Assembly (NCBI RefSeq): GCF_000325665.1
Contig: NC_019908.1
Coordinates: 1,550,001-1,614,000, forward strand
Source: Brachyspira pilosicoli P43/6/78
Lineage (GTDB): Bacteria > Spirochaetota > Brachyspiria > Brachyspirales > Brachyspiraceae
Length of the DNA stretch: 64,000 bases
Direction of reading: 5' to 3'
In this document: one piece after another, positions 1 through 64,000 of the stretch
Layout of the letters: each line of letters starts with the position of its first letter
How positions within the stretch are numbered: the first letter of the stretch is position 1
The notes under the pieces: model-generated
The model's database searches: none
What the model was told of the DNA's origin: nothing
The model's input: the letters and a program-made list of their open reading frames with translations, nothing else
Made by a program: the position numbers and the translations under genes

Positions 1-641
1 TTTTTATATTTGGTATTGTCAAAATCTATATCATTATCATTTAATGCTTTTATAAACCCATCAAATCTTTCTTTCTCTGTGCTAATATCTTGAGGACCTG
101 CCATATATATAATATTTTTATGCCCCAAGTCTATTAAATATTTAGTTGCATTATAAGCCCCTATTTTATTATCGGAACCAACATAATTTATATTATCAAA
201 CTCTACTTTCCTATCCAAAAAAACAATTGGCAAATTAGAATTATTAATTATATCATCAAAATATTTTGTACTTCCTACAGATGGTATTATAATATATCCA
301 GATACTCCTATATTTGTTATATCTTTAAAATTTGATATATCTTTATTTTCTTTGAACTGAGAAAGTATAATATGATATCCATAAAGATTAGCAGTATTTT
401 CTATTCCTTCAATGATATTTGCAAAAAAAGGATTTCTAATATCTGGAATAATCACTGATATAATTTGCTTATTTTTAATAGTTTTTTTTAGATTATATCC
501 ATCAGAATTAATAATTTTATTTATTTTATTTTTTATCTTTTCATCAACACTGCTGTTTCCATTTAATACTCTAGAAACAGTAGCAACAGAGACATTTGCC
601 TTTTTTGCTATATAGCTTAATGTTATTTTTTTATCGTTCAT
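1..641 (-). CDS. rbsR: LacI-family transcriptional regulator, probable ribose operon repressor (3' end outside window)
   Basis: The reading frame starts at ATG 641 and is still open at base 1, so about 213 N-terminal residues are present. Residues about 5-25 form the LacI-type helix-turn-helix (ITLSYIAKKANVSVATVSRV) followed by the hinge-helix region. The rest is the start of a periplasmic-binding-protein-like sensor domain with the family segment SVIIPDIRNPFFANIIEGIE. It is divergent from rbsDACBK and shares a 200 bp intergenic region with it, which contains a palindromic site. From this context I infer repression of the ribose genes relieved by ribose or a phosphorylated derivative. The family assignment is firm; the ligand is inference. 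Confidence 0.9.
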   Translation of the reverse strand, partial: MNDKKITLSYIAKKANVSVATVSRVLNGNSSVDEKIKNKINKIINSDGYNLKKTIKNKQIISVIIPDIRNPFFANIIEGIENTANLYGYHIILSQFKENKDISNFKDITNIGVSGYIIIPSVGSTKYFDDIINNSNLPIVFLDRKVEFDNINYVGSDNKIGAYNATKYLIDLGHKNIIYMAGPQDISTEKERFDGFIKALNDNDIDFDNTKYK

Positions 642-675
642 AATATACAAATCATACTAATTAAGATTTTTTATT

Positions 676-704
676 ACTATAATGCATGAAGTTTAATTTG
701 TCAA
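676..704 (-). promoter_or_regulatory. Promoter of the LacI-type regulator
   Basis: Reading the minus strand, TTGACA (699-704) and TATAGT (676-681) are separated by 17 bp. The start codon at 641 lies about 30 bp downstream. This is a near-consensus sigma-70 type promoter seen by eye. Confidence 0.7.
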
Positions 705-730
705 TATAATTTTAATAAAGAGTTATTTTA

Positions 731-770
731 CAGAAAAATTTCAGAAAATTTTCTGTAAAAATACAGAAAA
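731..770. promoter_or_regulatory. Palindromic operator region between rbsR and rbsD
   Basis: A perfect 14 bp palindrome, CAGAAAATTTTCTG (742-755), is flanked by two more direct half-sites CAGAAAA at 731 and 764. The cluster ends 4 bp before the -35 box of the rbs promoter. LacI-type proteins bind such symmetric sites as dimers, so this is the best candidate operator for the divergent regulator. The binding is inference. Confidence 0.6.
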
Positions 771-773
771 AAA

Positions 774-801
774 TTGACAACCACTTGATTATTCATATAC
801 T
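774..801 (+). promoter_or_regulatory. rbs operon promoter
   Basis: TTGACA (774-779) and TATACT (796-801) are separated by 16 bp, directly after the CAGAAAA repeats. Transcription should start near 808, about 34 nt before rbsD. Confidence 0.75.
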
Positions 802-841
802 ATTATTTATATAAAAAAATATATTAATGGAAGCATGCTAT

Positions 842-1237
842 ATGAAAAAAAATGGAATAATAAATACTAATATATCTGAAACTCTAAGCAATATGCGACA
901 TACAGATTCTATATGTATATCAGATTTAGGTTTGCCTTGTCCTGATAATGTAAAATATATAGATATATCTTTAAAAATTGGTTTTCCTTCTTTTATAGAC
1001 GTATTAGAAGAAGTTTATAAGGATTTAAAAATAGAACATATTATATTAGCTGAAGAAATAAAAAATCATAATAAAGATGTACATGAAAAAATATTAAAAA
1101 TATTTAATGGGGTATCTATTGAGTATGTAAGTCATAATGATTTTAAGAAAAAAACACAAAACTGTAAAGCTATTATTAGAAGTGGGGAAGCTACTCCTTA
1201 CGCTAATATAATATTACAGTCTGCTTGTATATTTTAA
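842..1237 (+). CDS. rbsD: D-ribose pyranase
   Basis: RbsD interconverts the pyranose and furanose forms of ribose, so that RbsK receives its furanose substrate. The protein is 131 residues, close to the usual 130-140. The N-terminal family block is visible: NISETLSNMRHTDSICISD contains the conserved His after LSNMRH, and the C-terminal block RSGEATPYANIIL is the family signature. An upstream in-frame ATG exists at 827, but GGAAG at 829-833 is a ribosome binding site well placed for ATG 842, so that start is chosen. It is the first gene of the rbs operon, 21 bp before rbsA. Confidence 0.93.
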   Translation: MKKNGIINTNISETLSNMRHTDSICISDLGLPCPDNVKYIDISLKIGFPSFIDVLEEVYKDLKIEHIILAEEIKNHNKDVHEKILKIFNGVSIEYVSHNDFKKKTQNCKAIIRSGEATPYANIILQSACIF

Positions 1238-1258
1238 TAAATTATAGGATTATTAATT

Positions 1259-2746
1259 ATGAAAATAGAAATGAAAAATATTATGAAATCCTTTGGAAAA
1301 GTAAAGGTATTGAATAATGCTAGTTTTTCATTAGCAGATGGAGAGATTCATGCTCTTATGGGTGAAAATGGAGCTGGTAAATCTACTTTAATGAAAGTTT
1401 TAACAGGTGTTTATAGTAAAGATGCTGGAGAAATATTTATAGACGAAAAAAATATTTCATTTAATCACCCTAAAGAGGCAGAAGAATATGGTATTGTTTT
1501 TATATATCAAGAATTAAATAGCTTGCTTGATATGACAGTAGAAGAGAATATATTTCTTGGAAAAGAGATTTATACTAAATTTGGCATTTTAGATAAAAAA
1601 AACATGCAAAACAAAGTAAAAGAAACATTATCTATTTTGGGAATGAATTTAAATCCAAATGATAAATTAGCTGATTTGTCTGTAGGACAAAGGCAAATGG
1701 TTGAGATAGCAAGAGCATTAATATCTGAAATAAAAGTAATAATAATGGACGAACCTACTGCCGCATTAACAATAAATGAAACAGAGCATTTATTTAAGAT
1801 AATTAATTCTTTAAGAGAAAAAGGTGTATCTATTATATATATTTCTCATAGAATGGAAGAAATATTTGAGCTATGCGATAGAATTACAATAATGAGAGAC
1901 GGAGAATATGTAGGAACTAAAAATATAAAAGATACGAATATGAATGAAATCATTAATATGATGATAGGAAGAGATATAGGAGAAAGATTTTCGAAGACAG
2001 ATAATGAAAAAAAAGGAATAGCTTTAAATATTAAAGAGATTTCATCTGGAAAATATTTTAACAATGTATCTTTTAATGTAAGCTATGGAGAGATATTAGG
2101 TGTCTATGGTTTAATGGGGGCCGGCAGAACAGAAATAATGAAAACAATATTTGGAGTTTTGCCTTTAGATTCTGGAGAAATAGAATTAGATGGAAATAAA
2201 GTAAGCATAAAAAATCCTAAAGAAGCTATAAAAAATGGAATAGGTTTTATTACAGAAGATAGAAAAGTAGAAGGATTAATGTTAAATGAAACTATAAAAA
2301 ATAATATATCTTTAAATAATTTTCCTAGAATAGTAACAAATAATTTTATAATAAGCAGACAAAAAGAAACTTTCACAAGTTCATTTGCAGTTAGAGATTT
2401 CAATATAAAATGCAGCGGAGTTAATCATATATGTAATAATTTAAGTGGTGGGAATCAGCAAAAAGTAATATTTGCAAAATGGATATTAAGTAAGCCTAAA
2501 ATCCTTATATTAGATGAACCTACTAGAGGTGTAGATATAGCATCAAAAAAAGAAATATATACAATGATGAATGACTTAGCATCTAAGGGATTAGCTATGA
2601 TTATGGTTTCATCAGAGCTTCCTGAAATTATAGGTATGAGTGATAGAGTAATGGTTATACATGAAGGAAAGGTAGCTGGATTTCTAGACAGAAGTCAGGC
2701 TACAGAAAAAAATATTATGATATTAGCAACTGGAGGACAACTGTGA
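1259..2746 (+). CDS. rbsA: Ribose ABC transporter, ATP-binding protein
   Basis: This 495-residue protein has two fused ABC ATPase halves, as in all RbsA/MglA-type importers. The first half has Walker A GENGAGKST (about 35-43), the signature LSVGQRQ (about 139) and Walker B ending IIMDEPTAAL. The second half has a degenerate Walker A GLMGAGRTE (about 283), signature LSGGNQQK (about 394) and Walker B LILDEPTRGVD. Degeneracy in the second Walker A is usual for this family. It energises import through RbsC of ribose delivered by RbsB. Its stop codon overlaps the GTG start of rbsC, implying translational coupling. Confidence 0.96.
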   Translation: MKIEMKNIMKSFGKVKVLNNASFSLADGEIHALMGENGAGKSTLMKVLTGVYSKDAGEIFIDEKNISFNHPKEAEEYGIVFIYQELNSLLDMTVEENIFLGKEIYTKFGILDKKNMQNKVKETLSILGMNLNPNDKLADLSVGQRQMVEIARALISEIKVIIMDEPTAALTINETEHLFKIINSLREKGVSIIYISHRMEEIFELCDRITIMRDGEYVGTKNIKDTNMNEIINMMIGRDIGERFSKTDNEKKGIALNIKEISSGKYFNNVSFNVSYGEILGVYGLMGAGRTEIMKTIFGVLPLDSGEIELDGNKVSIKNPKEAIKNGIGFITEDRKVEGLMLNETIKNNISLNNFPRIVTNNFIISRQKETFTSSFAVRDFNIKCSGVNHICNNLSGGNQQKVIFAKWILSKPKILILDEPTRGVDIASKKEIYTMMNDLASKGLAMIMVSSELPEIIGMSDRVMVIHEGKVAGFLDRSQATEKNIMILATGGQL

Positions 2747-3678
2747 ATACTAAAAATAAATTAAAATATCTTCAAGATTATGGTTCATTTATAGCTTTGA
2801 TATTATTAATAATAGCTATAAGTATTGTAAGTCCTGATTTTAGAACTATTAATAACTTTTTATCTTTACTAAGACAATCAGCAATTAATGGTTTAATAGC
2901 TTTTGGAATGACATGTATTATTCTTACAGGTGGTATAGATTTATCTGTAGGCTCTATATTGGCATTAACAAGTATAATATGTGCTCATACAATTAAATTA
3001 GGTTTGCCTGCTCCTTTAGCTATGTTGATAGCTTTAATATTTGGTATAATATTAGGTGTGATAAGCGGATTGATGGTTACAAAATCTAGATTACAGCCTT
3101 TCATTGCCACATTAATAACTATGACAGGATATAGAGGTTTAACTATGATAATAAGCGGAGGTAAACCTATATCAAGACTTGGAAATAATTTTTTATTAAA
3201 TCATATAGGTAAGGGTTCTTTTTTAGGAATACCCACACCTGTTTGGATATTGGTTGTATTCTTTGCTATATTCCTATTTGTATTGAAAAAAACTGTATTT
3301 GGAAGACAGATATATGCTACAGGAAGTAATGCTAATGCTGCTGAATTGGCTGGTATAAATATAAATAAAACTAAATTAATAGTTTATGCTACATCAGGAT
3401 TTATGTCTGCTTTATCTGGTTTAATATTAGTATCAAGATTAGGTTCGGCACAGCCAACTTTAGGAGAGGGATATGAATTAGATGCTATAGCTGCTGTTGC
3501 TTTAGGTGGAACTAGTATGACTGGAGGAAGAGGAAAGATTACAGGAACTTTAATTGGTATACTTATAATAGCAGTATTAAATAATGGACTAAATATTATA
3601 GGAGTATCATCATATTATCAAGATGTTGTTAAAGCATTAGTAATATTTTTAGCAGTTGTTTCAGATAGAAATAGATAA
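2743..3678 (+). CDS. rbsC: Ribose ABC transporter, permease
   Basis: The 311-residue integral membrane protein belongs to the BPD_transp_2 family and has about 8-10 hydrophobic segments. The family blocks GGIDLSVGSILAL and LGGTSMTGGRGKITGT are clear. The start is GTG at 2743, sharing a GTGA overlap with the rbsA stop and preceded by GGAGGA at the end of rbsA. It forms the channel of the ribose importer with RbsA. The following 42 bp hold only the ribosome binding site of rbsB. Confidence 0.95.
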   Translation: MNTKNKLKYLQDYGSFIALILLIIAISIVSPDFRTINNFLSLLRQSAINGLIAFGMTCIILTGGIDLSVGSILALTSIICAHTIKLGLPAPLAMLIALIFGIILGVISGLMVTKSRLQPFIATLITMTGYRGLTMIISGGKPISRLGNNFLLNHIGKGSFLGIPTPVWILVVFFAIFLFVLKKTVFGRQIYATGSNANAAELAGININKTKLIVYATSGFMSALSGLILVSRLGSAQPTLGEGYELDAIAAVALGGTSMTGGRGKITGTLIGILIIAVLNNGLNIIGVSSYYQDVVKALVIFLAVVSDRNR

Positions 3679-3720
3679 AAAATAAAAAAATATATAATTA
3701 AATATTTAAGGAGAAAAATC

Positions 3721-4614
3721 ATGAAAAAAATTATTTTAATCATTTCATTATTATCAGTATTTATGTTTTCATGCGGCTCATCTAATAGTAATGGTGAAAG
3801 CAGTAGTGGAGTAAGTGTTGGATTATCTGTATCTACATTGAACAATCCTTTCTTTGTAAGTTTGTCAGAGGGAGCTAAGGCTAAAGCTAAGGAACTTAAT
3901 ATAAATTTAAGTGTAGTTAATGCTTCTGATGATACTGCTAAACAAGCAAGTGATATAGAAGACTTAATATCTAAAAATGTTAAAGTAATTATAGTAAACC
4001 CTGTTGATTCTGATGCTGTTGCTCCTGCTGTAGAAAATGCAATAGCTGCAAATATACCTGTTATAGCATTAGATAGAATTGTTAATGGAGTTGATGTTAA
4101 TGCTCAAATAGCTTCTGACAATGTTGCTGGTGCTAGAATGGCTGGAGAATATTTAGTAGAACTAATAGGAGAAAAAGCAAAAGTAGCTGAACTTATAGGA
4201 ATACCTGGTGCTTCTGCTACTATAGATAGAGGTAAAGGATTCCATGAAATAGCTGACACTAAATTAAATGTTATAGCAAGTCAAACTGCTAATTTTAATA
4301 GAGCAGAAGGATTAACAGTAATGGAAAATATATTACAAGCTAATCCAGATATTAAAGGTGTATTTGCTCATAATGATGAAATGGCTTTAGGTGCTTTGGA
4401 AGCTATTAAAGCTACAGGAAAAGATATATCTATTATAGGTTTTGATGCTACAGATGATGCTGTTTTGGCAGTTAAAGATGGTTCTATCAAAGCTACAGTA
4501 GCTCAGCAACCTGATTTAATGGGAGCTATAGCTGTTGAAACTGCTTTAAAAATTATTAATGGTGAAACAGTAGAGAAAAGCATACCTGTAGAAGTTACTT
4601 TAATAAAAGAGTGA
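3721..4614 (+). CDS. rbsB: Ribose-binding lipoprotein of the ABC transporter
   Basis: The protein has 297 residues and a type I periplasmic-binding-protein fold. The N terminus is a lipoprotein signal peptide ending at the lipobox-like FMFSCGSS with Cys about 18, so it should be membrane anchored rather than freely periplasmic. Family motifs include LSTLNNPFF-like SVSTLNNPFFVSLSEGAK, the sugar-contacting region ALDRIVNG and GVFAHNDEMALGALEA. A strong AAGGAG precedes ATG 3721. An intrinsic terminator follows immediately, so rbsB may be expressed above rbsK. Confidence 0.95.
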   Translation: MKKIILIISLLSVFMFSCGSSNSNGESSSGVSVGLSVSTLNNPFFVSLSEGAKAKAKELNINLSVVNASDDTAKQASDIEDLISKNVKVIIVNPVDSDAVAPAVENAIAANIPVIALDRIVNGVDVNAQIASDNVAGARMAGEYLVELIGEKAKVAELIGIPGASATIDRGKGFHEIADTKLNVIASQTANFNRAEGLTVMENILQANPDIKGVFAHNDEMALGALEAIKATGKDISIIGFDATDDAVLAVKDGSIKATVAQQPDLMGAIAVETALKIINGETVEKSIPVEVTLIKE

Positions 4615-4626
4615 TTATAATAAATA

Positions 4627-4658
4627 AAAGCAGTAATAATAAATTATTACTGCTTTTT
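4627..4658 (+). terminator. Intrinsic terminator between rbsB and rbsK
   Basis: The sequence forms a near-perfect stem AAAGCAGTAATAAT / ATTATTACTGCTTT with a two-base loop, followed by a T run. It would reduce read-through into rbsK. Confidence 0.85.
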
Positions 4659-4678
4659 TAATTTAAGAGATTTAATTT

Positions 4679-5548
4679 ATGAGTAAAAAAATTTTAGTTA
4701 TAGGAAGTATAAATAAAGATTTAGTTATCACAACTCCACGTTTTCCTAAAGAAGGTGAAACTATACTTGGCAATAATTTTTATACTGCTAATGGCGGTAA
4801 GGGAGCAAATCAGGCATGTGCCATAGGTAAATTGGGTGGAAATGTAGCCATGCTTGGTGCTATTGGAAATGATAATTTTGGTAAAGATTTATCAAATGCT
4901 TTATATTCTAATAATGTTAATATAGATAATTTATTAATAAAAAATGATATTTCTACAGGTATAGCTGTTATTACAGTTACTAATGATGGAGCTAATCATA
5001 TTATTGTAGCACAAGGAGCTAATGCTTTAATTACAAAAGATGATATCAAAGAAAAATTAATTGCATCATTTGATATAATAGTTATGCAATTGGAGATACC
5101 TTTAGAAATAGCAAAATATGCTGCATCTATTGCTAAAAAACTTGGTAAAACTGTTGTGTTAAATCCTTCCCCTGCTGTAAAACTAGATAGAGATTTCTTA
5201 AGCTGTGTAGATATACTAATTCCAAATGAAACAGAAATAGATATTATAGGTGGTATTGATTATGTACTTGAATGCGGAGTTAAAAATATAATACTTACTT
5301 TAGGTGCTGATGGATGCGAGCTTATAACAAAACAAAATAGAAAACATTTTGATGCATATAAAGTTAATGTTGTTGATACTACTGCTGCAGGAGACAGTTT
5401 TTTAGGCGGAGTTGTAAGAATGATTGCTGACGATAAAACTATTGAAGAGGCTATTGAATTTGCTACTAAAGTTTCTAATATAACTGTTACTAGAAAAGGA
5501 GCAATAGATTCTATACCTACATATAATGAAGTAATTGATAACTATTAA
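4679..5548 (+). CDS. rbsK: Ribokinase
   Basis: RbsK phosphorylates D-ribofuranose to ribose 5-phosphate with ATP. The 289-residue protein is a PfkB-family kinase. The N-terminal signature NGGKGANQACAIGKLGG (about 38-54) and the C-terminal anion-hole motif DTTAAGDSFLGG with its catalytic Asp are intact. It lies 64 bp after rbsB beyond a terminator, yet has the same orientation and must complete the pathway. The length is slightly below the 305-310 residues common elsewhere. Confidence 0.95.
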   Translation: MSKKILVIGSINKDLVITTPRFPKEGETILGNNFYTANGGKGANQACAIGKLGGNVAMLGAIGNDNFGKDLSNALYSNNVNIDNLLIKNDISTGIAVITVTNDGANHIIVAQGANALITKDDIKEKLIASFDIIVMQLEIPLEIAKYAASIAKKLGKTVVLNPSPAVKLDRDFLSCVDILIPNETEIDIIGGIDYVLECGVKNIILTLGADGCELITKQNRKHFDAYKVNVVDTTAAGDSFLGGVVRMIADDKTIEEAIEFATKVSNITVTRKGAIDSIPTYNEVIDNY

Positions 5549-5573
5549 TAATAAATAATTAATATTCTATATT

Positions 5574-5607
5574 AAAGGGTGCTTTTTTAAAAGGCTCCCT
5601 TTTTTAT
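5574..5607 (+). terminator. Intrinsic terminator after rbsK
   Basis: AAAGGG (5574-5579) pairs with CCCTTT (5597-5602), with an inner T/A helix and one mismatch, followed by a T run. It ends the rbs operon. Confidence 0.7.
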
Positions 5608-5737
5608 ACCCTAGTATAGTATATAAAAAAATTCATTTTTTTTATTTTATTGGGAACTTTTATTTATTTTCTACGTCTAATAAAGCATAAGAAAACAAAA
5701 AATAATAAAATAAATATAAAAGTAAGGGAGATTAAAA

Positions 5738-5983
5738 ATGAAAAAAGGATTTATAATTTTGGTTTCTATAGCAATTATGGTATTTGGTTCTGTATCTTTA
5801 TTTGGATACGGCAGAGGCTATGGAATGGGTTATGGTAGAGGATATGGCAGAGGTTATGGTATGGGTTGTAATTATGGATACAATGCTAGATACAATAATC
5901 AAAGATATGAAGGCAGATATTATAACCAAAGATTTAATGGATACAACGGATGTTATTATTACAATAATACATACGTAAAATAA
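5738..5983 (+). CDS. Secreted Gly/Tyr/Arg-rich repeat protein, copy 1
   Basis: An 81-residue protein of unknown function. Residues 1-23 form a signal peptide (MKKGF, then hydrophobic IILVSIAIMVFGSVSLFG). It is followed by GYGRGYGMG-type repeats and a Tyr/Asn/Arg-rich tail with two Cys. AGGGAG precedes ATG 5738. The next gene is a near-identical tandem duplicate, and a third relative follows, all with similar upstream sequences. Gly-Tyr repeats could form a surface or periplasmic matrix or bind metal; nothing in the sequence decides this. Confidence 0.75.
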   Translation: MKKGFIILVSIAIMVFGSVSLFGYGRGYGMGYGRGYGRGYGMGCNYGYNARYNNQRYEGRYYNQRFNGYNGCYYYNNTYVK

Positions 5984-6029
5984 TAAAAAATAAAATAAAT
6001 AAAAAACACACAACTAAGGAGAATTAAAA

Positions 6030-6278
6030 ATGAAAAAAGGATTTATAATTTTGGTTTCTATAGCAATTATGGTATTTGGTTCTGTATCTCTATTTGGACA
6101 ATATGGCAGAGGCTATGGAATGGGTTATGGTAGAGGATACGGCAGAGGTTATGGCATGGGTTGTAATTATGGATACAATGCTAGATACAATAATCAAGGA
6201 TATGAAGGCAGATATTATAACCAAAGATTTAACGGATACAATGGATGTTATTATTATAACAACCCATATGTTAAATAA
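6030..6278 (+). CDS. Secreted Gly/Tyr/Arg-rich repeat protein, copy 2
   Basis: The 82-residue product differs from the preceding gene mainly by one inserted Gln after the signal peptide (LFGQYGRGYG) and a few substitutions, so it is a recent tandem duplication. The 46 bp gap carries a strong AAGGAG site before ATG 6030. The near-identity at DNA level, including the leader, makes the pair a potential substrate for recombination. Function is unknown. Confidence 0.75.
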   Translation: MKKGFIILVSIAIMVFGSVSLFGQYGRGYGMGYGRGYGRGYGMGCNYGYNARYNNQGYEGRYYNQRFNGYNGCYYYNNPYVK

Positions 6279-6331
6279 TAAAACAAATAAAAAAAATTAA
6301 ATAAAAAACACACAACTAAAGGAGAATTAAA

Positions 6332-6814
6332 ATGAAAAACATTAACAAAAAAGTATTAATATTAGTTTCTATAGCAATTATGGTATTTGGTTCTGTATCT
6401 CTATTTGGACAATATGGCAGAGGTTATGGTGCAGGATATGGTAGAGGATACGGCAGAGGTTACGGTATGGGTTGCGGCAGAGGATATGGCAGAGGTTACG
6501 GAATGGGTTGTAACTATGGATATGGCAGAGGTTATGGTGCAGGATATGGCAGAGGTTACGGATATTACAACCTTACTCAAGACCAAATTAATCAAATACA
6601 ATCTATAGAAAGTAAATATTTCCCTCAAATAGATGATTTGAGAAGAGAAGTATATAACAAAAACCAAGTTATAAATTTAGAAATGAGCAAACAAAACCCT
6701 GACCAAAATGCTATAAATAAAGCTATAGATGATAGAGCTAAAACTTTATCTGATTTAGACAAATTAAGAACAGAGTTTTTCTTAGAAATGGATAAAGTGT
6801 TTCAAGTAAAATAA
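6332..6814 (+). CDS. Secreted GYGRGYG-repeat protein with a Spy/LTXXQ-like helical domain
   Basis: This 160-residue protein shares the signal peptide core and GRGYG repeats (about residues 28-80) with the two upstream paralogues. It then carries an 80-residue charged helical domain starting YNLTQDQINQIQSIESKYFP. That segment matches the LTXXQ pattern of the Spy/CpxP/ZraP periplasmic group, known for chaperone activity and zinc binding in other bacteria. I infer a periplasmic stress or metal-related role; the repeat half is unexplained. AAAGGAG precedes ATG 6332 and a terminator follows at 6837. Confidence 0.75.
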   Translation: MKNINKKVLILVSIAIMVFGSVSLFGQYGRGYGAGYGRGYGRGYGMGCGRGYGRGYGMGCNYGYGRGYGAGYGRGYGYYNLTQDQINQIQSIESKYFPQIDDLRREVYNKNQVINLEMSKQNPDQNAINKAIDDRAKTLSDLDKLRTEFFLEMDKVFQVK

Positions 6815-6836
6815 TAAAATATTTATAGCTAAAATA

Positions 6837-6870
6837 AAAATACCTGCATAATATTGTGCGGGTATTTTTT
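6837..6870 (+). terminator. Intrinsic terminator of the repeat-protein cluster
   Basis: AAAATACCTGCA (6837-6848) pairs with TGCGGGTATTTT (6857-6868), with one G-U pair, followed by a T run. Confidence 0.85.
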
Positions 6871-7008
6871 TATTTTAAATTAATATTTTTAAATAAAGAT
6901 TTTAAATATTAATTTTTTATAAAAGCGATAATTTTTAAAATGTAATTAACATAACAATAGATATTTATAAATAATAGAGCCGATAATAAATTATAGAGGT
7001 TTTAAACA

Positions 7009-8538
7009 ATGAGAAAGTTTTTATTTATTATTTTATCGGTACTATTTTTTAGTGCTTTAGAAAATTTATATTGTCAATACACAGAAATAACACAAGATGA
7101 TATTATTATAGAAAAATTAGTTACAGGATATCAAATAAATATAAGAAAAAAAAATAATATAGACAATATAAGACTATTATTTAAATTACAAAATAATAAA
7201 TACTCATATCTTTATTTAAATCAGTCATCTGATGCTAATTCATTAATAAATATTAATAAAGTATCAATACATAATAAATTAGGAACAGCTTTACAAGCAT
7301 CTATAGGAGAATCTGTATATTTGGATACTAATAATGGAAATGCAAGAATTTTACTATCAGATAATATGGAGCTTATATTAGAGGCATTAGATAATAATGG
7401 AAATATTGTAACAGATTCAAAATTTTTATTTAAAATAGACAATAATAAAAAAACTAACCCTATAATAACATTAAGAAATGTAGAAAAAGAAGGTGATTTA
7501 TACGCATTTTATCTTTACTATTCTGGAGGAGAAAATGGTAAATATGCATTTTATGTGAGAGAGGGTTTAACTAATACTACATATAAATTAATTAAAACTT
7601 CATTAAATTATACAGTAAAAGCAGATAATAATGGAATAGTATTAGAAGACACATACAATAGCAAAATAGGAAAACAATTATATATAAAAGCATATTTTAA
7701 AAAATTACCAGAAGATAGATATTTATCATTTAATGTGTTTAATACTAAAGGAGAAACTTTTACTTATCCTATAGATTATATAATAGAAAACAAAATAACA
7801 AACAATATCACAAATAATACAACAACTACAGAAGAAAAAGTTAATGTTCCTCCTATAATAGAACCTCCTAATCAAGAAATTATAGAATTAAATACAAATG
7901 AAATGATAGTAAGAAAAAATCAAATAAATAATAACATAGAAAGAAATTTTTTTGATGGTGAAGCAATAGATTCTTTAAACAAAGCTAGTGAATTAAAAAG
8001 CCACTATGCTGATGATGAAAAAGATTTGAATACTCAAGTTTATAATATTATAAATAAATATAACTCAGCAGTAGATTTGGTATTAGTCTTAGATACAACA
8101 GAAAGTATGCATCCATACTTAACTTCAATAAAAGAAGAAATAAAATCTATAAGCAAACAAGTATTTAAAAAAGATATTAATTCAAGAATTGGTTTTTTGC
8201 TTTATAGAGATGTGAAAGATACATACCTCACTAAAAAAATAGATTTCGATAATAATATAAATAAAATATATAGAGATGTTAATTATTTTTATGCTAGCGG
8301 AGGCGGAGATAAAGCAGAACCTATGTATGAAGCAATACAAAAAGCTTTAGAAGATTTTGATTACAAAAACGACAACAAAGTAGTAATAGTAATTACAGAT
8401 GCCCCTGCCAAAGTTATAGGTAAAGCCAACGCCGACACAAACAAAAAAACTGCCAAAGAAAAAAATATTAAAATAGAATACATACTCGTAAAAGAAATAA
8501 AAAGAAATTCAGAAGACATAGAAAAGCCAATATTTTAA
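7009..8538 (+). CDS. Secreted von Willebrand factor A domain protein
   Basis: The 509-residue protein begins with a hydrophobic signal sequence (about 1-22). The first 270 residues are not recognised and look like beta-rich extracytoplasmic domains. A Thr/Asn linker (about 262-285) follows. The C-terminal 170 residues are a VWA domain: the strand VDLVLVLDTTESM carries a MIDAS variant DxTxS instead of DxSxS, followed by RIGFLLYRD and the second metal-site region KVVIVITDAP. VWA domains usually mediate metal-dependent protein contacts. GAGG precedes ATG 7009. It stands alone before the convergent 16S unit. Confidence 0.8.
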   Translation: MRKFLFIILSVLFFSALENLYCQYTEITQDDIIIEKLVTGYQINIRKKNNIDNIRLLFKLQNNKYSYLYLNQSSDANSLININKVSIHNKLGTALQASIGESVYLDTNNGNARILLSDNMELILEALDNNGNIVTDSKFLFKIDNNKKTNPIITLRNVEKEGDLYAFYLYYSGGENGKYAFYVREGLTNTTYKLIKTSLNYTVKADNNGIVLEDTYNSKIGKQLYIKAYFKKLPEDRYLSFNVFNTKGETFTYPIDYIIENKITNNITNNTTTTEEKVNVPPIIEPPNQEIIELNTNEMIVRKNQINNNIERNFFDGEAIDSLNKASELKSHYADDEKDLNTQVYNIINKYNSAVDLVLVLDTTESMHPYLTSIKEEIKSISKQVFKKDINSRIGFLLYRDVKDTYLTKKIDFDNNINKIYRDVNYFYASGGGDKAEPMYEAIQKALEDFDYKNDNKVVIVITDAPAKVIGKANADTNKKTAKEKNIKIEYILVKEIKRNSEDIEKPIF

Positions 8539-8680
8539 TTAATTTTTAAAAATTTTATTTACATTCCCCACCCTATAGGTTTGTTGTATTTATTATAATC
8601 TATAATTCAATTTTTTATAATGCCTACTAAATAAAGCATTACCCACCCAAGATTTATTTTATATTTTAACTACTATTTAA

Positions 8681-8760
8681 CGCACGTTTGAAAAATATTA
8701 TATATTTTATTCTATATATAATTTGTAATTTTATTATATATAGATTTTATTTTGCGTGCG
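8681..8760. repeat. Long interrupted inverted repeat between the VWA gene and the 16S unit
   Basis: Outer arms CGCACG (8681-8686) and CGTGCG (8755-8760) enclose a perfect inner 12 bp inverted repeat TCTATATATAAT / ATTATATATAGA (8711-8722 and 8733-8744). The rest of 8539-8796 is AT-rich with no gene that I can support. It may act as a terminator or cruciform between two convergent transcription units. Confidence 0.55.
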
Positions 8761-8796
8761 GTTATAAAATGTTTTTCTTAATAAAGAATTAGATAC

Positions 8797-8820
8797 AAAA
8801 AAACCAGCCGAGTAGGCTAG
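8797..8820 (-). terminator. Intrinsic terminator of the 16S rRNA unit
   Basis: On the minus strand the sequence reads CTAGCC, a short loop, GGCTGG and then a T run. It lies about 80 nt past the mature 16S 3' end and beyond the processing stem. No 23S, tRNA or 5S gene precedes it. Confidence 0.8.
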
Positions 8821-8843
8821 TTATTAACGAGGTATAGATATAT

Positions 8844-8870
8844 AAAAGTTCTTTCAAATATGAATAGCAG
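8844..8870 (-). other. 3' arm of the 16S precursor processing stem
   Basis: This 27-nt stretch is complementary to 10573-10599 upstream of the 16S gene. There are 26 pairs including one G-U, and one G-G mismatch. Such a long helix bringing the ends of pre-16S together is the usual RNase III substrate. Confidence 0.85.
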
Positions 8871-8898
8871 TAAGAGTTTAAAAGGACAAACTCCGAAT

Positions 8899-10411
<1,513 letters not shown>

Positions 10412-10572
10412 CACTTTTCAGTGAATCGTTTTCGATTCTTTATTTTATCACTTTACTAAGTGATGATTTACTTTTTGCAAAGAAATTGTTACTTATTGTA
10501 ACGCGTTTAGGTCTCCGAACTTAATTAAAAGTTCGTTTACACCAGTTGTGTTTTGTTTTATTAAACTAGCTT

Positions 10573-10599
10573 CTGCTATCCATATTTCAAAGAACTTTT
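10573..10599 (-). other. 5' arm of the 16S precursor processing stem
   Basis: It pairs with 8844-8870. It also contains GTTCTTTGAAA (complement of 10585-10595), which resembles the boxA antitermination element of rRNA leaders, so it could serve both roles. Smaller hairpins occur between it and the mature 5' end, for example ATCACTTTACTAAGTGAT at 10448. Confidence 0.8.
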
Positions 10600-10639
10600 G
10601 TTTCAAGCGATTTTTTTATTTCTCATCGTTTGTTTTATT

Positions 10640-10667
10640 ATTATAGCATGAGTGCGATAAATAGCAA
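10640..10667 (-). promoter_or_regulatory. 16S rRNA promoter
   Basis: On the minus strand TTGCTA (10662-10667) and TATAAT (10640-10645) are separated by 16 bp. The predicted start is near 10633, giving a leader of about 220 nt before mature 16S. Confidence 0.65.
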
Positions 10668-10922
10668 TAGGTTTTAAGGCTAATTTTTTGAATTTTTTTA
10701 TCTTTTTCCATAAATCAGCCTATTTACACTACATTTTATACATATTTTTAAACCCAAATTCCTAAAACTAAAAATTAACCCCAAATTCAACTCAAATTCC
10801 ACCCAAAATTCTTCTAAAAATACTGATTATCAGGAAAAAATTAACTTCTAAAATCATTTTTAACGCATATTTACCAAAATAAATTGATAAAAATTTAATA
10901 ATTATAAATTTTTTTCATAAGC
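10668..10922. other. AT-rich intergenic stretch between divergent units
   Basis: No gene is visible. The only structure is a run of imperfect copies of CAAATTC between about 10754 and 10812 (CCAAATTCC, CCAAATTCA, TCAAATTCC, CAAAATTCT). These could be protein-binding sites or simple low-complexity drift. Confidence 0.4.
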
Positions 10923-10951
10923 TTGATTTTATATCAATTCTAATGTATTAT
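10923..10951 (+). promoter_or_regulatory. Promoter for the winged-helix gene
   Basis: TTGATT (10923-10928) and TATTAT (10946-10951) are separated by 17 bp, 29 bp before the start codon. Confidence 0.6.
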
Positions 10952-10979
10952 ATTATCCTATAATAATCGGAGAAGTATT

Positions 10980-11732
10980 TTGGAAACAATGTTAGATATC
11001 ATAAATAAGGTACAATTAGAGAGTATCAAAAATTTAGACAAGGATACTTTTATATCAATAGCTAATTTATGCTCATTTATTCCAAAATCTATAACAGAAA
11101 ACAACAAATGGAAAAAACTTCCTCTATCAGCTAAAGAAGTATATAGAGTTTTAGTTGCTAATTATGACTACGAAAATGGTATAGCAAAAACTACTCATTC
11201 TCAAATGCTTAATGAAGCTGGAATTGGAGGAAACGCTACTATAGTAAAATCTTTGGATACTCTAGAAGAAAACAATTTTATTACTAGAGTTGAATCTAAA
11301 GTAAAAAGCCATTATTATCTTATGCCATATCAAGAAAAGTTTTTTGCTGATATGTGCCGTTTTAGTCCTAGAGATTTTTCTGTACTATACACAATAAACA
11401 AAAAAGTTAAAAAAGAACAGCAAGTTAAACAAGCTATAGATAAATTATTCTTCAAAGTTTGTTATAATTTAAGTTGTCTTGGTATAGATAATCCGCAGAA
11501 AATAATAGAAAAATACTCTTCTGATGGAAACAAATTAAGAATAATACTTTTTATGGCTGATTCGGTTTATATAGTTAAGAAATATAATTTAAATGATAGC
11601 AATATAGACCTAAATAAATATCTTATAGATTTATTAAAAAAAGGAAACATTAGAGAAAACATATTTGATAATGACAAAATGAATACTATAAGAAATATAA
11701 TTATAAAAAATAAACAAAATATTACAGAGTAA
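10980..11732 (+). CDS. Winged-helix DNA-binding-like protein of unknown function
   Basis: The protein has 250 residues. Residues about 45-115 look like a winged helix: LPLSAKEVYRVLVANYDYE, then a second helix around THSQMLNEAGIGG, a recognition-like helix NATIVKSLDTLEENNFI and a basic wing. This resembles HTH_36/DnaD-type initiator or regulator domains. The remainder is helical and unrecognised. The start is TTG 10980, supported by CGGAGAAG 5-7 nt upstream; ATG 10989 is the alternative. It is 4 bp before the Lys-rich/LysM gene and probably cotranscribed with it and the YkgJ gene. Confidence 0.65.
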   Translation: METMLDIINKVQLESIKNLDKDTFISIANLCSFIPKSITENNKWKKLPLSAKEVYRVLVANYDYENGIAKTTHSQMLNEAGIGGNATIVKSLDTLEENNFITRVESKVKSHYYLMPYQEKFFADMCRFSPRDFSVLYTINKKVKKEQQVKQAIDKLFFKVCYNLSCLGIDNPQKIIEKYSSDGNKLRIILFMADSVYIVKKYNLNDSNIDLNKYLIDLLKKGNIRENIFDNDKMNTIRNIIIKNKQNITE

Positions 11733-11736
11733 AAAT

Positions 11737-13881
11737 ATGGCAACAAAAAAAACAACAAATAAAGAAGAAGCAAAAAAATCTACTGCAGCTAAAAAAACTA
11801 CTACAGCAAAAAAAACTGCTAATAAAGAAACATCAGCTAAAGAAAACAAAAAAAGAAAACTGCTGCTGTTAAAAAAACTGCTTCAACTGTTAAAAAGACT
11901 GATACTAAAGAAGCACCTAAAAAAACTAGAAGCATCTGTAAAAAAGACTAGCACAGTAAAAAAAACAACAACATCTGCTGCTAATAAAGAAACATCAGCT
12001 AAAACAACACTTACAACCAAAAAAGCTGCTGATTCAAGCATAAAAAAAACAGACGCTAAAGATACAACTAAAAAAACTGCTGCAGAAACAAAAAAAACAG
12101 TAACACCCCTAACTTCTTTAAAAAAAGACAATACACAAAAAACAATAGATAATATTTTCAAAAAAATGGCTACTAAAGATGATTCTGCTGATAAATCTTC
12201 AAAAACATCAAAAGAAACAGCATTTATTCCATTAAGAACATCATCAACTATAAGAAAAATAGAGCCAATAAAAACAACTGAAAAACCTTCAGAAAGAGAA
12301 TCTATTACATTACTAAAAGAAGCTATAAGAGCTAAATCTAAAAATGTTTCAAAGCCAATAGTTGCAAAAAAACATTTAGTAGTAACAGATGATAAAATAG
12401 AAGAGGAAACAAATAAAGAAGTTGATAATAATATAAAAAGCAATGAAAATATCTTTAACAAAACAAGTGATATAGTAAATAATGTACTTAATAAAAAAGA
12501 AAATGATATAATTCTTAAAGAAAATACTGATAAGCCTCAAACTTTAGAAGAAGTTGTAAAAAAATATAACTTTGATTCATTTGATAAATACAAAGAAGAT
12601 GAAAATAAAGACAAAGAAACTGAAGAGATAAAAGAAGAATTAGAAAAAATAAAAAATGATATTGACGGTATAGAAACAAAAACTGAAATAGAAGAGCCAA
12701 AAAAAGAAAGAAACAAAAGAAAAAGTAACTTACACTAAAGGCGATATATTTAAAAATAAAAAAGTTGTGCTTCCTACAACTATACAGCAAATATCTAATG
12801 AAGAGCCAACATTCAATCAAGAAGAAATGGATAAAGCAATAGAAAATGCTGTAGAAATAGATGATGATACTCCAGTGGAAGCTTATCAAAATTATTCAAA
12901 CAAAAAATTAAAAGAATTAGAAGAAAAAGATATTAAAATTATAGAAACTGAAGAAGAATTAAAAACATCTACTGTTATACCTGAAATAGAAAAGAAACCT
13001 GTAGAACCTTACAAAGTTCCAGAGCATTCTATTGAAAATGATGAGAAAAAATCAAATAAGCTTATACCAATCATAGGTATTATAATTATAATATTAGGTT
13101 TATCATTCTTAGGTTTCCAATTCTTAACTTCTAAAAATGATAACAATGATGATGGATTTTATAATATAGTTACAAATGAAAATGTATTAAGCAATGAAAA
13201 TATTAATGAAATGACTAATGATTATGATGATTTATCTGATATATCAAATATAAACGCTATAAGCAGCAATCAAAATAATCTTATAAGTAACCAAAACAAC
13301 AACGCAAATAAAATTACTAATAACATTGTAACTAATAATACACCTACTAACAATATTGTTACTAATAATCAAATAAACAAAATAACAAATGATACTCAAG
13401 CAAAAACAAATAATATTCAAACAAACACAGCAGTAGTAAAAACAAACACAATTAACACAAATGTAAACCCTCCAAAAGAGCCTGAATTGCCTAATCCTCC
13501 TGTAATACCAGACCCTCCTACTCCGCCTGCAACACAAAATAATAATACTCAAAACAATACTGTTTCATATATAGACGGAAATGTATATAAAACTAAATGG
13601 ACAGATACTTTAACTTCTATTGCTACAAAAGAGCTTGGAGATGCTAGAAAATGGCCTATGATATTTGCTGCTAATGATAATATATTTACAGACCCTGATA
13701 AAATAGTATTTAATGTAAATATAAAAATACCTAATGACGGCAAAAAAAAAATTGAAGATATGAATCAAACTGAAAAAAAAATTTATATGATGCTTATATG
13801 AAAGTGGCTGATAGATATATTGAACTTGGAAAAACTAATATGGCTAATATAGTAAGAAACGCTGCTAATAATATAAAATAA
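11737..13881 (+). pseudogene. Lys-rich membrane protein with LysM-like domain, interrupted by four frameshifts
   Basis: The reconstructed protein is about 714 residues. A histone-like Lys/Ala/Thr-rich N-terminal region (TAAKKTTTAKKTANK) is followed by a long acidic/basic coil. A single membrane span (LIPIIGIIIIILGLSFLGFQ) comes next, then an Asn/Thr-rich linker and a Pro-rich spacer. The end is a LysM-like domain (YKTKWTDTLTSIATKELGDA) that would contact peptidoglycan. Frame changes occur near 11850 (A7) and 11930, which compensate each other, near 12715, and at the A9 run 13773-13781. They sum to zero and the last frame reaches TAA 13879-13881, overlapping the next ATG. Homopolymer sequencing error is more likely than decay. 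Confidence 0.7.
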
Positions 13882-14258
13882 TGAAAAAAACTAAAAAGAA
13901 AAATGATATATTAGAATTCTCTTGTACAGGCTGCGGATTATGCTGTAAAGAAAATGGATATGTATATTTTTCTTTAGAAGATATAAAAAAAGCTTCAGAT
14001 TATTTAAATATCAATCCTCTTGTGTTTATAAGTAAATATTTAAAACATAGCTATTCATTAGAATATCATATAAAAGTTGATGAAGAAAATAGATGTCCTT
14101 TTTTAGATGAAAATGATAAATGTATTATACATGATGCAAAGCCGAAACAGTGCCGTACTTTTCCTTATTGGAATGAATATACTGATAAAAATGGAAATTT
14201 GATATCTGGAAAATTCAATAGACCTTGTCCTGGCGTTAGAGTAAAAAATAAGAAATAA
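13881..14258 (+). CDS. YkgJ-family cysteine cluster protein
   Basis: The 125-residue protein has the family pattern: CTGCGLCCKENG near residue 14, then CPFLDENDKC and KPKQCRTFPYW. These Cys residues are thought to bind a Zn or Fe-S cluster; the cellular role of the family is not settled. Its ATG overlaps the stop of the preceding reconstructed gene (TAATG), indicating coupled translation. That overlap also supports the corrected reading frame upstream. Confidence 0.88.
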   Translation: MKKTKKKNDILEFSCTGCGLCCKENGYVYFSLEDIKKASDYLNINPLVFISKYLKHSYSLEYHIKVDEENRCPFLDENDKCIIHDAKPKQCRTFPYWNEYTDKNGNLISGKFNRPCPGVRVKNKK

Positions 14259-14355
14259 TGTGAAATTTATAAAAAAATAGTGGTTTTATTTTTTTATAAA
14301 ATATTATATACTAGAATTACACACAATTATTATAATTTAAGGAAAATTAATAAAT

Positions 14356-15816
14356 ATGCCTGAAGAATTAAATATAGATAAATATGTCGTTCTTACTATA
14401 GATGAAATAAAAGAAATTAAAGATAATCTAATAGCACATAATATACCATTATTTAGAATGGATAAAGAAAACAATATAATAGCTTTTCCAACAGAGCAGT
14501 TAAGTCTTATTGTAGATAATCCAAAATATTCTAATGTTAAATTATATGCCCCAAAAACTTTTTCTCATTTTATAAATGAGTTTAAATTATTAAACACAAA
14601 CTCTGCAGCAACATATATAGAAACTAATAAATATGTATTTCAAACTCCAAAGGAAGCTGCTGAAGAGATGAGCAGAAAAATATCTGAAATCTCTAAAATG
14701 AGCTATAATGAAAAAGTAAATATAATTGAAACTTATAATAAAGAATTAAAAGAAATTAAAGTTGATGAGAAACATACAATAAACAGAAACACAGCTCAGC
14801 AGATAGTAGACGCTGGTAATGATGTTGGGCTTATTGCCAAAGTTACTATGTTTGAAAGTATCAAAAAAATTAAAGGAAATGAGATTACACAAGACCAGGC
14901 AAAATTAGAGAATCAGGAAATTAATGATACTACTACTTCTTTGGTAAACACAATAGTTAATATGCTTTCAAAAAATTTAGAAACACAGAAAGTTTTTACA
15001 GAATTAAGAAATTTCTCTGACGGCGGTGTAATGGCTCACTCAAATAGGGTTTTTGTCTCTTATGTAAATTTTCTTGCCTTTTATAACAATCTCATAAAAA
15101 GAAGAAATTTAATACATAGCATAAGAACATCTTTTCCTACAGTGTATAAAAAATATTATGAGAATATGACTTCTTCTTCAGAAAAATACAGAATATACGA
15201 AGACTTTAGAACTCTTGAAGACTGTATTGATAATGGTATGCGTTTTGTAGAAGAAAAAGAGATGAACTTATATTCTATTGGTGCTTTGCTTCATGATATA
15301 GGAAAAGTAAAAGATTTGGATTATTTTGAGGGTGAATCTGGAAGAGATTATGAGAGAATAAAAAAACATTTATTTAATAGCTACACTCTTGTAAGCCAAA
15401 CTTCTGAATATTCTCTTGAGGTTATTTTAACTGTTGCTTTGCATCATGAATATTATGGGCTTGGTTATGGACCTTATGAGCGTTTATACAAATTAAAATT
15501 AGAGAAAGTTCCTAGCTTTCAGATACCAAGAATAATGTCTTATGAGGCTAAAGTAATAGATGACTGAGATGCTTTTGCTTATTTCCCTGCTAAGATGCTT
15601 GAGATAATAGATGTATATGATGCTTTAATTGACCCTGCAAGAAAATACAGAGGAGGAAAAACTTTTACTCCTGAAGAAGCATTAAAGATTATGAAAGAAG
15701 ATTTTATAGAAAAGCATGTTAAGTTAGACCCTATACTTTATGATGTATTTGTTGAGTTTTTAAGCAATTCTATAGAAAAAGATTTACTCTCTTCTAAGTT
15801 AGAAGCAACATATTAA
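14356..15816 (+). pseudogene. HD-GYP-like phosphohydrolase with an in-frame TGA
   Basis: The frame encodes 403 residues, stops at TGA 15565-15567, and continues in the same frame for 83 more residues to 15816. The HD domain is clear: LLHDIGKVKDLDY with the HD pair, then LTVALHHEYYGLGYGP, a variant of the HHE..DGxGYP signature. Beyond the TGA, IIDVYDALIDPARKYRG is the typical continuation of the same domain, so the stop splits a conserved domain. HD-GYP proteins usually hydrolyse cyclic di-GMP, but the GYP triad is altered, so substrate is uncertain. The N-terminal 190 residues are unrecognised. Nonsense mutation, base-call error and recoding are all possible. Confidence 0.75.
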
Positions 15817-16136
15817 AACTTTAATTTCTTTTTCTTTAAAAGAAGCTCTACTAAATATTTAAGCTCATATCTTGAATAATAATCTTTCACCATAGTAACG
15901 CCTCTCTTATTAAAAAAACTAAAATATTGATGCGTTTCTAATATGCTTATAAGTGATTTGAAATGTTCTTTATCTAATTTAAAACTATTTGAAACTTCTT
16001 CTATTGTGTATAATTTATCTTCATCTTGAAAATGTTTATTTAAAAAAATATTGGCTCTCTTTGATATTATTATTTTAGAAACTATATATTTTATAAGAAG
16101 GGTAAAAGCAAATAATATTAATAGATAATTAATCAT
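15813..16136 (-). CDS. Small membrane-anchored protein of unknown function
   Basis: The 107-residue protein has one N-terminal membrane span (about 3-20) and a soluble tail that includes a winged-helix-like stretch (YTIEEVSNSFKLDKEHFKSL). Its start overlaps the stop of the CheX-like gene by 4 bp, so they are probably cotranslated. Its 3' end overlaps the convergent HD gene by 4 bp. I do not recognise a family. Confidence 0.6.
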   Translation of the reverse strand: MINYLLILFAFTLLIKYIVSKIIISKRANIFLNKHFQDEDKLYTIEEVSNSFKLDKEHFKSLISILETHQYFSFFNKRGVTMVKDYYSRYELKYLVELLLKKKKLKF

Positions 16137-16609
16137 GATGGAGTTTGATTAAATATTATTAAGTTCATAAATATTTCGCCAAGCTCTGTTTTGTAGCATA
16201 TAGAAAGTATTTGGTCGTTTTCTCTTTCAAGCATAGATAATTGGTCACTCATTAATATTGCAGGAGGAGTCATATCCAAATCTATATGTTTAGTAGAAAG
16301 TTCATTTATTGCAGAACCAGCAACCATATTAACAAATTCTTTTATAGTTGAAATAAACATATCATCTATAACAGTAATAGATTCCATATTAAGAGCAGAA
16401 GCTAACTTGAAAGCAGTAGCCTTACTCATATTAAACATAAGTCTTCCGCTTAAATCTCCATTAATACCAATAAAAACTATAACCCCGCCAACATGATTAG
16501 CATTTCTATGTATTTTTATACTACCCTTACCAACATTAGAATTAAAATAACTCTTTAATATAACAACTGTACCCTTACTAAAAGCGTTTACAACATCTAA
16601 ATCAAACAT
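16133..16609 (-). CDS. cheX: CheX-like chemotaxis phosphatase family protein
   Basis: The 158-residue protein fits the CheX/CheC/FliY fold. The active-site helix pattern ExxNxxxG is present in IKEFVNMVAGSAINEL (near residue 90). Other family features are GDLSGRLMFNMS and a long central strand region. CheX dephosphorylates CheY-P and is the usual phosphatase of spirochaete chemotaxis. It is not near other chemotaxis genes here, so it could be a paralogue with another partner. The upstream 237 bp region is shared with the divergent threonine aldolase gene. Confidence 0.75.
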   Translation of the reverse strand: MFDLDVVNAFSKGTVVILKSYFNSNVGKGSIKIHRNANHVGGVIVFIGINGDLSGRLMFNMSKATAFKLASALNMESITVIDDMFISTIKEFVNMVAGSAINELSTKHIDLDMTPPAILMSDQLSMLERENDQILSICYKTELGEIFMNLIIFNQTPS

Positions 16610-16749
16610 ATTTTATTTACCTACAATAATATTTATATATAATAATATCGGAAATTATTTAATATTTTTTTATAAAAATAAACTCATATATAAATAATAG
16701 TATATTAATAATATTTAATTTATCAAGTAGAGTAATATTTTTTAAATTC

Positions 16750-16778
16750 TTGACATTATGTAAAAATTGTAATATTAT
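16750..16778 (+). promoter_or_regulatory. Promoter of the threonine aldolase gene
   Basis: TTGACA (16750-16755) and TATTAT (16773-16778) are separated by 17 bp. Confidence 0.75.
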
Positions 16779-16784
16779 ATTTTT

Positions 16785-16802
16785 ATACCAAAATAGGTAT
16801 AT
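16785..16802. promoter_or_regulatory. Inverted repeat just downstream of the ltaE promoter
   Basis: TATACC (16785-16790) and GGTATA (16797-16802) flank six bases, covering the expected transcription start. It could be an operator or a 5' hairpin. Confidence 0.4.
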
Positions 16803-16846
16803 AAAATAAAAACAATCAACTTTTATTATATATTAGGAGCAACAAT

Positions 16847-17875
16847 ATGAGAGTTTATGATTTAAGAACAGACACAATAACAAAGCCTAGCGATGAAATG
16901 CGTAAAGCAATATATAAAGCAGAATGCGGTGATGATGTTTATATGGAAGACCCTACAGTAAATAAACTTCAAGACATGGCAGCAGAAATTACAGGAAAAG
17001 AAAAAGCAATATTTGTTTCAAGCGGTACTATGGGTAATTTAATACCTTTATTAATATTATCTTCAAAAACAAGACAAATACTTTTGGAAGAAGAATCTCA
17101 TATTGTACATTATGAACTTGGAGGAGTAGCTGCATTGGCTGGTGTTTTGCCTTTACCAGTAAAAGCTAAAAGAGGAATATTAACAAAATCTATAATAGAA
17201 GATTATTTTTCTCCTCAGCCTTATTATATGTCTAATGTAAATATAGTAGAAGTTGAAAACAGTCATAATAGACATGGGGGAAGCGTATACCCAATAGAGG
17301 TTTTAAAAGAATTATATAGTTTTACAAAATCAAAAAACGTGCATATGCATATGGACGGAGCGAGAGTATTTAATGCTTCTATTGCTTCAAAAGCTTCTGT
17401 AAAAGAAATAGCTTCTAATACAGATTCTATCACATTTTGTTTGTCAAAAGGACTCGGTGCACCTATGGGAGCTATGTTATGCGGAAAAAAAGAGTTTATA
17501 GATGAGGCTTTCAAAATTAGAAAGTTAATAGGAGGCGGATTAAGACAGATTGGTTTGATGGCTGCTGCTGGAATATATGCTTTAGAAAATAATATAGGCT
17601 CATTAGAAGAAGACCATATAAAGGCAAAAAAAATAGCTTCTGCTGTAATTGAATCAAAATTGGGTGAGTTGAGTTTAGATGAAGTTGAAACTAATATTGT
17701 TATAGCAAAAACACAAAAGAAATCAATAGAATTGGTAAATAAACTTTTGGAAAAAGGAATAAAAGCAAGTTCTTTTGGTGATTATAAATTAAGGTTTGTA
17801 ACTCATAGAGATATTAGCATGAAAGAAGTTGAAGAAGCTTGTGATATAATAAAAAGCTTTAAAAATAATATTTAA
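16847..17875 (+). CDS. ltaE: Low-specificity L-threonine aldolase
   Basis: The enzyme cleaves L-threonine or allo-threonine to glycine and acetaldehyde using pyridoxal phosphate. The 342-residue length is typical. Diagnostic segments are YDLRTDTITKPSDEMRKAI at the N terminus, FVSSGTMGNL for phosphate contacts, HMDGARVFNA with the cofactor Asp and SFCLSKGLGAPMG-like FCLSKGLGAPMGAML with the Schiff-base Lys. AGGAG precedes ATG 16847. It has its own promoter and no operon partner. Together with glyA in this window it links threonine, glycine and one-carbon metabolism. Confidence 0.94.
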   Translation: MRVYDLRTDTITKPSDEMRKAIYKAECGDDVYMEDPTVNKLQDMAAEITGKEKAIFVSSGTMGNLIPLLILSSKTRQILLEEESHIVHYELGGVAALAGVLPLPVKAKRGILTKSIIEDYFSPQPYYMSNVNIVEVENSHNRHGGSVYPIEVLKELYSFTKSKNVHMHMDGARVFNASIASKASVKEIASNTDSITFCLSKGLGAPMGAMLCGKKEFIDEAFKIRKLIGGGLRQIGLMAAAGIYALENNIGSLEEDHIKAKKIASAVIESKLGELSLDEVETNIVIAKTQKKSIELVNKLLEKGIKASSFGDYKLRFVTHRDISMKEVEEACDIIKSFKNNI

Positions 17876-17953
17876 AAACAATATTAAATAAAAAATAATC
17901 ACAAAAAGTTTAAAAAAATATTACTAAAATTATTAAAAACAATTATAAATCTA

Positions 17954-17981
17954 TTGACTTTTTAATTATTTTGAATATAAT
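17954..17981 (+). promoter_or_regulatory. Promoter of the DAHP synthase leader
   Basis: TTGACT (17954-17959) and TATAAT (17976-17981) are separated by 16 bp. Transcription should start around 17988, practically at the ATG of the leader peptide. Confidence 0.75.
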
Positions 17982-17989
17982 ATATTACT

Positions 17990-18067
17990 ATGAAAGGTAA
18001 TATTATTTTAAATACAAATAATTTTCTAGCTTATTACTTTAAGTCTTTTTATTATTTTGGCGTTTAA
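17990..18067 (+). CDS. Phe/Tyr-rich leader peptide of the DAHP synthase gene
   Basis: The 25-residue ORF encodes MKGNIILNTNN, then FLAYYFKSFYYFGV and stop. Eight of the last fourteen residues are aromatic (4 Phe, 4 Tyr). It sits between a near-consensus promoter and a GC-rich hairpin plus T run, upstream of the first enzyme of aromatic amino acid synthesis. This is the architecture of a transcription-attenuation leader sensing charged tRNA-Phe and tRNA-Tyr. The ATG lies only 8 bp after the -10 box, so the mRNA would be nearly leaderless. Function is inferred from composition and position. Confidence 0.7.
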   Translation: MKGNIILNTNNFLAYYFKSFYYFGV

Positions 18068-18088
18068 AGCGCCAGAGTATCTTTTTTT
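18058..18088 (+). terminator. Putative attenuator hairpin before the DAHP synthase gene
   Basis: TGGCG (18058-18062) pairs with CGCCA (18070-18074), seven bases follow, then seven T. The stem starts inside the last codons of the leader peptide. CTTTAA (18037-18042) could pair with TTAAAG (18064-18069) as a weak competing helix. The gap before the T run is longer than in ideal terminators. Confidence 0.5.
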
Positions 18089-18201
18089 AAACAACCACAC
18101 ACAAATACATTTTAATTTAATAAACAAAACAAAAACATTATTATAAAGCATAATGCTTAATATTATTGTAAAAAATAAATTATATTTTAAGGAGAAAAAT
18201 C

Positions 18202-19245
18202 ATGATTATCGTAATGAAGGCTAATGCCAAAGAAGAACAAGTTAATAATATAACAGATAGATTAACAAATTTAGGACTTGGTACAAATAAAATCGTAGGA
18301 GTAGACTGCACAGTTATAGGTATTGTAGGAGATACTTCAAAAGTAGATAAAGAATTAATAGCAACATTACCAGGTGTAGATAAAGTATTAAAAGTACAAG
18401 AACCATTCAAAAGAGCAAACAGAGCATTCAAAAAAGAAGACACTATAGTAGATGTTAGTGGAGTAAAAATAGGCGGAGAAAAACCAGTAATTATAGCAGG
18501 ACCTTGTTCTGTAGAAAGTGAAGAGCAAGTAATAAATATAGCAAAAAGTGTAAAAGCATCAGGAGCTTCAATACTTAGAGGAGGAGCTTTCAAACCTAGA
18601 ACTTCCCCTTATGCATTCCAAGGTTTGGCACTTGACGGACTTAAAATATTAAAACTAGCAAAAGAAGAAGTAGGCATTCCTATTGTAAGTGAGATAGTAT
18701 CTATAAGACACTTAGAAGATTTTGAAAACACTGTTGATATGATTCAAATAGGTGCTAGAAACATGCAGAACTTTGAACTTTTAAAAGAGGTTGGTAAATT
18801 AAAAAAGCCAATACTTTTAAAAAGGGGATTAGCTAACACTATGGAAGAATGGCTTATGAGTGCTGAATATATATTAGATAAAGGCAATCCTAATGTAGTG
18901 TTGTGTGAGAGAGGTATAAGAACATTTGAAACATATACAAGAAACACTTTCGATGTATCAGCTATACCAGTGATAAAAAGAATGAGCCACTTACCAGTTA
19001 TAGGCGACCCTTCACATGCAAGCGGAAGAGCTTGGATGGCACTTCCTTTAACTCTTGCAGCAATTTCTGCAGGTGCTGACGGCATGATTATAGAAGTACA
19101 TAATGACCCAGAGCATGCTTTATGCGATGGAGCACAATCTATAAGACCAGAAACATTTGCAGATGTAATGGAATCTGTTAATATGATTAGCGAAACAGTA
19201 TCCAAAATAAAAGCAAAACACAACGGAAGAGTTTATACAAAATAA
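18202..19245 (+). CDS. aroF: 3-deoxy-7-phosphoheptulonate synthase (DAHP synthase, type I-beta)
   Basis: The enzyme condenses phosphoenolpyruvate and erythrose 4-phosphate to start the shikimate pathway. The 347 residues comprise an N-terminal ferredoxin-like regulatory domain (about 1-70) typical of the Thermotoga-type I-beta enzymes and a TIM-barrel catalytic domain. Signatures include IIAGPCSVESEEQV, LRGGAFKPRTSPYAFQG, IQIGARNMQNFELL and DPSHASGR. In related enzymes the N-terminal domain gives feedback inhibition by Tyr or Phe, matching the aromatic leader peptide upstream. AAGGAG precedes ATG 18202. The 325 bp upstream holds promoter, leader peptide and hairpin. Confidence 0.95.
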   Translation: MIIVMKANAKEEQVNNITDRLTNLGLGTNKIVGVDCTVIGIVGDTSKVDKELIATLPGVDKVLKVQEPFKRANRAFKKEDTIVDVSGVKIGGEKPVIIAGPCSVESEEQVINIAKSVKASGASILRGGAFKPRTSPYAFQGLALDGLKILKLAKEEVGIPIVSEIVSIRHLEDFENTVDMIQIGARNMQNFELLKEVGKLKKPILLKRGLANTMEEWLMSAEYILDKGNPNVVLCERGIRTFETYTRNTFDVSAIPVIKRMSHLPVIGDPSHASGRAWMALPLTLAAISAGADGMIIEVHNDPEHALCDGAQSIRPETFADVMESVNMISETVSKIKAKHNGRVYTK

Positions 19246-19278
19246 AATATTTTAATTAAATGATAATAAGTGATAATA

Positions 19279-19318
19279 AGCGATAATACAATATGTACTA
19301 TCGCTTATTTTTTATAAT
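19279..19318 (+). terminator. Terminator of the DAHP synthase gene
   Basis: AAGCGATA and TATCGCTT form the stem around an ATACAATATGTAC-type loop, followed by T-rich DNA. It is preceded by a tandem TGATAATAAG repeat (19261-19280) and is a sister of the hairpin at 19745. Confidence 0.8.
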
Positions 19319-19354
19319 TATTTTAAAACTTTAAAATATTAATATAATTCTGTA

Positions 19355-19450
19355 TTTGCACTTTTCACGAAGCATACCCGTAGGGTAAAAACTTTTATGA
19401 AGTCCGCAGAGCGTATCGGCGGTAAAAGTTGAATAAAATAAAAATTAATG
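19355..19450. repeat. Dispersed intergenic repeat, copy 1
   Basis: It begins TTTGCACTTTTCACGAAG, contains TACCCGTAGGGTAAAAACTT and GAAGTCCGCA, and ends in AAAGTTGAATAAAATAAAAA. A second copy about 80 percent alike lies at 19621-19710. Its GC-rich core is foreign to the surrounding AT-rich spacer. ORFs across it have no coding character. Confidence 0.7.
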
Positions 19451-19478
19451 TCAAAAAAATATTTTTTAAATAAAAATT

Positions 19479-19545
19479 TTTGCAGGGCTTTGCCCCGCAC
19501 CCCACTTCTTTTGGTGACCCAAAGAAGCAAAAGGACTGCATTTTT
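19479..19545. repeat. GC-rich hairpin repeat element
   Basis: The segment contains GGGCTTTGCCCC, a small stem, and CTTCTTT paired with AAAGAAG around TGGTGACCC, flanked by TGCA on both sides. It lies between the two copies of the neighbouring repeat. It looks like a dispersed extragenic repeat rather than a gene. Confidence 0.5.
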
Positions 19546-19620
19546 ATGAAGTAGAATTTAGATATAGTTAAAAAATAGAATATGTTATTTACATATTTCT
19601 TAGATATAAAACTGAAATAT

Positions 19621-19710
19621 TTTGCACTTTTCGCAAAGCGTACCCGTAGGGTAAAAACTTTGACGAAGTCCGCACCGCGAAGGCGGGAAAAAGTTGAAGA
19701 AAATAAAAAC
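19621..19710. repeat. Dispersed intergenic repeat, copy 2
   Basis: The copy aligns with 19355-19450 from TTTGCACTTTTC through CGTACCCGTAGGGTAAAAAC to AAAGTTGAAGAAAATAAAAA. The middle part differs (CACCGCGAAGGCGG against AGAGCGTATCGGCGG). Confidence 0.7.
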
Positions 19711-19744
19711 TTATATAGAAAAATATAGTTGCTTGAGTATAAAT

Positions 19745-19780
19745 AAAAAAGCGATAATACAATCCGTACTATCGCTTTTT
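19745..19780 (-). terminator. Terminator of the rpoBC operon
   Basis: AAAAAGCGATA pairs with TATCGCTTTTT around ATACAATCCGTAC. T runs on both strands make it bidirectional. Its core is nearly the same as the terminator at 19279, so the two derive from one duplicated element. Confidence 0.85.
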
Positions 19781-19803
19781 ATATCATCAATATGATTTTT
19801 TTA

Positions 19804-22800
19804 TCAAACTGTAATTTGCATTACATCTTCTTCTTTAGCTGAAGAATCTATATCATTATCATTACTCATATCACCGATTTCTTTGTTGTAAACATGTAAT
19901 TTATTATAAAGTTTAACACCAGTACCAGCAGGTATAAGATGTCCGATAATAACGTTTTCTTTTAATCCAAGCAACTTATCAACTTTACCTTTAATAGCAG
20001 CATTAGTCAATACTTTAGTAGTCTCTTGGAATGAAGCAGAAGATATAAAGCTTTCAGTATTAAGAGCAGCTTTAGTTAAACCAAGAAGTACAGGCTTACC
20101 GCTTGCAGGAGAACCGCCAGCCTCTTCATAACGTCTGTTTTCTTCTTCAAACTCATACTTATCAACATACTGACCAACAATATATTTAGTATCACCTGGG
20201 TCAATAATCTCAAGTCTTCTAAGCATCTGTCTAATAATTAAAGCGAAGTGCTTGTCGTTAATACCTACACCCTGCTTATTATAAACGCTCTGTATCTCTT
20301 CAAGCAAATAAGTTTGTAAAGCCAAATCACCCTGAGTTTCCAATATATCATGAGGGTTAATTTTACCGTCACATAATTGAGTACCAGTTTTAACATAGTC
20401 CCCATTTCTTACCAACAATTTTTTACCATGAGGAACTAAGTGTTTAGTTTCATCAAACTCGTTTCTAATTTTAACTACTTTTTTACCCTTATGAGAACCG
20501 CCAATTTCAACCTCACCGTCAATACCAGCAATAATAGCAGTATCTTTAGGTTTTTGAGCCTCAAGCAACTCTTGTACACGAGGCAAACCACCTGTAATGT
20601 CATTACTTTTCTGTTGTACACGAGTAGTTTTAGCTATAACCTCACCCACTTCAACTTTTTGGTTATTTTCAACCATAAGCTGAGCACCATTAGGTATATC
20701 AGTTTCAAAAATATCATCACCATCAACAATGAGTATTTTTGGCTGCATACTAGCATCTTTAAACTCTTGAATAATCTTAGTAACGTTACCAGTTTGTTCG
20801 TCTATAGCCTCAACCATAGTTCTACCAGTAATGATGTCTTGATATCTTACTATACCAGCTTTTTCAGATATTATAGGTTCATTATAACCATCGAAGCTAG
20901 CAATTACTGTATTAGCATCAATAAATACATTCTCATTAACTCTATATTCACTACCTACTTTAATAGGTATATTATGCTTAGCACCTGTAATCATTACATA
21001 TTTGTTATCGCTAGTGATTTTCAAAGTACCATTATGTGTAGCTTTTATATCTTCACCATCTTTTGTAGTAGCAATAACGTCCCCTATAAGTACTTTTGCA
21101 TTGTTTTCTTTTAATATATCTTTTATAGAGCTTTTTTCCCATTTGTTAAGTACACGTCTTATTAAAAGCTCACCATTTCTTGCTGTAATTTTAACACCAT
21201 TAGGCTGTACAACATAGTTAGAGAACTGCTCAATATATATAGGGTAATTAAGCTTAACTTCATTTTCTTCAACAGACTGAGTAGCAACACCACCAATGTG
21301 GAATGTTCTCATTGTAAGCTGTGTACCAGGCTGACCAATACTTTGAGCTGCCACAACACCAACAGCCTCACCAATAGAAGCAAGTGTGTTAGTAGATAAG
21401 CTTCTACCATAACATTTCTGACAAACACCCATTCTGCTTTCACAAGTAAGAGGGTGTCTTATTCTTATTTTCTCTATACCAGCCTGCTCTATTCTATCAG
21501 CAATCTCTTCTGTAATTTCAGTATTAGCCTCACATATAAGCTCTTTAGTTTGAGGGTGATAAATATGTTCATTACTGAAGAAACCAACAACTCTCTCTTT
21601 TAATGATTTTTTAATCTCATCATATTCTTTAATAGGTTCAATCTCAATACCTTTAACAGTACCGCAGTCATGTTCTGAAACAACAACCCCAATAGCAACG
21701 TCAACCAATTTTCTAGTAAGATAACCAGCACTAGAAGTTTTTAATGCAGTATCAGCAAGACCTTTTCTAGCACCGTGAGTAGAGATAAAGTACTCTTGTA
21801 CAGTAAGACCCTCTTTGAAGTTTGAAATAATAGGAAGCTCTATAATATCACCATTAGGCTTAGCCATAAGGCCTCTCATACTAGCAAGCTGTCTTATCTG
21901 CTGCTTAGAACCTCTAGCTCCAGACTCTGCCATTATGTATATAGGGTTAAATCCGTCTTGGTCTTGTCTCAAGTTATCCATCATAGCGTCGGTAATTCTA
22001 CCCTCTACAGCAGTCCACAAGTCCTTTACCTTCTGGCTTCTCTCGTCATCAGTAATAATACCGTTCATGTACTGGTCTCTAAGCTGTTCTACCTGTTTAG
22101 TAGCCTCTTCAATTTCATGTTTTTTCATTGGAGGAATAAGTATATCAGATACAGATATTGTAGAACCAAATACAGTAGCACTTTGGTATCCAAGTTCTTT
22201 AATATCATCAAGCATATTAACAGTAATAGCAGTACCATGTTTTAAATATACTTCATGAATAAATTTAGCTAAATCTTTACTTCCGAAATCTCTGTTTTGG
22301 AATCTAAAGTCCTCAGGTATCACCTGATTAAACTTAATTCTTCCAACAGAAGTTTCAACAAATTTCTCTTCTCCGTTTTTATCTTTCATAAGAACTTTAA
22401 TTCTAGCTTCAAGCTCAATCAAATTACTGTCATAAGCAAGTAAAGCATCTTCAGGAGAAGCAAATACTTTATTTTCACCCTTCATACCGCTTCTTAATTT
22501 AGTTAAATAACTAATACCAAGAACTATATCCTGAGTAGGATTAACAATAGGCTCACCGTTAGCAGGGTTTAATATGTTATGAGGAGCAAGCATTAAAGTC
22601 CAAGCTTCAATTTGTGATTCTGCAGAAAGCGGAGTGTGAACTGCCATCTGGTCACCGTCAAAGTCAGCGTTATAAGCGTGACAAACAAGTGGGTGAAGCT
22701 GAATTGCTTTTCCTTCAACAAGTACAGGTTCAAAAGCCTGAATACCAAGTCTGTGAAGTGTCGGAGCACGGTTTAAAAGAACTGGGTGCTCTTTAGCAAT

Positions 22801-24006
22801 CTCTTCTAATACTCCCCAAACTTCTTCTCTGCCCTCTTCTACAAATCTTTTTGCAGATTTTATGTTATGAGCAGAATTAATCTCAACTAATTTTTTCATA
22901 ATGAATGGCTTAAATAATTCTACAGCCATTTTTTTAGGAAGACCGCATTGATGCATTTTAAGTCTAGGACCAGCAACAATAACTGAACGGCCTGAATAGT
23001 CAACACGTTTACCTAAAAGGTTTTGACGGAAACGACCTTGCTTACCTTTTAACATATCTGAAAGTGATTTCAAAGCTCTGTTTCCAGGTCCTTTTACAAC
23101 TTTTTTTCTCTTGCTGTTATCAAATAAAGCATCAACAGCCTCTTGAAGCATTCTTTTTTCGTTTCTTATAATGATATCAGGAGCTCTTAAAACTAATAAT
23201 CTCCTTAAACGAATATTTCTGTTTATAACTCTTCTATAAAGGTCATTCAAATCTGAAGTAGCAAATCTTCCACCATCAAGCTGAACCATAGGTCTTAATT
23301 CTGGCGGAATAACAGGTACTACATCAAGTATCATCCAAGTAGGGTCATTACCTGATGATTTGAAATCTTCAAAAATCTCAAGACGTTTTCTAAGTCTTCT
23401 GTCAGATTTCTCACCCTTTTTAATCATCTCTTCTCTAAGCTTTCTGATTTCTTCGTCCATGTCAAGGTCTTTAAGCATATCACGTATACCTTCAGCACCT
23501 ATACCAATACGAATATTATCACCATATCTATCTAAAGCTTCATTATATTCATCTTCAGTAAGCAAATCACCCTTAGAATAATCACTATCACCCGCATCAA
23601 TAACAACATATCTCTCAAAATAAAGTACGCTTCTTAAATGAGATATATTCATGTTTAGAAGAAGTCCGATTCTAGAAGGAGTGTTTCTATAATACCAAAT
23701 ATGAGCAACAGGAGCAGCTAACTCTATATGACCCATTCTCTCACGTCTTACTTTGAAATGTGTAACTTCAACTCCACACTTATCACAAACAACACCTTTA
23801 TAACGTTTGCTTTTAAACTTACCGCAATAACATTCATATTCTTTAGTAGTTCCAAATATCTTCTCACAAAAAAGCCCATCTCTCTCAGGTCTTAAAGTTC
23901 TGTAGTTGATAGTTTCTGGTTTTTTAACTTCGCCATAACTCCACTCTCTCATAACCTGAGGACTTGCTATACCTATTTTTATTTGGTCAAAGTTTGTAAA
24001 TTGCAT
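19804..24006 (-). CDS. rpoC: DNA-directed RNA polymerase subunit beta'
   Basis: At 1400 residues it is close to the E. coli length of 1407. The N-terminal zinc-binding Cys cluster is visible (ECYCGKF, then CDKCGVEV). The catalytic Mg motif [12 protein letters not shown] is intact at about residues 446-457. The trigger-loop and bridge-helix blocks ([33 protein letters not shown]) are conserved. It follows rpoB by 14 bp and ends at a strong terminator. The last 30 residues are acidic and variable. Confidence 0.98.
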
Positions 24007-24020
24007 TAAACTTCTCCTAA

Positions 24021-27000
24021 TTATTTAAAAATCTTAGTTTGTTTTTTAGTTTTTTTCTTTAATTCTTTTTCAGTAGAAGGAAGCTGATTGCCCTCTTCAT
24101 CGTGAATAGTGATATTAAGACCTAAGCCTCTAAGCTCTTGAACCAATACGTTAAAGCTTTCAGGTATACCTGGAGAAGATATAACATCACCTTTAACAAT
24201 AGATTCATATATTCTAGCACGACCTGTCATATCGTCAGATTTGACAGTTAAGAACTCTTGAAGCATATTTGCAGCTCCATAAGCCTCTAATGCCCACACT
24301 TCCATCTCTCCTAAACGCTGACCACCGAATTGTGATTTACCGCCCAAAGGCTGCTGAGTAACAAGTGAGTAAGGACCAGTACTTCTAGCGTGAACCTTAT
24401 CTTCAACCAAGTGGTTAAGTTTAAGCATATACATGTATCCTACTGCTACATCATTTTTGAAAGGCTCTCCTGTTCTGCCGTCAAAGAGTTTTACTTTACC
24501 AGTAGGGTTAAGACCAGCTGATATCATAGCCTCTTTTAACTCATCTTCTTTAGGACCTTCAAATACAGGACAAGCATATTTTAAGCCCATCTTATGACCA
24601 GTCCAACCGAGTAACATCTCAATTACCTGACCAATGTTCATACGAGAAGGTACACCAAGAGGGTTCAAACAAATATCTACAGGAGTACCGTCCTCTAAAT
24701 AAGGCATATCTTCTATAGGCATTATTCTAGCAACAACCCCTTTGTTACCGTGACGACCAGCCATTTTGTCGCCTTCTTGTATTATACGCTTCTTAGCTAA
24801 GAATACTTTTACTACTTCCTCAACACCAGGCTTTAATTCATCGCCATTTTCTCTGCTGTAAACTCTTACATCTATAACAGTACCGTCTTTACCATGAGGA
24901 ACTCTTAAAGAAGTATCTTTTACATCTCTTGACTTCTCACCAAATATTGAATGAAGAAGTCTATATTCTGGAGTAACTTCTGTTTCACCTTTAGGAGTTA
25001 CTTTACCAACTAATATATCTCCAGCTTTTACTTTAGCACCTATTCTTACAATACCTCTCTCATCAAGATTTTTGAATGCAGAATCTGGTACATTTGGTAT
25101 ATCTCTAGTAATATTTTCTTTATCTAATTTTGTCTCACGAGCTTCAACTGAAAACTCTTCTATGTGAATTGAAGTAAATACATCTTCTTGTACTAATCTT
25201 TTGCTTAAAAGAATAGCGTCCTCGAAGTTGTAACCTTCAAAAATCATGAATGCTGCTAAAACGTTTCTTCCAAGTGCCAATTCACCATGGTCTGTAGCAG
25301 GACCGTCAGCTAAAAGCCCGCCAGCTTTAACAGTGTCCCCAACATTAACTACAGGTCTTTGATGATAATTAGTATCTTGGTTAGTTCTTTGATATTTTAT
25401 AAGTTCATAAACATCATAATCATCATCACTATTTTGTTTAGTAGGTTTAATAACTATTTCATCATGAACTACTTTTATAACCTTACCAGCTCTTTTTGCA
25501 TGAACTGCTATTCCTGTGCCAGGCTGACAGATTTTTGCTTCTACTCCAGTACCAACTATAGGTGATTCTGGGAATAAAAGAGGTACACTTTGACGTTGCA
25601 TGTTTGAACCCATCAAAGCTCTGTTAGCGTCGTCATGCTCTAAGAATGGAATAAGTGAGCTTGAAAGTGAAACAATCTGCTGAGGTGAAACGTCCATATA
25701 CTGTACTTGATCTGGTGTAGAATATGGGAATTCACTTCTGTATCTTGTAGAAATAAGATTTTCTTTGAATGTTCCATCTTCATTTAAAGGAGCATTAGCA
25801 TCAGCAATATGATAACGCTCTTCATCATGAGCTGTTAAGTATTCTATCTCATCAGTTACTTTACCATTAACAACTTTTCTATATGGAGTCTCTAAGAATC
25901 CATGTTTATTTATTTTAGCATAAGTAGCAAGTGAAACTATAAGACCAATGTTTGGACCTTCAGGAGTTTCAATAGGACATATTTTACCGTAGTGAGTATG
26001 GTGTACGTCACGAACCTCAAAACCAGCCCTATCTCTTGTAAGACCTCCAGGACCTAAAGCGTTTAATCTTCTTTTGTGTGTAATCTCTGATAATGGATTG
26101 TTTTGGTCCATGAACTGAGATAATTGGCTTGTACCATAAAACTCTTTAATTACTGCTTGTATTACTTTTATGCTTACAAGTGATTGAGGAGTTACAGCTT
26201 CCATGTCTTGCATTTGCATTCTCTCTTTAGCTGCTCTCTCCATTCTTGTAAAGCCTGTTTTTATCTGCATAGCCAATAATTCACCAACGCTTCTTATACG
26301 TCTGTTGCCTAAATGGTCTATATCATCTAATTGCTCTTCATTTATGAAAACTTTTATTAAAAAGCGAATTGTCTCTATTATATCTTTATGTCTTAAAACC
26401 TTATCCTGCTCACTTTCTGGGAAGTTTAATCTCTTGTTTATTTTGTAACGTCCAACATCACCTAAAGCATAAAGTTTAGGGTCAAATACTAAATCATTAC
26501 AAGTTTTTACAACGTTCTCTATTAAAGCAGGTTCGCCCGGTCTTATTACATTATAAATCTTTGTACAAGCTTCTTTCTGATTTTTTGTAGTGTCTTTATC
26601 TAGAGTATTAATTATAGTAACATTGTCTTTTATTGCTTCCATATTTAATACTTCAATTTCATCTATACCGCTCATTAAAAGTCTTTCTGCCAAGTTTTGG
26701 TTAATAAGCTCGCCTGGGTTTAAGATGATTTCTTCTGGGTTTTCTTTATCAAATACTGTTGAATATGAACGTCTTCCTATAAGTGCTGCTTTTTTCTCTT
26801 CATCAGAAAGTTTAGCCAAAGATATTTTATCTATTTCATAGAATAATTTTAAAATTTCTTCATTAGTTGTGATACCAATAGCTCTTAAAAATACTGTAAC
26901 AGGAAGTTTTTTCTTTCTGTCAATTCTTACATACATTATATCTTTTTTGGTATCAAGTTCAAACTCGAGCCAAGTACCCCTATCAGGGATAATCTTAGCT

Positions 27001-27542
27001 ACAAACATAGCATCTCTATCACTGCGGTTAAATACAACACCAGGAGACCTATGAATCTGAGAAACAACAACCCTCTCAGCACCGTTAATAATGAATGTAC
27101 CTCTATCTGTCATAGCAGGTATTTCACCAACAAATATTTCTTGTTCTATTATTCTTTCTGGGTCTCTTACAGTTAATTGTACTTTTATTTTGAATTGATA
27201 AGCATAAGTTTTATCTCTTCTTCTAGCTTCTTTTTCAGATATTTTAGGCTCGCCTATAGAGTAAGAAATAAACTCTATTTGCATTTTTTCATTAGTTGCC
27301 ACTATAGGGAATATAGAAGTTAAAACCTCTTGTAAGCCTTCATTTTTTCTTTTATTTTCAGGAACATCTTTCTGAAGGAAGCTTTCATAAGATTCTTTTT
27401 GTATAGCGAGGAGATCTGGAGGCTCTATCACAGAAGCCGAACGTGAAAAGTTTACACGGCCATTCTCCATTCTGTATTTTTTTGCGAATTCTACTCCGCG
27501 TTCCTTATATACTTTATTATCTATCTGAATGTTATTAGACAT
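24021..27542 (-). CDS. rpoB: DNA-directed RNA polymerase subunit beta
   Basis: The 1173-residue protein matches the compact beta subunit found outside proteobacteria. The rifampicin region reads [20 protein letters not shown], then [17 protein letters not shown]. The Asn (residue 494) replaces the Ser at E. coli position 531; in spirochaetes this change gives natural rifampicin resistance. Other conserved blocks include [32 protein letters not shown] and [12 protein letters not shown]. It is downstream of rplL across a 130 bp gap carrying a long hairpin, and 14 bp upstream of rpoC. Confidence 0.98.
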
Positions 27543-27614
27543 ATTTAAAGATCTCCACTATATTTATAACAGTTATTATATATTATTATTTTTTATTTTC
27601 TTAAGATACGCTAA

Positions 27615-27648
27615 TAAGAAGGGTAGAAATTGTATCATACCCTTCTTA
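27615..27648 (-). promoter_or_regulatory. Hairpin between rplL and rpoB
   Basis: TAAGAAGGGTA (27615-27625) and TACCCTTCTTA (27638-27648) form an 11 bp perfect stem with a 12-base loop. No T run follows on the minus strand. In E. coli the same junction carries an attenuator and an RNase III site, so partial termination or processing is plausible here. Confidence 0.65.
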
Positions 27649-27671
27649 AATATAATCAAATATTAATGATA

Positions 27672-28061
27672 TTATTTAATTTCAACTTTACCACCAGCTG
27701 CTTCTAATTGTTTTTTGATAGCTGCTGCTTCATCTTTAGAAACGCCAGATTTAATTGTTTCGCCGCCTTTTTCTACAGCGTCTTTAGCTTCTTTTAAGCC
27801 TAAACCGCTAACTGCTCTAACTTCTTTAATAAGAGCAATTTTTTGAGCTGCATCAAAACCTGTAAGAATAACATCGAAATCGCTTTTTTCTTCATCAGCT
27901 GCTGCTGCTGCGCCACCTGCTGCTGGAGCTGCTGCTACTGCTGCTACTGGCATAGCTGCTGTTACGTTAAATTTTTCTTTTATAGCTTCTACTAACTCAT
28001 GAAGCTCGATAACTTTCATTTCTTCTATTGCTTGTAATATTTCTTCTTTACTTAAAGCCAT
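27672..28061 (-). CDS. rplL: 50S ribosomal protein L7/L12
   Basis: The 129-residue protein has the N-terminal dimerisation domain, an Ala-rich hinge ([16 protein letters not shown]) and the C-terminal factor-binding domain with [20 protein letters not shown]. It forms the stalk on L10 that recruits translation GTPases. AAGGAG precedes ATG 28061. It lies 57 bp after rplJ. Confidence 0.97.
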
Positions 28062-28118
28062 TTTTATTCTCCTTAAATGTTTTCTTTAATTTCTTATTTT
28101 TAATTTAATATCAACATA

Positions 28119-28643
28119 TTATGCTGATTTCTTTTTTTCCTCTTCAACGCTGTCAAGCACATAAGCAAGCTCTGATATAACGCTTTGCAAGCTGTTTGCA
28201 AAACTTGATATAGGAGACTCGAGTGCTGTAACAAGATGAGAAAGTAGAACTTCTCTTGGAGGTATATTAGCTACAACCTGTACATTAGCAGGGTCTAATA
28301 AATCCTCTCCCATGTAACCGCCTTTTATTTTGATTTTATCATTCTTTTTAGCGGCTTCACTAATAACCTTAGCAGCTGAAGGCATATCTTCTTTTGCAAA
28401 TACAACTGCTGTTGGGTTAATAAACATCTCATCTTTTACTTCTCTGCCTAAATCTTTCAAAGCAATGTCTACTAATGAGTTTTTGCATATTTTCATTGAA
28501 GAAGAAGTTTTTGCTAATTCGCGTCTTAAATCTGTAAGCTGTGATACTGTTACTCCTCTATAATCGAAGAATACTAAACCAGCACAACTGCCCATACTTT
28601 CTTTAAGAGCTGCAACTGTTTCTATATTTTTCTTATTAGGCAT
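28119..28643 (-). CDS. rplJ: 50S ribosomal protein L10
   Basis: The 174-residue protein starts PNKKNIETVAALKE and has the family block GLVFFDYRGVTVSQLTDLR. A C-terminal helix anchors L7/L12 dimers. It is separated from rplA by about 100 bp, a spacing often used for L10 leader regulation, but I see no clear structure to claim one. Confidence 0.96.
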   Translation of the reverse strand: MPNKKNIETVAALKESMGSCAGLVFFDYRGVTVSQLTDLRRELAKTSSSMKICKNSLVDIALKDLGREVKDEMFINPTAVVFAKEDMPSAAKVISEAAKKNDKIKIKGGYMGEDLLDPANVQVVANIPPREVLLSHLVTALESPISSFANSLQSVISELAYVLDSVEEEKKKSA

Positions 28644-28744
28644 ATATCCACCTTCTTCTATTTATATTAAACAATCTCTATAAAGCTATTCATATAATGG
28701 GATCACAAAATACGACTTCGTTTATAAAAATGTTTATCAGCTAA

Positions 28745-29446
28745 TTATAGTTTTATCTTTTTATAATCTATTTTTATACCAACACCCATTGTTGATGTTA
28801 CACCAACGCTTTTTATATAATCACCTTTTAAGTCTGATGGTTTCTTTCTTAATATCTCATCATAAAAAGCTCTGAAGTTTTCATTTAATTTATTAACGTC
28901 CATAGATGCTTTACCTATAGCCATTCTTACAACACCGAATTTGTCTGCTCTGTATTCCATTCTTCCTGCTTTAAAGCTTTTTACTGCTTGAGCTATATCA
29001 AGTGTAACTGTTCCTGTTTTAGGGTTAGGCATAAGTCCTTTTCTACCAAGAATCTGTCCTAATTTACCTACTTCTTTCATTAAGTCTGGTGTAGATATTG
29101 CAACATCAAAGTCAGTGTATCCGCCTTTAATTTTGCTTATTAAATCTTCAAAACCTACTTCCATAGCACCAGCATTTTTTGCCTCATCTGCTTTCTCACC
29201 TTGAGCAAATACTACTACTCTTTTCTCTTTACCGAAAGCATTAGGGAATGATAATGTATCTCTTATTGTGTGTTTTGGTAAGATATTAAGGTTGATTGTA
29301 ACCTCAATAGTTTCATCAAATTTACAGGTAGCATTTTTCTTAGCTAAATCAATAGCCTCTTCTACAGAATAGAGTGATAATTTCTCTACTGTCTTTCTTA
29401 TAGCGTCGTAACGTTTGCCACCTATTTTCTTTTCTTTTGTTGCCAT
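28745..29446 (-). CDS. rplA: 50S ribosomal protein L1
   Basis: The 233-residue length is typical. The signature [15 protein letters not shown] is present, as are [12 protein letters not shown] and [14 protein letters not shown]1 binds 23S rRNA and in other bacteria represses its own operon. A small hairpin (CCATTTAT / ATAAATGG, 29476-29496) lies in the 73 bp gap after rplK and is a possible but unproven control site. Confidence 0.97.
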
Positions 29447-29519
29447 CTTTTCTTTCCTTTTTCAAACGCGTACTTCCATTTATTATTTATAAATGGTGTT
29501 GCCTATTTTTAATTAATAA

Positions 29520-29942
29520 TTATTCTACTTTAATACCCATAGCACGAGCTGTACCCGCAACTATTTTCTTTGCTGCTTCTATATCATTAGCTGACATATA
29601 AGCCATTTTCTCTTGAGCTATTTCTTCAAGCTGCTTTTGATTGATTGTTGCAACTTTTGTTTTGTTAGGCTCACCAGAACCTTTTTCAATACCCAATTTC
29701 TTCTTAATTAAAGTAGAAGTTGATGTACCTTTAGTAACAAATGTATAAGTTTTATCTTCATACACTGTTATATAAGTGTTTAATAGCTGACCTTTCATTT
29801 TAGATGTTTTAGCATTAAAATCTTTAACGAAAGCGGCTATTTGTATTTGTTTCTGACCTAATGCAGGTCCAAGTGGTGGAGCAGGAGTTGCCTCTCCGCC
29901 GGGTATTCTAACCTTTACAATACCAACTACTCTTTTAGCCAT
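29520..29942 (-). CDS. rplK: 50S ribosomal protein L11
   Basis: The 140-residue protein shows the N-terminal domain VKVRIPGGEATPAPPLGPAL and the C-terminal rRNA-binding end DIEAAKKIVAGTARAMGIKV. It binds the GTPase-associated region of 23S rRNA. It follows nusG by 18 bp. Confidence 0.97.
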   Translation of the reverse strand: MAKRVVGIVKVRIPGGEATPAPPLGPALGQKQIQIAAFVKDFNAKTSKMKGQLLNTYITVYEDKTYTFVTKGTSTSTLIKKKLGIEKGSGEPNKTKVATINQKQLEEIAQEKMAYMSANDIEAAKKIVAGTARAMGIKVE

Positions 29943-29960
29943 TTTTACTACCTCTTTTTA

Positions 29961-30543
29961 TTATAATTTCTTTACTTTATTAAAGTCTAATTCTGTTGGG
30001 GTACTTCTTCCAAATATCTCTATTTTTACTGTAACCTTACCCTTATCAGCATTAATATTCTCTATTAAGCCATTTAAACCATTGAAAGGTCCGTCTATAA
30101 CTTGTACCTTCTCCCCTATTTCAAATTCCATTCCTATAAGCTCATTAATATCATTTTTGTTTTTAGCTTCTCTGTCTTCAAATATACGAGCAACATCAGC
30201 TTCGCTTAATGGAGTTGGAATTATATTACCTTCTTCTTTAGTTGTAGCATGACTTCCTATAAATCCTGCTACTCCTGGTGTTCTTCTTACCATAGATTGT
30301 GTAGCATCATTCATTACCATCTTAACTAAAACATAACCAGGGTAAAAGAACTCTTCTTTAGTTACTTTTTTACCTATTTTTATTTTTTTGTACAGTCTCA
30401 GAAGGTATATATATGTCTACTACCAAATCAGACATACCATTTTCTTTAATTCTTTTTTCTAAACGTTCACGAACTTTATTTTCATAACCATGCTGAGTGT
30501 GAACTATATACCATCTATAATCTCTAGTCATTTCTTCAGACAT
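29961..30543 (-). CDS. nusG: Transcription termination/antitermination protein NusG (one-base frameshift)
   Basis: Reading from ATG 30543 gives the NusG N terminus (RDYRWYIVHTQHGYENKVRE) as far as SETVQK. The continuation KKVTKEEFFYPGYVLVKMVM and the KOW domain (GEKVQVIDGPFNGLNGLIE) lie in the next frame down to 29961. The break is an A7 run on the coding strand (7 T at about 30384-30390); six A would restore a 193-residue protein. NusG is needed for normal transcription elongation and is normally essential, and both halves are well conserved. I therefore regard the extra A as a likely sequencing error. It lies 3 bp after secE. Confidence 0.93.
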
Positions 30544-30546
30544 ACA

Positions 30547-30867
30547 TCACCTACTATATCTATTTTTTCTAATGTATCGTATAGCGAAATAAACCACAAA
30601 TAATACCACAACAAGAAGTATTAAAACCAAAGCTATTTTTGATGAAGCTATAGAAGATAATATAGAACCATCTAATAAAGCTCTAGTTAGAAATGTTACT
30701 ATATAATCTGCAGCACCCAAAAAAGCAGCAGACAAAATAAGCAAAATCACAACAACAACTGTCTGATTAAGAACCTCTTGACGAGTAGGCCATACACTTC
30801 TCTCAAAAAGCTCTTTTTTTATCTCTTCTAAAGAATTAAATAATTTGTTCTTTTTCTTCTCTGCCAT
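30547..30867 (-). CDS. secE: Preprotein translocase subunit SecE
   Basis: The 106-residue protein has the SecE amphipathic stretch EIKKELFERSVWPTRQEVLN. A membrane span follows (about 35-57), then a second hydrophobic segment (about 75-95), which is unusual compared with the single-span SecE of many Gram-positives. ATG 30867 is chosen because AAGG lies 8 nt upstream; a TTG six bases earlier is too close to it. It lies downstream of tRNA-Trp, the common rpmG-trnW-secE-nusG order. Confidence 0.93.
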   Translation of the reverse strand: MAEKKKNKLFNSLEEIKKELFERSVWPTRQEVLNQTVVVVILLILSAAFLGAADYIVTFLTRALLDGSILSSIASSKIALVLILLVVVLFVVYFAIRYIRKNRYSR

Positions 30868-30908
30868 ATACAATACCTTAAATTTTAATATTAAATTAAG
30901 TAAAAAAT

Positions 30909-30981
30909 CAGGTCAGACAGGAGTCGAACCTGCAACACCCGGTTTTGGAGACCGGTGCTCTACCAATTGAACTACTGACCC
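30909..30981 (-). tRNA. trnW: tRNA-Trp (CCA)
   Basis: The 73-nt gene folds as a cloverleaf on the minus strand. The acceptor GGGTCAG pairs with CTGACCT (one G-U). The anticodon arm CCGGTCTCCAAAACCGG exposes CCA, and the T arm GCAGG-TTCGACT-CCTGT is standard. CCA is not encoded. It lies between rpmG and secE and is probably cut out of that transcript. Confidence 0.96.
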
Positions 30982-30995
30982 AAATATATAAAAAA

Positions 30996-31172
30996 TTATC
31001 TTGAAACTTTCAATTCTCTGTGGATAGTGTGTTTTCTATCATGAGGGCAATATTTTTTTAATTCTAATTTTTCTTGAACATTTTGTTTATTTTTAGTTGT
31101 TATATAATTTTTTCTTTTACATTCTGTGCATTGTAAATGTATTTGCTCGGTTTTTACTTTATTACCTGCCAT
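30996..31172 (-). CDS. rpmG: 50S ribosomal protein L33
   Basis: The 58-residue protein runs from ATG 31172 to TAA 30996. It matches L33: [18 protein letters not shown]-type N-terminal half with a CxxC pair, then [19 protein letters not shown]. Zinc-binding L33 forms have a second CxxC; here it is CPHD, so one ligand is Asp or zinc binding is lost. A ribosome binding site (GGAGATA) precedes the start. It is the first gene after the operon promoter. Confidence 0.95.
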
Positions 31173-31219
31173 TTTTATATCTCCGAAATTTAGACTACTT
31201 ATATTTTAAGTGGTATTCA

Positions 31220-31248
31220 ATTATATAACTAATTTTCTTTTATGTCAA
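31220..31248 (-). promoter_or_regulatory. Promoter of the rpmG-trnW-secE-nusG-rpl-rpo block
   Basis: On the minus strand the -35 TTGACA (31243-31248) and -10 TATAAT (31220-31225) are perfect consensus with a 17 bp spacer. It is placed about 48 bp before rpmG. Confidence 0.9.
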
Positions 31249-31351
31249 TAGATTTTAAAGCAATTTTTTACAATATTAATATATAATAAAAAATATTTAC
31301 ATAATTTTATTTTTACAGTTTTATAATAAAAAAATACCGCATAGAAAACAT

Positions 31352-33541
31352 ATGAAAAACAAATTATATAAATACATTATTATAACAATAATTATATCAA
31401 TATTAATACTAATACCTCTATCAATTATGGGGAATTTCAAAAGAACTGCATATATCTCAGACTTTAAAAATATTGTAGAAAATAAATACTCTTTTACATT
31501 TAAATATAAATCAAAAATTTTTAAAAATAATAAAATATATGAAATACAGCCAAACACAAACCAAACAATAAAAGATGTAATCTCTATTAAATTTAAAAAT
31601 GGAAGCTCATTCGGCACATTAATTACAGATAAGAAACTAAATACAAACGACAAAATAGAGAATATAGAATACAAATTAAAATTAAAAAAAGAAGTATTTA
31701 TATTTTTTATTTTAATAATACTAATATTTCCAATACTGTATTTATATATAATACCAAACATAATAAAAAACTATAAAACATATATACTTTTTCTAATAAT
31801 ACATACTCTGCTCTACTTCTCAATAACTAAATTAATTCTCCCATCATTTTCAATGTTAAAATTACAAACAAATGTTTATGATATACTGTACTCATATTTG
31901 TTTGTAATAATTTCATATAATTTACTAAGCTATATACCAAATTTTATACATTTAAAAAATCATAGAATAATTTTTACGATACTATTTTGTGTTATAACAA
32001 ATTTTTCTTTTTTTGTGATAGAGACTATAGCATTGAGCGTGTTAGATATGGTAATACTTTTTTCTGATATGCCAAATCTATATTCTTCACTTATAACAGT
32101 GCTTCCTCTATATATGAAGATTATAACAATACTATCCACTATAATATATTTCTCTTCAATATTATTTTTATTATCACTATTTATATACAACTTATATAGA
32201 ATGTTTAAAACGAAAAAATCAAATGCAATAATTATGATATTATCAATCATAGCTATATCATATGTTTTATTTTTAAGACCAAGCAAAGTTGACATATGGA
32301 GCATAGATTTTTTAAGAAATGCCAACAAAAGAGGAATAATATATACACTCAATTATAGAATAAATTATGACAGAATAAACAATATAAAGCCAAGCAAAGA
32401 AGCAGTATTAAACTCTATAAACTTATTGAAATCCTATGAAGAAAAAAGAGACATATCAAATTTATTATTACAAGAAAGTGAAAACAAAAGAGACATATTT
32501 TTAATATTTTTAGAGTCCTTTTATGATTATTCCCATTTTGTAAAACTATTTAATAAAGACCCATTCCCAAAAGAATATAGAAAATGGGCAAATGCCTCTC
32601 AAAAAATATCTCCAAATGTTAATAATGGAAGTTTTTATGCAAGACTGGCAGGACTTACTGCTTCAAGCCCACTATATCCAAAAACTCAATCAGAAAAAAT
32701 AAATAACACTTTAATAAGCCTTTTAAATGAAGAAGGATACTACACTTTGGCATTAGAAGAAGCATTAAACACATACAACCTTAAGACATTCTACCCTTCA
32801 ATAGGTTTTAGTAATTCAATATTCGGTTTAAACATCACAAATATAAACACATACCTAAAAACTAATATAAACAATCTTAAAAAACCTCTATTCGTATCTG
32901 GCTTTACAATTTTAGGACACACAGATTCTCATATAGAAAATGATTTTAATATAGCAGAAAAAAATAAAAAGTTTATGAATTATTTTAATGGCAATGATAA
33001 ACTCAATCTCATAGAAACTATGGACAATTCCGTAATGGCAGCAATTGAAATAATAAAAATTAGAGACACAATACTAAAATATTCACCAAATGCATTAATA
33101 ATATTCAAACATGACCATTTGTATCCATATTTAAGAGCAATAGTAGAGCGTTCAACTATAGATGAAAACATAAAGAAAAGCTTTTTAGAAGATAGTAGTC
33201 CAAGTCCGCTTCTTATATGGGACGGCACTAACGGAGCATACAAAGCACCAGTAAATATTGTTCCAGAAAATATACCAATGTTTATAGCTATTAATGCTGG
33301 AGCAACAAATTATAAAAACTCTATTATTTCACTGCTTTACAAAGAAAATATTGATAACACTATAAGCACATATCATAAATATTATAAAATTACTAATAAC
33401 TCATTGATAATAGAAAATAATATTGATGAAAACTCTGAAATTTTTAAATACGAAAATGCCCAAAAAATATTGTCGCAAGATATATTTCAAGGTAAAAAAT
33501 ATTATTATGAGTTAATAGACAATTTAGAAAAAACTAATTAA
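31352..33541 (+). CDS. LtaS/OpgB-like membrane sulfatase-fold protein with shared N-terminal module
   Basis: The 729-residue protein has an N-terminal span, an extracytoplasmic segment (about 35-110, TAYISDF to EYKLKLK), about five further spans to residue 305, and a large outer domain. That domain resembles lipoteichoic-acid-synthase-type phosphotransferases: IFLIFLESFYDYS for the first metal strand, NVNNGSFYARLAGLTA where the Thr nucleophile is expected (here Ser), and IIFKHDHLYP for the terminal metal ligands. It may transfer phosphoglycerol or phosphoethanolamine to a surface glycan. The N-terminal module recurs in the proteins at 45526-47585 and 52324-55012. The 3' end overlaps convergent thiD by 4 bp. 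Confidence 0.72.
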   Translation: MKNKLYKYIIITIIISILILIPLSIMGNFKRTAYISDFKNIVENKYSFTFKYKSKIFKNNKIYEIQPNTNQTIKDVISIKFKNGSSFGTLITDKKLNTNDKIENIEYKLKLKKEVFIFFILIILIFPILYLYIIPNIIKNYKTYILFLIIHTLLYFSITKLILPSFSMLKLQTNVYDILYSYLFVIISYNLLSYIPNFIHLKNHRIIFTILFCVITNFSFFVIETIALSVLDMVILFSDMPNLYSSLITVLPLYMKIITILSTIIYFSSILFLLSLFIYNLYRMFKTKKSNAIIMILSIIAISYVLFLRPSKVDIWSIDFLRNANKRGIIYTLNYRINYDRINNIKPSKEAVLNSINLLKSYEEKRDISNLLLQESENKRDIFLIFLESFYDYSHFVKLFNKDPFPKEYRKWANASQKISPNVNNGSFYARLAGLTASSPLYPKTQSEKINNTLISLLNEEGYYTLALEEALNTYNLKTFYPSIGFSNSIFGLNITNINTYLKTNINNLKKPLFVSGFTILGHTDSHIENDFNIAEKNKKFMNYFNGNDKLNLIETMDNSVMAAIEIIKIRDTILKYSPNALIIFKHDHLYPYLRAIVERSTIDENIKKSFLEDSSPSPLLIWDGTNGAYKAPVNIVPENIPMFIAINAGATNYKNSIISLLYKENIDNTISTYHKYYKITNNSLIIENNIDENSEIFKYENAQKILSQDIFQGKKYYYELIDNLEKTN

Positions 33542-34347
33542 AATTTTAAATACTTCCAAAGCTCATAAAAATGATTAACAGGTCCATGACCTTTACCAAC
33601 ACTGTCAATTTTAGCAGATTCTAAAGCATTAAATAAATAATTCTTAGCTAAAATGCATGCTTCTAAAGGAGTTTTACCATGTGCAATATAACTGCAAATA
33701 GCAGCAGATAATGTGCATCCTGTGCCATGTGTATTTTTAGTATCTATTCTAATAGCATCAAGAAACTCATGCTCTCTGTAGTTTATAAATAAATCTCTTG
33801 AAAGCTTTCCGTCTAAATGCCCGCCCTTAAGCATTACATTTTTTGCTCCCATTTTTAGTATATCATTAGCAGCAGCAATCATGTCTTCATCTGTAACAAT
33901 TTTTTTGTTTGTAATATCCTCTGCCTCTGGTATATTTGGAGTAATCACTGTAGAAATAGGTATAATATATTTTTTTAAGCTTTCAACAGCATCTTCCAAA
34001 AGAAGCCTATCTCCGCTTTTTGCAACCATAACAGGATCAACTATTATAGGTATATTTTTAGCATTATTCTCTAAAAAGTTAGCAACAAGTTTTATTATAT
34101 CATTATTAAAAAGCATTCCTATTTTTATAGCATCTGGCACTATATCATCAAATATGCAATATAACTGCTCTTCTATAGCCTTAATATCTATCTCATAACA
34201 GCTTCTCACCCCTTGAGTATTCTGTACAGGCAATGCAGTTAATACACACATTCCATAACAGCCCAAAGCAGAAAACACCTTTAAATCTGCCTGTATTCCA
34301 GCACCGCCAGAACCATCAAAACCAGCTATAGTTAAAGTCTTAATCAT
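33538..34347 (-). CDS. thiD: Hydroxymethylpyrimidine/phosphomethylpyrimidine kinase
   Basis: ThiD phosphorylates HMP and HMP-P in thiamine synthesis or salvage. The 269-residue protein shows TIAGFDGSGGAGIQADLKVF at the N terminus, the GGH substrate segment MLKGGHLDG and the catalytic NTHGTGCTLSAAI. ATG 34347 is preferred, with GGGA upstream; an earlier TTG at 34362 is less likely. It lies 18 bp after the pseudo-receiver/PilZ gene and is probably in its transcript. No TPP riboswitch is visible upstream. Confidence 0.93.
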   Translation of the reverse strand: MIKTLTIAGFDGSGGAGIQADLKVFSALGCYGMCVLTALPVQNTQGVRSCYEIDIKAIEEQLYCIFDDIVPDAIKIGMLFNNDIIKLVANFLENNAKNIPIIVDPVMVAKSGDRLLLEDAVESLKKYIIPISTVITPNIPEAEDITNKKIVTDEDMIAAANDILKMGAKNVMLKGGHLDGKLSRDLFINYREHEFLDAIRIDTKNTHGTGCTLSAAICSYIAHGKTPLEACILAKNYLFNALESAKIDSVGKGHGPVNHFYELWKYLKF

Positions 34348-34365
34348 AATAACAAATCCCAATAC

Positions 34366-35076
34366 TTAAGATATTAAATTTTTTTCTATATATTTTTCGT
34401 ATATAAATTTACAAATTACTTTATGGTCAAAAGAAGATAAATTCTCAAATAATCCAATATATTCTTTACCTATTACCTCTATAATATTTAGAGAAAATGT
34501 CATCTTATAAGAACCTATAGACATATAAACAAGCTGTATATTATATCCAACATTAAGACGTACATGCTCATTTGGTATTAAAAACTTTAACCCCCTAGCA
34601 GACATCTCTAATATCATACTATGTACTATCTGCTTAGTTTCTTCATGTCTAAATACTATATCATAATTTACATTGCCAATAACAGGATATTTTAATCTCT
34701 TAGGAAGTAAATTAGATTTAGATAATATATTTGAAAATCTATTGAAAAAATCTTTTTCATTAAACGGCTTAAATAATATTCCAGCAACACCTATTTTAAA
34801 CATCTTAGAAACAAACCCAGGCGTAATTTCTGGAACGTAAATTAAAACTTTAATATTTTTATATATATCATTATAATACATTTTTTCTAAAATATTATTA
34901 GCTTCTTCATCATAAGGAGATGTTTCTATAATAGCAATAGAGAAAGGCATTTTTGAACAAGTAGGAAGTATATGTTTTTTATCTTTTACTGCTACAACAT
35001 CATAACCTTGCATAAGCAGTATTGTTGTGATATTATCTCTTATAGTGTGATTAGAATCGTAAACTAATACCCTCAT
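34366..35076 (-). CDS. Pseudo-receiver and PilZ domain protein
   Basis: Residues 1-118 have a receiver fold (MRVLVYDSNHTIRDNITTIL, then ILFKPFNEKDFF containing the conserved Lys-Pro). The phospho-acceptor Asp is replaced: the third strand reads IAIIETSPYD. Residues about 125-230 resemble PilZ, with EMSARGLKFLIP matching the (D/N)xSxxG element but with Glu first; the N-terminal RxxxR is not obvious. It may respond to cyclic di-GMP or work by protein contacts rather than phosphorylation. It precedes thiD on the same strand. Confidence 0.65.
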   Translation of the reverse strand: MRVLVYDSNHTIRDNITTILLMQGYDVVAVKDKKHILPTCSKMPFSIAIIETSPYDEEANNILEKMYYNDIYKNIKVLIYVPEITPGFVSKMFKIGVAGILFKPFNEKDFFNRFSNILSKSNLLPKRLKYPVIGNVNYDIVFRHEETKQIVHSMILEMSARGLKFLIPNEHVRLNVGYNIQLVYMSIGSYKMTFSLNIIEVIGKEYIGLFENLSSFDHKVICKFIYEKYIEKNLIS

Positions 35077-35209
35077 AAAGCACCTCCATTTGCCTATATA
35101 TTAATTATAAGATAGTTAAAATTAAAATCAAGAAAAAAAACTAAATTATGTTATAATTATCAAATATACATTTAACTCACAATTTAATAATAAAGTAAGG
35201 ACATCAAAA

Positions 35210-36178
35210 ATGAAAGAAATAAAAATCACAGATATAGAAAATATAAAAATAGGAAACGCTCAAAATATAGAAGCTGCTACAGGCTGCACTGTAATAATAT
35301 GCGAACGCGGTGCTAACACTTCTCTTGATGTACGCGGAGGAGGACCTGCTTCGAGAGAAAGCGAACTTACAAAACCTTTTGCAACTACAGAAGTTATACA
35401 TGCTGTACTATTAAGCGGTGGAAGTGCTTTTGGTCTTGATGCTTCTGGCGGAGTGATGAAGTATCTTGAAGAGAGAAATATTGGTTTTGATGTGGGTGTT
35501 ACTAAAGTGCCTTTGGTTTGTGAGTCTTGTATATTTGATTTGCGTGTTGGAGATTATAAGGTTCGTCCTGATATAGAAATGGGTTATAATGCTTGTATTG
35601 ATGCTCAGAATAATAATCCTAAAATGGGTAATTATGGAGCTGGTACTGGGGCTTCTGTAGGTAAGATATTGGGAGTTGATTATGCTATGAAATCTGGATT
35701 AGGTTTTTATGCTTTAGAAGTTGATGGGGTTAAAGTGGGAGCTATAGTTTCTGTTAATGCTTTTGGGGATATATTTGATTATGACACTGGAGAGAAATTA
35801 GCAGGGCTTTTAGGTGAAGATAAAAAAAGTTTTAGAAGCTCTGAAGAAGAATTGATAAAACTCACAAGAGATAAAGAGATATCATTTAATTTAGTAGAAA
35901 ACACAACAATAGGAGCTATTATCACAAATGCTAAGTTTACAAAAACACAAATGGGAAAAATTGCCTCTATGGCTCATAATGGTTTTGCTAGAACTATAAA
36001 ACCAGTACATACTACATTAGACGGGGATAGTATTTATGCTATGTCTGTTGGAGATATTAAGGCTAGTATTGATGCGGTTGGAAGTTTGGCTGCCATTGTA
36101 ATGGGAAGAGCTATTAACAATGCTGTAAAAAATACTTCTGCTGCTTATGGGCTAAAAGCTTATAATGATATTTTTTAA
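35210..36178 (+). CDS. P1-family (DmpA/BapA-like) N-terminal nucleophile aminopeptidase
   Basis: The 322-residue protein has the family features RGGGPASRESELTKP, HAVLLSGGSAFGLDASGGVM and NYGAGTGASVGK. Members of this family self-cleave to free a Ser or Thr nucleophile; the matching point here is ENTTIGAIIT, with Asn 231-Thr 232. They remove N-terminal D- or beta-amino acids or act as amidases; the substrate here is unknown. AAGGA precedes ATG 35210. No signal peptide is seen, so it is probably cytoplasmic. Confidence 0.88.
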   Translation: MKEIKITDIENIKIGNAQNIEAATGCTVIICERGANTSLDVRGGGPASRESELTKPFATTEVIHAVLLSGGSAFGLDASGGVMKYLEERNIGFDVGVTKVPLVCESCIFDLRVGDYKVRPDIEMGYNACIDAQNNNPKMGNYGAGTGASVGKILGVDYAMKSGLGFYALEVDGVKVGAIVSVNAFGDIFDYDTGEKLAGLLGEDKKSFRSSEEELIKLTRDKEISFNLVENTTIGAIITNAKFTKTQMGKIASMAHNGFARTIKPVHTTLDGDSIYAMSVGDIKASIDAVGSLAAIVMGRAINNAVKNTSAAYGLKAYNDIF

Positions 36179-36224
36179 TTATTTTTTATTAATAAGTATA
36201 TTAAAAATTGATATATTTAAATTA

Positions 36225-36752
36225 ATGAGAAAAATATTTATCTTTTTATTAATACTTACAAATTTAGCTTTCAGCAATAATATAAGCAATAATCAATATA
36301 AAAATATCGATGATTATGCTGGAATATATTATGGAACATTGATTGCATATTCTGATGCAGCAGGAGAAGTGCATTTACAAAATTTTAAAATAGAAATTTC
36401 AAAATATGGAAATATTATATCCGTAATACCAACATCATTAATAATAGGAATAGATACAGACACAGATGTAGAAGTAAATAAAAGTAAAATTATAAGAAAA
36501 TCAAGCACTCAATATGAGGTAATAGACAATATCACAAAATATATTATACCCCATATCTCATCAGTTTCAGCAAGCGGAAATATAATGCTTAATTTTTATG
36601 ATAATGGAAACACTTTAGAAGTAAACGGCATCTGCGAAGGAAGTGTAAGCTTTAATATAGAAGCATTCGATAAAACAATCATAGAGGCTAATAAATCTAC
36701 AAAAGTAAATATTCATGGAACTTTTTATATTACTGAAAAATTGAGTGATTAA
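36225..36752 (+). CDS. Secreted protein of unknown function
   Basis: The 175-residue protein starts at ATG 36225 with a signal peptide (MRKIFIFLLILTNLAFS). The mature part is predicted beta-rich, with regularly alternating segments such as YAGIYYGTLIAYSDAAG and VNIHGTFYITEKL, which suggests a small lipocalin-like or barrel fold. It follows the P1 peptidase by 46 bp, without a strong ribosome binding site. No family is recognised. Confidence 0.55.
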   Translation: MRKIFIFLLILTNLAFSNNISNNQYKNIDDYAGIYYGTLIAYSDAAGEVHLQNFKIEISKYGNIISVIPTSLIIGIDTDTDVEVNKSKIIRKSSTQYEVIDNITKYIIPHISSVSASGNIMLNFYDNGNTLEVNGICEGSVSFNIEAFDKTIIEANKSTKVNIHGTFYITEKLSD

Positions 36753-36797
36753 ATAAAAACTTCTAGTAAACTTAAAAGCCCTATAATTTGTAATAAA

Positions 36798-37427
36798 TTA
36801 AAAACCTAATTCTTCATCTATAAATAATATATGTATTCTGTTTTTTATATGGCATTTATTTATAATAACAGTATAAGCACATAATCTCTCTTCTATATTG
36901 CAATTCTCATTACAAACCATATCACCCACACTGCAAGGATTATTTACTTTAAATCTTATAGAGTTTTGTGAAGCAGCAAAATCTTTAGCTCTCTTTAATG
37001 CATCTTGTTGAGTATTAGCAATCTTATTTCTTCCAACAACTAAATATACTTTTTTTGGTCCGTAAATCATAGCAGAAACCCTATTTCCGCCTCCGTCTAT
37101 AGCGATAACATCTCCATTCTTACTCAAAGCATTAGCAGAACATAAATATACATCAGCAGTAAAAGCCTTAATCTCTGCCTCTGTTTTTAATTCTTTATTG
37201 TTTCTATCTACAAAGTTTTTATAATCTTTTAAATCTTCTAATATACCCATCTGATTAACACTAGTACTTCCGCCGAATGTTATAACATCATCTTTTTTTA
37301 TTTGAGATAACAAAAACTTTTTAGCCTCTTCTTTATTAGAAAAGCTATCAAAAGCAAAACCCTTTTTATTGAAATTTATTTTTAATATATTAGATAAATT
37401 CTTAAAATACTCTTCTTGAATAGTCAT
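36798..37427 (-). CDS. LUD domain protein (LutC-like)
   Basis: The 209-residue protein belongs to the LUD/DUF162 group. Typical segments are DDVITFGGSTSVNQMGILED, YLCSANALSKNGDVIAIDGG, GNRVSAMIYGPKKVYLVVGR and a C-terminal Cys-containing region (NPCSVGDMVCNENC). The nearest known relatives assist L-lactate oxidation (LutABC), but no lutAB is nearby, so the role is open. Start ATG 37427 is supported by GGAG six bases upstream, rather than longer in-frame options. Confidence 0.8.
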   Translation of the reverse strand: MTIQEEYFKNLSNILKINFNKKGFAFDSFSNKEEAKKFLLSQIKKDDVITFGGSTSVNQMGILEDLKDYKNFVDRNNKELKTEAEIKAFTADVYLCSANALSKNGDVIAIDGGGNRVSAMIYGPKKVYLVVGRNKIANTQQDALKRAKDFAASQNSIRFKVNNPCSVGDMVCNENCNIEERLCAYTVIINKCHIKNRIHILFIDEELGF

Positions 37428-37532
37428 AAAAAACTCCATAAAATAATTAACTAAATATTCTAATAAATTATACTTAATATAAAAATATTTGTAAATACAT
37501 ATCATTTTTTCTTTTTATATTTGTTTTATATG

Positions 37533-37561
37533 TTGACTTTTATAATTTTTTATACTATACT
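37533..37561 (+). promoter_or_regulatory. Promoter of the encapsulin operon
   Basis: TTGACT (37533-37538) and TATACT (37556-37561) are separated by 17 bp, about 70 bp upstream of the cargo gene. Confidence 0.75.
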
Positions 37562-37572
37562 TGTTATTAGTA

Positions 37573-37584
37573 ATTAATATTAAT
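37573..37584. promoter_or_regulatory. Palindrome at the encapsulin operon start site
   Basis: ATTAATATTAAT is a perfect 12 bp palindrome just after the -10 box, inside a longer imperfect dyad TTATTAGTAATTAATATTAA. Fur- or PerR-type control is attractive for an iron compartment, but the match to known boxes is weak in such AT-rich DNA. Confidence 0.35.
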
Positions 37585-37632
37585 AAGTAATTTATTGTAT
37601 TAGTATAATTAGGTATTTCAAAGGAGGAAAAT

Positions 37633-37983
37633 ATGCCTAGTTTTGCAAACCCGTTTAATGCAAATGTTGAAAGAAAGATTAGTAAAGAAGAATTAATACA
37701 GGCTGTGAGATTGGATATAGCTGGAGAATTAGAGGCTATATATTTATATGATGCTCATTGTATGGCTACAGATGACCCTGTTGCTAAGGCAGTTTTAGCT
37801 GATATTAGAGATGAGGAAAAGGCACATGTAGGTGAACTTATGGCTCTTTTAAGACATTTAGACCCTAAAGAGGCTGAACATTTTGCTTCTGGAGAAATGG
37901 AAGTAAAAGAAATGATGGAAGAGTTGGGAATAAAAGAACCAGATTTATCAGGTCTTACAGTTGGAAGTTTGAAAAAAGAATAA
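37633..37983 (+). CDS. Encapsulated ferritin-like protein with encapsulin targeting peptide
   Basis: The 116-residue protein is a half-ferritin helical hairpin. Metal-ligand motifs are GELEAIYLYDAH in the first helix and DEEKAHVGEL (ExxH) in the second. The C terminus ends LTVGSLKKE (residues 108-116), matching the cargo-loading peptide that docks inside encapsulin shells. The shell gene starts 46 bp downstream. Family members oxidise Fe(II) and release it for mineralisation inside the shell. A strong AAAGGAGG precedes ATG 37633. Confidence 0.93.
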   Translation: MPSFANPFNANVERKISKEELIQAVRLDIAGELEAIYLYDAHCMATDDPVAKAVLADIRDEEKAHVGELMALLRHLDPKEAEHFASGEMEVKEMMEELGIKEPDLSGLTVGSLKKE

Positions 37984-38029
37984 TTATTATTATACTAAAT
38001 ATTATAAAATAAATTTAAAAGGAGAATAT

Positions 38030-38839
38030 ATGGACTTTTTAGCAAGAGATGGTTCGCCTTTTGATAGCGACTTTTGGAGTAAAATAGATAAAGCAGTAAT
38101 AGAAACTGCAAGCAGAACTTTAATAGGAAGAAGATTTTTAAGTATATATGGACCTTTAGGTTCTGGCACTATAAGCGTGCAATATGATAGAAATGATAGA
38201 GAAGAAGTTTTTCAAGATGGTATAGTAAAAACTTCTGGAAGGCATTCTGTGGAACTTCCTCAGCTATATCAAGACTTCACTCTTCTTTGGAGAGATATAG
38301 AAAATAATGAAAAAAATAAAATGCCTTTAGATTTATCTGTAACATCATTTGCAGCACAAACTTTATCAAATAAAGAAGATGAATTAATTTTTTATGGTAA
38401 TGAGTTTGTTGGAGTTACTGGAATACTAAACACTAAAGGTGTACAAAAACTAAAAATTAGCGATTGGTCTGCTGGTGAAAATCCTTACATTGATATTGTA
38501 AAAGCTATTAATATGATTAGAGAAAAAGGAATAGTTGGAAGAATAATACTAGCTTTGAGTCAGGGATTATTTTTCGACTTACAGAGAATACAGCAAGGTA
38601 CTGGCATGACTGAAGCTCAAAGAATAACTAATATGATTCATAATCTATATAATATACCTACAATAAAAGGTAAAAAAGCTGCTATTATATGTGTAGAGCC
38701 TCAATATATAGATTTAGCTATTGGTGTTGATATGTCTACTGCATACTTAGAGCAAAAAGACCTTAATCATACTTTTAGAATTATGGAAACTGTTTTACCT
38801 AGAATAAAAGAACCTAATGCTATTGTTGTACTAGAATAA
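38030..38839 (+). CDS. Encapsulin shell protein (family 1)
   Basis: The 269-residue protein has the HK97-like family 1 encapsulin sequence: FWSKIDKAVIETASRTLIGR near the N terminus, LPQLYQDFTLLWRDIE, LIFYGNEFVGVTGIL and a C-terminal AYLEQKDLNHTFRIMETVLP. It self-assembles into an icosahedral compartment of about 24-42 nm. The cargo gene immediately upstream defines this as an iron-storage nanocompartment. AAGGAG precedes ATG 38030 and a terminator follows. Confidence 0.95.
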   Translation: MDFLARDGSPFDSDFWSKIDKAVIETASRTLIGRRFLSIYGPLGSGTISVQYDRNDREEVFQDGIVKTSGRHSVELPQLYQDFTLLWRDIENNEKNKMPLDLSVTSFAAQTLSNKEDELIFYGNEFVGVTGILNTKGVQKLKISDWSAGENPYIDIVKAINMIREKGIVGRIILALSQGLFFDLQRIQQGTGMTEAQRITNMIHNLYNIPTIKGKKAAIICVEPQYIDLAIGVDMSTAYLEQKDLNHTFRIMETVLPRIKEPNAIVVLE

Positions 38840-38865
38840 TACCCCAATAATTTTTTAAATATTAT

Positions 38866-38909
38866 AAAAAAGCAAAAGTAGGCAATAAAGCTTATTTTTG
38901 CTTTTTTTT
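38866..38909 (+). terminator. Terminator of the encapsulin operon
   Basis: AAAAAAGCAAAA pairs with TTTTTGCTTTTTT around an 18-base loop region, ending in a long T run. Confidence 0.75.
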
Positions 38910-38962
38910 ATTTATATAGTTTTATTAAAAAAATATATATAAAAAATATTATGGAATAATTT

Positions 38963-39739
38963 ATGTGTTACAAAAAAATATCAGAATATATAAACATATT
39001 AGCAGATTTTTGCGGTACAAGAGATATTAGTTTTTTAAATAAAGAAGAGTTAAAAAATAAATATAATATAAATCAAGCAGATATTATCGTATTATTTGGA
39101 GGAAGCATAATTGAAGGAGGCGATATATTTGCTCAAGCTATAAAAGAAAAAATTGCTAAAAAATACATAATAGTCGGAGGATACGGACATACAACAGATA
39201 CTTTAATAAATAATATAAAAGAAATAATGCCAAACATAAACTATAAAACAGAAGCAGAAATATTTAATGAATATATAAAAAATAAATACAATCTAGAAGC
39301 AGATTTTTTGGAACTGCATTCCACAAATTGCGGAAATAATATTACTAATCTATTAGAAATAATAAAAAAAGAAAAATTAGATTTCAACAATATAATATTA
39401 ATTCAAGATGCATCTATGCAGCTAAGAATGAGTGCTGTTATAAAGAAGTATATAGATAAAAGTATAGAAGTTATTAACTATGCAGCATATAAAGTAAAAG
39501 TAATAAATAAAGATTCAAAATTAATTTATGACAACTACCCTATTGGAATGTGGAATATAGATAGATATATTAATCTTCTTATGGGAGAGATACCAAGATT
39601 AACAGACAATAAAGAAGGTTACGGACCAAGGGGTAAAGATTTTTTAATTCATATAGATATACCAGAAAAAGTGGAGAATGCATTTTTAGAATTAAAAAAA
39701 TATTATCCTAATATGGTAAGAGAGGCAAAAGAGAAATAA
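38963..39739 (+). CDS. ydcF: YdcF-like protein (DUF218 family)
   Basis: The 258-residue protein resembles E. coli YdcF along its length. Shared elements are IIVGGYGHTT, ELHSTNCGNNITN, LIQDASMQLRMSAV and the C-terminal signature GEIPRLTDNKEGYGPRGKDF. The family has a Rossmann-like fold and binds S-adenosylmethionine in vitro; the reaction is not established. No signal peptide is present, so it is cytoplasmic. It lies between encapsulin and fabH and is preceded by GGAATAA. Confidence 0.85.
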   Translation: MCYKKISEYINILADFCGTRDISFLNKEELKNKYNINQADIIVLFGGSIIEGGDIFAQAIKEKIAKKYIIVGGYGHTTDTLINNIKEIMPNINYKTEAEIFNEYIKNKYNLEADFLELHSTNCGNNITNLLEIIKKEKLDFNNIILIQDASMQLRMSAVIKKYIDKSIEVINYAAYKVKVINKDSKLIYDNYPIGMWNIDRYINLLMGEIPRLTDNKEGYGPRGKDFLIHIDIPEKVENAFLELKKYYPNMVREAKEK

Positions 39740-39822
39740 AATAGTTACTAATAACTATATCATTTTTTTTAAAAAGTAATATATTTTATACTAGAAAAGT
39801 ATATTTTAAATTGGAGCTTATA

Positions 39823-40791
39823 ATGAAAAGAGCATACATTAAAAACATAGCCTATTATGTACCAGAAAGAATATTAGACAACAAATATTTTGAAAGCATA
39901 TTAGACACCAATAATGAATGGATAGTAACTCGTACAGGTATAGAAACAAGACATATGGCAAGACCTGATGAAACTATTTTTGAAATGGGAATTAATGCTG
40001 TTAAAAACTTAGAGAAAAAAGGTGTGGATTTAAAAGAAGTTGATGCTATATTAGTTCCTACTGTAACAAAAGATTATATATTTCCATCTATGGCTGGACA
40101 ATTACAACAAGCATTAGGACTTAATCATTGTTTTGCTTTAGACTTATCTGCTGCTTGTTCTGGATATATATATTCACTAAACACAGCTGTTTCTTTGATA
40201 GAAAGCGGACAGTGTAAAAATGTACTTATAGTTTCAAGCGAAAAACTTACTAAAGATGTTAATTGGAAAGACAGAGGTACTGCAATTCTTTTTGGAGATG
40301 CTGCTACTGCTTCATTAATTACAACAAGAGATGACGGAAAAGGAATAATAGGCATGCATATGCAAAGCGAGCCTGATATGAGTATTGTACTTAATGGCGG
40401 AAGCGTTTGCCCTATAAGAGCCGATGATTTAGAAGCTCCTGAGTTTAAAATACATATGGACGGTTCTGAAACTTTTAAGAGAGCTGTTACTGAGTTTTCT
40501 AATAGTATAGATAAAGTTTTAGAATCTACTGGAAAACAATTAAGCGATGTTAAATATTTTGTACCGCATCAAGCTAATTTAAGAATTATGCAGGCTGTTG
40601 CAAAAAGAATAGGTCTTCCTATGGAAAAAGTAAGCGTTGTATTAAATAAATTCGGAAACTGTTCTTCAGCAAGTATAGGCTTAGCTTTAACTGATGCTTT
40701 AGAAGAAAATAAAATTAATGACGGAGATTTAGTTCTTCTTACAGGATTCGGTGGCGGATTTACTTGGGGTTCCAGTTTAATGATTTGGTAA
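39823..40791 (+). CDS. fabH: 3-oxoacyl-ACP synthase III
   Basis: FabH condenses acetyl-CoA with malonyl-ACP to begin fatty acid synthesis. The 322-residue protein carries the Cys-His-Asn triad: Cys 112 in SAACSGYIYS, His 249 in PHQANLRIMQ and Asn 279 in GNCSSASIG. The substrate pocket segment NEWIVTRTGIETRH is typical. GGAG at 39813 fits ATG 39823 rather than a TTG 12 bases earlier. It is not next to other fab genes here, so a role in starter-unit choice or another acyl pathway cannot be excluded. Confidence 0.94.
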   Translation: MKRAYIKNIAYYVPERILDNKYFESILDTNNEWIVTRTGIETRHMARPDETIFEMGINAVKNLEKKGVDLKEVDAILVPTVTKDYIFPSMAGQLQQALGLNHCFALDLSAACSGYIYSLNTAVSLIESGQCKNVLIVSSEKLTKDVNWKDRGTAILFGDAATASLITTRDDGKGIIGMHMQSEPDMSIVLNGGSVCPIRADDLEAPEFKIHMDGSETFKRAVTEFSNSIDKVLESTGKQLSDVKYFVPHQANLRIMQAVAKRIGLPMEKVSVVLNKFGNCSSASIGLALTDALEENKINDGDLVLLTGFGGGFTWGSSLMIW

Positions 40792-40816
40792 TAAGACCTT
40801 TTTAAAAATATATAAT

Positions 40817-40846
40817 AAGGATAGCTTTAAGGCTATCCTTTTTTTT
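40817..40846 (+). terminator. Terminator of fabH
   Basis: AAGGATAGC (40817-40825) pairs with GCTATCCTT (40832-40840), followed by a T run. Confidence 0.88.
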
Positions 40847-40858
40847 AAATTAAATAAA

Positions 40859-41785
40859 TTAGAATCTGCTTTTTCTAAATTTATTTTTAAAACTACCACG
40901 CCATTTTTTTATAGGAATCCACCAAGCAATTTTATTAATGATAAAATCTCTATGGCTTAATTTTGAACTTACAAAAATAGAATTTCTTTTTTTGCTTCCC
41001 CCAAGCTTAATCCATTCCTTATAATTCGCATTCCAAGAATCATTTTCTATAGAATTCCAAAATTTCTGAGGACCAAAAGCATGTAAAATTTTAGCATCTT
41101 TATATTTATGATGTTCCCTAGGGTGTACAACATATATTGTTCTATCTATTACTTCCGGCTCTATATTAAAATCATGAAGCATTAAACTAAAAATTGCTTG
41201 CTCCGGCAAAAGTAAATATTTACTATATTGCATAGTTTTATCTAAACAATAATTATATAACTCATCAATATTTTTTATAGTATCATAAAAAACTATTAAA
41301 CCAGCACCCATTACAAACATATCTTTATCATATTTAAATGATGGCTCATTAAGAATATCATGAGACAAATCACCGCCAATAATTTCTATAAAGTCTTTAA
41401 GCATTTTACATTTCACATTATTATTTTTTGGTATAGCTATTTCAGAAATATCATCTAATAATAATACATCAAAATCTGTAACTATTACTGTTTTATATTC
41501 GTTTAATAATTTAAGACATTCATATTTAAAAAATATCAAATCAGAAAATCTTTCTCTTACAAAAGTATCTATATTATTTAATTTTTCATTTAATTCAAAT
41601 TTAATAAATTTGACAGGAATTATGCTATTCATAATCTCCTGATCTTTTTCAGATATATTATCATGATAAATAATTATATCATCAGCTAAATTTGGAGAAT
41701 ATTTTTTTAAATTTATTAAAAAAGCACCAATTGCAAATGATAAATCGAAACTGCCGCCTAATACAATAGCCGTATTTTTCTTCAT
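40859..41785 (-). CDS. GT8-like glycosyltransferase
   Basis: The 308-residue protein resembles GT8/glycogenin-type retaining transferases. It has an N-terminal nucleotide-binding strand (TAIVLGGSFDLSFAIGAFL), the metal motif DFD at 104-106 in VIVTDFDVLLLDD, and the C-terminal HAFGPQKFW matching HxxGxxKPW. The basic C terminus (WRGSFKNKFRKSRF) may bind membrane or lipid-linked glycan. Acceptor and sugar are unknown. It is single, convergent with fabH. Confidence 0.78.
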   Translation of the reverse strand: MKKNTAIVLGGSFDLSFAIGAFLINLKKYSPNLADDIIIYHDNISEKDQEIMNSIIPVKFIKFELNEKLNNIDTFVRERFSDLIFFKYECLKLLNEYKTVIVTDFDVLLLDDISEIAIPKNNNVKCKMLKDFIEIIGGDLSHDILNEPSFKYDKDMFVMGAGLIVFYDTIKNIDELYNYCLDKTMQYSKYLLLPEQAIFSLMLHDFNIEPEVIDRTIYVVHPREHHKYKDAKILHAFGPQKFWNSIENDSWNANYKEWIKLGGSKKRNSIFVSSKLSHRDFIINKIAWWIPIKKWRGSFKNKFRKSRF

Positions 41786-41922
41786 AAGATTATTACATAC
41801 CTTTTTTATTACAATATATAATATTTTTTTTATTTGTCAAATTGTTTTAACTATATACTTTTTCGATAATTCTTTATCAATAAAAATATCTTACTGATAA
41901 TTAACTCATAAAAATAATATAT

Positions 41923-42675
41923 TTACAAATTCCTTAAATGAACCTTGCCGTTTTTATCTATGGTTTTATTTCCTTGTTTGTACATTATAAAAAGATAATT
42001 AAAACCTCTTAAATAATAATTATATTCTATAGCAGATAAATGATAATTACCCTTGCTTAAACTTTTATTGTGCCTTACAACAGAAACTATATCTATAGGC
42101 ATAAAATATTTACTCATAATCTCAAAAAGCTTAAAACCTATAGGCATAAAAGGATAATCTTTTTCATAAGAGTCTGAAACATATAAAGCCATATACCTAT
42201 CTTTTTTCATTATTCTAAATATTTCAGATATAACTTTCTCCATAGCATTATAATACTCATCTGTTTTAGTCAGTTAATTTTCCTTATGCAATTTTTTTCT
42301 ATCAGAGTAATTGATATGCGTGCTATAAGGAGGGTCAATAAAAACAAAATCTACCTTTTCATCTTCTATAGGTATCTTTCTAGCATCTGCTCTAAAAATG
42401 TCTTTTCTCTCTAAAGCCTTTGGATTAATATCATACCCTAAAGCCCTTCTTCCGAGTTCTCTTGCAACATCAACCGTTGTTCCGCTTCCAGCCATTGGGT
42501 CTACAACTAAATCTTTTTCTTTTGTGTATCTATTTAATAAATTCCATATTATATACGAAGGTGTTGCTCCTATATAATGTTTATGCTTTTCTTCTTCACT
42601 TTTTAAATATTGCTGGGAAGGATAATCCCAAAGAGTTGTGGTTTGTAATTCTAGCTTCTTTTTCATTTTCCTCAT
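41923..42675 (-). pseudogene. DNA methyltransferase-like protein with local frame disruption
   Basis: The first part carries LQTTTLWDYPSQQY, the SAM-binding motif VVDPMAGSGTTVDVA and the catalytic FIDPPYSTHINYSD (DPPY class, N4-cytosine or N6-adenine). The frame then meets TAA at 42274-42276 and continues in the same frame to 41923 (EYYNAMEKVISEIFRIMKK). Just before the stop a shifted frame reads KNCIRKIN, close to the conserved NCIGK block of relatives. This suggests two compensating one-base indels, one in the A7 run near 42295. The intact form would be about 250 residues. There is no restriction gene nearby. Start ATG 42666 is an alternative. Confidence 0.75.
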
Positions 42676-42774
42676 TATACACTATAAAACTATATTAACA
42701 AGTATAAAGTATTGTAAAACATATTTTTATTGACTATACTATACATAATAAGCTTTTTATTAGGAGATTATATT

Positions 42775-43950
42775 ATGAGAGAAATAGTAATAGCAAGTGC
42801 CGTTAGAACACCTGTCGGTAAGTTTTTAGGCTCATTTGCAAATACTTCAGCTGTAGAGCTTGGTACTATTGCAGTGAAAGAGGCTTTAAAAAGAGCAAAT
42901 ATAAAACCAGAGCAAGTTGATGAAACTTATTTTGGCTGTGTTATACAATCAGCACTTCTTCCAAACGTTGCAAGGCAGGTTTCTGTTAATGCTGGTATAC
43001 CTGTAGAAAAACCTGCATTGACCATAAACATATTATGCGGTTCTGGACTTAGAGCTGTATCAATGGCAGCACAAATGATTAAAGCTGGTGATGCTGATAT
43101 AGTGGTTGCTGGTGGAACTGAAAATATGAGCATGGCACCGTATACTTCTTCTGCTATGAGAATGGGGGCAAGAATGGGTGAGACAAAAATGCAAGACACT
43201 TTACTTAATGATGCTCTTGTATGTGCTTTTGAGCATTATCATATGGGGGTTACTGCAGAGAATATAGCAGAACAGTGGAAAATAACAAGAGAAGAACAAG
43301 ATGAGTTTGCATGCAGAAGTCAAAACAGAGCTGAGGCTGCTATAAAAAGCGGAAGATTTAAAGATGAGATAGTGCCTGTTACAATAAAGACCAAAAAAGG
43401 AGAAATAGTAGTAGATACTGATGAACACCCTACATTTGGTACTACTATGGAATCTTTAGCCAGATTAAAGCCTGCATTCAAAAAAGACGGTACTGTTACT
43501 GCTGGTAATGCTTCTGGTATTAATGATGCTGCTTCTGCTGTAGTACTTATGTCTAAAGAAAAGGCTGATGAGCTTGGAATTAAACCTATGGCTAAAGTTT
43601 TGGGTTATGCTACTCATGGTGTTGAGCCTAGGATAATGGGAATTGGACCAATAGAAGCTAGCAGAAAGGCTTTAAAAATGGCTAATCTCACAGTTGAAGA
43701 CATGGACTTAATAGAAAGCAACGAAGCTTTTGCTGCTCAGTCTATTGCTGTTGCACGTGAGCTAAAATTCAATATGGATATAGTAAATGTTAATGGAGGC
43801 GCTATTGCTATAGGTCACCCAATAGGAGCATCAGGAGCTAGAATACTCACTACACTTTTATACGAAATGAAAAAACGCGGTTCTAAAAAAGGTCTTGCTA
43901 CACTTTGTATAGGCGGCGGTATGGGTACTGCTTTAGTGGTAGAGATGTAA
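42775..43950 (+). CDS. thlA: Acetyl-CoA C-acetyltransferase (thiolase)
   Basis: The enzyme condenses two acetyl-CoA to acetoacetyl-CoA, a first step of butyrate formation, which Brachyspira is known to make. The 391-residue protein has Cys 88 ([11 protein letters not shown]), His 348 ([12 protein letters not shown]) and Cys 378 (TLCIGGGMG), the full catalytic set. AGGAG precedes ATG 42775. It lies alone between the methyltransferase and the glycan genes. Its 3' end and terminator are repeated in decayed form at 47781-47905. Confidence 0.96.
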
Positions 43951-43969
43951 TTTATAATTAAAACAATAA

Positions 43970-44001
43970 ATAAGGGTTAAAGCTTAATTGTTTTAACCCT
44001 T
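43970..44001 (+). terminator. Terminator of the thiolase gene
   Basis: AAGGGTTAAA and TTTTAACCCTT form a stem around GCTTAATTG. The T run on the plus strand is weak. Confidence 0.7.
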
Positions 44002-44008
44002 ATAATTT

Positions 44009-45512
44009 TTAATTGGATTTTTCTTCATGATATTCTTCTTCAGTATTAATATTCCATATACTGCTTTTATCCATATTCTCATTAATGATACAATTAACAG
44101 CTTCCATAGCAGAAAGCATAGAATGATCCATATTATTATATCTATGCATTCCATTTCTTCCTATCAAAAATAAATTATCTATTTTTTCTGTATATTCTTT
44201 TATCTTATAAAACTCATTATAAACACCTGTATAAGAAGGATAAGCCTTTCTAATTCTAACAACATTAGAAGACACTATATCTTCATCTCTTATTAATTTT
44301 AATGATTTCATTTCACCTATAGCAAATTTTATAAACTCATCATCACTCATAGACCATAACTCATCATTTTCAAAGCACATATATTCCATACCAACATAAT
44401 GAAGTTTTTTATCAGAAACCATATAAGGACTCCAGTTGTTAAATAATTGAAGTCTAGCAACTTTTACATAAGGCTCTTGTATATAAATCCAATTATCTTT
44501 TACAACTCCATCTTTATTATGCAAAGCTATGTCTTTCAATAATAATCCAACTGTTATGAAATCTCTATATTGAAGCTTAGATGCTATCGTTGATACATCT
44601 TGAGGAATTTGACTCATAGATGATATAGAATGTATTAAGTCTTTAACAGGCATTGTTGAAATTAAATAATCAATATTATCTATAGTTTCATTATCATTTG
44701 AAGCGATTGAAATAATCTTATTATTTTCAATTTTTATTTTATCTATTTTTTTATTAAAATATATTTTTCCGCCCATGTTTTCTATTTCTTTTGCAACTGT
44801 TTCCCATAATTGACCTGGACCATATTTAGGATATAAAAATTTCTCTATTAAACTAGTTTCTACACCTTTTTGTTTTATATCATTACTTTTCTTTTTTGGT
44901 TTTAAAGCATTGATTATAGTTTTCCAAACAGAAAGCCCTTTAACTCTTTGTGCTCCCCAATCTGGGCTTAATTCAGAAGGTTTAACACCCCCACACTTTC
45001 TCTGTATAGTCCCTAAAAAATAAATTATATAATTCTCTTCCAAATCTGTTAATATAAAATTTTTCAAGAGAATCTACTTTTTTATATGGAAAAAGAGAAG
45101 ACTTGATATAACTAAAACCTATTTTAGTACATCTTAAAAAACCTAAATTAAATATTAAATCCTTACTTAAAGTTACAGGATAATTAAATAATTTCTTTAA
45201 GAAAAATATTCTTGATAGCCTATTTCTTATAAGCATAACCCTATCTATATTTTCAGGATTTAAATCTTTAGATTCTTCAGGCATAATATTAAGCCAAAAA
45301 TTCATTACTTTATCACTTTTAGAAAAAAATCTATGCCCTCCTATATCCATTCTATTTCCATTATTATTTACAGTCTGAGAAATTCCGCCTATCACATTAG
45401 TTTCTTCATATATATCTACTTTAAGGTTCTCATTCTTTTTTAATAACTCATAAGCAGCTGTAAGCCCTGCAGGTCCTGCACCTATAATAACTATTTTTTT
45501 ATTATTGACCAT
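44009..45512 (-). pseudogene. FAD-dependent oxidoreductase, UDP-galactopyranose mutase/amine-oxidase-like (one-base frameshift)
   Basis: The reconstructed protein is about 500 residues. The N-terminal dinucleotide fold [18 protein letters not shown] and [20 protein letters not shown] identify a Glf/protoporphyrinogen-oxidase-type flavoprotein. The segment [10 protein letters not shown] continues as [19 protein letters not shown] in the other frame. The break is an extra G in a G5 run near 44988-44992; four G restores the frame. The C terminus has the family FAD motif region LIGRNGMHRYNNMDHSMLSA. Relatives often accompany glycan synthesis genes. It follows the GT-C-like gene by 13 bp and is its likely operon partner. 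Confidence 0.78.
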
Positions 45513-45525
45513 TTATTCTCCTTAA

Positions 45526-47585
45526 TTAAATAAAATATTTTTTTATTAAACCTATATCATATATATATGATATAAAAGATACTAATAAACTAAAATTCAT
45601 TACTACTATTGGAAATAAAAACCTACTATCATTTAAAGAAGTAAATATTATTACTATAATAATTGTAGCAAAACTAGAAAATGATACAAAAAAAGAATAC
45701 ATTAATAATTTATTAAAACTTCTTAATTTTATAATTAAAAATAATGATGTAAAAAATATTAATATACTAATAAATATATTAAATAAATTATATAGCCTTA
45801 TAGAAAAAGTGTGTAAAAAATTATATATTGATATTTTTACACTATTGGGTTCTATATTATAATTTTTGAAATTAAGTTCCTCTAAATTTTTTGGTATATA
45901 ATATGTATGATAAGATCCAATTATCCATACATTTTTAGATAGTATTACAGAATTAGCAAATTTTAATATATGACTAATATAGCTTTTTGGATATTTTAAT
46001 ATATATTTAATCCAAACTTTATTTATATTCTCCAAATATCCAGGCTTAAATATTCTCTGCGGGAAATGTGAAAATACAAATACATCTCCAAATAATGAAG
46101 TAGAATTATACAATTTTTTTAAATCTTCAAAATCTTTTCCTTTTTCATACCAATCACTAGGAATTAGAGAATCATCATTATTAGCAGCAGCACAGGCAGC
46201 TATTTGCATAGCAAATATATTATTTGGAGCATTTCTTGCAAATCTATCATTAATATCCATCCAAATTTCATAATCTATAACATATCCATATTTAGAATAT
46301 AAATCATCATAATTAATATCTTTATAATAATATCCATCATTTGACTTTATCCATATATAAGGATTGATTTTTACTATAAACACCATTAGTATTGCTGCTA
46401 TAAATGAAATTGATATAAAAAGAAAAACATTTTTCAATTTAGATTTCAAATTAAATTTGCATACTAATAAAAATATTAGAAATAATATTATTGGATATAT
46501 TGTTACTATTGCATTATGTCGCCATAATAGTGCTAATAATAATGACACCAAAATGATAAGTCTAATAATTATATTTAATATTATATTTTTTATTGGCACT
46601 AATATCATAAAAAATATTAATGATATAGATAGCCATATAAACATAGAACATGTTATATCTTTTAATTGTGTCAATGTAGTAAAAAACATATCTGATATAA
46701 ATGCTATACAAAATAATAACAAAACTTGCGGATTTTTATACTTTAAATAAAGTGCAATTATTATTAATGAAAGTCCGCTATAAAGACAAATTAAATTAAT
46801 TAAAGTTAAATAAAAAGTATGCTGTCCAAATATTTTATATAAGAGGTTAAGTATTACTGCTATTATAACTGGATGCCAGTTAGAATAATCTTTCAATATT
46901 GATTGTTTTAGTATGACTATATTATCTGGATTATAGAAATAACCAGGAAATCCCAACCAGAAATGAAATAAAAATAATATAAATCCTATTAATATTATAG
47001 TAATTATAACATCTCTATCAGTATGAAATATCTTTTTAAGATTAAAAATATTTCTTATTTTAATATATATTGTTAAAAATATTATAAATATAGAATATGT
47101 TAATAACATTGGTTTTAGTTTCAGAACATATGTTATATTATAAATTTTTTCAGCATCTATAACTTTACTAGAAATTAAATTACCAAATGGACCGCCATTT
47201 TCATTCATTTCTATTTTTTTAATATAATTATTATTTTCTAAAATTTGGTTTATATTAGGATAAACACCATAAATATCACTATTTCTAAATACTTTATTAT
47301 AATATTTTATTCTAAAATTATAGCTATAATTTGTTATAGATATATTAGTAAATAAAAAATTATTAATAGAAGTTTCATCTAATTTATCTTCTATAATAAA
47401 TAATTTTTTAGTTTTCTTTCTAAATCTAATCCATTTATTTCTAATGTTTTATCAACATTTATCTCAAAATCTGATAGATATCCTATTCTTTCTTTTTTTC
47501 CTAAAACATATAAAACTATAATTGAAATAGCTAGTATAATAACAAATACTATATATATTTTTAAAAAAATATTTTTATTTTTCAT
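45526..47585 (-). pseudogene. GT-C-like polytopic membrane protein with shared N-terminal module (one-base frameshift)
   Basis: The reconstructed protein has about 686 residues. An N-terminal span is followed by an extracytoplasmic module (ERIGYLSDFEINVDKTLEIN to YVLKLK, about residues 30-165), a second span and about ten more. The core shows SNWHPVIIAVILNLLYKIFG, TQLKDITCSMFIWL and LLWRHNAIVTIYP, resembling membrane glycosyltransferases of the GT-C superfamily. The frame is broken near 47405-47420, where one more A in GAAAGAAAACT restores it. It starts at ATG 47585, overlapping a short upstream ORF in ATGA. It probably adds or flips a sugar on a surface polymer; the activity is inference. 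Confidence 0.72.
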
Positions 47586-47701
47586 ATTTTATCCTTGTAA
47601 AAAATACATAGTTTATTATAAATAAAATTTTTTTCAACAAAAATAGAGCATATTAGTAAAGTAAAATATGAGATTATATATAAATATTTGTTTGTTTGCA
47701 T
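47582..47701 (-). CDS. Short upstream ORF (39 aa) coupled to the GT-C-like gene
   Basis: ATG 47701 has a good ribosome binding site (GGAAG, complement of 47708-47712) and a promoter upstream. The peptide begins MQTNKYLYIISYFTLLICS, mostly one hydrophobic span. Its stop overlaps the next ATG as ATGA (47585-47582), the classical coupling arrangement. It aligns without gaps with the upstream ORF at 55002-55178, 11 of 17 residues identical over the hydrophobic part. Its first codons are AAAC repeats. It may be a real small membrane protein or a translation-control leader. Confidence 0.65.
   Translation of the reverse strand: MQTNKYLYIISYFTLLICSIFVEKNFIYNKLCIFYKDKI
47687..47698 (-). repeat. Short (AAAC)n repeat at the start of the upstream ORF
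   Basis: Three TTTG units on the plus strand directly follow the start codon of the short ORF on the minus strand. The homologous position at 55132-55175 has eleven units. Confidence 0.75.
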
Positions 47702-47725
47702 ATTATTCTTCCATTTAAATAAAAT

Positions 47726-47753
47726 ATTATATCATAATAAAGAAAATCATCAA
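47726..47753 (-). promoter_or_regulatory. Promoter of the upstream ORF and GT-C-like operon
   Basis: On the minus strand TTGATG (47748-47753) and TATAAT (47726-47731) are separated by 16 bp; the short ORF begins 24 bp downstream. Confidence 0.7.
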
Positions 47754-47780
47754 TCATATTCTTATTAATAAAAAAATAAA

Positions 47781-47905
47781 AAATCAGTTCTAAAAAAGTT
47801 TTGCTAAGCTTTGTATAAGAAACTGTAGTGTACTACTTTAGTTGTAGAGATGTAATTTATAATTAAAACAATAAATAAGTATTAAAGCTTGATTGTTTTA
47901 ACCCT
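47781..47905 (+). pseudogene. Decayed copy of the thiolase 3' end and terminator
   Basis: The stretch aligns with about 43876-43999: GTTCTAAAAAAG, GCTTTGTATA, then CTTTAGTTGTAGAGATGTAA and the following noncoding DNA, ending TTGTTTTAACCCTT. The last 75 bp are over 90 percent identical; the coding part has indels and substitutions, so it is not translatable. It is in the same orientation as the thiolase gene. Together the two copies bracket the FAD oxidoreductase/GT-C-like operon. Confidence 0.85.
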
Positions 47906-47948
47906 TTTGTATCACTTAAATTATTTAATTAAATATAATTATTTTTCT

Positions 47949-49271
47949 TTATAATAAATTATTAATATTACTAATCAATTTATTTCTGCTATTAATAAAA
48001 AATAAAAATGAAAAAATGCTTGTTAAAATCTCTGCAACTGGAAATGATAACCATACCCCTGTCATATTAAAAATACTAGATAAAATAAATATTGAAGGCA
48101 TTATGAATATAAAACCTCTTAATATAGATATTATAAATGCCTGCTTAGCTTTATCTCTAGAAGAAAAATATACGCAAGTGATAATATTATATCCCACAAA
48201 TATAAATGCTGTAAAATATATGCGAAGTCCATTAACTGATATTCTTTGAAGCTCTTCTATATTGTCTCTATTAAAAATTGAAGTTATTTCATTAGCAAAT
48301 AAATAAGTAATTATATAAACAAAAATAGAAATACTGGTTGATAAAATTACAGCATATTTATATATTTTATTTATATTATCTTGATTATTATAGTTAATAC
48401 TTATAATAGGCTGCACTCCCTGCCCCATTCCTGTAAATATTGCTATAATCACTAATGCTATATTTGCAGTAATTCCATAAGCAGCTACTCCTACATCGCC
48501 TGCAATATTTAATATTATTATATTGAAAGATAAAATAACAAAACCTGATGAAACTTCAGTAATTAAAAAAGATACACCAAGAGATGATATTTCAAAGAAT
48601 TTTCTAAAACTAATATTAGGCTTTACAATAAAAAATGTATTTTTCTTTTTTATAAATAATGCTGATAATATTAGTATGCTCACAACAGGAGAAAATACTG
48701 TTGCAAGCACAGCTCCAAATATTCCCATATTAAAAGGAAAAATAAATATATAATCAAAAACAATATTAAACAAACTTCCCATAAGCATAGCAATCATAGC
48801 AAGTCTCGGGTGATTATCATTTCTCACAAAACCTAAAAGCACATTATTAAGCATAAACATAGGCGAAAATAAAAGTATCATCTTTATATAAATATTAGTC
48901 ATAGAATGTATATTACCTCTAGCTCCCAAAATATAAGCTATACTAGATGTAAAGAAAATACTCAAAGTTATAAACAAAACTGATATTATCAATATATAAA
49001 TTAAAGAATTAGTAAATATAATATTTGCTTCATTATTTTTATTTTGTGCTTTTAATATAGCATACTTAGTAGCAGAGCCTATTCCAAGCATTAAACCAAT
49101 TCCATTAACAAAATTAAAAATAGGTATAGCAATATTCAAAGCGGTAAGCCCATCAGAGCCTATTCCTCTAGCAACAAAAAAAGTATCAGCAAGTATATAG
49201 CAAGATAAACCAATCATACCAAGCACATTAAGTGATACATATTTAATAAATAGATGAAGTATATTATTCAT
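47949..49271 (-). CDS. MATE-family efflux transporter
   Basis: The 440-residue protein has about twelve membrane spans. It opens with IKYVSLNVLGMIGLSCYILA and continues DTFFVARGIGSDGLTALNIA, the usual first-helix MATE pattern, and has GMGQGVQPIISINYN at the start of the second half. These pumps export drugs or metabolites using sodium or proton gradients. The substrate cannot be read from sequence. It is preceded by the terminator of the gmd-fcl operon and appears to be a separate unit. Confidence 0.9.
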   Translation of the reverse strand: MNNILHLFIKYVSLNVLGMIGLSCYILADTFFVARGIGSDGLTALNIAIPIFNFVNGIGLMLGIGSATKYAILKAQNKNNEANIIFTNSLIYILIISVLFITLSIFFTSSIAYILGARGNIHSMTNIYIKMILLFSPMFMLNNVLLGFVRNDNHPRLAMIAMLMGSLFNIVFDYIFIFPFNMGIFGAVLATVFSPVVSILILSALFIKKKNTFFIVKPNISFRKFFEISSLGVSFLITEVSSGFVILSFNIIILNIAGDVGVAAYGITANIALVIIAIFTGMGQGVQPIISINYNNQDNINKIYKYAVILSTSISIFVYIITYLFANEITSIFNRDNIEELQRISVNGLRIYFTAFIFVGYNIITCVYFSSRDKAKQAFIISILRGFIFIMPSIFILSSIFNMTGVWLSFPVAEILTSIFSFLFFINSRNKLISNINNLL

Positions 49272-49287
49272 AAAAAATACCCTATAA

Positions 49288-49342
49288 TAAAAAAACGTTT
49301 GCGTTCATACTTTCTAAGGCCTACGGTATGAATACAAACGTT
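49288..49342 (-). terminator. Terminator of the glycan operon after gmd
   Basis: AACGTTTG/CAAACGTT and the inner GTTCATAC/GTATGAA form a 17 bp stem (49294-49310 with 49326-49342). A run of T follows on the minus strand. Confidence 0.88.
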
Positions 49343-49398
49343 CTAAATAAATTTATCCGGCGACAAATTTAATTATTTTCTACATTATTATTTTTATA

Positions 49399-50397
49399 TT
49401 AATTAAAGTCCTTTAAACTTAATCCTACACTATTTAAGTCATATTCTAACATTATTTTTACTAACTCTTTAAAAGTAGTTTTTGGCTTCCAACCCAATTT
49501 TTCTTTAGCTTTAGTAGGGTCTCCCAAAAGTAAATCTACTTCAGCAGGTCTATAATATCTAGGGTCTATTTCAACATATTTTTTCCAATCAAGACCAACA
49601 AGACCAAAAGCTTCATCAAGAAACTCTTTTACAGAATGTGTCTCTCCTGTAGCTATAACATAATCATCAGCTTTTTCTTGCTGCAACATAAGCCACATAG
49701 CCTCAACATAATCCTTAGCATATCCCCAGTCTCTCTTAGCATCCAAATTACCTAAATATAGTTTATCTTGTTCTTTCTTTAAAATCTTAGCAATTGCATG
49801 TGTTATCTTTTTAGTAACAAAAGTTTCACCTCTTCTTGGGCTTTCATGATTAAATAATATACCATTACAAGCATACATATCATAGCTTTCTCTATAATTA
49901 ACCGTAATCCAATATGAATATAATTTAGCACAAGCATAAGGGCTTCTTGGATAAAAAGGTGTTTTCTCAGTTTGGGGAGTTTCAACAACTTTACCATATA
50001 ATTCACTTGTTGAAGCTTGATAAAATTTTGTTTTTATATGTGTTTCTTTAATAGCATCAAGTATTCTTATAGTACCTAATCCTACAACATCAGCAGTATA
50101 TTCTGGCATATCAAAACTTACTCTTACATGACTTTGTGCTGCCAAATTATATATTTCATCTGGCTGTATTTTCTCTAACAATCTTGATAAATTAGAACTA
50201 TCAGATAAATCTCCATAATGTAAAAACATTCTAACATCATTAATATGAGGATCACTATACAAATGATCTATTCTCTCTGTATTAAAAGATGAGCTTCTTC
50301 TAATTATACCATGTACTTCATAGCCTTTCTCTAATAAAAGTTCAGCTAAATAAGAACCATCTTGTCCTGTAATTCCTGTAATAAGTGCTTTTTTCAT
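49399..50397 (-). CDS. gmd: GDP-mannose 4,6-dehydratase
   Basis: Gmd converts GDP-mannose to GDP-4-keto-6-deoxymannose. The 332-residue SDR enzyme has the NADP-binding [19 protein letters not shown], an active-site Ser/Thr in [11 protein letters not shown] and the Tyr-Lys pair in [15 protein letters not shown]. The lid motif [19 protein letters not shown] is characteristic. It follows fcl by 18 bp, so the two supply GDP-L-fucose (or a related 6-deoxyhexose) for surface glycan. Confidence 0.96.
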
Positions 50398-50415
50398 ATT
50401 TTTATATCCTATTTA

Positions 50416-51348
50416 TTATTTATTATAATTTTTTAAAAAATCTTCATAAGCTATTTTTAAACCATCTTCAAGTTCTGTTTTATATTTCCAACCTAAAGCG
50501 TTTATCTTTGAAACATCTAATAATTTTCTCATAGTGCCATCTGGTTTAGAGCTATCTAATTTTATTTCACCTGTAAAACCTACAACTTTTTTTATTAACT
50601 CTGCTAATTCTTTTATAGTAACTTCCTTTCCAGAACCTATATTAATAAATTTGCCTATATCTTTAGCATCTTTATTTTCCATTAAATAAATACAAGCCTC
50701 TGCCAAATCATCTGAACACATAAACTCTCTTAAAGGAGTACCGCTACCCCAAATAACAGTTTCCTTCAAATTATTTATTTTTGCTTCATGAAAACGTCTT
50801 ATAAGCATTGGTATAACATGAGCATTTTCTGCATGATAATTATCATTTATACCATAAAGATTACAAGGCATAACAGCTATATAATTAGTATTATACTGTC
50901 TGTTATAAGATTCACACAATTCTATACCTGTAATTTTTGCTAATGCATAAGGTCTATTTGTACTTTCTAAATATCCTGAAAGTAAATATTCTTCTTTTAT
51001 CGGCTGAGGGCATTCTTTTGGATATATACAGCTTGAACCTAAAAACATTAATTTTTCAACGCCATAAGTATAAGAAGCTTCTATTATATTATTTTGTATT
51101 TGTAAATTATATAATAAAAAATCTACTGGATAAGTATTATTAGCATATATGCCGCCTACTTTAGCAGCTGATAAAAATACCCACTCTGGTTTTTCTTTTT
51201 CAAAAAACTTAAAAACATCTTCTCTGTTTCTTAAATCTAACTCTGAATGTGTTTTTCTTATTATATTAGAATAACCTTTTTTTGTAAGCACTCTATCTAT
51301 TGCGCTGCCAACTAAACCTCTATGTCCTGCTATATATATTTTCTTCAT
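50416..51348 (-). CDS. fcl: GDP-L-fucose synthase
   Basis: The 310-residue epimerase-reductase finishes GDP-L-fucose synthesis from the Gmd product. Motifs are [16 protein letters not shown] at the N terminus, [15 protein letters not shown] and the catalytic [13 protein letters not shown] (YxxxK). The substrate region [13 protein letters not shown] is typical. It is upstream of gmd in the same operon. The 190 bp before it may carry a promoter, but I see no clear boxes. Confidence 0.96.
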
Positions 51349-51540
51349 AATAAAAATACCTCATTATTATTAAACATTATTTAATATTACAAATATCCAA
51401 CAAATTAAAACCAAAATGCAAATTAACCTTTTAAGTAAATATTTCTCTATATAAAAAACATAATATAGAATTAATTTTACTTTACATATCTTCGTCTTTT
51501 AGATGATTATATGGTTTATCTTTTATTTGTCAACTCAAAT

Positions 51541-52320
51541 TTATTTCTTTACATTATAATATCCAGTTACTACTTTTATTAACTGTGACATTATTTGTAA
51601 ATTCCCCCAAAAATTTATTTTAGTTGGTATTTTACCACTTTTGGGATAAACTCTTGTTTGTGGTATCTCTATAACTTTATAACCCAATTTAGGTATTATA
51701 TTTGCTAAATACCATTGTGATTCCCAACTAGTAAATATATCCCTAAAAATAGCTATTCTATCATCATCTATTATCTTCATAGAAAAACCTCTAAAGGCTG
51801 ACATTGTTTCTGTATATTTAAATCCTGAAGATAATGATAATAGAGGATTAGAAATTAATTTAATTGCTAATACTCTTGAAAGTGGTGTGTTTTCATGATA
51901 TCCACCTTTCATAAATCTTGAACCTTGAACAAAATCATAACCTTTTTCTAATAATTCTACAAACTCCATAGTCTGCTCTACACTATCTTTATTATTACCA
52001 TCTACTGTAACTATTCCTTTATATTTCTCATCAGATACTTTTGAGAAACCTGCTTTATAAGCATTGGCTTGACCTTTCATTCTAATAGTAAGAACAGCCC
52101 TTACTCCTATATCTCTAAGAAAATCATCATTTATAGAACCATCTGTACTTCCAGCATCAAGCAAAAATATATCTATCTTTCCAGGTATATCAGAATCTTT
52201 CAAACGTTTAAGTTCTATTTGTATTCTTTCTCCCTCGTTCCAAGTAGGTATTAATAAACAATACTCATTTCTTTTACTAAAATATTCTTTATATTCATAA
52301 TTTGGTATTTCTCTTTCCAT
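51541..52320 (-). CDS. GT2-family glycosyltransferase
   Basis: The 259-residue protein resembles dolichyl-phosphate-mannose-synthase-type GT2 enzymes. It has YCLLIPTWNEGERIQIEL, FLLDAGSTDGS and IVTVDGNNKDSVEQ in the donor site, and FVQGSRFMKGG downstream. It has no C-terminal membrane anchor. The start lies 3 bp after the reconstructed membrane protein gene at 52324-55012, so they are cotranscribed. It may load a sugar on a polyprenyl carrier for that membrane protein to use, as GT2/GT-C pairs commonly do. Confidence 0.85.
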   Translation of the reverse strand: MEREIPNYEYKEYFSKRNEYCLLIPTWNEGERIQIELKRLKDSDIPGKIDIFLLDAGSTDGSINDDFLRDIGVRAVLTIRMKGQANAYKAGFSKVSDEKYKGIVTVDGNNKDSVEQTMEFVELLEKGYDFVQGSRFMKGGYHENTPLSRVLAIKLISNPLLSLSSGFKYTETMSAFRGFSMKIIDDDRIAIFRDIFTSWESQWYLANIIPKLGYKVIEIPQTRVYPKSGKIPTKINFWGNLQIMSQLIKVVTGYYNVKK

Positions 52321-52323
52321 TAG

Positions 52324-55012
52324 TTAAAGTCCTTTTGCTAATCTATCATTAATTAAAATAAAACCTCTATTCAGAAAATCTTCACCTTTTTCGAAATTAT
52401 ATGAACCATTATATGTCCAAGGTAATTCTTGAAATGTTTTCATGCTTAATTTATACACAAAATATTTTTTATTATTTATATAAAAATCATAATTTGTAAA
52501 AATTATTCTTTCATCTTCTTTTTTATATTTAATATCAGATATAAAATAAAAATCATAATCTGTTCTTACATTAATATAATTAATATCTTTAGTCATTAAA
52601 ATTAATAAACCTCCAGATATATTTTTATCTATATCAGAAATATATTCATTTGCGCCTTTAGATATTAGTGAACCATTATCTGATACTGTAACATCTGTAA
52701 ATTTAGAATATGTATTAAATAATAATAATTTAGTTTTTCTTATATCTTTTGCCCAATAAAATGAAGAGTTCCAAACATTCGTATTTATGCTTGATATACT
52801 CATGATATTTGTATATATTGTTCCCCTATCTGTATTATAAGTATGGCTCTTCCATATATCTTGATTATAATGTACATTATTATTGCTTATAGAAGTATTT
52901 GGTATATTATTTTTTATACATAAGAAAGATTCATATCCATTTTTTAACAATATAATTAATAAGAGTGATAATATAATATTATTATATCTTTTACAGGATA
53001 ATATATTTGCAAAAAATAAACAAAATAAGAAAATTTAACAAGATAAACAGATATAAAAAAATCAGTACTAATTCCTTTTCTAATAGTATTCATAAATAAT
53101 ATTGATATTATAAGTATTAATATAGAGATTATTAAACTTGACTTTATTTTTGATATACTAATTTTTTTATTTTTATATATAAATATAGTTGATACAATTA
53201 AAATAAAAATAAATAATAATATAAAAACAATCAAATATTTAAGTACATTTTTACTAGCATCACCATATCCAACAATTTCCCAATTTATAATTGATAGAAT
53301 ACTACCGCCAGCATAAGATAAAATATAAGTATTAGCTAAACTATCAAATGGATCTGGTAATAATAAAGATAATAATAAAGGAGATAACATAGCTAATATA
53401 TAAATTACAAAATATTTAATTAATAATTTGATTATACAATAAACATTAATTTTATTAAAATAAATAAGAGAAATAATTACTGTTAATATTATAAAAAATA
53501 TAGGCAATAAAGATTGTAAATATATTAATTTATTAGGATCTATATCGTATAATAAGGAGCTTGATTTAATAGATTTAGTAATAAATAGTTTATATATTAC
53601 AATATTAAAAATTATAAGCACTATAGTAAATAAAAATAATAATATAAATATATTTTATAATTTATATTATTATTTTTATTTTTATATAATTTATCTAAGT
53701 TAAGCAAAATATAAATTATAAAAATTAATACTGCCCATCCAGATAATTGTATCTTTGATAAAATAGCAAAACCAGAAAATATACCTGATATTATTATATA
53801 TAATTTATGTTTATTACTAATACAAGTTTTTGTTTCAGATGATAATATTATAAAGAATAACGATATAGAAGCAAATAGTAATCCAAAAGTTTCATATCTA
53901 ATAATATTTATAAAAGCATTAAATATATAAAATGAACTTATAGAAGATGGAAACATAAAAAATATCAGCATCAATATTGATATAATAAAATATAAAAACT
54001 TATTTTTAACAATATTATATTTATTAATTATTTTCATTCCATTAATAAACATTATTGACAAAAATAGAAGAAAAGATATATAAAATATTGTAATAGAATA
54101 TTCTGCCATTTCTGCAAATATAAAATAAGGATTTAAACTAATTTTAAAATCTTCAAAAGTAATATTTGTAAGTATGTTAAAGAACTTACCAAATGGAATG
54201 AATATTATTTTAAATAGAACCAAAGGTATCATATTAGGATGTAGAAAATGCTCTGGCATCATATTTAATGAAACTAGTAGCATATCTTTTGTATACTGAT
54301 TTGTAGAATCGGTCATATAATAATAATAATATGATAAACGTATATGATTATAGATAAAAAATATAAAAGGAAAAAATATAATAAAAACTATAATAGAAAT
54401 ATTAAAATTGTTCTCACAATCATTAATTAAAAAATTACGAATATTATTAACCAATAATAATATTTTATTTCTATAAAAATAAAATATAAAAATTACTAAT
54501 ATAGAGAACAATGTAATTAATATAGATAATATAATTTTATATTTTAATTTTAGCGTATAATTTATATTATCAATTTTTTCTGTATATATAATCTTACTAG
54601 AAATAAAATCACCAAAAGGACTACCTTTCTCACCCATTTTTATTTCTTTAATAAAATTATTATTATTTAATATATTTTCTATATTAGGATAAACATCATA
54701 TATATCGCTATTTCTAAATACTTTGCTATAATATTTTATTCTAAAGTCATAACTATAATTTGTTATAGAATCATTAGTAAAAATATAATTGGTAATAGAA
54801 TTATAGTCTAACTTATCATCTAATGTAAATAATTTTTTAGTTTCATTTATATCTAATCCATTAATATATAAAGTTTTATCTATATTTAAATTAAAATCTG
54901 ATAAAAATCCTACTCTTTCTTTTATACCTAATAATCCTAATACAGCTATTGAAATAATTATTACAAATGAAAAAACAACAAATATCTTTATCAAAATCTC
55001 TTTAGTTTTCAT
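52324..55012 (-). pseudogene. Large GT-C-like membrane protein with shared N-terminal module (two frameshifts)
   Basis: The reconstructed protein is about 895 residues. It starts with a span and the extracytoplasmic module (ERVGFLSDFNLNIDKTLYIN through SPFGDFISSKIIYTEKI, about 30-165), followed by about twelve spans, with LASISLFFII and SGFAILSKIQLSGWAVLIF resembling GT-C transferases. The C-terminal 200 residues form a soluble outer domain. Frames change near 53640 (KIYILLLFLFTIVLIIFN is the continuing span) and near 52975-53035 (T-rich, LSLLLIILLKNGYESF). The reading frame is otherwise continuous. AGAGG precedes ATG 55012, which overlaps an upstream ORF containing eleven AAAC repeats. Confidence 0.7.
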
Positions 55013-55178
55013 ATACTACCTCTTGAAAACATACAAAGTTTAGAAAAAAGATATTTAATTTTGTAGTATTTATTTTTGCAACAGAAATAGAACGTATTAG
55101 TAGAATAAAACTTGAGAGTATATAGAGAAATGTTTGTTTGTTTGTTTGTTTGTTTGTTTGTTTGTTTGTTTGTTTCAT
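55002..55178 (-). CDS. Upstream ORF (58 aa) containing (AAAC)11, overlapping the membrane protein start
   Basis: From ATG 55178 the frame runs through eleven AAAC units (KQTN repeats) into a hydrophobic segment TFLYILSSFILLIRS and ends at TAA 55004-55002, eleven bases into the next gene. By calculation, one unit fewer (n=10) makes the ORF stop early, while one more (n=12) gives a different frame ending in ATGA at the next start. Its hydrophobic part is homologous to the ORF at 47582-47701. A weak GGGT lies 9 nt before the ATG. This is a strong candidate for slipped-strand phase variation. Confidence 0.6.
   Translation of the reverse strand: MKQTNKQTNKQTNKQTFLYILSSFILLIRSISVAKINTTKLNIFFLNFVCFQEVVYEN
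55132..55175 (-). repeat. Tetranucleotide microsatellite (AAAC)11 / (GTTT)11
   Basis: Eleven uninterrupted GTTT units on the plus strand. On the minus strand they directly follow an ATG and lie in the transcribed leader of the membrane protein operon. Confidence 0.95.
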
Positions 55179-55202
55179 ATAATTTTACCCAATTTTCACG
55201 AT

Positions 55203-55230
55203 ATTATACTATACTTAATGCTATTGTCAA
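55203..55230 (-). promoter_or_regulatory. Promoter of the repeat-containing glycan operon
   Basis: On the minus strand TTGACA (55225-55230) and TATAAT (55203-55208) are both exact consensus with a 16 bp spacer. Predicted start is near 55196, about 18 nt before the ATG of the repeat ORF. Confidence 0.85.
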
Positions 55231-55287
55231 TAAAACAATAGTATAAATTATTAAAAACAAATACTATAAAAATGAAATACTGCAATA

Positions 55288-55316
55288 TTGACATAAGTAT
55301 AAATTATTGATATCAT
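55288..55316 (+). promoter_or_regulatory. Promoter of yajC-secDF
   Basis: TTGACA (55288-55293) and TATCAT (55311-55316) are separated by 17 bp, 46 bp before yajC. Confidence 0.65.
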
Positions 55317-55362
55317 ATAAAATCATTGAAAATATAAAAAATAATTTTAAAGAGGTAATTAA

Positions 55363-55788
55363 ATGTTCACAGCAACTTTATATGCACAAACTACAGGAGG
55401 AGCTCAAGCAGGAGGAAGTCCTTTAGTATCAATAGGTATGATGGTAGCTATTTTTGCTATATTCTACTTTCTACTTATTAGACCACAAAAAAAACAACAA
55501 CAAAAATTGGCTCAAAGCATAGCTAGTTTAAAAAAAGGCGATAAAATAATAGTAGCCGGCGGTATAGTAGCTGAATATGTATCTGACAAAGAAGGCGGAA
55601 GAGTTGCTATAGTGAAATTAGGAGAAAATACAAAAATAGAAATAATAAAATCTTCTATATCAGCTGTAGTTAGCGAAGAAGTTCTTAACAATAAAAAAGA
55701 AGAAAAGAAAGATAAAAAAGCTATAGAAGACAAAAATCAGATAAAAGAAGAGTTAGAAAAAGCACAATCTGAAGAAAAAAAAGAATAA
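55363..55788 (+). CDS. yajC: Preprotein translocase accessory subunit YajC
   Basis: The 141-residue protein has one membrane span (about 25-42, VSIGMMVAIFAIFYFLL) followed directly by IRPQKKQQQKL, the YajC hallmark. It then has the small domain LKKGDKIIVAGGIVAEY. The Lys/Glu-rich tail (about 105-141) is longer than in E. coli. It leads the yajC-secD-secF operon, which aids SecYEG export. Confidence 0.94.
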   Translation: MFTATLYAQTTGGAQAGGSPLVSIGMMVAIFAIFYFLLIRPQKKQQQKLAQSIASLKKGDKIIVAGGIVAEYVSDKEGGRVAIVKLGENTKIEIIKSSISAVVSEEVLNNKKEEKKDKKAIEDKNQIKEELEKAQSEEKKE

Positions 55789-55823
55789 TAGAAAAAATAA
55801 TAATAAAGAAATAGGAAAATAAT

Positions 55824-57335
55824 ATGAGTCATAATTTAAGGCTAGCATTCATAATTATAGGTCTTGCTATAATGGGTTGGTTTATCACTCCTACAGTAAG
55901 ATGGTATTTTTTCACACCAGAAGATAAAAAAGAAGAAAGTAATATGTCATTAGATGAGATGATATCTAATGGATATACAAAAGAACAAATTGATGAGATT
56001 CAGTCTCTTAAACGTCTTAGAAGCGAATCTGTAAATTTAGGATTAGACTTACAGGGCGGTATAAGAATAGTACTTCAGGCAGATTTTGAAGATTATGCCA
56101 ACAAATTAGACAGAACAGCATTATCTCTTACTGCTGAAGAGAAAAATGATGCTATGGAAAGACTTATATCTAGATTAAGAGGAAGAATTGACCAATTTGG
56201 AGTTAGTGAGGTTGGTATAAGAAAGCAAGGCGATGACAGAGTGGTTGTTGAACTTCCTGGTGCTAGAGACCCTGATAGAATTAAAAGTGTTGTACTTAGC
56301 CAAGGTGCTCTCACTTTCAATTTGGTAGACCAAGAGGCTTCTGCTACAATTACTAGCAATGACTTACTTCTTGGAGTTTTCACTAATACTGCTAAAGTAC
56401 CAGAAAACGACAAGCAAGTTTATTTTTATAGCGAAAAAGATGACTTTGGAAGAAGAGTTAGAGGAGCTCCTGTATTTATAGAAAAAGAGGCTTCTTTAGA
56501 TGGTTCTGCTTTAATTAATGCTAATGTAGGCGGCGGACAATTTGGAGAGGTTACTGTTGAGTTTGAACTTAATAATGAAGGAGCTGAACAGTTTGCATTA
56601 GTAACTGCTGCTAATGTTAATAGAATGCTTGCTATTGTATTAGACGATAAAGTAATAAGTGCTCCTAATATCAATCAGGAAATTAGAGGTGGAAGAGGAG
56701 TTATTTCTGGAAGCTTTACTTTGGAAGAAGCTCAAGATTTAGCTAGAATACTTAAAGAAGGTGCTTTACCTTTAAAAGTAAGTGTTGTAGAGGAAGAAGT
56801 TGTAGGTCAATCTATAGGTGCTGACTCTGTTAAGGCTGGTACTACTGCTTTATTTATGGCTGCAATATTAGTTGCTGTATTTATGATTGCTGTATATAGA
56901 GTATCTGGAGTTTTATCTACAATAGCTATGCTTATAAACGTTATACTTATTATAGCTATACTTTCTCCTTTAAGATTTACTCTTACTTTGCCTGGTATAG
57001 CTGGTCTTATACTTACTATAGGTATGGCAGTTGATGCTAACGTTATTATTTTTGAACGTATAAAAGATGAATTAAAAATAAAATCTAATATTTCTGATGC
57101 TATTATATCTGGTTATGACAGAGCTTTTGCTACAATATTTGACTCTAACATTACAACAATAATAGTAGCTTTAATACTATGGATATTTGGAAGCGGCCCT
57201 GTACAAGGTTTTGCTGTTACATTGTTCTTTGGTATTTTAATAAACCTATTTACTGCTGTATTTATTACTAGATATATATATGAGGAAATTATTCGTACAA
57301 AACTTGTGAAGAAAGCTGGTTTCTTCTTTATTTAA
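55824..57335 (+). CDS. secD: Protein translocase subunit SecD
   Basis: The 503-residue RND-type protein has an N-terminal span, a large periplasmic domain (NLGLDLQGGIRIVLQADFE, then ERLISRLRGRIDQFGVSE) and five C-terminal spans. The motifs MAVDANVIIFERIKDELK and FDSNITTIIVALIL are conserved, including the charged residues of the proton path. It uses the proton or sodium gradient to pull exported proteins outward. It is 35 bp after yajC and 20 bp before secF. Confidence 0.96.
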   Translation: MSHNLRLAFIIIGLAIMGWFITPTVRWYFFTPEDKKEESNMSLDEMISNGYTKEQIDEIQSLKRLRSESVNLGLDLQGGIRIVLQADFEDYANKLDRTALSLTAEEKNDAMERLISRLRGRIDQFGVSEVGIRKQGDDRVVVELPGARDPDRIKSVVLSQGALTFNLVDQEASATITSNDLLLGVFTNTAKVPENDKQVYFYSEKDDFGRRVRGAPVFIEKEASLDGSALINANVGGGQFGEVTVEFELNNEGAEQFALVTAANVNRMLAIVLDDKVISAPNINQEIRGGRGVISGSFTLEEAQDLARILKEGALPLKVSVVEEEVVGQSIGADSVKAGTTALFMAAILVAVFMIAVYRVSGVLSTIAMLINVILIIAILSPLRFTLTLPGIAGLILTIGMAVDANVIIFERIKDELKIKSNISDAIISGYDRAFATIFDSNITTIIVALILWIFGSGPVQGFAVTLFFGILINLFTAVFITRYIYEEIIRTKLVKKAGFFFI

Positions 57336-57355
57336 TATAATAAGGATTTTATAGT

Positions 57356-58300
57356 ATGAGCGAAAATATTAAAAAAAATAATGATGTTAAAAAAACTGAA
57401 AATAATGATGTAACAAAAAATAAAATTCCTTTTGTTAAATTTATGCCTGTTGCGGCTGTTATATCTAGTATATTATTTATAGCTTCTATTGGGCTTTTTA
57501 TTAATAAATTGACTACTAATAGCTTTAATATGGGTATAGATTTTGCAGGCGGTGTTGAATTACAAGTGAAAATTGATAATCCAGAAGTAATAAATATCGC
57601 TGAAATAAGAAATTTATACAGAAACTTTGGTACAGAAACTGTTAATATACAAGAACTTGAAGGAGAAGATAATATCAATGCTTTTCTTTTAAGATTTAGA
57701 GGCTCTAATGAAGAATCTGATAGAGCTATGCAAGTGCTTTATGATAAATATACAAAAGAAAAAGTAACTCTTATAGGAAGTAATATTATAAGCGGTGTTG
57801 TATCTTCTGATAATTTAAAACTAGCTTTTATACTTGTAATAGTGTCTTGGATTATCATTATGATATACATTACTATAAGATTTAATTATAGATATGCTTT
57901 CCCTGCTATTATTACTCTTATACATAATGTTGTTATAGTATTTGGTATACTTCTATTTTTGAATAAAGAGTTTTCTGTATTAGTTCTCTCTTCAATGCTT
58001 ACTTTAATAGGTTATACAATCAACGATATAATAGTTGTATTTGATAGAATCAGAGAAAATGCTGATGTTAAAAGACCATTTAAAGAAATTGTTAATATAA
58101 GTCTTAATAATGTTGTAGGTAGAACTGTAATTACTAGTGTTTCTACATTGCTTGCTGCTCTTGCTATAATGATATGGGGCGGATTTATACTTTATGATTT
58201 TGCTTTTACATTCTTTTGCGGTGTAGTGATAGGTACTTATGCTAGTAACTTTATTGCAAGCGGCCTTTTAATATTATTTATGAAAGGAAAAAAAGCATAA
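57356..58300 (+). CDS. secF: Protein translocase subunit SecF
   Basis: The 314-residue protein has the SecF signature FNMGIDFAGGVELQV, a small periplasmic domain and the membrane block TLIGYTINDIIVVFDRIREN. The last spans include FFCGVVIGTYASNFIASGLL. It pairs with SecD in the SecDF-YajC complex. The soluble N terminus (about 1-25) is Lys/Asn-rich. A TPR protein gene starts 13 bp after it. Confidence 0.96.
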   Translation: MSENIKKNNDVKKTENNDVTKNKIPFVKFMPVAAVISSILFIASIGLFINKLTTNSFNMGIDFAGGVELQVKIDNPEVINIAEIRNLYRNFGTETVNIQELEGEDNINAFLLRFRGSNEESDRAMQVLYDKYTKEKVTLIGSNIISGVVSSDNLKLAFILVIVSWIIIMIYITIRFNYRYAFPAIITLIHNVVIVFGILLFLNKEFSVLVLSSMLTLIGYTINDIIVVFDRIRENADVKRPFKEIVNISLNNVVGRTVITSVSTLLAALAIMIWGGFILYDFAFTFFCGVVIGTYASNFIASGLLILFMKGKKA

Positions 58301-58313
58301 TTAAAAGAATAAA

Positions 58314-59479
58314 ATGAAAAAGAATAATATTTTTATTATACTTATAATATTTTCTCTTATATTTTTAGTATTAACAGTGGTATACAATGTATATACGATA
58401 GGGGCAAATAATAATATCAAAAAAGAAATAGATAGTACTAGTAATATTTTAGCAGAAAATATGAAAAATCAGTATATAAAAATATTATCCTTATATTTTA
58501 AAGAACAACTAATAGATGAAACTAATCAAAATAAAAGAAATGAATTAAATAATTTTATAAAAGAAAACACAGCATCAATATCCTCTTCAAACTTTAACAA
58601 TCTAAAGTCATCTATTAATGATATAATACAATTAAGAAATAGAAACACAACTTATGTTTTATTGTTTTTAGCTGTATTTACATTTATATCCGGCTTAATA
58701 ATTAATTTACTTACTAATAACAATAAAGAAAAAAATAATATTCAAACTACAAAAAAGATTGTAAAAGAGGAAATGAAAAAAAAGAGGAAAAACCTAATAT
58801 TATTATTTCTAATGAGATAGATAATAAAAAAGAAATTGAAATAAATAATATGTATCAAAATCTTGTAAAAGAAATAAAGAATTCCAAAGAAGATAGTGCT
58901 ATGGAAATACTTGAAAAAATATTTCAAATAGATGACAGAAACTATTTAGCTTTGAATGGTGCTGGAATACTTTATACAAAGATATATACTAAAAACGGAA
59001 ATAACACTTATTTTGTAAAGGCTGATAAGTTTTATGAATCTGCAATTTCTATATATAATAAAAACAAAGATATTCTAAATAATAAAGCAATATTATATTC
59101 AACTAAATATGGTAAAGATAATAACAATAATGATTATAACACTGCTTTAAGTATTTTTAATAATGCAATATCCTCTTACAATAATGATTTTGATATTATT
59201 CATAATAGAGCAACTTTGAATTTATTAAATTATAAACTTACAGCAAATGCATCTTCTTTTGATGAAGCATTAAAAGATTATAATGAACTTATAGAAATAG
59301 ACCATCATAATATATATGCCTTAAGCAACAGAAGCATACTTTATTTTGATAAATACAAATATACAAAAGATAAAAAATATTTTGAAAAATCAATAAAAGA
59401 TTGTAATGAAGCATTTAATATTAATTCAGAAGAATCTCTAGACTCTAACAACAATCCTCACTATATATACAAGTATTAA
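58314..59479 (+). pseudogene. Membrane-anchored TPR-like protein (one-base frameshift)
   Basis: The reconstructed protein has about 388 residues. Two membrane spans (about 7-26 and 115-135) enclose a helical extracytoplasmic segment, and the remainder is cytoplasmic with TPR-like helices, for example YNTALSIFNNAISSYNNDFD and FDEALKDYNELIEIDHHNIY. The frame breaks at an A8 run (58776-58783); nine A would join EEMKKK to EEKPNIII. It sits 13 bp after secF and may be cotranscribed. The partner protein is unknown. Confidence 0.7.
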
Positions 59480-59500
59480 TATATTATATAATTCAATAAA

Positions 59501-59531
59501 AAAGCAATGAGATTAATAAAACCCCATTGCA
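59501..59531. terminator. Bidirectional terminator between the TPR gene and nagB
   Basis: GCAATG (59504-59509) pairs with CATTGC (59525-59530). A T run follows on the minus strand, serving nagB, and a weaker T-rich run on the plus strand. Confidence 0.75.
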
Positions 59532-59560
59532 TTTTATTTATAAACTAATTATTAAACCAA

Positions 59561-60319
59561 TTATTTTTTCTTACAAACTTTTTTCTTATATCCTATAGCA
59601 TCAGCCAACTCTTCATCTATAACAACAACAACATCATTATGAAGCTTAAGGAAAGTAACAGGACAGCTAGTCATAACTTTATCATGATTTAAAAGTTCTT
59701 TCATTGCAGCAGCTTTACCCTTACCAATAGCAGCTATTACTATTTTTTTAGCTTTTAATATTCCGCCCATTCCCATACTAAAAGCCTCTCTTGGAACATC
59801 TTTCTCTGAAGCAAAAAATCTAGCATTAGCTTTAATAGTTTTTTCATCAAGCTTCACGCATAAAGCATTAGCATGTAAAGCTTCATCAGGTTCATTGAAA
59901 GCAATATGACCATTAGGACCAACTCCAAGTAACTGAATATCTCTTGGAAGTTTTTCTATTTTATCATTAAACTCTTTTAATATTTTTTCTTTATCACCTA
60001 TTCCCTTAGGAACAAAAGTATTTTTTTTATCAATATTTACATGGTCAAATAAATTTTTGTTCATAAAATATCTGTAGCTTTGTTCATTTTTTCCATCTAA
60101 ACCTTTATATTCATCTAAGTTAACAGACTTCACTTTTTTAAAATCAATCTCTTTTTTCTCATAAGCCTTAATTAAATGAGGGTACACTGCCTCTGCTGTG
60201 CCTCCTGTAGCAAGACCTAAAACAGCATCTTTTTTTACCTTTAATATATTAATAATCTCATTAGCCGTTTTTTTTCCTACTCCATTAGCGTCTTTAGCAA
60301 TTATAAGTTTTAATCCCAT
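59561..60319 (-). CDS. nagB: Glucosamine-6-phosphate deaminase
   Basis: NagB converts glucosamine 6-phosphate to fructose 6-phosphate and ammonia. The 252-residue protein has LGLATGGTAEAVYPHLI, the substrate segment SVNLDEYKGLDGKNEQSY and the signature LLGVGPNGHIAFNEP. ATG 60319 follows AAGGAG at a longish 11 nt spacing; upstream in-frame codons lack support. The tail is Lys-rich (KKKVCKKK). It would feed amino sugars, plausible for a mucus-associated gut spirochaete, into glycolysis. Confidence 0.93.
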   Translation of the reverse strand: MGLKLIIAKDANGVGKKTANEIINILKVKKDAVLGLATGGTAEAVYPHLIKAYEKKEIDFKKVKSVNLDEYKGLDGKNEQSYRYFMNKNLFDHVNIDKKNTFVPKGIGDKEKILKEFNDKIEKLPRDIQLLGVGPNGHIAFNEPDEALHANALCVKLDEKTIKANARFFASEKDVPREAFSMGMGGILKAKKIVIAAIGKGKAAAMKELLNHDKVMTSCPVTFLKLHNDVVVVIDEELADAIGYKKKVCKKK

Positions 60320-60513
60320 AATTTTTAATACTCCTTTTATTAATTTATAATATTTTTCATAAACTAATACGTTTAAATTATAGCATATATGCAATTTATT
60401 TACAATTAATATAATTTTTATTAACAATAAATAAAAGCTATTGATGTAACTAATAATTAAATATAAAATATATCATCATAATAATAATAAATTTATATAA
60501 GAAAGGAAGTAAA

Positions 60514-61167
60514 ATGAATAAAAAAATTAAAGGAGCTATTTTTGACTTTGACGGTACATTGGTAGACAGTGAAACTTTGTATACAAAAGCATTAATATAT
60601 ACTTCAAAAGAAATGAATGAACTTACAGATATAGATTTTTCTTCAATGGCTGGATATCAAACTAATGACATAAAAAGAATGCTAAGAGAAAAAAATTATA
60701 TTATACCTACAAACTTCTTTGAAAATGCAGAAAAATATTTCCGCAGAATAATAGAAACTGATTTAGAAACATTTGACGGTGTTATTGAAATATTAGAAAA
60801 ATTAAAAAACATAGATATAGTTATAGCTTCAAACAGCAATATAGATTATGTTACAAGAATGTCTAAAAAAACATCTATATCAAAATATATAGTAGGATAT
60901 TCTTGTCATAATGAAACATTGAAAGCTAAACCAGAACCAGATTTATTTTTGAATGCATTTGAAATTTTAAAATCAAGAAATAATGATATAACAAAAGATG
61001 ATGTTGTTATTTTTGAAGATAGTTTAGCTGGAATTGATGGAGCTAAAAAAACAGGTATAAAAATAATAGCAATTACAAATACTTATAAAAGAGAAGAATT
61101 ATTAAAACATGGTGCTGATATTGTTGTAGATAAAATAAGCGAAGCCATTAATTATTTAAATATTTAA
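60514..61167 (+). CDS. HAD-superfamily sugar-phosphatase/phosphoglucomutase-like protein
   Basis: The 217-residue protein is a HAD subfamily I enzyme with an alpha-helical cap. Motif I is IFDFDGTLVDSE, motif II is IVIASNSN, the Lys of motif III is in ETLKAKPEPDLF and motif IV is VVIFEDSLAGIDGAK. The pattern fits beta-phosphoglucomutase or 2-deoxyglucose-6-phosphatase types, but the substrate is not readable. GAAAGGAAG precedes ATG 60514. Confidence 0.88.
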   Translation: MNKKIKGAIFDFDGTLVDSETLYTKALIYTSKEMNELTDIDFSSMAGYQTNDIKRMLREKNYIIPTNFFENAEKYFRRIIETDLETFDGVIEILEKLKNIDIVIASNSNIDYVTRMSKKTSISKYIVGYSCHNETLKAKPEPDLFLNAFEILKSRNNDITKDDVVIFEDSLAGIDGAKKTGIKIIAITNTYKREELLKHGADIVVDKISEAINYLNI

Positions 61168-61183
61168 ATAATAAAAAAACAAG

Positions 61184-61218
61184 AAAAAAGGGAAACTAAA
61201 AATAGTCTCCCTTTTTTT
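61184..61218. terminator. Bidirectional terminator between the HAD gene and glyA
   Basis: AAAAAAGGGA and TCCCTTTTTT, with inner ACTA/TAGT, form the stem with T runs on both strands between convergent genes. Confidence 0.85.
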
Positions 61219-61240
61219 ATATTAATAAATTATTATTTGA

Positions 61241-62680
61241 TTACATATCGCCTATAAACTTATACATTGGGAATTTTTTGCATAAAGCAGCTACTTTCTT
61301 AGCAACAGAAGCAACCACCTTTTCATCATTAGCATTACTTAATACTTCATCAATATATTGAGTAAGCTCCATAACATCTTTTTCTTTAAATCCTCTAGTA
61401 GTAATAGCAGGGGTACCAAGTCTAATACCGCTAGTAACCATTGGAGATTCTGTATCATAAGGTATGCCGTTTTTATTAATAGTGATATGAGCTTTATCTA
61501 AAACAGTTTCTGCAAGCTGACCTGTAATGCCTTTAGATTTTTTTACATCAACTAATATTAAATGAGTATCAGTACCGCCGGAAATAAGTTCATAACCTTT
61601 AGAAAGGAACATATTAGCCATAGCATCAGCATTTTTCAAAACCTGCTCTTGATATTTAACAAATTTAGGGTCAAGTGCTTCTTTGAAACATACAGCCTTA
61701 GCAGCTATAACATGCATCAAAGGTCCGCCTTGTATGCCAGGGAATATAGTTTTATCTATTTTTTTAGCTAATTCTTCTTCAGTAGAAATAATATATCCGC
61801 CGCGAGGTCCTCTTAAAGTTTTATGAGTAGTACCAGTAACAAAATGAGCATATGGTACAGGGCTAGGGTGAAGTCCAGTAGCAACTAAACCAGATATATG
61901 AGCCATGTCTACCATTAAATAAGCACCAACTTCATCTGCAATCTCTCTAAACTTTTTAAAATCTATTTGTCTAGGATAAGCACTTCCGCCTGTTACTATC
62001 AATTTAGGTTTTACTTTTTTAGCTATATCTCTTACTTCATCATAATCTATTTGCATAGTATCTTTTCTAACATTATAATGCTCGAACTTATAAATCTTTC
62101 CAGAGAAATTAACATTTTTACCATGAGTTAAATGTCCGCCGGAATCGAGTGATAATCCTAAACAAGTATCGCCTGGTTCTAATATAGCCATATAAACACC
62201 CATATTAGCTTGTGAACCAGAATGAGGCTGAACATTTATAAAAGGAGCTTTAAATAATTTTTTTGCTCTTTCTCTTGCTAAGTTCTCAACAACATCAACT
62301 TCACTGCATCCGCCATAATATCTTTTAGAAGGATAACCCTCAGCATATTTATTTGTAAATATAGAACCCTGTGCTTCCATAACAGCACGAGAAACTATAT
62401 TTTCACTAGCAATAAGTTCAAGTCCGTTTATCTCTCTCTTATACTCATTTTTCATTGCAGCAAATATCTCTCTGTCAGCACTCTTAAGAGGAACTTCTGA
62501 TACATAATATTTAGGAAGAGCAGCAACTTTTTTCTCGATTTTTTTCTCAACTTTTTTAGCAGCTTTCTTTACAGCAGAAGAAGCTTTCTTAGCAACAGTT
62601 TTTTTCTCTGCAGCTAATTTCTTGACAGTTTTCGATACTTTCTTTAATGAACCTTTAGTATTTTTTTTAGATACAGCCAT
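61241..62680 (-). CDS. glyA: Serine hydroxymethyltransferase with a basic N-terminal tail
   Basis: The enzyme interconverts serine and glycine with tetrahydrofolate and supplies one-carbon units. The catalytic part (about residues 60-479) is standard: [34 protein letters not shown] and the Schiff-base Lys 287 in [17 protein letters not shown]. The first 55 residues are an added Lys/Ala-rich tail ([20 protein letters not shown]), making 479 residues instead of about 415-420. A strong GGAGG lies 5 nt before ATG 62680, so the tail is translated. It resembles histone H1-like DNA-binding tails. Confidence 0.94.
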
Positions 62681-62897
62681 AATACCTCCAATGAAACTTT
62701 TATTATTAAAAAACTTTGATAATAAAAAATGATTAAATGATAATTTATATTAATGATATACCAACATCACTTTTTTTTCAATTAAAATGTTCAGTAATTT
62801 TAAATTATTTATTTTTCTTTTTATTATTTTTTGCGTTTTATTTATTATAATTTCGATATTAATTATAAATGTATAATTATTGCATATAGAGGGTTTT

Positions 62898-63959
62898 ATG
62901 AAAATAACTTTGGACATGTCTATTTCTAATTTGCTTGATTCTTTCGACAGAGAATTTGGAATTACTTTGGGAATATATAAAGGAGCTAAAAAATCTAATA
63001 ATATAAAATTGTTTGAAATAGCTGACCCTAGAAAAAATCAAAAAGCTTCTATTGTTATAGACAAAGATACTAGCGTAGAAACTTTAGAGGCTATGTTTAG
63101 AGATAAATTTGGTATAAGAGTGCAAGTTAAAGATAGAGATGGAAATACTGTAAGTCAATCAAGTACTTTAGGAGGAATAAGGAAATTATCTAAAGATTAT
63201 ATTGATGAAGATGAAAGACATAAAAAAATATCATTAGTAGATGATGATGATGAAGATGCAAATGAAGAAGATAATAAAGAAACTAAAAAAGAGTTAAATA
63301 AAAATACAAAGAAGAACACTGAAAAGAAAAAAAATAAAACTTATCTTTTAAACTTCCATTCAAATAAAACTAATAAACATATAACTAGTCCTGAAGAAAA
63401 AATAAAAGATATAGATAAATATTATTTAAACTTTCAAAGAACAGAAAGATATAAGGCTATGGTTAATCTTTTATCTTGTATGGAAGAGTCAAAACTATTA
63501 TATCCAGATTCTGAGGATTTAATAAATCATATAAATGATATAAAAATAAAATCTGTTAATATTTCTAATGTAAGCATTAAAAAAAGAAAATTTGCTATAT
63601 TTGTATTGATAATAATAACAGCAATATTTTCTCTCATTAGCATAGGAATATGGGGATTTGATTTCTATAACAAAATAAAAAGAGAGAAGATGATAGAAAG
63701 TATTATAAAAGATATTGATAATTTGCGTCTTCAAAAGGGAACTTTGATGGAAAGTGGAAATATTGCAGAAGCTAGTGCAATAGATGAAAATATTAACTCA
63801 AAATCTGAACAGATAAATATTATAAAAAACAATAAAAAAGTATCTCTTGCTTATTATTCTATATCGCTTGCTGTTTTACTTGCTATAATATTATCAATTT
63901 GTATGGTTAGACTCAATAAATTTGATGTTACATCATCGAGGTTTAGAAAAGATAATTAG
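62898..63959 (+). CDS. Two-span membrane protein of unknown function
   Basis: The 353-residue protein starts at ATG 62898, with AGAGGG six bases upstream; a TTG 18 bases earlier is less likely. Residues 1-90 form a small conserved-looking domain (KITLDMSISNLLDSFDREFG, then IRVQVKDRDGNTVSQ). An acidic then Lys-rich linker follows (about 105-150). Two membrane spans (about 235-258 and 320-340) enclose a charged coiled-coil-like segment (DNLRLQKGTLMESGNIAEAS). I do not recognise a family. Only 41 bp of the window follow it. Confidence 0.65.
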   Translation: MKITLDMSISNLLDSFDREFGITLGIYKGAKKSNNIKLFEIADPRKNQKASIVIDKDTSVETLEAMFRDKFGIRVQVKDRDGNTVSQSSTLGGIRKLSKDYIDEDERHKKISLVDDDDEDANEEDNKETKKELNKNTKKNTEKKKNKTYLLNFHSNKTNKHITSPEEKIKDIDKYYLNFQRTERYKAMVNLLSCMEESKLLYPDSEDLINHINDIKIKSVNISNVSIKKRKFAIFVLIIITAIFSLISIGIWGFDFYNKIKREKMIESIIKDIDNLRLQKGTLMESGNIAEASAIDENINSKSEQINIIKNNKKVSLAYYSISLAVLLAIILSICMVRLNKFDVTSSRFRKDN

Positions 63960-64000
63960 TTTTTAATAATATAAAACTATAAAAAAAGTAAGAAGCCTTG

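Follow-up and report, generated by a model that had tools for sequence, protein, structure and literature searches.

Among the closest described systems to the element reported here are the SSR-switched LOS glycosyltransferase genes lic1A, lic2A, lex2A, and lgtC of Haemophilus influenzae (PMC2651432; PMC6479036). The Brachyspira leader resembles these genes in that a translated frame has non-triplet tandem repeats at its 5' end, that the targets are glycan genes, and that the number of repeats sets the frame. The tetranucleotide tracts of H. influenzae, however, are described within the glycosyltransferase genes themselves, while the Brachyspira repeats are mostly found in a separate, overlapping upstream ORF (uORF); furthermore, and again unlike the H. 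influenzae LOS genes, one and the same leader occurs in Brachyspira before unrelated genes. Of small ORFs that bear repeats ahead of an enzyme, we take lex2A/lex2B as the closest to the arrangement in Brachyspira.

Tandem arrays with 7-nt units are present about 100 nt upstream of the surface-protein genes hmw1A and hmw2A of H. influenzae (PMC2651432); these are reported to act within the promoter, whereas in Brachyspira the arrays follow the promoter and apparently exert their effect through the frame. With ATGA coupling in bacterial operons, the Brachyspira leader shares the stop/start overlap and the placement of a ribosome-binding site within the upstream ORF, but its uORF is apparently devoid of a product function and would have a hypermutable frame. 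Attenuators of the trpL and erm type likewise possess a short translated ORF just upstream of a gene; in contrast to these, the Brachyspira leader has no conserved peptide, no conserved RNA hairpins and no Rfam match. The lipooligosaccharide of Brachyspira has been discussed as a possible virulence feature (PMC2897892). A search of open-access papers turned up no account of either phase variation or slipped-strand repeats in the genus.

Upstream ORFs of two paralogous genes

The window, i.e., the whole stretch of DNA that was analysed, comprises 64,000 nucleotides (positions 1,550,001 to 1,614,000 of contig NC_019908.1, forward strand) of Brachyspira pilosicoli P43/6/78, whose genome is a single contig of 2,555,556 bases. 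The first-pass annotation had drawn attention to a 39-codon ORF (copy B; 47701-47582, minus strand; MQTNKYLYIISYFTLLICSIFVEKNFIYNKLCIFYKDKI) that begins with AAAC units, follows a GGAAG motif and ends in an ATGA overlap with a downstream gene, and all of these elements are present. The uORF start reads ATG C AAAC AAAC AAA; its remnant repeat (AAAC AAAC AAA, 2.75 units; 47687..47697, minus strand) is found directly 3' of the start codon, the same position that long AAAC arrays occupy in relatives. The GGAAG ribosome-binding-like site is positioned at 47708..47712 (minus strand), the stop codon overlaps the gene start (47585) as ATGA, and a ribosome-binding-like site of gene B itself (AAGGA; 47592..47596, minus strand) is embedded in the uORF. 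A promoter had been proposed as well: a promoter-like TTGATG-16-TATAAT sequence with 10/12 matches is indeed located at 47726..47753 (minus strand), but it does not by itself rise above what chance alone provides in AT-rich DNA; comparable TATAAT sites precede many family leaders. Gene B is broken by a frameshift near 47406-47418, which leaves a 64-codon N-terminal piece (47391..47585, minus strand) and, in another frame, the remainder of a multi-TM membrane protein (45526..47418, minus strand) whose closest relative is found in genome G016.

The sister copy in the window (copy A; 55002..55178, minus strand) is a uORF of 58 codons whose present frame ends 11 nt into its gene (ATGAAAACTAA); of its alternative frames, one would end at ATGA and the third at -84. 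Copy A contains 11.25 AAAC units (55131..55175, minus strand), the only AAAC array of at least 5 units in the window genome, and is preceded by a promoter-like TTGACA-16-TATAAT sequence (55203..55230, minus strand). Gene A (52324..55012, minus strand), which consists of an N-terminal module and a multi-TM region, is made up of three ORF pieces (55012-53621, 53621-52956, and 52950-52324). Its apparent frameshifts are located near T/A runs and may reflect decay or a second level of variation, or may be sequencing errors. A glycosyl transferase family 2 gene (PF00535) follows immediately after gene A, at positions 51541-52320 (minus strand).

Genes A and B share only about 180 N-terminal residues. 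The reported agreement of the two uORF peptides at 11 of 17 ungapped residues was reproduced. It had been argued from conservation of frame, start-proximal repeats and overlap at the two loci that either the small peptide itself or the act of translating it is of importance; while the peptides do correspond, their endings do not, since copy B ends at +4 (ATGA) and copy A at +11, and the frames relative to the genes thus differ. Two further copies of the window genome, C (1776708) and D (1442790), have no open leader; they have lost it altogether.

By itself, the openness of the copy B frame is unremarkable (7% of dinucleotide shuffles are equally open). In conjunction with the frameshift in gene B, this would agree with a chance ORF in AT-rich DNA beside a dead gene, an explanation that we find scarcely credible in view of the leader DNA homology, the start, the repeat remnant and the overlap that are common to many intact copies; copy B may be dead and yet be the relic of a real element. 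Because it retains only 2.75 units, and would hence be locked, and because its gene is frameshifted, copy B is best read as a worn-down, decaying member of what appears to be a genus-wide Brachyspira switch; with 2.75 units, it could hardly be expected to switch at speed. The first-pass annotation therefore led to a real element via one of its least active copies. Comparison of the leaders marks the start-proximal AAAC units, which the first-pass annotation recorded without interpreting them, as the key feature: in relatives they form long arrays that would set the frame, and in copy B these appear to have been worn down.

The downstream gene family

A search for the shared 180-residue N-terminal module found it in each of 26 Brachyspira genomes (26/26), with 1 to 21 matches per genome; among 149 genomes sampled from the phylum, it occurs outside Brachyspira in one sister-genus genome only. 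In the predicted structure of the module, an alpha/beta domain lies between two helices; C-terminal to the module comes a multi-helix membrane region that is very divergent and whose structural model is poor (pLDDT 55). Searches of Pfam, NCBIfam and, by sequence, the PDB, as well as a fold search, recovered no relative of the main downstream family, and the label "GT-C-like" that the family had been given is hence a putative one. A second family sharing the leader matches PMT_2 below the cut-off. A distant further copy of the module is present in the window inside a 753-aa open frame (31445-31750, plus strand).

Tandem arrays in the leaders

Among 76 upstream regions of family members taken from Brachyspira genomes, 42 contain tandem arrays, mostly 40-180 nt before the gene. 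Their units include AAAC (up to 39 units), AAGCAAC, CACTA, TACAA, CACTT, CAACA, ACAGC, AATC, AAGAC, AAAAC, and GTCTACA. Unit length was 4, 5 or 7 nt in all 42 arrays and never a multiple of 3. The same three unit lengths account for every array of 20 nt or more (58 distinct ones) in 539 kb of sequence, most of which had been chosen around leaders. In 40 of the 42 leaders, the array is preceded by an ATG at a distance of no more than 26 nt, and a TATAAT-like site is found upstream of it in 31 of 38 (22.8 in shuffles). A non-triplet array in a translated 5' region, the arrangement looked for in SSR-based phase variation, is thus found in the family leaders. One leader (L054 in genome G006) is cut down to the promoter, the ATG, 16 AAAC units and the ribosome-binding site; its middle part of about 90 nt is missing, and no frame closes before the gene start.

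The 13 distinct units are stop-free in every frame of the sense strand, while five of them contain a stop on the opposite strand. This test is weak when taken alone, as judged by permutation of the letters within units (P = 0.1); against random AT-rich units, values of 1e-4 to 1e-2 were obtained. Genome-wide repeat counts were made by pattern searches for AAAC only. AAAC arrays of at least 5 units proved rare, with about 26 in 26 genomes (two boundary patterns), and about half of these precede family members recovered by the N-terminal search.

Openness of the leader frames

For 35 leaders, frames were counted from the ATG of the gene, and openness was scored from the array to the gene. The frame ending in ATGA, which is that of copy B, was open in 27/35 leaders against 4.9 expected (P about 5e-20), and the frame ending at about +11 in 16/35 against 3.6. 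An upstream frame that ends at or just past the downstream start, as translational coupling requires, is hence found in most of these 35 leaders. The gene's own frame was open in none of the 35 uORF leaders, so that the in-gene repeat of the lic/lgtC type does not occur among them. Because the leaders are related, each similarity cluster was also represented by a single leader; in this count, the ATGA frame was open in 8.8 of 12 against 2.3 (median P 4e-6). When the observed substitutions were permuted to random sites in each leader, 17/19 open ATGA frames stood against 9.9 (P about 9e-5; 6e-4 after removal of L172, a misaligned row, and L114).

The peptide fared differently. Mismatches between disjoint pairs of related leaders were distributed 35/39/23 over codon positions 1/2/3 of the ATGA frame, and this substitution pattern, which has no third-position excess and reveals no coding constraint, contradicts a conserved peptide. 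The two readable frames of the same leader DNA encode quite different peptides and copies use either of them; across leaders, the present repeat numbers place the uORF in all three frames. Of the alternatives offered by the first-pass annotation, translation is thus supported, with an open frame into the start codon kept genus-wide far above chance, while the peptide is not. A small leader peptide with a function of its own, e.g., as a small membrane peptide, could be seen in the 11/17 match and the hydrophobic character of the two copies, but we judge it extremely improbable: it is contradicted by the substitution pattern and by the reading of the same DNA in different frames, it is absent from copies C and D, and no convincing family match was found for it. 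Both observations that the first-pass annotation had named as refuting, copies with no open frame and substitutions free of coding constraint, have thus been made with regard to a conserved peptide. Since there is no protein-like substitution pattern and no conserved RNA structure was found (see below), selection appears to keep the reading frame of the leader open without keeping the peptide.

The arrays might instead tune properties of the mRNA or the promoter, such as length or RNA binding, with the open frames as by-products. They do sit in the transcribed leader, and CA-rich unstructured repeats could serve as landing sites for ribosomes or proteins. We nevertheless regard such tuning as very improbable, given that triplet and hexamer units are missing and that the frames past the array are kept open, neither of which would be expected if length alone counted, and given that the array is positioned downstream of both the -10 site and the ATG.

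RNA structure and the proposed switch

The accessibility of the gene ribosome-binding site (0.34) was close to that in shuffled sequences (0.32), RNAalifold yielded no consensus base pairs in the leaders, and the leaders have no Rfam match; neither accessibility nor consensus structure pointed to a downstream ribosome-binding site hidden by structure. A complementarity between TTTTACTC and GGAGTAA that had been spotted by hand in some leaders did not hold up. Translational coupling does not always need a hidden ribosome-binding site.

The leader is probably a switch for phase variation by strand slippage, exerted via translation of a uORF that is coupled to the gene. The promoter would give rise to an mRNA in which the first ATG is the start of a short ORF with the non-triplet tandem array at its beginning, and gain or loss of a unit would shift the reading frame of everything past the array. 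In the main frame, and often in two of the three frames, the ribosome would reach the gene start and stop in ATGA or 7-10 nt beyond, and translational coupling would then deliver these run-through ribosomes to the gene (ON). An early stop in the remaining frame, typically about 40-100 nt upstream, would leave the gene OFF or expressed at a low level. The peptide would be irrelevant; frame and stop position would be decisive. Most likely, the switch would decide whether a cell-surface sugar enzyme is made. Support for this model at the level of the sequence comes from the arrays, the stop-free units, the open frames, the lack of peptide constraint, the length differences and the sharing of the leader among glycan genes; that slippage proceeds in real time and that run-through corresponds to ON rather than OFF are steps that we infer. 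Against a switch stand the open frame of copy B, which alone is not beyond chance, the lack of an open leader in copies C and D, and the observation that three yajC-adjacent orthologs share one frame despite their differing array lengths, for which the chance is 1 in 9.

The sign of the switch could also be the opposite one: a uORF extending over the gene start would block initiation, so that run-through would mean OFF and an early stop ON. The genes retain their own ribosome-binding sites, and frames that terminate beyond the start (+8/+11) are open in excess of chance. Because no structure was found that hides the ribosome-binding site of the gene and that coupling would have to open, the opposite sign keeps some probability, although we consider it unlikely; these same two features, the retained sites and the missing structure, also weaken the need for coupling. 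Coupling with run-through as the ON state is preferred because, of all endings, the exact ATGA overlap, the classic geometry for coupling, is kept best and because those sister copies whose repeat is inside the gene must be ON when read through. The latter copies, in which the array belongs to the gene's own frame, at its 5' end, are L109, L119, L121, and L053 from the family and L159 from the PMT_2-like group, and they favor an activating role of translation through the repeat.

A more far-reaching joint claim, against which we lean slightly, is that the shared portable leader affords genus-wide phase variation in which the uORF frame would act as a three-way selector (ending in ATGA, ending just beyond the start, or stopping early) for graded expression of surface-glycan enzymes, not as a simple on/off device.

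Variation and spread of the leader

Array length differs at the same locus between close relatives, as looked for in SSR-based phase variation. The array of the yajC-adjacent leader has 11.25 units in the window genome; the corresponding numbers are 4.25 for B. pilosicoli T010 and 34.25 for genome G016, and promoter and leader have an upstream identity of 0.87-0.93 among these three relatives. The same leader is also found before genes for a PMT_2-like membrane protein (L158, L168, and L172), before a GT2 gene (L166) and before genes for diverged module proteins (L162 and L043). A truncated leader remnant together with a truncated module start precedes a sugar-nucleotide epimerase gene (L161 and L173; Pfam Epimerase and GDP_Man_Dehyd in L173), an arrangement that looks as if a family member had been deleted.

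If the proposed switch is real, surface-sugar genes switched by repeats would account for diversity of the cell surface within one strain, with a bearing on vaccine and typing work, and the loci collected here form a list open to direct testing. Elements in which a frame is kept without a peptide would be missed by standard gene finding and by conservation filters.

Two other repeat regions were noted. In genome G004, the sequence (AACTCAG)x8.7 (L200:3059-3172) lies inside another ORF near yajC, at its 5' end. The frame of this ORF closes after 38 codons at the present repeat length; the ORF is a candidate for a separate phase-variable gene. In the window, a tandem duplication of about 295 bp (5687-6474; 2.6 copies, TRF score 1141) takes in a start region that is itself repeated and has GGTTATGGT-type repeats.
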